Shown: piece after piece, positions 1 to 20,289 of the stretch
Layout: each line of letters opens with the position of its first letter
Position numbering within the stretch: the first letter of the stretch is position 1
Virus record (IMG/VR): IMGVR_UViG_3300046011_006455
Coordinates: 1 to 20,289 of that record
Source: a virus
Reading direction: 5' to 3' (one strand)
Length of the DNA stretch: 20,289 nt
Made by a program: the position numbers and the translations under genes
The notes under the pieces: generated by a model
Told to the model about the DNA's origin: nothing
Database searches by the model: none
Seen by the model: the letters and a program-made list of their open reading frames with translations, nothing else

Positions 1-1
1 T

Positions 2-793
2 ACTTGGACAGCGGCGAATATCCCGAACCTGTCGGCAGACAAGATCACGGCAGGGACGCTGAATGCCAGCCTGGTCAATGTCACCAATCTGAATGCTGGG
101 AGTATCACGACCGGCACCCTGAACGGTACCAATGTCACCGTCACCAATCTGAATGCGACGAACATTACCACGGGCACCCTGAACGGAGTACTGGTTGGGA
201 GTGGCGTGAGTGGCAGCAATATCACGACCGGAACACTGAACGCCAGCCTGGTCAACGTCACCAATCTAAACGCCAGCAATATCAACACCGGCAACCTATC
301 GGCCACACGGATCTCGGGCGGGACGCTCAATGCCGGCACCATCACAGTCACCAATTTGCGGGCGGACTCCATTACGGTCGGCACACTGACGACAGGTCAA
401 ATATCGGATGGCGCTATATCTTCGATAGTGGCAAATAGCATAACACCAGCAACAATCTATCCAACTTCTGGCGCGTGGGTTTCGCCATCGTTCTCAATTA
501 ACATGAATGCAAACGCTAACAGGGGCAAGGTTCTTGTTACAGTGATGTATAGCGGTGCAGGAGCAGTTGGCATCTATTTGAACGTCAAAATAAGGAGAAG
601 CGATAATTTAGGGTCTAATTTAGCTTTTGCAACTGACATAAACTACGATCTGCCCAATATGGCCGTTCTAAATTTTGTTGATACGTCAGCACCTACTGGA
701 GCATATTATTATGCTGTAGACGTATTCTGGAGATATACAGGATCAAGCCTTGTTAGGACTATTCATTACTCAGCGACGGAATTGAAGCGATGA
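2..793 (+). CDS. Tail-tip/tail-fibre protein, C-terminal end (5' partial)
   Basis: The frame is open from the left edge, so the start lies outside the window; about 263 residues are present. The first ~140 residues are a tandem repeat of about 20 residues built from two 10-residue halves, of the type ITAGTLNASL followed by VNVTNLNAGS, in at least four copies that decay to ITVTNLRADS and ITVGTLTTGQ. This pattern is typical of the C-terminal shaft of phage central tail-tip (J-like) or fibre proteins, where it probably forms beta-structured trimers. The last ~120 residues are non-repetitive and resemble a small beta-rich tip domain, probably for receptor contact (inference). From about 430 the DNA becomes clearly AT-richer, which suggests exchange of the tip. 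It overlaps the next gene by ATGA. Certain as a phage tail protein; the exact subunit is less sure. Confidence 0.8.
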   Translation, partial: TWTAANIPNLSADKITAGTLNASLVNVTNLNAGSITTGTLNGTNVTVTNLNATNITTGTLNGVLVGSGVSGSNITTGTLNASLVNVTNLNASNINTGNLSATRISGGTLNAGTITVTNLRADSITVGTLTTGQISDGAISSIVANSITPATIYPTSGAWVSPSFSINMNANANRGKVLVTVMYSGAGAVGIYLNVKIRRSDNLGSNLAFATDINYDLPNMAVLNFVDTSAPTGAYYYAVDVFWRYTGSSLVRTIHYSATELKR

Positions 794-1194
794 TTGAATT
801 GACTGGGTACAATGACAGCGGGAATATACTGGAGGTAATTTCTGCTTCTGATAGCGGGCTGGCAAATGCCAACAAGAAGGCCGGCGTTAATTACATTACG
901 GGGCGGTTTGACTACCTAAAAACCTACATCCTCAACGGCCAACCCACCGAGCGCCCAGCCGCCCCCGTTACGCTCTCCGGTCTCACCCTCCAAGGCGTCC
1001 CGGCGGGATCGACGCTGACGATTGCTTCGGCTTCGCTCAGCACAAGTAACGGGGAGAGATACGACAACGTAACGGGCGATGTGGAGCTTGAGTTTCCGCT
1101 ACCCGGCACCTACAGCCTGCGGGTGGAGTGCTGGCCGTACAAGGATTGGGAGGGGGAGGTGACGGTACCTGTGCTGAGCGGAGCCGAAGCATGA
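790..1194 (+). CDS. Small tail-associated protein, function unknown
   Basis: 134 aa. Its ATG overlaps the stop of the tail protein (ATGA, 790-793), so translation is probably coupled. No signal peptide, membrane segment or enzyme motif is visible. The second half, with GSTLTI, VELEFPLPGTY and LRVECWPYKDW, reads as beta-strands like a small Ig-like or carbohydrate-binding module; this is a guess from composition. The first ~35 codons continue the AT-rich composition of the upstream tip domain and the rest returns to high GC, so the recombination junction may fall inside this gene. A structural or assembly role at the tail tip is inferred from position only. Confidence 0.7.
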   Translation: MIELTGYNDSGNILEVISASDSGLANANKKAGVNYITGRFDYLKTYILNGQPTERPAAPVTLSGLTLQGVPAGSTLTIASASLSTSNGERYDNVTGDVELEFPLPGTYSLRVECWPYKDWEGEVTVPVLSGAEA

Positions 1195-1457
1195 AGATCC
1201 TCTATCGCAAAAACCTCGACACGCTCAGCGTCGATCCGATTCAAGCCCGCGAAGCCATCCGCAGGGCAGGGTTGTTGGAAGCCGTCGAGAGCTACATCAA
1301 CGCCCCGGGTACTGATCCATTGGTCAAAAGCGCCTGGGAATATGCGCTGACATTCAAGCGTACCTCACCGACGATCTTGGCCGTTGCCGCCGCAATGGGC
1401 TGGAGCGATCAGGAGTTGGATGGACTCTTTATTGCGGCGAGTCAGATTGAGTATTAG
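1191..1457 (+). CDS. Conserved-type small phage protein, 88 aa, function unknown
   Basis: The ATG at 1191 overlaps the stop of the preceding gene (ATGA), which is why it is preferred over an upstream in-frame start at 1128. The protein starts MKILYRKNLDTL, is soluble and mostly helical, and contains SAWEYALTFKRTSP and a C-terminal helix-rich segment. Small proteins of this style often end the tail operon in siphophages; I do not know a function. Its TAG overlaps the TAA of the convergent integrase gene inside the four bases TTAG (1454-1457), leaving no room for a terminator between the two operons. Confidence 0.65.
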   Translation: MKILYRKNLDTLSVDPIQAREAIRRAGLLEAVESYINAPGTDPLVKSAWEYALTFKRTSPTILAVAAAMGWSDQELDGLFIAASQIEY

Positions 1458-2440
1458 CGGTTGAGAATATCCGCGATGCTTGATGCCGTCGGGTTGTAAT
1501 ACGTCATCGCCATCTTGGGATTGGTCCAGCCGAAGGTTTTACACAAATCCAGAACGTCTAGTTTTCTGGATAACATCGTTGCCGCTGTGTGGCGCGTATC
1601 GTGAAAGGTGAAACCGGATAACCCGGCACGGTCACGGTACTTCCGAAAGTTGGCATCCAGTGTCTGGCTTGTCAGTCCAAACACACTCTCCGTTTCGTAT
1701 CTCCGCATTTTGGCAATCAGCCGCAGGGCCTTGCGCGTTAGCGGGACATTGCGCTTCTTGGTCTTGGTGACGGGCAAGAAACAGTAATCATCAAAGACGC
1801 GATCCCACGTCAATCCAGCCAATTCGCCTGCCCGCATCCCGGTTCGCATGGCCAAAAGAAAGCAAACGGCGACCGACTGAGCGACAGTACGCACAGGCTT
1901 TGTGGGACTGTAATGCATCGTCCGCAGCATGACCCGGACTTGCCCTGGACTGATGACAACCTCACGGTGGTCTGGCATTTTTGGCTTGCGGATGTTCTTG
2001 ATAGGATTGCTGTCGATCCAGCGCCATTCGATCCTGGCGCATTCAATGACCGCTGATATGAAACTGATCTCGCGCAGTACCGTTCCAGCCTGGACCTCAC
2101 GCACCCGCGCATCACGCCAATCGGCCAGATGTGTAGTGTCCAGATTACGCAGGATTACACTGGCAGGAAAATGCGGATCTCGCCGCATGGCTTCTGCGCG
2201 GATGATTTCCCACCGCTGGCCGCGCTTGGTCGGTGAGACTTCCTTAATGTAGCGGGCGAGGGCATCCCCGAGTGTGTGCTTTTCCGATAAAGGCTTGCCC
2301 GCGTCCTCTCGAATCTCAACTTCACGCTGCGCAGCCCATATTGAGGCTTCGCGCTTGGTTGCAAACTGCCTGGATTCACGGGTGCCGTTGACGTAGAGGA
2401 AGGCCCGGTAGCCTTTCGCCGTCTTCTGGATTGAAGCCAT
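1454..2440 (-). CDS. int: Tyrosine-family phage integrase
   Basis: 328 aa from the ATG at 2440; the frame stays open upstream to 2578, but those residues are unlike an integrase and lie across the predicted promoter. The N-terminus (MASIQKTAKGYRAFLYVNGT, residues 1-20) is the usual three-stranded arm-binding domain. The catalytic domain shows R203 in TGMRAGE, a lysine near 228 in TKTKKR, H280 and R283 in FHDTRH, W305 in FGWTNP (taking the place of the second His) and the nucleophile Tyr, most likely Y314 in AMTYYN. It catalyses site-specific integration and, with an excisionase, excision. No clear Shine-Dalgarno sequence precedes the ATG. It would be read at the end of the leftward early transcript and also from its own promoter near 2.5 kb. 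Confidence 0.95.
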   Translation of the reverse strand: MASIQKTAKGYRAFLYVNGTRESRQFATKREASIWAAQREVEIREDAGKPLSEKHTLGDALARYIKEVSPTKRGQRWEIIRAEAMRRDPHFPASVILRNLDTTHLADWRDARVREVQAGTVLREISFISAVIECARIEWRWIDSNPIKNIRKPKMPDHREVVISPGQVRVMLRTMHYSPTKPVRTVAQSVAVCFLLAMRTGMRAGELAGLTWDRVFDDYCFLPVTKTKKRNVPLTRKALRLIAKMRRYETESVFGLTSQTLDANFRKYRDRAGLSGFTFHDTRHTAATMLSRKLDVLDLCKTFGWTNPKMAMTYYNPTASSIADILNR

Positions 2441-2459
2441 GTGTAATTCTGCGTGTAAT

Positions 2460-2484
2460 TTTTGCGTAGATGGACTACGCAAAA
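2460..2484. promoter_or_regulatory. Perfect 10-bp inverted repeat upstream of int
   Basis: TTTTGCGTAG and CTACGCAAAA flank the 5-base spacer atgga, ending 19 bp before the int start codon. It covers the expected transcription start of the int promoter, so it could be an operator. The geometry (10-bp arms, short spacer) also resembles a core-type site for a tyrosine recombinase. The two readings cannot be separated here. Confidence 0.5.
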
Positions 2485-2512
2485 GTACACATGAGACGGG
2501 AATCTGCGTCAA
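2484..2512 (-). promoter_or_regulatory. Predicted int promoter
   Basis: On the minus strand, TTGACG (2512-2507) is followed after 17 bp by TGTACT (2489-2484): five of six matches at -35 and four of six at -10. The start would fall near 2477, inside the inverted repeat. Confidence 0.5.
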
Positions 2513-2578
2513 CCGCGATTTGGTAAGCGGTTGTTTTTCCTGTGTTTTCTCAGTGATTGAGAAACAAAAGGCAAGCAA

Positions 2579-2601
2579 ATGGTGCCGGAGGTCGGCACCA
2601 T
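2579..2601. repeat. Perfect 9-bp inverted repeat between xis and int (terminator or attP-type element)
   Basis: ATGGTGCCG and CGGCACCAT flank the spacer gaggt. On the minus strand the hairpin is followed by TTTG, a weak terminator signature. The minus-strand 3' half, CCGACCTCCGGCACCA, also reads like the end of a tRNA (T-arm, acceptor strand, CCA), a usual target of tyrosine integrases, which makes it a candidate attP core. The surrounding ~235 bp has no gene. Confidence 0.4.
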
Positions 2602-2675
2602 AAAACTCAATAGCGGCGGGCCTTGCGTGTAATTTGTGTGTAGCGTGTGCGTAGTGATTTTGGCAACGAACCGGC

Positions 2676-2897
2676 CTAACGCTTCTGAAGCGCGATAAGA
2701 CGGTCTACTTCGCAGGTCGGGATCATGCCGCACGGGTTCACGTTTACCCATCCATTACGCATACGATTACTCAGCGTCTTTCGGCTGATGCCTAACATCT
2801 CTGCTGCCTGGCCAATGTTGACGTGTGACGGCCTCGGGTGCGACTCGGCATAAAGCTGCACGGCCTTGGTTGCGACTTCCAGAACTTCAGCGTTCAC
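2676..2897 (-). CDS. Excisionase-like helix-turn-helix protein
   Basis: 73 aa. The start is taken as the GTG at 2897 because AGGAGG lies directly upstream at correct spacing; an in-frame ATG at 2930 has no such signal. Residues ~26-50 form a helix-turn-helix: VNIGQAAEMLGISRKTLSNR followed by a basic, turn-rich segment, as in MerR/AlpA/Xis-type small DNA-binding proteins. The frame ends with a helix, CEVDRLIALQKR. Its place just upstream of int, in the same direction, argues for an excisionase or directionality factor. It could instead be a small transcriptional regulator of int. Confidence 0.65.
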   Translation of the reverse strand: MNAEVLEVATKAVQLYAESHPRPSHVNIGQAAEMLGISRKTLSNRMRNGWVNVNPCGMIPTCEVDRLIALQKR

Positions 2898-3081
2898 CGT
2901 TCTCCTCCTGTATATACAAATCAATTCCATCCCGGCAAATCATGTTGGTGATCGGCGTTCGTTCCCCACCGGCATTCCTCTGCACATACCGGGCGCATGA
3001 TTGGCGGCGGTCGCAGATTCGGTAGATTCCCGACTCTTCCAGTGAGCCAAGGCAGCGGGACACGTCATTCAGCAGGCGCAT
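2887..3081 (-). CDS. Small Cys-containing phage protein
   Basis: 64 aa, starting MRLLNDVSRCLG. Four cysteines (SRC, RIC, QSC, MIC), of which the middle pair is CDRRQSC. Small phage proteins beginning with a similar MRL-N-V-RC segment are common in lambdoid early operons; no function is known to me. It overlaps the upstream 49-aa gene by 17 bp and the excisionase-like gene by 11 bp, as expected for coupled translation. Metal binding is possible but not shown. Confidence 0.55.
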   Translation of the reverse strand: MRLLNDVSRCLGSLEESGIYRICDRRQSCARYVQRNAGGERTPITNMICRDGIDLYIQEENGER

Positions 3082-3214
3082 TGTCCCAGGCCTCTATCGT
3101 TTGCTGAGTCCGCCGCAGTTCCAGCAGCACTTCACTGGGCATTGCGTTATCGACCGCTTGGTTCATCACGCGGATTTTCTCGATCAGGTATTCCAACTTT
3201 TCTTCAGTGGTCAT
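3065..3214 (-). CDS. Very small phage protein, 49 aa
   Basis: Runs from an ATG at 3214, which overlaps the stop of the upstream gene as ATGA, to a TGA at 3067-3065. The product, MTTEEKLEYLIEKIRVMNQA and on to DNAPAE, is an acidic, helical, coiled-coil-like peptide without cysteines or membrane segments. The tight overlaps on both sides are the main support that it is real. Function unknown. Confidence 0.6.
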   Translation of the reverse strand: MTTEEKLEYLIEKIRVMNQAVDNAMPSEVLLELRRTQQTIEAWDNAPAE

Positions 3215-3456
3215 TTATTTCCACTCCCATCAAAGTAGCAGTTCACTTGCGCATGAATAAGTCTCCTTATTTCTTCGGCGGAATCCCACCATGCTGTACC
3301 TGCAAAATTACCCTCCGCTCTTACTTTTATCACCAGAGCATTGATTCGATTCCGCTCCGCTTCTTGCGCGGCTTGCCACGCGGCCATCAAACCATCCCGC
3401 AAATTGCCCTTTAATATGGCGCGGAGATTCTCGTCATACCAATCATCAAACGTCAT
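3211..3456 (-). CDS. Small phage protein, 81 aa, paralogue of its upstream neighbour
   Basis: The start MTFDDWYDENLR at 3456 is preferred over the upstream in-frame ATG at 3477 because GGGAGGAG sits just before it. It contains the segment AAWQAAQEAERNRINAL, closely similar in layout to MVWRVAQEAEREKLDDEL in the next upstream gene, which also begins MTF followed by two acidic residues. Soluble and helical with a Trp-rich middle (TAWWDSAEEIRRL). Proteins with the W-AAQ-AER signature are common small early phage products; no function is known. Confidence 0.6.
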   Translation of the reverse strand: MTFDDWYDENLRAILKGNLRDGLMAAWQAAQEAERNRINALVIKVRAEGNFAGTAWWDSAEEIRRLIHAQVNCYFDGSGNK

Positions 3457-3640
3457 CTTTACTCCTCCCATAATCATTCTTAGCCGCCTGATACCCCATC
3501 ATGAAAGCCGCAGTGAGTTCATCGTCTAGCTTCTCCCGCTCCGCTTCTTGTGCGACTCGCCACACCATTTCTACAAGCTCACGCTCGTCTTCACTCCAGC
3601 ATAGTGACTGAGTTGACTCAATAAATTCTTCAAACGTCAT
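3446..3640 (-). CDS. Small phage protein, 64 aa, W-AQEAER type
   Basis: Start ATG at 3640 with a strong GGAGG. It begins MTFEEFIESTQ and carries MVWRVAQEAEREKLDDEL and then AFMMGYQAAKNDYG. It looks like a diverged duplicate of the following gene: same opening, same central helix, different tail. It overlaps both neighbours by 11 bp. No catalytic motif; possibly a small adaptor or inhibitor, as many such early proteins are, but this is only a guess. Confidence 0.6.
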   Translation of the reverse strand: MTFEEFIESTQSLCWSEDERELVEMVWRVAQEAEREKLDDELTAAFMMGYQAAKNDYGRSKDDV

Positions 3641-3911
3641 TATTCCTCCACAAGGCTCTTACCTTTTCCCATTCCCGCTTGTCGCAGTCATCGCCAAGCG
3701 GCTTCCAATCTGGATTCTGTGCGGCCCGCTCGAACTCATTCTCCAAGTCGCGTTGGATGATGGTTTTCACGTTCTCAGGCCAGTCGCCCCAATTAGCCAA
3801 TATCCAATCAGCGCAGTCGCTGACTATGTAAGTACGTCTCCCAATGCAGTAACGGACCGCTGCGATAATCATTAAGCCGCTGCGCCCGTAGGTTTTGTCA
3901 AAATCCATCAT
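3630..3911 (-). CDS. Conserved-type phage protein, 93 aa
   Basis: Start chosen at the double ATG 3911/3908, behind the G-rich GGGGGTGG; an in-frame ATG at 3941 lies deeper inside the upstream gene. The product begins MMDFDKTYGRSGLM, then RYCIGRRTYIVSDCADWI and NWGDWPENVKTIIQRDLENE, a layout I recognise from uncharacterised proteins in many proteobacterial phages. Soluble, Trp-rich, with three cysteines (positions not arranged as a zinc site). Function unknown. It overlaps the upstream gene by 14 bp. Confidence 0.6.
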   Translation of the reverse strand: MMDFDKTYGRSGLMIIAAVRYCIGRRTYIVSDCADWILANWGDWPENVKTIIQRDLENEFERAAQNPDWKPLGDDCDKREWEKVRALWRNNDV

Positions 3912-4140
3912 CCACCCCCGTTGCTTTCTTGATTGCGGCACGGGCTTTGTCTCTAAGCGATTTTGCCCCGTACTCTAAACTTTGCTCCCTTGGCTCACGC
4001 GCAATGCTTTGCAACGCCTCAAGCAGCCCATCAACAATATCGGCACGTATGTAGGGATTGTCTACCTTAATTGGCTCATCTAAAGCCTCAGTATCAATCA
4101 AAAAATCACTAACCCAAATCTTCTTCGGTGCTTCGTTCAT
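3898..4140 (-). CDS. Small phage protein, 80 aa
   Basis: Start ATG at 4140 with AAGGAG at good distance. It begins MNEAPKKIWVSDFLIDTEAL and has PYIRADIVDGLLEALQSIAR, a pattern seen in uncharacterised phage proteins with a beta N-terminus and an ADLV-type helix. It is the first gene after the 0.7-kb noncoding stretch, so it may have its own promoter or depend on readthrough of the leftward transcript. Function unknown. Confidence 0.6.
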   Translation of the reverse strand: MNEAPKKIWVSDFLIDTEALDEPIKVDNPYIRADIVDGLLEALQSIAREPREQSLEYGAKSLRDKARAAIKKATGVDDGF

Positions 4141-4143
4141 TGC

Positions 4144-4681
4144 TCCTTCTCCGATTCATTTATCAATTCCTCGAAAGTTGATACAAACTGATAAATTAGT
4201 TACTCCATACTTGCACTAATCTTGCGACTTAGTGCTAAATTGAGTGCCGGTCTTTCCCGGCTGTCACCACAGACCCAGTGCACTGGGCTTTGCATACCAT
4301 GTCTCTAGCAGGTGGTTCGCTTGTTCATCTCCGCATGGTCGAGGGCAAGATTGTCGTGCTAACTACTCCGCTTGCATCCATCCTCTCTTTCGAGGGTTAG
4401 CTTGGAAAAGATCGGTCAAAATTAGGTGCTGCCCACGATTACCAGTCGCTGCAGCGTGGTGTTTTCAGGATCAGTGTCGTGTCGGGTACGGATACCCGTC
4501 TGGTGCGACTTAATCCTTCGGGCCATGCAACCCGGCAGCGTCCTTCAAATCTGGTCTGCGTCAGATTCCCGTCGGCCTTCGTGGCGGGCACCGTGTGGCT
4601 GTTTGTTTTTTGGTTGCCACTCTCCATATCCGGTGTACGCTATCCGGCGCGGCCAGCTGCCCGCTGGCGAGGGGTTTGGGT
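4144..4681. ncRNA. Noncoding, hairpin-rich stretch; candidate structured RNA
   Basis: No convincing gene in either strand: short open frames here are Cys/Arg/Pro-rich, lack ribosome sites and match no family I know. Instead there is a dense series of perfect inverted repeats: GCACTAA/TTAGTGC (4213-4219 and 4229-4235), GCCGG/CCGGC (4246-4261), the palindrome CCCAGTGCACTGGG (4275-4288), CGGGTA-cgga-TACCCG (4483-4498) and GCCAGC-tgccc-GCTGGC (4652-4668). This is compatible with a large structured RNA or a highly structured leader of the 4140-2676 gene group. Strand is not determined. It matches no RNA class I can name (not tmRNA, RNase P or 6S). Confidence 0.35.
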
Positions 4682-4871
4682 GACTCCCGGGTGAAATTTA
4701 GAACAACTGCTCCACCTAAATAGATAAGTTAGTGCCGGGAGTCATAAAGGGGTGGGGCGGTTTTTTTGCTGAGTGACCTCGTTAATGAAGTCCCGCCCCA
4801 TAAAGGGTGGGCAGCGGTCGTTTTATTGAACCGTTAAAAATAGGTTCCCGCCGCCCATAACTCATTGGCTG
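4682..4871. repeat. Three tandem nested hairpins linked by CATAAAGGG spacers
   Basis: Unit 1: GACTCCCGG (4682-4690) with CCGGGAGTC (4734-4742), enclosing an inner ATTTAG/CTAAAT stem. Unit 2: TGGGGCGG (4752-4759) with CCGCCCCA (4793-4800), enclosing GACCTC/GAAGTC pairing with one wobble. Unit 3: TGGGCAGCGG with CCGCCGCCCA (about 4807-4857, one mismatch), enclosing GAACC/GGTTC. The units are joined by near-identical linkers, CATAAAGGGG and CATAAAGGG. They lie just after the stop of the small Cys4 gene on the minus strand. Transcript-end processing, termination or part of a larger RNA are all possible. Confidence 0.45.
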
Positions 4872-5116
4872 AAGCTCTTCGGTAGCGCAGCCTTGCGCTT
4901 CATGAACGCCGCGTGGCGCTCTTTCACCCGGCAGCCGCAGGATTTGCTGCTGCCACGGCGCAATGCAATGATTGCAACCCAGCGTTTTGTTCCGCACTCG
5001 CAGACGCACAAGGTCTGACGAATCCGGGTCGTGGCGCTGGTGTGGCGTTCGCCGCCGATGACCTGCCAGCGTCCGTAGCGGGTGCCGGGATCTGGGATGG
5101 GGTGGATGATGCTCAT
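4862..5116 (-). CDS. Small Cys4 (zinc-binding type) phage protein
   Basis: 84 aa from the ATG at 5116, preceded by CAGGAAAAC; an in-frame ATG at 5161 lies in the pentamer array and is rejected. The layout is GTRYGRWQVIGGE (11-23), then LCVCECGTKRW and SSKSCGCRVKERHAAF. The C-x-C-x2-C...S-C-G-C pattern matches a family of small proteins common in phages, with a beta-ribbon that probably binds zinc and DNA and is often fused to or next to HNH/AP2-type proteins. A basic tail follows (MKRKAALPKS). It is the last gene of the recombination block before the structured noncoding stretch. Role unknown; DNA binding is likely. Confidence 0.75.
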   Translation of the reverse strand: MSIIHPIPDPGTRYGRWQVIGGERHTSATTRIRQTLCVCECGTKRWVAIIALRRGSSKSCGCRVKERHAAFMKRKAALPKSFSQ

Positions 5117-5135
5117 GTTTTCCTGTTTCCGTGAT

Positions 5136-5291
5136 TTGCCTGCCTTGCCAATCCGCGCCACGCCTCGCCAGGCCGCGCCTGTCCTGCCTTTCCTCTCCTC
5201 TCCTCGCCACGCCGATCCATGCCGCGCCAGTCCTGCCTTGCCTATCCCGTCCTCGCCCGTCCTCGCCGCGCCATGCCGCGCCTTGCCTGCC
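5136..5291. repeat. Pentamer array A (NNKCC on plus strand)
   Basis: About 30 tandem degenerate pentamers such as GCGCC, ACGCC, TCGCC, TCTCC, ATGCC with an occasional 4-base TGCC. CC recurs every 5 bases, so the transcribed (minus-sense) RNA carries GG every 5 bases. It starts right beyond the stop codon of the 224-aa gene and ends about 20 bp before the next start codon. Frames through it are open only because pentamers lack stops. Confidence 0.85.
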
Positions 5292-5294
5292 TAA

Positions 5295-5969
5295 TTACGC
5301 CGCGATGCCAAAGCTGGCGGCGACTTCGGGGGCTTCGTCATCGGGGACGACGCGGAACGTGCCCCAGCCGCAGCCTGCCGATGATTTGCTGTCGGGCCGA
5401 CCTTCGCAGATGCCGACCTGTAGACCGACACGGGATATGAGGTTAATCACGTCCTGAGCGGTGAATTGGTCAGCGTCGAAGCGCACCTTCAGTTTGCAGG
5501 CCCACTTGGGGTAGATGGGACGGGCGCGCACGTCCACCACGCCGGTGGCATTGCGGGTGTGGCTGGTGTTGGTATGCGAGTCGCCGTAAATGCGGACCAG
5601 CGGGGTAACCATCTCATGGTCGAAGTCGTCCTGGACGATGAAGACCGAGAGTTTGGCCAAGGTCATCTTGAACCCGACCAAGCGGCACGCCGAAATCATC
5701 CCGGCCCTGAAGCCGCTGGCGTTGATGCCTTGCCATTCCTTGGTGCTGTTGTAATACCGGGCCTGATCCGCTTCTTCATCGTAATCACGGGCGCTGCGCT
5801 CCTTCTTGGATTTCGCGCTTTTGCCTTCCGCCATTTTTTGCATTAACTCTGCTTTTTTGCTGAATCGAGCAATCACCAGCGGGGCGGTGCCCTGTATCAG
5901 CACTTCCAGCGTGTTAAACGCCGGGGGCTTGATGACGATGCTTTCGGTTTTGGTTGTTGCGGTTGTCAT
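5295..5969 (-). CDS. Phage recombination-block protein, RAMP/Cas7-like fold suspected
   Basis: 224 aa, start ATG at 5969. I recognise the family as an uncharacterised protein found with phage recombination genes. Three segments recall single-domain RAMP (Cas7/Csm3-like) proteins: an opening strand ending IQGTAPLVI (~25-33), GINASGFRAGMISACRL (~82-98), like the conserved IPGSSLKGALR segment, and a final LISRVGLQVG...SKSSAGCGWGTF (~183-210), like the glycine-rich GG-SRGFGRV loop. A Lys/Glu-rich charged insert (SAKSKKERSARDYDEEAD) lies near 50-67. This would be an RNA- or ssDNA-binding protein acting beside RecT. The gene and family are sure; the fold is inference. Pentamer arrays flank it on both sides. 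Confidence 0.7.
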   Translation of the reverse strand: MTTATTKTESIVIKPPAFNTLEVLIQGTAPLVIARFSKKAELMQKMAEGKSAKSKKERSARDYDEEADQARYYNSTKEWQGINASGFRAGMISACRLVGFKMTLAKLSVFIVQDDFDHEMVTPLVRIYGDSHTNTSHTRNATGVVDVRARPIYPKWACKLKVRFDADQFTAQDVINLISRVGLQVGICEGRPDSKSSAGCGWGTFRVVPDDEAPEVAASFGIAA

Positions 5970-6049
5970 GTATATTTGCCTTTGGTTGTGTTTTTAATGC
6001 CGTGCTGTCACACGGTGTTTGCGCCATCCTTGGCGGGATCGTGTCCTTG

Positions 6050-6215
6050 ATCCGGTCCTGCCTTTCCAATCCTCGCCGCGCCCATCCTCGCCAGGCCCCG
6101 CCTCGCCATGCCTGCCTTGCTTTGCTATGCCCGTCCCTGCCATGCCCGGCCATGCCAAGCCCTGCCTGCCTTGAGGTTGCCTTGCCCCGCCGTGCCGTGC
6201 CGGGCCTAGCCTGCC
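6050..6215. repeat. Pentamer array B
   Basis: About 33 units of the same NNKCC pattern (TCGCC, GCGCC, AGGCC, ATGCC, GTGCC), abutting the stop codon of the 154-aa gene and ending about 80 bp before the start of the 224-aa gene. Same orientation as arrays A and C: pyrimidine-rich plus strand, purine-rich RNA. Confidence 0.85.
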
Positions 6216-6680
6216 TTATGCCGGTTCCGGCGCTCTTTCTTCCGTGGCTTGCTGTACCGCAACGCTGAACTGTTCCAGCGCCTTTCTAACGGGCCTATCC
6301 AGCCAGGCGGTTTGCCGGTTCCAATACGCAATGCGGTTTTTGATGTCGCGTAGCAGTTCGGCCTTTTGGTCCGCGTCATGCATCACGTCATAACTCAGCC
6401 GATAACCGCCACCGTCCTGTAGCCGGTCAGAGGGCAGGCTGACGAAAGCCCGTACCTCGGTATCAGGCCGCGACTCAATGACGATGCGACATTTCGCAAT
6501 CAGTGACCGTGCTTGCCATCGGCGGTAAGCAATCGCCGCCTCGCTGTCGTCCCAGGTGAAGTGCCTATGCAATGGGCTGTCTTCGGACTGTGCCGCTGCC
6601 AGTACCAAATCCACTGTCAACAGCCCTTCGTTTTCTTCCAGCAACTCAGTGAGTGCTTCTTTTTCCTGATCTAGTGCCAT
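6216..6680 (-). CDS. Conserved-type phage early protein, 154 aa
   Basis: The start is the ATG at 6680 (MALDQEKEALTELLEENEGL), preceded by GGAGAC. The frame stays open upstream for another 400 bases, but that part only reads through pentamer array C and is not coding. The protein is acidic and helical, with SPLHRHFTWDDSEAAIAYRRW (split here as SPLHRHFTWDD and SEAAIAYRRWQAR), then VRAFVSLPSDR and a C-terminal helical half. I recognise this arrangement from uncharacterised phage proteins near recombination genes, but know of no activity. Position between recT and the 224-aa gene suggests a role in recombination or replication. Confidence 0.75.
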   Translation of the reverse strand: MALDQEKEALTELLEENEGLLTVDLVLAAAQSEDSPLHRHFTWDDSEAAIAYRRWQARSLIAKCRIVIESRPDTEVRAFVSLPSDRLQDGGGYRLSYDVMHDADQKAELLRDIKNRIAYWNRQTAWLDRPVRKALEQFSVAVQQATEERAPEPA

Positions 6681-6700
6681 TGTTGTCTCCGTTGTTGATA

Positions 6701-7110
6701 ATCCATGCCTGCCTTGCCGCGCCAGTCCCGGCCTTGCCATGCCAGTCCCAGCCTTGCCTGCCTTGCATTGCCCCGCCCGGCCATGCCAAGCCTCGCCTTG
6801 CCTGCCAATCCAATTCGTGCCATACGACGCCTCACCTCGCCACGCCATTCGCCGCCTGCGGCTCCATATCCCTCCTTTCCGCTCCTGTGCGGGCCGAGCC
6901 ATGCCTGCCACTGCGGGCCGCTCCGCTCCGTGCGGTGCCATTCCTTTCCTGCCAATCCTTGCCTTACCAATCCCCGCCACAACTCGCCGCGCCTTGGGGT
7001 GGCCGTGCCTGCCTATCCTCTCCGTGCCGGACCTTTCCCAGCCGCTACTCTCCATGCCAGCCACGACAAACCTATCCAATCCTTACCTAGCGATGACACT
7101 CCATGCCTGC
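6701..7110. repeat. Pentamer array C, the longest
   Basis: About 400 bp, roughly 80 units, more degenerate in the middle (a GC-rich stretch around 6840-6950) but keeping a 5-base beat to the right end (CCTAT, CCAAT, CCTTA). It abuts the recT stop codon and ends about 20 bp before the start of the 154-aa gene. All six frames show repetitive Arg/Gly/Ala- or Pro/Cys/Ala-rich open stretches that are artefacts. Confidence 0.85.
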
Positions 7111-7941
7111 CTATTCAGCAGCCGTGATTTCTCCGGTTGCTTCGTCCACCGATTCCATCATTTCCGCCTGATCCACCACCACAAAATCACCATCCAGCAC
7201 CGAGGCCATGTTTTGATCTCCAAGCTCCGCCTGTCCGTCCAATGCAGCGGCGGTGGCAAACTCGATGGACAAGGGCAGGTATTTGGCCAAGCGGCGGATG
7301 ACGGTCTTGCGGCCCATTTCCGGGTAGTGGTCTTTCCAGGGTCCCCACTGGCCTCTCGATTGCGAGGCGCGCATGACGGCATCCACATCGGATCTCGGCA
7401 TCACCTCAAAGGCATGACCGCCGCCTTTCAGTTTGGCGATGGCATAGAACGCGATGATGTCGCCCCGGTCGCCAGTCATCGCGGGTTTGTGAGTGAGGGA
7501 TTCATGCAAGCCATAGCTGAACTCGAACTCATCAGCGGCGTGGACGGCATGGGCAGCGATGCTTTCGATCTGGCCGGAACGGCGGGCCAAGTCAATCAAT
7601 CCTTTGTATCCCGGAATAAACTGGGCGTCCGTGGTTCCGCTCTTGCGGTTCTTGTACGGCACCAAATAGGCATGGCCGAGTATGGTGTTCGGTTCCAAGC
7701 CCAACTGGCTGGACTGGATCACGGCACCCAGCAGGCTTTTCACACTGCACTCTTGCAAGGCAGGCGTGGTGCGAATGGCGTGCATAGCGATCTTCATCAG
7801 CCGTTCCGGGGTGACGTGCTTGGGTAGCACGGCGGCAATGGCCGATTTGTTGGCCTCAAAAAAAGCCGACACATTGCTGCCGCCCATCTTGTTGGCGGGT
7901 AGGCTGGATTGCTTGCGTAGTTCTGCGATATTCGCTGCCAT
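7111..7941 (-). CDS. recT: RecT-family single-strand annealing protein
   Basis: 276 aa, start ATG at 7941 with GGAG upstream. Typical RecT layout: FFEANKSAIAAVLPKHVTPERLMKIAMHAI (in parts, ~27-57), CSVKSLLGAVIQSSQLGLEPN, GHAYLVPY, QFIPGYKGLIDLARRSG and WKDHYPEMGRKTVIRRLAKYL (shortened here), and an acidic C-terminal tail. It anneals complementary ssDNA exposed by the partner exonuclease and acts in phage recombination in the cytoplasm. The RecE-type exonuclease is directly upstream, 11 bp away, as usual for RecET pairs. The longest pentamer array follows its stop codon. Confidence 0.95.
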   Translation of the reverse strand: MAANIAELRKQSSLPANKMGGSNVSAFFEANKSAIAAVLPKHVTPERLMKIAMHAIRTTPALQECSVKSLLGAVIQSSQLGLEPNTILGHAYLVPYKNRKSGTTDAQFIPGYKGLIDLARRSGQIESIAAHAVHAADEFEFSYGLHESLTHKPAMTGDRGDIIAFYAIAKLKGGGHAFEVMPRSDVDAVMRASQSRGQWGPWKDHYPEMGRKTVIRRLAKYLPLSIEFATAAALDGQAELGDQNMASVLDGDFVVVDQAEMMESVDEATGEITAAE

Positions 7942-7952
7942 GATGTTCTCCG

Positions 7953-8711
7953 TTAAATAAATGGAAGTTCAAGTGGTTGAATGGCCAGGTCATAGCCGGG
8001 GAAAGTGCCAGCCTCGGCGCATTGGTGGTATTGCCAAACGAGGCTGTTGTACTTGTCTTGGAAAGCCGCAAGCTGATCCACGCCCAACTCATACAAGGCC
8101 ACCAGATAGGGCGCGTTTTTCTCAACAGCCAGAAACACCATCGTTTCGATTTCCAGCCCATGCGCCTGCCAGCCGGTGCGGTAATGCACGTCCTGAATGC
8201 CATAGCCGAGCTTGGCAAATTGGCGCGCAAATTCACGCGGCCCTGCGTCTACCGTGGTTTTAACGTCAATCAGCGCATTCAGTCGGGGATTGACGGCATC
8301 GGCTCGCGCCTTGCACGGTAGGCCGGTGGCTTCATCGGTCCAGAAGGCGGATTGCTCAGTGATCGCACCCGTCAGCAATTCGCGGGCGGTTGGATTGGCC
8401 CAGACGGCATCGCGCATCCGGTGGGCCTGATCCATGTCAGTCAGCTTTACCAGTTCGCGGCCTTCGGCGGCTTCCTCGGCTTCAGCCCAGGCTTTGGTAC
8501 CGCGTCGGTCCACGCTGGTGGCCTGATAGCGCGTGTCGAGTTCGTCCGGCTCCAAGATGGCGCAATGAACCAGACTGCCCAGCACCATCGCGGCGGTTTC
8601 CTCGCGGCTGACATGGGCCAGCGCAGGCACTTTGGCGAAGGCCTTGAGGGTGGACGCATTCAGGGCAGGGCGGCTGAAGTAGTCTTCTGCCGGGATGTTT
8701 TCAATCGCCAT
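7953..8711 (-). CDS. RecE-type 5'-3' exonuclease (PD-(D/E)XK, DUF3799-like)
   Basis: 252 aa from the ATG at 8711, corresponding to the C-terminal nuclease part of RecE rather than the long E. coli protein. N-terminus PAEDYFSRPALNASTLKAF, then H49 in GSLVHCAILEP, D138 in KARADAV, and D149 and K151 in LIDVKTT, the metal-binding core; the helix following GYGIQDVHYRTG matches RecE/YqaJ-type nucleases. It would resect dsDNA ends to give 3' overhangs for RecT. It overlaps the upstream coiled-coil gene by 11 bp and lies next to recT. Confidence 0.9.
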   Translation of the reverse strand: MAIENIPAEDYFSRPALNASTLKAFAKVPALAHVSREETAAMVLGSLVHCAILEPDELDTRYQATSVDRRGTKAWAEAEEAAEGRELVKLTDMDQAHRMRDAVWANPTARELLTGAITEQSAFWTDEATGLPCKARADAVNPRLNALIDVKTTVDAGPREFARQFAKLGYGIQDVHYRTGWQAHGLEIETMVFLAVEKNAPYLVALYELGVDQLAAFQDKYNSLVWQYHQCAEAGTFPGYDLAIQPLELPFI

Positions 8712-8895
8712 GATTCAGTTCTCTTTCAATCTCCGCCTTTTCCGCCTGAAGCCGTCCGATGTGCGCTGCCAGATTGCTGCATTCGGTCTGCAACTCTTCC
8801 AGTTCCAGGCTGATCTGCTGATTGCGCCATTGCTTGTGGCGTTGTTCCAGGTCAGTCAGTCCGATCAGGTCGAGGAAGCGGTGCAGTGCGCTCAT
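8701..8895 (-). CDS. Small coiled-coil protein, 64 aa
   Basis: Start ATG at 8895, overlapping the upstream stop as ATGA. MSALHRFLDLIGL is followed by a long charged helix (EELQTECSNLAAHIGRLQAE and onward) with leucine heptads, a likely coiled coil. No family recognised. It sits just before the exonuclease gene and overlaps it by 11 bp, so it may partner the recombination proteins; this is inferred from position only. Confidence 0.6.
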   Translation of the reverse strand: MSALHRFLDLIGLTDLEQRHKQWRNQQISLELEELQTECSNLAAHIGRLQAEKAEIERELNHGD

Positions 8896-9077
8896 CGGTG
8901 CTGATGCCACTTGTAGGGAATGGCCAGGTAGCTGAAGAAGCCGGTCTTTTCGACGATGCGGTACGCCTTGCGGCCCTTGCGGATAATGTCGCCGTGAAAG
9001 CGTGGCTTCCACGACCAAATGGTGTAGGCAGGTTTGCCTTCTTTAAGGCGTAAGCCGTATAGGTCAATGACGCTCAT
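8892..9077 (-). CDS. Small basic phage protein, 61 aa
   Basis: Start ATG at 9077 behind a perfect AGGAGG; an in-frame ATG at 9113 is less likely. MSVIDLYGLRLKEGKPAYTI leads into a basic, aromatic-rich body (WSWKPRFHG, KGRKAYRI, SYLAIPYKWHQHR) that looks like a small beta protein. No family known to me. Coupled to the next gene by ATGA. Confidence 0.6.
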   Translation of the reverse strand: MSVIDLYGLRLKEGKPAYTIWSWKPRFHGDIIRKGRKAYRIVEKTGFFSYLAIPYKWHQHR

Positions 9078-9079
9078 GT

Positions 9080-9322
9080 TTAGTCCTCCTGTCGTTTCTT
9101 TTCTTGTTCCCAAGCCGCATCGACGGCCTTTTTCAGATCGCGGGCGGCTTCAGCGGCGGACCAGTTTTCTAGCGCGAACAAAATCTCCTCCACCGCATCC
9201 TCACCAATGCGCTCGGCATAGGTGTTCTCGGACTCCCACTCTTCGCGGGCGAGGTCTTCCGAATCGTCATAACGCGGGTCGCGTGGGTCGCCGCGATACG
9301 GGCCATAATCTGCATCAAACAT
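9080..9322 (-). CDS. Small acidic protein, 80 aa
   Basis: Starts MFDADYGPYRGDPRDPRYDD at 9322, with AGGTGA upstream; the ATG shares one base with the preceding stop (TGATG). Very acidic N-terminal half, then helices (AVEEILFALENWSAAEAARD). The charge and size recall small early inhibitor or DNA-mimic proteins, but no homology is claimed. Second gene of the leftward transcript. Confidence 0.6.
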   Translation of the reverse strand: MFDADYGPYRGDPRDPRYDDSEDLAREEWESENTYAERIGEDAVEEILFALENWSAAEAARDLKKAVDAAWEQEKKRQED

Positions 9323-9471
9323 CAGCGTTCACCTGCGCAGTGGGTACAGGCAACCGTCAAGGAATCCTTGTCAGTTGCCATCAACTTGGCGTCTTGTCCG
9401 TCGAGGTATCCGGCGAGCAGTAGGCCGATAGTGATGATGAGAAAGGCAAACTTTTCTGATGGTGTGGTCAT
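9322..9471 (-). CDS. Small single-span membrane protein, 49 aa, first gene of leftward operon
   Basis: ATG at 9471 after GGAG; the longer open frame to 9570 crosses the promoters and is rejected. MTTPSEKFAFLIITIGLLLA gives a short cytoplasmic end and one transmembrane helix, followed by a polar tail with CTHC near the C-terminus. As the first gene behind the leftward promoter it occupies the position of N in lambda, but it has no arginine-rich motif and is not an N-like antiterminator. Function unknown. Confidence 0.55.
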   Translation of the reverse strand: MTTPSEKFAFLIITIGLLLAGYLDGQDAKLMATDKDSLTVACTHCAGER

Positions 9472-9511
9472 CGTCTTCTCCGGTTGATGCCGTCTGTGCG
9501 GCGTTGGGAGA

Positions 9512-9540
9512 ATAATAAAACCAAGGTAATGACATGTCAA
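9512..9540 (-). promoter_or_regulatory. Leftward early promoter (pL-like)
   Basis: On the minus strand, TTGACA (9540-9535), 17-bp spacer, TATTAT (9517-9512): a near-consensus sigma-70 promoter. Transcription would begin near 9505, 34 bases before the first start codon. Operator copy 1 (9517-9530) lies in its spacer. Confidence 0.75.
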
Positions 9541-9552
9541 CACCAAGGTAAT
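9517..9552. promoter_or_regulatory. OL-like operator pair
   Basis: Two copies of a 14-mer ending ACCAAGGTAAT: AAAACCAAGGTAAT (9517-9530) and AACACCAAGGTAAT (9539-9552), 22 bp apart, two helical turns. The same motif occurs three times between cI and cro. Between the two copies lies the palindrome TGACATGTCA (9530-9539), formed by the two -35 boxes. Confidence 0.7.
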
Positions 9553-9557
9553 ATAAT
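9529..9557 (+). promoter_or_regulatory. Rightward promoter for the helicase-methyltransferase
   Basis: ATGACA (9529-9534), 17-bp spacer, perfect TATAAT (9552-9557). Operator copy 2 fills the spacer. Start near 9564; the gene starts at 9593 behind AAGGAGACAAGCG. Confidence 0.75.
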
Positions 9558-9592
9558 TTCTCCACGCCAATTCCGGCGCAAGGAGACAAGCG

Positions 9593-12193
9593 ATGAACTA
9601 CGAGGAATTTCTAAAGGCCAAGGTGCCGATGGCGGTGGAGGATCAGGAAACGACGCAGATGCCGGTGCATCCGATCCTGAAAGCGCATCAGGTGGATATT
9701 GTCCGGTGGGCGGTCAAGCGGGGCAGGGCGGCTATCTTTGCCAGTTTTGGCCTGGGCAAATCTGTCATGCAGATTGAAATAGTGAAGGCTTGCCTGAAGC
9801 AGACCGAAGGCGGCAAGGGCTTGATTGTGGCCCCGCTGGGCGTCCGTGGCGAGTTTCGTCGGGATGCCGCGATGCTGGGGGAATCCATCACCTTCATCCG
9901 CTCCACCGAAGAGGCGACCGGGCCGGGACTGTATATCACTAACTACGAAAGCGTCCGCGATGGCAAGTTGGACCCGCGAGCGTTTGAGGCAACTTCACTT
10001 GATGAAGCGGCTTGCCTACGTGGCTTTGGGGCCACCAAGACGTTCCGCGAGTTTATGCGGCTGTTTGAGGGCGTCCGCTATAAGTTCGTGGCCACGGCCA
10101 CGCCGAGTCCGAATGAGTTCATCGAGCTATTGGCCTATTCGGCCTATCTGGAAGTGATGGATGTCGGGGAAGCGAAGACTCGATTCTTTAAGCGCGACTC
10201 CACCAAGGCCGACCAGTTGACCATACACCCGCATAAGGAACGCGAGTTCTGGTTGTGGGTAGCATCCTGGGGCATATTTCTGCAACGACCGTCTGACTTG
10301 GGCCACGATGATACCGGCTACGCTTTGCCGCCGATGCTCGTCCATTATCACGAGGTAGAGGTAGACCAGTCCGAAGCGCATCCGAATCAATGGGGGCAGT
10401 TTCAGTTATTCCGGGAAGCGACTGGCGGCATTGTGGAAGCCGCACGGGAAAAACGCGAGACGCTGGACACCCGCGTGGCGGCTGTGGCCGATATTCTGGC
10501 CGATATGCGGAATCCTGATGGCACGCTTCAAGATCAGGTGGTGATTTGGTGTGACCTCAACGACGAGCAGAAGGCGCTGGAAAAGATGCTGAAAGAAGGC
10601 GGCTACAGCTTTTCCAGCCTCTACGGCAATCAACCTATCGACCTCCGCGAAACGCTACTGGATGACTGGCGTGAACGGCGGACGGCGGTCTTTCTTAGCA
10701 AGCCGGTCATGTACGGGGCCGGGATCAACATGCAGCAATGTCACACGATGATCTTTGCCGGGGTCGGCTACAAGTTTGCCGACTTCATCCAGGGCGTGCA
10801 TCGCGTTTACCGCTTTCTGCAAGCGCACCCGGTCAATCTGCATATCGTCCATGCCGAATCAGAACGGCAAGTGCTGCGCATCCTTCAAGACAAGTGGACT
10901 AGACATAATCAAACGGTGGACACCATGAGCGAAATCATTAAGGAATACGGATTAACCACGGCTGGCATGCGTGAAGCGTTGCAGAGGCAAATGGGCGTGG
11001 AACGGGTGGAAGTGACCGGCAAGGGCTGGACAGCGGTCAATAATGACTGCGTGATTGAGACGGGGCGCATGGCGGAAAACAGTGTCGATTTGATCCTCAC
11101 CAGCATCCCGTTTTCCACCCAGTACGAATACAGCCCGAGTTATCACGACTTTGGTCACACGGACTCCAATCAGCACTTCTTTGAGCAGATGGATTACCTG
11201 ACGCCAAACCTGTTGCGCGTATTGCAACCGGGGCGCATGGCAGCGATCCATGTCAAGGATCGGATTGTTCCCGGTGGTTTGACCGGGCTAGGATTCCAGA
11301 CGGTGTACCCGTTCCACATGGACACCATCAACCACTACACCAAGCACGGCTTCGCCTATATGGGCATGGTGACGATTGTCACCGATGTAGTGCGGGAAAA
11401 TAACCAGACCTATCGGCTCGGCTGGTCTGAACAATGCAAGGACGCAACAAAAATGGGCGTGGGAATGCCGGAATACCTGCTGCTGTTCCGCAAGCCGCCG
11501 ACCAGTAATGAAAACAGCTACTCCGACAAACCGGCCAAAAAGAGCAAGCCGAATTGTATTGATGACGATGGAAACGAGATCCCCTTCGACCTCTATAAGC
11601 CGATTAAACCCGGCACCGGCTACAGTCGCGCCCGATGGCAGTTAGACGCGCATGGCTTTCAGCGATCCAGTGGCGACCGGCTATTGATGCCGGAAGAGTT
11701 GAGCAACCTGGCACACGATGTCATCTTCAAGCTGTTCCGCGATTACAGCATGACGACCATCTATGACTATGAGCATCACGTGAAGATTGGCGAAAGCCTG
11801 GAAGGGGAGATGCGGCTCCCGACCTCTTTTATGCTGTTGCAGCCGCAATCGTCCAATGGGCATGTCTGGACCGATGTGACACGCATGCGAACCTTGAACG
11901 GCAACCAATACAGCAAGGGTCAGCAGATGCACTTATGCCCGATGCAGTTTGATATAGCCGACCGGGTGATTGATCGCTTGACCATGCCGGGTGAAACCGT
12001 GTTGGACCCTTTCGGTGGGCTGATGACAGTGCCTTACCGGGCCGTGCTGAAGGGCCGCAAGGGCTACGGGATCGAACTGAGTCCTAGCTATTTCTTTGAC
12101 GGGGTAGGCTACTGCAAGGCGGCTGAAGAGCAGATGGCGACTCCCTCGCTGTTTGATACCTTTGAGGATGAATCGGAGATGGAAGCGGCTTAA
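9593..12193 (+). CDS. SF2 helicase - DNA methyltransferase fusion
   Basis: 866 aa, AAGGAG before the ATG. Residues 1-450 are a superfamily-2 helicase: Walker A FGLGKS (52-57), DEAA box (137-140, in place of DEAD/DEAH), ATATPSP (167-173) and motif VI QGVHRVYRF (400-408). Residues ~475-850 are a beta-order N6-adenine/N4-cytosine methyltransferase: catalytic motif IV is TSIPFSTQYEYSP (503-515), with SIPF instead of (D/N/S)PP(Y/F), followed by the SAM-binding motif I VLDPFGGLMTVP (803-814). This large family is frequent in phages and mobile elements; I know no proven substrate. It may protect phage DNA from restriction as the helicase-methyltransferase DarB of P1 is thought to do, though homology to DarB is not shown. 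Expression is under the predicted OL-like operators. Confidence 0.9.
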   Translation: MNYEEFLKAKVPMAVEDQETTQMPVHPILKAHQVDIVRWAVKRGRAAIFASFGLGKSVMQIEIVKACLKQTEGGKGLIVAPLGVRGEFRRDAAMLGESITFIRSTEEATGPGLYITNYESVRDGKLDPRAFEATSLDEAACLRGFGATKTFREFMRLFEGVRYKFVATATPSPNEFIELLAYSAYLEVMDVGEAKTRFFKRDSTKADQLTIHPHKEREFWLWVASWGIFLQRPSDLGHDDTGYALPPMLVHYHEVEVDQSEAHPNQWGQFQLFREATGGIVEAAREKRETLDTRVAAVADILADMRNPDGTLQDQVVIWCDLNDEQKALEKMLKEGGYSFSSLYGNQPIDLRETLLDDWRERRTAVFLSKPVMYGAGINMQQCHTMIFAGVGYKFADFIQGVHRVYRFLQAHPVNLHIVHAESERQVLRILQDKWTRHNQTVDTMSEIIKEYGLTTAGMREALQRQMGVERVEVTGKGWTAVNNDCVIETGRMAENSVDLILTSIPFSTQYEYSPSYHDFGHTDSNQHFFEQMDYLTPNLLRVLQPGRMAAIHVKDRIVPGGLTGLGFQTVYPFHMDTINHYTKHGFAYMGMVTIVTDVVRENNQTYRLGWSEQCKDATKMGVGMPEYLLLFRKPPTSNENSYSDKPAKKSKPNCIDDDGNEIPFDLYKPIKPGTGYSRARWQLDAHGFQRSSGDRLLMPEELSNLAHDVIFKLFRDYSMTTIYDYEHHVKIGESLEGEMRLPTSFMLLQPQSSNGHVWTDVTRMRTLNGNQYSKGQQMHLCPMQFDIADRVIDRLTMPGETVLDPFGGLMTVPYRAVLKGRKGYGIELSPSYFFDGVGYCKAAEEQMATPSLFDTFEDESEMEAA

Positions 12194-12579
12194 CCTCTAT
12201 GAACCATCGCGTCGGTAATTGCTGACGCGATGATTTCAAGATCGGTGGCATTGGTTGAGGTGAGCGCATTCACTTCACCACCCGCAGCCCGAATGAACAG
12301 GTTGTATTTTGGCTGTTTTATTGTGCCACCTATGAGCCAGATGGCCCCGACCAACAACACAAAGAGTCCCAGCGGTTTGTTATTGCTTTGGATTGCGCCG
12401 ATCCCGTACATGATGGCCAAGGTAGCGCCGATCCAGGTCCGCTTTTGTTTTTCGCGTTTTACCTCAACGGATGTAATGCCTGACATTGCAAAAGTTTGGT
12501 TGCTAATGACCAAGCGGGCGCTGGTGACTCTTGCCACTTGTGAGTCAAAAAACACGGTTTCTTCTGGTGCTGCCTTCAT
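12190..12579 (-). CDS. DUF6232-type small membrane protein coupled to the repressor
   Basis: 129 aa. The ATG at 12579 overlaps the repressor stop (ATGA), so it is made with CI in the lysogen. An N-terminal beta part (ETVFFDSQVARVTSARLVIS, ITSVEVKREKQKR) is followed by two membrane helices (WIGATLAIMYGIGAI, and LGLFVLLVGAIWLIGG) and a cytoplasmic-looking tail (LFIRAAGGEVNAL...). This matches the DUF6232 style. Position equals that of rex in lambda, suggesting superinfection exclusion or lysogenic conversion; inference. Its TAA overlaps the TAA of the convergent 866-aa gene in TTAA. Confidence 0.75.
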   Translation of the reverse strand: MKAAPEETVFFDSQVARVTSARLVISNQTFAMSGITSVEVKREKQKRTWIGATLAIMYGIGAIQSNNKPLGLFVLLVGAIWLIGGTIKQPKYNLFIRAAGGEVNALTSTNATDLEIIASAITDAMVHRG

Positions 12580-13256
12580 ATAGGCGTCCAGTAAGACTTC
12601 ATTGAAATGCCGCCGACTGGATGAAACAGCTCCACCTCCTGGAGCGGGAAGGCATGCGGGGGATACGCTTCATTGATAGATAACAGGTGGATCATCCCGT
12701 CACGTTCGTAGAGGAATCGCTTTACCATCACGCGCCCATCCCTGTGCCTCACCAAAACATCATCACCGGGTATAGGGTTTCGATTTGGCTCCAGTATCAC
12801 AAACTCACCATCGCGTATTCGCGGCATCATGGATGCACCACGGCATCGCACTGCATAGGCGTTTGCGTCGCTGGATTCAAATTTGACAAAGCCATCGCCA
12901 TCGCCAACTGGCGCGTCTATCTCGGCCCAATAGCCGTCATCACCTAGCTGGGCCGTTCCTACCACCGGCACACGGTTCGGCTTTTTAGAAGTGACGGGGA
13001 CGCGAAGGCCAACATGAATGTTGTCGTAACCGCTTTCGTCCATACCTAAATACTTGGGAAAGTCCCCGGTCGCTAACCATTGCGGCTGCACCTTCAATGC
13101 AGCGGCAATCTCTAGCAACTTTCTTGATTGTTTGGCTTTGCCCGAACAGAGCTTGTGAATAGCGGACTGGCTTACGTTGGCCAATTTCGCTAATTCCTCT
13201 TGCGTAAGACTGAGTTCAGTCATCCGCACATTCATACGATCAGCAAGTGTGTTCAT
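12576..13256 (-). CDS. cI: CI-type repressor with S24/LexA-like self-cleavage domain
   Basis: 226 aa. N-terminal XRE helix-turn-helix at ~17-38 (SLTQEELAKLANVSQSAIHK). C-terminal S24 domain with Ser142 (CRGASMMPRI) and Lys179 (VMVKRF), 37 residues apart as in LexA. The expected cleavage region VVGTAQLGDDG (98-108) has no Ala-Gly pair, so the scissile bond is not the classical one. It would bind the 14-bp operators at 13269-13329 and 9517-9552 and be inactivated in the SOS response. The ATG at 13256 is preceded by CACCCGA without a Shine-Dalgarno sequence and lies at the predicted transcription start. Confidence 0.93.
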   Translation of the reverse strand: MNTLADRMNVRMTELSLTQEELAKLANVSQSAIHKLCSGKAKQSRKLLEIAAALKVQPQWLATGDFPKYLGMDESGYDNIHVGLRVPVTSKKPNRVPVVGTAQLGDDGYWAEIDAPVGDGDGFVKFESSDANAYAVRCRGASMMPRIRDGEFVILEPNRNPIPGDDVLVRHRDGRVMVKRFLYERDGMIHLLSINEAYPPHAFPLQEVELFHPVGGISMKSYWTPI

Positions 13257-13263
13257 TCGGGTG

Positions 13264-13293
13264 ACTCTATTACTTGAGTTATGGCCTGTCCAA
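13264..13293 (-). promoter_or_regulatory. Predicted pRM for cI
   Basis: Minus strand TTGGAC (13293-13288), 18-bp spacer, TAGAGT (13269-13264). Weak -10, as expected for a repressor-activated maintenance promoter. Counting seven bases from the -10 lands on the A of the cI start codon. Confidence 0.45.
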
Positions 13294-13329
13294 TGACCAA
13301 AGTCATTGACATCAGACTACCTTGGTAAT
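13269..13329. promoter_or_regulatory. OR-like operator triplet
   Basis: ATTACTTGAGTTAT (13269-13282), ATGACCAAAGTCAT (13293-13306, perfect arms) and ACTACCTTGGTAAT (13316-13329). Spacing is 24 and 23 bp, the classical OR1-OR3 arrangement. Shared pattern: A-N-N-A-C-Y, two variable bases, R-G-T-N-A-T. Confidence 0.8.
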
Positions 13330-13334
13330 AAAGT
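13306..13334 (+). promoter_or_regulatory. Predicted pR for cro
   Basis: Perfect TTGACA (13306-13311), 17-bp spacer, TAAAGT (13329-13334). Operator 2 touches the -35 and operator 3 fills the spacer. The start would be near 13341, within a few bases of the cro ATG at 13343. Confidence 0.65.
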
Positions 13335-13342
13335 TGTGCCCT

Positions 13343-13567
13343 ATGAACGCTATTACAAGAGCAATTGAACATTTTGGTTCCCAGGAGAAGCTGGCCAAGG
13401 CTTTGGAAGTGACTCAGGGAGCCGTTTCCCAGTACGCCACTGGCCAGAAAAGGCCGTCTGCCGAGGTGGCTATCAGGCTGGAAGAAATCACTTGCGGCGA
13501 ATTTAAGGCCGACGATGTGCGTCCAGACATCAAATGGGACGTCATCCGCAACTCCCGCGCCGCCTAA
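13343..13567 (+). CDS. cro: Cro-like repressor
   Basis: 74 aa beginning MNAITRAIEHFGSQEKLAKA. HTH at ~14-36 (SQEKLAKALEVTQGAVSQYA), then GQKRPSAEVAIRLEEIT, matching Cro/YdaS-type proteins of lambdoid phages. A TTG at 13322 extends the frame but lies inside the promoter, so ATG 13343 is chosen. No Shine-Dalgarno site; the mRNA is probably leaderless or nearly so. It is divergent from cI across three operators and should tip the switch to lytic growth. Confidence 0.88.
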   Translation: MNAITRAIEHFGSQEKLAKALEVTQGAVSQYATGQKRPSAEVAIRLEEITCGEFKADDVRPDIKWDVIRNSRAA

Positions 13568-13669
13568 ATATGTTCGGCCAATCCACCACCGATTCCTATA
13601 CGTACAACTATGTATCTTTCACCGCCCTTGCAGACGGCGGCCAGTTGTCTGCGCCTTTCTCCCCCATTA

Positions 13670-13700
13670 CCCGCTGGCGCAAAGCTGGCGGGGCTTTTTT
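13670..13700 (+). terminator. Rho-independent terminator after cro (tR1-like)
   Basis: CCCGC (13670-13674) pairs with GCGGG (13688-13692), extended inwards by TGGC/GCTG pairs with two wobbles around the loop GCAAA, and is followed by CTTTTTT (13694-13700). It stands between cro and the replication genes, as tR1 does in lambda. The 144-bp gap 13568-13711 otherwise holds no supported gene. Confidence 0.75.
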
Positions 13701-13711
13701 GAGGTGACGCC

Positions 13712-13846
13712 ATGAAAGAACTAGACCAAGAACCCCAAGACGCCCCCTCGCCCTGCGAGTCCTGCTTTCGGGCTGAACGCTGCGCGGCCTGTCAGATCCC
13801 TTGCTATCGGTTCGAGTATTGGGCCGAGACGGGGAAGGCGGCATGA
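13712..13846 (+). CDS. Cys-rich small protein, 44 aa
   Basis: ATG at 13712 after GAGGTGACGC; ends in ATGA with the next gene. The product MKELDQEPQDAPSPCESCFR continues with AERCAACQIPCYRFEYW: C-x2-C followed by C-x2-C and C, a likely metal-binding knuckle. Small phage proteins with this style exist in early right operons; function unknown. Strong coupling to the next Cys/HTH gene supports it. Confidence 0.65.
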   Translation: MKELDQEPQDAPSPCESCFRAERCAACQIPCYRFEYWAETGKAA

Positions 13847-14181
13847 AGCGTTGTCCGCATTGCAAGACCGATAAGCCTGAGACCGATTTCCATATCAACC
13901 GGGGTCGTCCTAACGGGACCCTGCAAGCTTGGTGCAAGCCGTGTAAGGCTGAGGGCATGCGGGCGTTACGCGCTTCTCGCACCCGTCAAGGCCGTATCCG
14001 CTACTGGTATCCCGCCTATGGGGAAAAGTCCCACAAGGCGAAGCTGACGAATGAGGACGTGCGATTGATTCGCGGTCTGTTGCCGGATCTGTCGTGTGCC
14101 GAGATTGCCCGCAAGTTTGAAGTGAGCCGGTCCACGATCAGCGCCATCAAAAACAATCGGTATTGGACAGAGGTGGCATGA
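13843..14181 (+). CDS. Zinc-knuckle plus helix-turn-helix protein
   Basis: 112 aa. The N-terminal CPHCKTDKPETDF (4-16) and AWCKPCKAEGMR (29-40) give two CxxC pairs, as in phage zinc-ribbon proteins related to HNH enzymes; no HNH residues follow. The C-terminal KLTNEDVRLIRGLLPDLSCA, then EIARKFEVSRSTISAIKNNR, is a clear HTH of the kind found beside homing endonucleases and phage HNH proteins. Likely DNA-binding, possibly a regulator or a nuclease remnant. ATGA overlaps on both sides. Confidence 0.75.
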   Translation: MKRCPHCKTDKPETDFHINRGRPNGTLQAWCKPCKAEGMRALRASRTRQGRIRYWYPAYGEKSHKAKLTNEDVRLIRGLLPDLSCAEIARKFEVSRSTISAIKNNRYWTEVA

Positions 14182-14417
14182 GACGCACTGCGCGAGTTTC
14201 TCTGCTGCCCGTTCAGCTTCGCGCACAAGTCGTGTCCTTGCGCAAGACAGGCATGAACGTGATGGACATTTGCACCCGTCTCGGCATTGAGAAGTCATCC
14301 GAACGTAATGCGGTGAGTCAGCTTTGTTCTGACCCGGCATTGCGGAGATTCCAGGTCGGTATCGAATCGGGGCCGCATTCGAGTCCTCACAAAATCAGGA
14401 CTGGGAACTGGGCGTGA
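14178..14417 (+). CDS. Small HTH-like protein, 79 aa
   Basis: ATG at 14178 overlaps the previous stop; GAGGTG precedes it. VVSLRKTGMNVMDICTRLGI followed by EKSSERNAVSQLC resembles a helix-turn-helix. The C-terminus is polar and probably disordered. It ends in a GTGA overlap with the nuclease gene. Assigned as putative DNA-binding protein with low certainty. Confidence 0.6.
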   Translation: MRRTARVSLLPVQLRAQVVSLRKTGMNVMDICTRLGIEKSSERNAVSQLCSDPALRRFQVGIESGPHSSPHKIRTGNWA

Positions 14418-14938
14418 AGGTCGTCCCCATTACGCCAGACATGCGCCTGATTGCTGCATTGCTTGGGGGTATGCGGGCGATGGTGAACCGCAGGCAATGT
14501 GTGGCCGATAAGAAGATCGGGCCGCAGGACGGGCTACAGGCTGACCAGGACGCGATTATCGGTGAGCTGGCCTTTGCGCAGCTTCATAACGTCTGGCCGG
14601 ACCTGTCGCTAACACCCCGATCCGGTTCTTGTGACGTGGTGGTTGGCAGGCTGCGGTGTGATGTGAAAACCACGCGCAGGAAGGACGGCAGTCTTTTGGC
14701 CACGACCAAGGGCAATCCAGACGTGGATGCTTATGTGCTGGCGATCCTAGATGACGAACAGGTGCTGTTTCCTGGCTATGCGCTGGCCTCTGAGCTTTGC
14801 CATGAAAGCCGATTGACGACGAAAGGATATGGTCCGACTTACGCGATGAATCAGGCCGAACTGAGAGCGTGGAAGGCTGACCACAAAAGCAAAACCCCCG
14901 ACAGCGGCGAACTGTCGAGGGCTTCTATCAACCATTGA
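14414..14938 (+). CDS. PD-(D/E)XK nuclease-like protein
   Basis: 174 aa from GTG 14414. The core is visible: E51 in GELAFAQ, D74 in SGSCDVVVG, and D83-V-K85 in RCDVKTTRRK, followed by VDAYVLAILDDEQVLFPGYA, a strand-helix pattern of this superfamily. The use of Asp in the final motif is accepted in some members. Probable phage endonuclease acting on host or recombination intermediates; substrate unknown. The region encoding its last residues also forms a strong hairpin. Confidence 0.8.
   Translation: MKVVPITPDMRLIAALLGGMRAMVNRRQCVADKKIGPQDGLQADQDAIIGELAFAQLHNVWPDLSLTPRSGSCDVVVGRLRCDVKTTRRKDGSLLATTKGNPDVDAYVLAILDDEQVLFPGYALASELCHESRLTTKGYGPTYAMNQAELRAWKADHKSKTPDSGELSRASINH
14895..14921. terminator. 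Hairpin at the 3' end of the nuclease gene
   Basis: CCCCCGACAG (14895-14904) and CTGTCGAGGG (14912-14921) pair with one mismatch around CGGCGAA. On the minus strand it is followed by TTTTGCTTTT, a terminator for antisense transcription; on the plus strand the tail CTTCT is weak. It lies within the last codons. Confidence 0.4.
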
Positions 14939-14955
14939 TCGAACGGAGATCAACG

Positions 14956-15150
14956 ATGACTAGCGAATATTCTATCACCCTGACGCAGTTAGCTGAATAT
15001 GACGTGCGCTGTGAACGGGATGCCAGCGGCAATGTGCTGGTGGTGCAAGCCAATAAGCGGGGTGGTTCTGACGTGGTGGTGCTATCACGCCAGTCCGCAA
15101 TCGGGTTGGCCGCGTTCATTCTGAACGGTGTGGTTGCGGGTGAATCCTGA
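14956..15150 (+). CDS. Small phage protein, 64 aa
   Basis: ATG 14956 is chosen over 14935 because GGAG lies nine bases ahead. MTSEYSITLTQLAEYDVRCE, then NVLVVQANKRGGSDVVVLSRQ: alternating beta-strands and a final helix, no cysteine pairs beyond one Cys. Its stop shares one base with the next start (TGATG). Unknown function; placed right before the replication initiator. Confidence 0.6.
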   Translation: MTSEYSITLTQLAEYDVRCERDASGNVLVVQANKRGGSDVVVLSRQSAIGLAAFILNGVVAGES

Positions 15151-15902
15151 TGCACTACTACCAACATCACATTGGCGATTTTATCCGGGACACGGCGAAC
15201 CTGACCGATAGCCAGAGCATGACGTATTTACGCCTGATCTGGACCTATTACGACACTGAGCAGCCGATAGAGGATGCCATCAAAAAGCTGGCATTCAAGC
15301 TTGGATCTGACGCTGAAACGGTCGAGTTATTGCTCGAAACTTTCTTCAAAAAAGAGGCTGACGGGTGGCATCACAAGCGCATTGATGCCGAAATTTCAGC
15401 CTATCAGACGAAGGGCGAAAAGGCGCGGGAAAATGCGAACGCACGCTGGTCGAATAGCCGACGCAATGCAGACGCAATGCAACCGCAATGCGATGGCATA
15501 GCGGACGCAATGCCTTTGCAAGATTTTTCATCGAAAGTCGATGCTAACCAACAACCAATAACCAATAACCAACAACCAGAGAATAAAAACCCCCCTACCC
15601 CCCTTGCAGGGGGCGGGAACAAATTTGATCCGCTAAGCATGCCATTGCCGGATAGCGTCCCGTCATCGGCTTGGGAGGAATGGATCACTTACCGCAGAAG
15701 CCGACGCCTGACGTGCAGCGAACCGACGATGGTTAAGCAACTGCGTTACCTGACGGAAGCGAGTACCCGTGGCAATCCCCCCGAAGGGTTGATTGACACC
15801 GCCATTCGCAACGGCTGGCAAGGATTGTTTGAACCGTCCTCACCACCCGCTAGGAGTCATTCCGAACCCGTCAGGCGCCAAGCCCGCCAGGTGTACCAAT
15901 GA
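15150..15902 (+). CDS. DUF1376-type phage replication protein
   Basis: 250 aa. Residues 1-105 (MHYYQHHIGDFIRDTANLTD, MTYLRLIWTYYDTE, KGEKARENANARWS) match the DUF1376/YdaU domain seen in lambdoid phages in the position of gene O. The middle (~110-150) is low complexity, Gln/Asn/Pro-rich, and the DNA here is a repeat region that looks like an origin. A C-terminal domain (WEEWITYRRSRRLTCSEPTM, then IDTAIRNGWQGLFEP) resembles the C-terminal part of phage replication proteins. It overlaps the DnaB-type helicase gene by ATGA, the usual initiator-helicase pair. Confidence 0.85.
   Translation: MHYYQHHIGDFIRDTANLTDSQSMTYLRLIWTYYDTEQPIEDAIKKLAFKLGSDAETVELLLETFFKKEADGWHHKRIDAEISAYQTKGEKARENANARWSNSRRNADAMQPQCDGIADAMPLQDFSSKVDANQQPITNNQQPENKNPPTPLAGGGNKFDPLSMPLPDSVPSSAWEEWITYRRSRRLTCSEPTMVKQLRYLTEASTRGNPPEGLIDTAIRNGWQGLFEPSSPPARSHSEPVRRQARQVYQ
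15459..15513. repeat. Five 11-bp tandem iterons, candidate origin
   Basis: Units CGACGCAATGC, AGACGCAATGC, AACCGCAATGC, GATGGCATAGC (degenerate) and GGACGCAATGC follow without gaps, one per helical turn. They lie in the middle of the initiator gene, as the iterons of lambda do in O. Confidence 0.65.
15546..15589. repeat. A/C-rich 7-bp repeats next to iterons (possible DNA-unwinding element)
   Basis: AACCAAC, AACCAAT, AACCAAT, AACCAAC, AACCAGA in a row (15546-15580), then GAATAAAAA. Very purine/pyrimidine-biased and AT-rich relative to surroundings; a C-run and a CCCCC-ttgca-GGGGG hairpin follow at about 15590-15615. Confidence 0.5.
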
Positions 15903-17185
15903 ACGCGACGGATAACGAGTATCAGGTCATCGGCGGGTTGCTTCGGCACCCGGACATGATCGCTCGGCTGGAGATTGCGGTGGATGATTTCACCGTGCCG
16001 CTTTGCGGTCAGGCCTTCGCCTCGATGCGGGCGATCATTGCCGAGGGCAAGTCGGTGGACGTGTTTGGGGTGTCCGAGCGCATCGGCGGTCATGCCAATC
16101 TCGGGGACATCACGGAAATCTGGAAGGAATGTCTGATCCGTCCCGAGAGCCTGGTGGACCGTTGCGAAACGCTGAAGTCGGCATCCCGCGCTCGGCAAAT
16201 GGCGGAGCTGTTGCGCTTGGCCCAGCAAACGCTGGAAACCGGCAAAAACCCGGATACCGTCCGCGCTCGGTTGATTACCCGGCTGGCCAGCCTAGAGTCA
16301 TCGGGCAAGACCTATGTCCACACGGCCAAGCAGACGATGGCCGAAGTGGTGGACTACCTGCAAATGGCTTTTGACGCCAAACAGACGGGCGGGCTGGTCG
16401 GCGTGAGTTCTGGCCTCACGGGGCTGGATCGCCTGCTGGGCGGCTTCCACAAGTCGGATCTGATTGTCGTCGGGGCAAGACCGGCAATGGGTAAAACCGC
16501 CTTCATGGTCAGTCTGGCCAAAGCCGCTGCGCTCAATGGCAAGCGGGTGGGGATTGCTTCGGCGGAAATGCCAGCGGTGCAGATTGGCCTGCGCATGGTG
16601 TCCATGTTCGGCAACATCGCCTCGACCAAGCTGCGCTCTTGCGACTTGGATGAGCAGGACTTTGCCCGACTCAATGACACGGCGATGCGCTACAGCGAGT
16701 TGCCGATTGAGGTCTTCGACAAACCCGCTTGCACCCCTGGCGACATTGCGATGCAAGCCAGGGCATGGCAGCTATCTGGCGGGCTGGATCTGCTGATGGT
16801 GGATTACCTGACGCGCTTGAGTCCCGATGATTCGATGGATTCACGGGTGCGAGAGGTCGGGCAAATGATCCAGTCACTCAAGACGCTGGCCAAGACCCTA
16901 AACGTGCCGGTCATCTGCCTCGCTCAACTTTCCCGCCAATGTGAGCAGCGCTCCGACAAGCGCCCGCTGATGGCAGACCTGCGCGACTCCGGCGAGATTG
17001 AGCAGGAGGCCGATGCGGTGATGTTTCTCTACCGCGACTCGGTTTACAACGATGACGCCAATCCCGAAGAGGCCGAGATTCTTGTGGAGAAAAACCGCCA
17101 CGGGCCTTGCGGCAAGGTGATGGCGAGATTCATCCCTGAGCAAATGCTGTGGACGAATGTGCAGGCGCAAGAATGGGTGAACTAA
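15899..17185 (+). CDS. dnaB: DnaB-type replicative helicase
   Basis: 428 aa. N-terminal DnaB domain (1-100, YQVIGGLLRHPDMIARLE), linker, and RecA-like domain: GVSSGLTGLDRLLGGFHKSD (168-187), Walker A GARPAMGKTAF (192-202), SAEMP (221-225), Walker B LLMVDYL (298-304) and the terminal LRDSGEIEQEADAVMFLYRD with the arginine-finger region EKNRHGPCG. Phage hexameric 5'-3' helicase loaded by the preceding gene product at the origin. It starts in the ATGA overlap. Confidence 0.95.
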   Translation: MNATDNEYQVIGGLLRHPDMIARLEIAVDDFTVPLCGQAFASMRAIIAEGKSVDVFGVSERIGGHANLGDITEIWKECLIRPESLVDRCETLKSASRARQMAELLRLAQQTLETGKNPDTVRARLITRLASLESSGKTYVHTAKQTMAEVVDYLQMAFDAKQTGGLVGVSSGLTGLDRLLGGFHKSDLIVVGARPAMGKTAFMVSLAKAAALNGKRVGIASAEMPAVQIGLRMVSMFGNIASTKLRSCDLDEQDFARLNDTAMRYSELPIEVFDKPACTPGDIAMQARAWQLSGGLDLLMVDYLTRLSPDDSMDSRVREVGQMIQSLKTLAKTLNVPVICLAQLSRQCEQRSDKRPLMADLRDSGEIEQEADAVMFLYRDSVYNDDANPEEAEILVEKNRHGPCGKVMARFIPEQMLWTNVQAQEWVN

Positions 17186-17403
17186 CCGATGGCCTGCAAA
17201 AACTGGCTCAAGCGGTTCATGAACAACAGGAACCCAAGCGCCAAAAGCAACGCGAAGAAAAAGCCCATCTTCGCAACGAACACCCCGACATGGCTGAGTT
17301 TCTGGCGGGCTTTACGTCCGTATTCAACCAACCCGGCGACATCAAGCGCATCCGCGTGAAGGACGACACCGGACTCATTCTCGATTCAAACCACTGGAAA
17401 TAA
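17173..17403 (+). CDS. Small charged phage protein, 76 aa
   Basis: ATG 17173 (MGELTDGLQKLAQAVHEQQE) overlaps the helicase gene by 13 bp; a GTG at 17149 is less likely. A Gln/Lys/Glu-rich helix of ~25 residues is followed by MAEFLAGFTSVFNQPGDIKR and IRVKDDTGLILDSNHWK. Possibly a helicase accessory protein by position; not a recognised family. Confidence 0.6.
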   Translation: MGELTDGLQKLAQAVHEQQEPKRQKQREEKAHLRNEHPDMAEFLAGFTSVFNQPGDIKRIRVKDDTGLILDSNHWK

Positions 17404-17406
17404 CAC

Positions 17407-17724
17407 ATGGCAACACAGAAGATTTATGACGCGGCAGTCGCCACCAGCGAATATCAGGCCCGCGATGGCAGCACCAAAAAGAACTGGGTAAATGTCGGGG
17501 CCGTCCTGCAATTCGAGGATGGCGGGCAATGCCTGATTCTGGAGAAGTGGTTCAACCCGGCTGGTTGTCCTGGCGACCGGGGCGTTCGCGTCAACTTCTT
17601 CAAGCCCAAGGAAAGGGACGGGCAGGGCGGGTTTACACCAGCCACGTCTGCGCCCATTGCAAGCGTGACGACTATCGGTGCAGCCCCTTCGGCAGTGCCG
17701 TATGACGACGACATCCCGTTCTAA
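17407..17724 (+). CDS. SSB-like single-stranded DNA-binding protein
   Basis: 105 aa. The body (MATQKIYDAAVATSEYQARD, NWVNVGAVLQFEDGGQCLIL, RGVRVNFFKPKER) is compatible with an OB-fold but lacks the textbook SSB motifs. The C-terminal peptide is DDDIPF, identical to the end of bacterial SSB, which docks host partner proteins such as primase, RecO and exonuclease I. Linker rich in Ala/Thr/Pro. Placed between helicase and nuclease genes, it likely coats ssDNA at the phage fork. Confidence 0.75.
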   Translation: MATQKIYDAAVATSEYQARDGSTKKNWVNVGAVLQFEDGGQCLILEKWFNPAGCPGDRGVRVNFFKPKERDGQGGFTPATSAPIASVTTIGAAPSAVPYDDDIPF

Positions 17725-17726
17725 CC

Positions 17727-18014
17727 ATGCCCCGAAAAGCCAGAGTGGATGCCAACCAGGAAGAGATCGTCAGCGCTTTTAGAAAGTGCGGGTTCTCTGT
17801 CACGCATCTGCACAGCATCGGCAAGGGAGTGCCAGATTTGCTGGTGGCCAAGAACGGGCACACGGCGCTTGTGGAAGTGAAAGACGGCAACAAGCCACCC
17901 AGCGCAAGAAAGCTGACTGATGACCAAGAGCGGTTCATCGGTAAGTGGCGCGGCGTTGTGCATATCGTGGCAACAGTGGATGACGTGTTGCGGATTGCTG
18001 GGGAGGCGGCGTGA
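17727..18014 (+). CDS. VRR-NUC-type nuclease
   Basis: 95 aa. Catalytic layout: E12/E13 in NQEEIVSAF, G34-V-P-D37 (GKGVPDLLV), E50-V-K52 (ALVEVKDG), and Q67 in TDDQERF. This is the minimal VRR-NUC/PD-(D/E)XK domain found in phages and thought to cut branched DNA. Small stand-alone size is normal in phages. Its TGA overlaps the GTG of the methyltransferase (GTGA). Confidence 0.88.
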   Translation: MPRKARVDANQEEIVSAFRKCGFSVTHLHSIGKGVPDLLVAKNGHTALVEVKDGNKPPSARKLTDDQERFIGKWRGVVHIVATVDDVLRIAGEAA

Positions 18015-18970
18015 ATGAACTTGCACTCTTCGCAGGAGCCGGTGGCGGAATCCTTGGAGGCATCCTCAACGGGTGGCGCACCGTCTGCGCCGTCGAAATC
18101 AACGACTACTGTCGCAGGGTTCTCATGCAGCGCCAGGATGACGGATGCCTTGAGCCGTTCCCTATCTGGGACGACATCACCACATTCGACGGGCGACCTT
18201 GGGCTGGATGCGTGGATATCGTCACTGGCGGATTTCCGTGCCAAGACATCAGCGCAGCAGGAAAAGGCGCAGGCATCAGCGGTGAACGTTCAGGACTCTG
18301 GTCAGAAATGGCCCGGATTATTGGCGAAGTACGACCGCGATGCGTCCTTGTGGAAAACAGCCCAATGCTCTCTCTTCGAGGACTCGGAACCGTCCTTGGA
18401 GATTTGGCCGCGCTGGGGTTCGATGCGGAATGGGGTTGCCTATCAGCGGCAGCAACCGGCGCACCTCACAAGCGGGACAGGATGTGGATTGTGGGTTACT
18501 CCATGCGCTCAAGATGCGAAGCCGATCACAGGCGGGAATCTATACCAGACATCGACCGGATCAGTACGTCACATGCGTCCAAACGGGATCAGCTCAAACA
18601 GAGGACTAGAGGCTCAGGTGATGTGGCAAACGCCGACAGTGCAAGACGCGAATGGACGGGATCGGCACAACCAGAGGAATGGGACGGTTCGTCCATCATT
18701 GCTGGGGCAAGCAAGGGTATGGCCAACAGCAACAGCAACAGCATACAAGGGATGGTCGCCAAACCACAACCGCGCAAATACGGACGACAGACTGGATTAC
18801 ACAGTGGAGAGGGAATCTTTCAGGCCTGGCCAGAAGACCCCGCCGATGCGCCTGAATCCGGCGTGGGTCGAGTGGTTGATGGGATGGCCAGGCGGGTGGA
18901 CCGACTTAAGGCCCTTGGTAATGGGCAAGTTCCAAGAGTGGTTGCAACAGCATGGGAAACGCTGAGATGA
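18011..18970 (+). CDS. C5-cytosine DNA methyltransferase
   Basis: 319 aa, GTG start at 18011 with GGGGAGG 4-10 bases ahead. Motif I LALFAGAGGGILGG (4-17), motif IV GGFPCQDIS with Cys77, motif VI ENSP (115-118; ENV in most enzymes), motif VIII HKRDRMWIVG (153-162), a target-recognition region, and motif X KALGNGQVPRVV. It makes 5-methylcytosine in a sequence not predictable here, probably for self-protection. From residue 2 on, the DNA is also open in the +1 frame for 316 codons. Both reading frames look conserved, so base changes here are constrained twice. Confidence 0.93.
   Translation: MNELALFAGAGGGILGGILNGWRTVCAVEINDYCRRVLMQRQDDGCLEPFPIWDDITTFDGRPWAGCVDIVTGGFPCQDISAAGKGAGISGERSGLWSEMARIIGEVRPRCVLVENSPMLSLRGLGTVLGDLAALGFDAEWGCLSAAATGAPHKRDRMWIVGYSMRSRCEADHRRESIPDIDRISTSHASKRDQLKQRTRGSGDVANADSARREWTGSAQPEEWDGSSIIAGASKGMANSNSNSIQGMVAKPQPRKYGRQTGLHSGEGIFQAWPEDPADAPESGVGRVVDGMARRVDRLKALGNGQVPRVVATAWETLR
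18015..18965 (+). CDS. Overprinted protein in the +1 frame of the methyltransferase gene
   Basis: 316 aa from an ATG four bases after the methyltransferase GTG, served by the same GGGGAGG. The frame has no stop over 950 bases. Its product shows motifs that I recognise from phage proteins annotated as separate genes beside methyltransferases: ADFRAKTSA (~73-81), SLWKTAQCSLFEDSEPS, IWPRWGSMRNGV, WQTPTVQDANGRDR, YKGWSPNHNRANTDDRLDY, LNPAWVEWLMGWPGGWTDL and a QEWLQQHGK end. Trp/Pro/Ser-rich, no catalytic signature, no membrane segment. It may modify or partner the methyltransferase; this is inference. Expression is not proven, but an accidental frame with such motifs is very unlikely. Confidence 0.75.
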   Translation: MNLHSSQEPVAESLEASSTGGAPSAPSKSTTTVAGFSCSARMTDALSRSLSGTTSPHSTGDLGLDAWISSLADFRAKTSAQQEKAQASAVNVQDSGQKWPGLLAKYDRDASLWKTAQCSLFEDSEPSLEIWPRWGSMRNGVAYQRQQPAHLTSGTGCGLWVTPCAQDAKPITGGNLYQTSTGSVRHMRPNGISSNRGLEAQVMWQTPTVQDANGRDRHNQRNGTVRPSLLGQARVWPTATATAYKGWSPNHNRANTDDRLDYTVERESFRPGQKTPPMRLNPAWVEWLMGWPGGWTDLRPLVMGKFQEWLQQHGKR

Positions 18971-19101
18971 AACCCATCCTCACCCACATGCTATCCACCG
19001 CGCTCGTCATGCTGACACTGTTGGCGATTGTGGCGCTGATGCCGGTGGCGTTGTTGTTGGGGTTATTGAATCAGACAGAGAGGAATCGAGATGCAGGATG
19101 A
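18967..19101 (+). CDS. Small membrane protein, 44 aa
   Basis: ATG overlaps the methyltransferase stop (ATGA). MKPILTHMLSTALVMLTLLA and on to ALLLGLLNQTERNRDAG: one long hydrophobic helix with a short charged end. It overlaps the next gene start by 11 bp. Unknown role; possibly related to other small phage inner-membrane proteins. Confidence 0.55.
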   Translation: MKPILTHMLSTALVMLTLLAIVALMPVALLLGLLNQTERNRDAG

Positions 19102-19318
19102 ATTAGGCCAAGCAAAGTACGGAACGGATTCGTATTCGTTGACGATGTTTAACGATCGAGGCGCAAAGCTGGCTAAGGTCTGGCTTGGCAATCTCGGACT
19201 GGTGCGCGCCACCGAGATCGCACGGGAAAAAGTACAGGAAGGCGAGGCGCATTCGTTTGTCGTGGAACGCGTGCTGATTAACTCGATGGACACTAGAGAA
19301 TCGTGGCAACCGAAATAG
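19091..19318 (+). CDS. Small phage protein, 75 aa
   Basis: ATG 19091 with AGAGGAATCG before it. MQDELGQAKYGTDSYSLTMF, then LAKVWLGNLGLVRATEIARE, mixed alpha/beta, soluble. No family recognised. Overlaps the preceding small membrane-protein gene by 11 bp and ends 11 bp before the MazG-like gene. Confidence 0.55.
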   Translation: MQDELGQAKYGTDSYSLTMFNDRGAKLAKVWLGNLGLVRATEIAREKVQEGEAHSFVVERVLINSMDTRESWQPK

Positions 19319-19329
19319 AGGAACAACGC

Positions 19330-19659
19330 ATGGATTACAACGAATTCCAGATGGCTTGCCGTCGCACGGCCAAGACTGAAACCAACGATGAAAAGATGGC
19401 GCATGCCCTGGAAGGGCTAATCAGCGAGGTGGGCGAGATTGCTGACACGATCAAGAAGTACAAGCGATATGGTAAGGCGCTGGATATCGACAATCTGAAA
19501 GAAGAGATAGGGGATGTGGATTACTACCTGTCCATGCTAGCTGATTCGATCAGGGCATCACGTGAGCTGTGTGCTGTTGATAACGTCGAGAAGTTGAAAC
19601 GTCGCTATCCAGATCAGTTCAGCGAAGCCCATGCCTCAGCAAGGATGGACAAGGCATGA
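19330..19659 (+). CDS. MazG-type nucleotide pyrophosphohydrolase
   Basis: 109 aa from ATG 19330 (GAGG before it; the longer frame from 19303 is rejected). The metal-binding motif is present: E33-V-G-E36 in ISEVGEIADT, and E59-I-G-D62 in LKEEIGDVDYYL. MazG-type enzymes hydrolyse NTPs or dNTPs to monophosphates; phage copies may change nucleotide or alarmone pools. Helical throughout, usual single-domain length. It overlaps the next gene by ATGA. Confidence 0.85.
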   Translation: MDYNEFQMACRRTAKTETNDEKMAHALEGLISEVGEIADTIKKYKRYGKALDIDNLKEEIGDVDYYLSMLADSIRASRELCAVDNVEKLKRRYPDQFSEAHASARMDKA

Positions 19660-19949
19660 AGGCAGCAGACTTCCTGCAAGCTGGCCTTGATGCAATGAAA
19701 GATCGTGCCGAAGTGCGTGACCAGCCATCAGGTGAGCGCAGTGCAGCGCGCGCCGCATCAATACTCAGGGCATGGACTGCCCATGACTGGGTAGAGGCCG
19801 ACGTATGGCGTTGCTTGCTGGCTGTGAAGATGGCGCGTGAATCGCAAGGGCAATTGCATATCGATGACCTCATCGACGGTGCGGCGTACTTCGCGCTGTT
19901 GGGTGAATGCAGGGTGAAGACGGAAGGATTAGAGGTGAGCCATGACTGA
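19656..19949 (+). CDS. DUF6378-like phage protein
   Basis: 97 aa. MKAADFLQAGLDAMKDRAEV, then AADVWRCL-type segment (EADVWRCLLAVKMARESQGQ) and HIDDLIDGAAYFALLGECR match the layout of DUF6378: an N-terminal helix, the K-ar-G-hDd pattern and a final YaaL helix. The fold is likely MazG-like. It follows the MazG gene directly, so the two may act together on nucleotides. Confidence 0.75.
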   Translation: MKAADFLQAGLDAMKDRAEVRDQPSGERSAARAASILRAWTAHDWVEADVWRCLLAVKMARESQGQLHIDDLIDGAAYFALLGECRVKTEGLEVSHD

Positions 19950-20001
19950 CTTCCTCTTGCTCATTCCGTTGGGCCTGATGCTGTTGGCGCTGTGGTGGTA
20001 G
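19942..20001 (+). CDS. Micro-ORF, 19-aa transmembrane peptide
   Basis: ATG 19942 with AGAGGTGAGCC directly ahead, overlapping the previous gene by 8 bp. MTDFLLLIPLGLMLLALWW is almost wholly hydrophobic, a single membrane helix. The good ribosome site and place in a packed operon support it; size makes chance possible. Confidence 0.4.
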   Translation: MTDFLLLIPLGLMLLALWW

Positions 20002-20085
20002 GAAAAAAGATAAATCGCGACGGATATGGGGTGGACTCCCGTACCCGTCACTTCATTCGCATCAACCTTATAGGAGGCTAATACG
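20002..20085. other. Short intergenic stretch
   Basis: 84 bp, A-rich at the left (GAAAAAAGATAAA), then a G/C-rich part with GGGTGGACTCCC. Only the ribosome site of the next gene is recognisable. Confidence 0.5.
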
Positions 20086-20277
20086 ATGCAAGCAAAGGAT
20101 AAAACAAAGCTGACTTTTGAGAAAGCAAACGCGCTGTTGCGCTATTACCCTGATACCGGACTGCTCTATTGGAAAGTGGCAAAGGGGGTGAGGAGGGCAG
20201 GAGACATTGCAGGGCGCAAAGACGCACTGCATCCGTTTGCGATGAGAAAAAATTTAGGTTCTTCCCAGCAACCTTGA
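20086..20277 (+). pseudogene. Truncated HNH/AP2-type endonuclease start
   Basis: Strong site TATAGGAGGCTAATACG before ATG 20086. LTFEKANALLRYYPDTGLLY followed by WKVAKGVRRAGDIAGRKDA is the typical opening of phage HNH proteins with an N-terminal LL-YDP-TG-L-W segment. After GRKDA the expected GY...I...HRLAW part is missing; the frame runs into LHPFAMRKNLGSSQQP and stops at 63 aa. The HNH core is absent, so the gene is broken, frameshifted, or disrupted at the sequence edge. Confidence 0.6.
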
Positions 20278-20289
20278 CGGCGTCTTCTT

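What the first reader, a model, noticed from the sequence alone, without database searches (positions are those of the whole stretch)
5136..7110. Three pentamer arrays precisely at gene boundaries in the recombination operon
Arrays of degenerate NNKCC (5136-5291, 6050-6215, 6701-7110) each begin right at a stop codon and end before the next start, downstream of the 224-aa gene, the 154-aa gene and recT. All share orientation, giving RNA with GG every 5 bases and a purine-rich RNA strand. A 5-base beat is non-coding, so selection is on DNA or RNA. Options: recombination hotspots or preferred RecT/exonuclease substrates that promote module exchange, G-rich RNA structures (two-layer quadruplexes) that set mRNA stability, or a sponge for GGA-binding regulators such as CsrA.
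Basis: partly seen in the sequence, partly recalled or inferred. Interest (0 to 1): 0.85.

Follow-up and report, generated by a model that had tools for sequence, protein, structure and literature searches.

The report
Phage RNA-guide arrays against rival recombinases
The five-base repeats are not recombination hotspots: they read as tandem guide-RNA cassettes of a recently described phage-encoded, CRISPR-related system (VIPR), and several guides in this phage group spell out sites in the recombinase genes of rival phages.

Summary
Three one-orientation period-5 arrays lie at gene boundaries (CC lag-5 z = 8.8, 6.0, 9.4 against dinucleotide shuffles). They are best explained as vrRNA arrays of a VIPR system, described in one 2026 preprint (PMC13142463).

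The 224-aa gene is a Vipr homologue (same PHROG as the SUSP1 Vipr, Csm3/Cas7-like predicted fold). The 154-aa gene is a conserved partner (candidate vap).

On the RNA strand the arrays are GGM-NN units in modules of about 7-10, separated by a 4-nt GGCA unit. GG is about 94% kept; NN differs at chance level between the window and a phage with a 99% identical Vipr.

NN composition fits codon positions 1-2, as the published one-base-skip code predicts. Under that code a guide of relative L011 matches 18/18, in frame, a RecT-like gene of a sister phage; another L011 guide matches 17/18 the start of the window's own RecT; and the window's first guide matches 16-17/18 a conserved site in other phages' RecT-like genes. 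These guides have coding-strand sequence, so they would pair with DNA, not mRNA.

Known kind, new member. Targeting of rival recombination cassettes, possibly reciprocal, is the fresh part. Expression, processing and repression were not tested.

The parts
7111..7941 (-). RecT recombinase (phrog_148); its start codon region is matched by a guide of relative L011
   Evidence: Pfam RecT 1.6e-51, PHROG 7.7e-83; guide match
6700..7111 (-). Array 3: about 8 complete modules of GGM-NN units with GGCA-type punctuation; several anchors decayed
7063..7107 (-). Module w3m1 (AT GT AT TA AA TT TA TT GT): guide matching the MVMQNLYLV site of phrog_561 RecT-like genes
   Evidence: 16/18 in L168, L181, L182; 17/18 in L227; in frame
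6216..6680 (-). 154-aa gene, phrog_15946, candidate accessory protein (vap)
   Evidence: homologues in about 60 loci of the set, next to Vipr homologues
6050..6215 (-). Array 2: three modules
5295..5969 (-). 224-aa Vipr homologue (phrog_4652, Cas7/Csm3-like RAMP fold)
5136..5291 (-). Array 1: three modules
5238..5287 (-). Module w1m1 (AA GC AT GC GA CG GA CG TA AA): exact 9-unit in-frame match in a phage helicase of L178; may be chance
4862..5116 (-). 84-aa HNH-like gene that bounds the VIPR slot; also present in phages with other cargo in the slot
   Evidence: phrog_374 4.9e-9; homologues in L181, L182, L169, L010
7953..8711 (-). ExoVIII-like exonuclease of the recombination operon
   Evidence: phrog_412 8.7e-73, NCBIfam

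Best explanation
The arrays are guide-RNA (vrRNA) cassettes of a VIPR system carried by a temperate phage. Transcribed leftward with the recombination operon, they give RNA of GGM-NN units. By analogy with the published system, Vipr (a small Cas7-like RAMP) would oligomerise along the RNA, hold the GGM anchors out of pairing and present the NN pairs, which pair with dsDNA leaving every third target base (usually the codon wobble base) unread. GGCA units punctuate successive guides of about 7-10 units. The bound complex would block transcription of a rival phage's gene; in this phage group several guides address rival recombinase genes. Shown here: array structure, association with vipr, RAMP fold (predicted), NN hypervariability, codon-phase composition, in-frame target matches. 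Inferred: transcription, processing at GGCA, complex formation, repression, and benefit in inter-phage competition.
For: (1) Vipr identity: the window protein and SUSP1 Vipr both hit phrog_4652 (3.3e-19; 1.4e-96); hhalign 95%, E 3.5e-8; predicted structure matches Csm3/Cas7 RAMPs (Foldseek best E 7.9e-5; VIA Z 10.3, rmsd 3.6 over 151 residues). (2) 36/50 array-bearing viral records encode phrog_4652 against 2/49 RecT-like-bearing controls; 116/116 nearby arrays lie on vipr's strand, median distance 72 bp. (3) Over 123 arrays the anchors are G 85%, G 89%, C 81% and NN entropies 1.97 and 1.99 bits; window and L010, with 99% identical Vipr, have NN at chance identity (mean 0.29) with GG kept; two modules shared by L010 and L011 keep NN 14/14 while the third anchor base changes. 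(4) Composition of 2387 NN units fits codon positions 1-2 best (KL 0.072, r 0.73, against 0.12-0.39 for genome dinucleotides and the other frames; best in 500/500 bootstraps). (5) Targets at one-base skip: L011 guide 1 is 18/18 in the L168 RecT-like gene, in frame, found in a blind scan of 55 modules x 1.5 Mb; 0 of 3000 random guides reach it in that gene; L011 guide 2 is 17/18 at the window's RecT start codon (0/3000); window w3m1 is 16/18 in L168 (1/3000) and 17/18 in L227 (0/3000); an L010 guide is 17/18 in L198 (0/3000). Shuffled modules gave no perfect match at any skip, and real modules none at skip 0 or 2.
Against: No RNA or protein data. Most window modules (about 12 of 14) have no identified target, and a broad scan of 348 modules against 2.6 Mb showed no excess at skip 1, perhaps because the DNA held is not from their rivals; that scan's array detector also missed the modules with the RecT-like targets. 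An 18-base window guide had no exact hit in 399 bacterial genomes of one order. L181-L185, L198 and L227 were fetched as homologues of the target, so those matches are not independent of the L168 find. No structured 3' tail per module was seen, unlike SUSP1. Array 3 has decayed anchors and may be partly inactive. Host unknown.
Confidence: 0.93

Rival explanations
1. Recombination boundary sequences: degenerate repeats serve as short homologies or preferred RecT/exonuclease substrates that promote module exchange.
For: Arrays sit next to recT and at gene boundaries; the slot they occupy holds different cargo in other phages.
Against: Arrays track vipr rather than recT; NN letters are conserved within shared modules and match in-frame targets at skip 1.
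Confidence: 0.03
2. G-rich RNA element (two-layer quadruplex) or sponge for a GGA-binding regulator such as CsrA, acting on mRNA stability or translation.
For: GG every five bases on the transcribed strand.
Against: The third base is mostly C; GGA is 39/124 in the window and 7.5% overall; NN is not free filler.
Confidence: 0.02
3. Guide RNAs that act as antisense RNAs on rival mRNA rather than on DNA.
For: RNA guides with complementarity to coding genes would be compatible with either target; about a third of NN composition looks antisense.
Against: The clear guide-target matches are all in sense orientation (guide identical to mRNA), so they can pair only with the template DNA strand.
Confidence: 0.03
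4. Decayed VIPR remnant: the locus was a VIPR system but the arrays are no longer used.
For: Array 3 has several non-GG anchors; most window guides have no target found.
Against: Vipr is intact and conserved, arrays 1 and 2 have nearly perfect anchors, and w3m1 matches a widespread rival gene.
Confidence: 0.06

Closest known systems
VIPR of Escherichia phage SUSP1 (type II; PMC13142463)
   Same: Vipr in the same PHROG; tandem GG/NN units flanking vipr on its strand; accessory gene next to vipr; the one-base-skip code fits the targets found
   Different: Third anchor base is C or A here (62% C, 31% A in the window) rather than a pyrimidine; guides of 7-10 units in chains separated only by GGCA, no structured tail per guide seen; partner protein is phrog_15946, not SUSP1's phrog_5926; targets found are recombinase genes, whereas the preprint's main text names satellites and lysogeny regulators
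Uncharacterised homologous loci in Mycobacterium phages (Saal group) and Cyanophage Cy-LDV1
   Same: Vipr homologue, phrog_15946-type neighbour, GGC-NN arrays with GGCA punctuation
   Different: Different NN content; anchors almost always GGC; annotated only as hypothetical proteins, arrays not annotated
Type III CRISPR-Cas Csm3/Cas7
   Same: RAMP fold of the 224-aa protein
   Different: No CRISPR repeats and no cas genes among the neighbouring proteins scanned; contiguous spacer pairing is replaced by gapped NN pairs

Membership tests
VIPR system | Vipr protein: small RAMP homologous to the described Vipr | tested here: met
   phrog_4652 shared with SUSP1 Vipr, hhalign 95%, Csm3-like predicted fold
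VIPR system | Array of GGY/NN (or a related consensus) units in intergenic DNA of the vipr locus, GG conserved and NN hypervariable | tested here: met
   GG about 94% in the window, NN near maximal entropy over 123 arrays, NN at chance identity to L010; the anchor is GGM, a related consensus
VIPR system | NN pairs specify DNA targets with one skipped base, mostly the wobble base | tested here: met
   Composition test and in-frame matches, in silico only
VIPR system | Accessory (vap) gene beside vipr | tested here: met
   154-aa gene with homologues in about 60 loci of the set; function not tested
VIPR system | vrRNAs expressed, bound by Vipr, repress the target | not testable with these tools
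   needs small-RNA sequencing, pulldown and reporter assays
VIPR type II (SUSP1 clade) | Conserved 3' tail after each repeat tract | tested here: not met
   Modules follow each other with only a 4-nt GGCA between them, so not filed as type II; type not assigned because the preprint's supplement could not be read
CRISPR array | Near-identical long repeats alternating with spacers, with cas genes | tested here: not met
   5-nt units in modules; Pfam, NCBIfam and PADLOC scans of the locus proteins give no cas gene above cut-off
CsrA sponge | Conserved GGA motifs | tested here: not met
   GGA in 39/124 window units, third base A in 7.5% overall

The most novel reading that the evidence does not exclude
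Phages of one group carry alternative recombination cassettes (ExoVIII + phrog_148 RecT, or YqaJ + phrog_561 RecT-like) and use VIPR guides to silence each other's recombinase: L011 guides match the sister-phage RecT-like allele (18/18) and the start codon of the window-type RecT, the window and L010 guides match phrog_561 RecT-like sites, and L011's own allele escapes its guide by four mismatches (14/18). Chains of guides punctuated by GGCA, without tails, would be the array format used.
Probability: 0.55. Interest if true: 0.85.

Novelty: new member of a known kind. Interest (0 to 1): 0.75.

Why it matters
VIPR rests so far on one preprint. This locus agrees, from sequence alone, with its main claims (RAMP protein with repeat RNA, NN hypervariability, one-base-skip code with wobble skipping) in another array format and another phage group, and it names concrete natural targets: recombinase genes of rival phages. 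That makes a question about phage mosaicism testable: whether phages police which recombination cassette may work in a shared cell. It also gives a simple way to find such systems: period-5 GG arrays on the strand of a phrog_4652 gene.

Tried and rejected
Rfam search of the region gave nothing near a gathering score. A first target scan in about 1.2 Mb of mostly unrelated viral loci gave no excess at any skip, and a wide scan of 348 modules against 2.6 Mb gave none either; signal appeared when phages related to the window were included. A 22-base L010 guide pattern had no match in IMG/VR; an 18-base window guide had none in 399 genomes of the order of Azohydromonas. The second IMG/VR match of guide w1m1 (L179) lies out of codon phase in the likely gene and is taken as chance, so the L178 helicase match may be chance too. 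Other 2-mismatch hits of window guides (L170, L239) lie in no convincing frame. The skip-3 perfect matches are arrays matching themselves. Fold search of the 154-aa protein gave no significant match; weak winged-helix rows (Z about 5) are not evidence of function. Searches of papers for intergenic pentanucleotide or 5-bp repeats in phages found only the VIPR preprint as relevant.

Full report
Observation. The three arrays are real and at the stated places. CC autocorrelation at lag 5 exceeds 1000 dinucleotide-preserving shuffles in each (z 8.8, 6.0, 9.4), while lags 3, 4 and 6 are not raised. They lie between recT and a 154-aa gene, between that gene and a 224-aa gene, and between the 224-aa gene and an 84-aa HNH-like gene, all genes leftward. 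The window is a whole IMG/VR record of 20,289 bases.

Anatomy. Read on the transcribed (-) strand the unit is GG, then C or A (rarely U), then NN. The frame is broken at intervals by a 4-nt unit, nearly always GGCA, which divides the arrays into about 14 modules of 7-10 units. Across 123 arrays in 104 loci the commonest 4-nt unit is GGCA (300 cases), module lengths of real modules peak at 8-12 units, the anchors are G 85%, G 89%, C 81%, and the NN positions have entropies of 1.97 and 1.99 bits.

Identification. A literature search found one preprint (PMC13142463) that describes phage-encoded VIPR systems: a small RAMP protein, Vipr, and vrRNAs of tandem GGY/NN units whose NN pairs recognise dsDNA with one skipped base per unit. 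The 224-aa protein belongs to the same PHROG family as SUSP1 Vipr, aligns with it at 95% probability, and its predicted structure (mean pLDDT 78) matches Csm3/Cas7 subunits (Foldseek best E 7.9e-5; VIA Z 10.3, rmsd 3.6 over 151 residues). In calling the SUSP1 gene at L150:28474-29061 Vipr I rely on its size, its place beside intergenic GGY/NN tracts visible in the sequence, and the preprint's description.

Association. Of 50 viral records found only by the array pattern, 36 encode phrog_4652; of 49 records found by an unrelated recombinase, 2 do. In 91 loci with a Vipr homologue, all 116 arrays within 4 kb lie on its strand, median distance 72 bp. The 154-aa gene has homologues in about 60 loci of the set, including the neighbours of the Vipr homologues in Mycobacterium phage Saal and Cyanophage Cy-LDV1. 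It is the candidate accessory protein; its model (pLDDT 90) has only weak winged-helix resemblance.

What is conserved. L010, with Vipr 99% and accessory protein 98% identical to the window's, has entirely different NN content (mean identity 0.29) while GG is kept. Where L010 and the more distant L011 (Vipr 80%) share two modules, NN is identical at 14 of 14 letters while the third anchor base differs at 2-4 of 7 units. So NN carries the information.

Code. The composition of 2387 NN pairs fits codon positions 1-2 (KL 0.072 bits, r 0.73) better than positions 2-3, 3-1, their reverse complements or genome dinucleotides (0.12-0.39), and best as a mix of about 65% sense and 35% antisense (KL 0.042). 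The codon 1-2 model wins in 500 of 500 bootstraps of modules. This is what the one-base-skip rule with the wobble base skipped predicts.

Targets. In a scan of 55 modules of the window and its nearest relatives against 1.5 Mb, one perfect match of 18 bases appeared at skip 1: the first L011 guide (CT GT CC AA GA TA CA GG AA) in L168, CTG GTT CCA AAA GAA TAT CAA GGC AAC, in frame in a 231-aa RecT-like gene (phrog_561) next to a YqaJ exonuclease. L168 is a sister of the window phage (CI 100% identical, 97-98% DNA identity over about 3 kb) with a different recombination cassette. L011's own RecT-like gene reads MVPREFQGN there and matches its guide at only 14/18. Five further alleles match 18/18 despite different third codon bases; these were fetched as homologues, so they illustrate wobble tolerance but are not independent. 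L010 carries a guide to the same motif tuned to another allele (17/18 in L198).

A focused scan against sister and rival phages then gave two more: the second L011 guide matches the window's RecT at its start codon (first 8 units 16/16, 17/18 over nine), and the window's first guide (7107-7063) matches MVMQNLYLV in the L168 RecT-like gene at 16/18 and in L227 at 17/18; it is also the best site in most RecT-like loci fetched. The two differences in L168 are guide U against site C, which would be G-U pairs with the target strand. Random guides built from real NN units reach these scores in the same genes 0 or 1 times in 3000; this is not corrected for the number of modules and genes tried. Skips 0 and 2 and shuffled guides gave no perfect match, and with wobble scoring 10 of 36 modules came within a deficit of one at skip 1 against 3-4 of 36 at other skips and 6 of 72 shuffled. 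These guides have the coding-strand sequence, so they could pair with template DNA but not with mRNA. The window guide w1m1 has an exact in-frame match in a phage helicase (L178), but a second, out-of-phase match suggests that chance hits are expected in that collection.

Setting. In L181 and L182, whose RecT-like genes are matched by these guides, the slot between the recombinase and the HNH-like gene holds other cargo instead of VIPR. The VIPR locus is thus one of several cargoes in a variable slot. A consensus promoter at 9540-9512 (-) could drive the operon; this is only a pattern match.

Mechanism and limits. By analogy with the preprint, Vipr would coat each module, hold GGM out of pairing and let NN read the target, repressing the rival's recombinase. 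Expression, processing at GGCA, binding and repression are inferred. Most window guides have no known target, and the host is unknown. The preprint's supplement could not be read, so the VIPR type is not assigned and I cannot say whether GGCA-punctuated arrays are already described there.

Verdict. Ordinary repeats or hotspots are very unlikely; this is a VIPR locus with decodable guides, a new member of a recently described kind, with the new suggestion that such guides are aimed, perhaps mutually, at rival recombination cassettes.

Noticed in passing
window 4782-7941: Long spurious ORFs run through the arrays on both strands (for example 6216-7079 - and 6739-7827 +) because GC-rich period-5 DNA lacks stop codons; an automatic annotation could call them genes.
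   Followed up: partly
L014 7135-7706 and L015 7213-8315: In these relatives the punctuation is longer (for example CGCAA GGC(A/C) GGCA), so the delimiter differs between lineages.
   Followed up: no
L181 5705-6442, L182 5350-6230: Other cargo (a 245-aa protein of unknown function in L181; unannotated DNA in L182) fills the slot where the window phage has VIPR; a possible place to look for further inter-phage systems.
   Followed up: partly
L184 (record G456) and L197 (record G469): Phages with a phrog_561 RecT-like gene that also encode a Vipr homologue; L184's RecT-like gene matches the L011 guide 18/18.
   Followed up: partly
window 9593-12193: An 866-aa protein combining helicase and N6/N4 DNA methylase domains.
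   Followed up: no
window 9512-9557: Two promoter-like sites on opposite strands overlap at the divergent start of the leftward operon and the helicase-methylase gene.
   Followed up: no
L011 2102-2720: L011 carries about ten or more guide modules; one module shared with L010 (GA AT TA GC .. AA GT GT) has no target in the DNA held here.
   Followed up: partly
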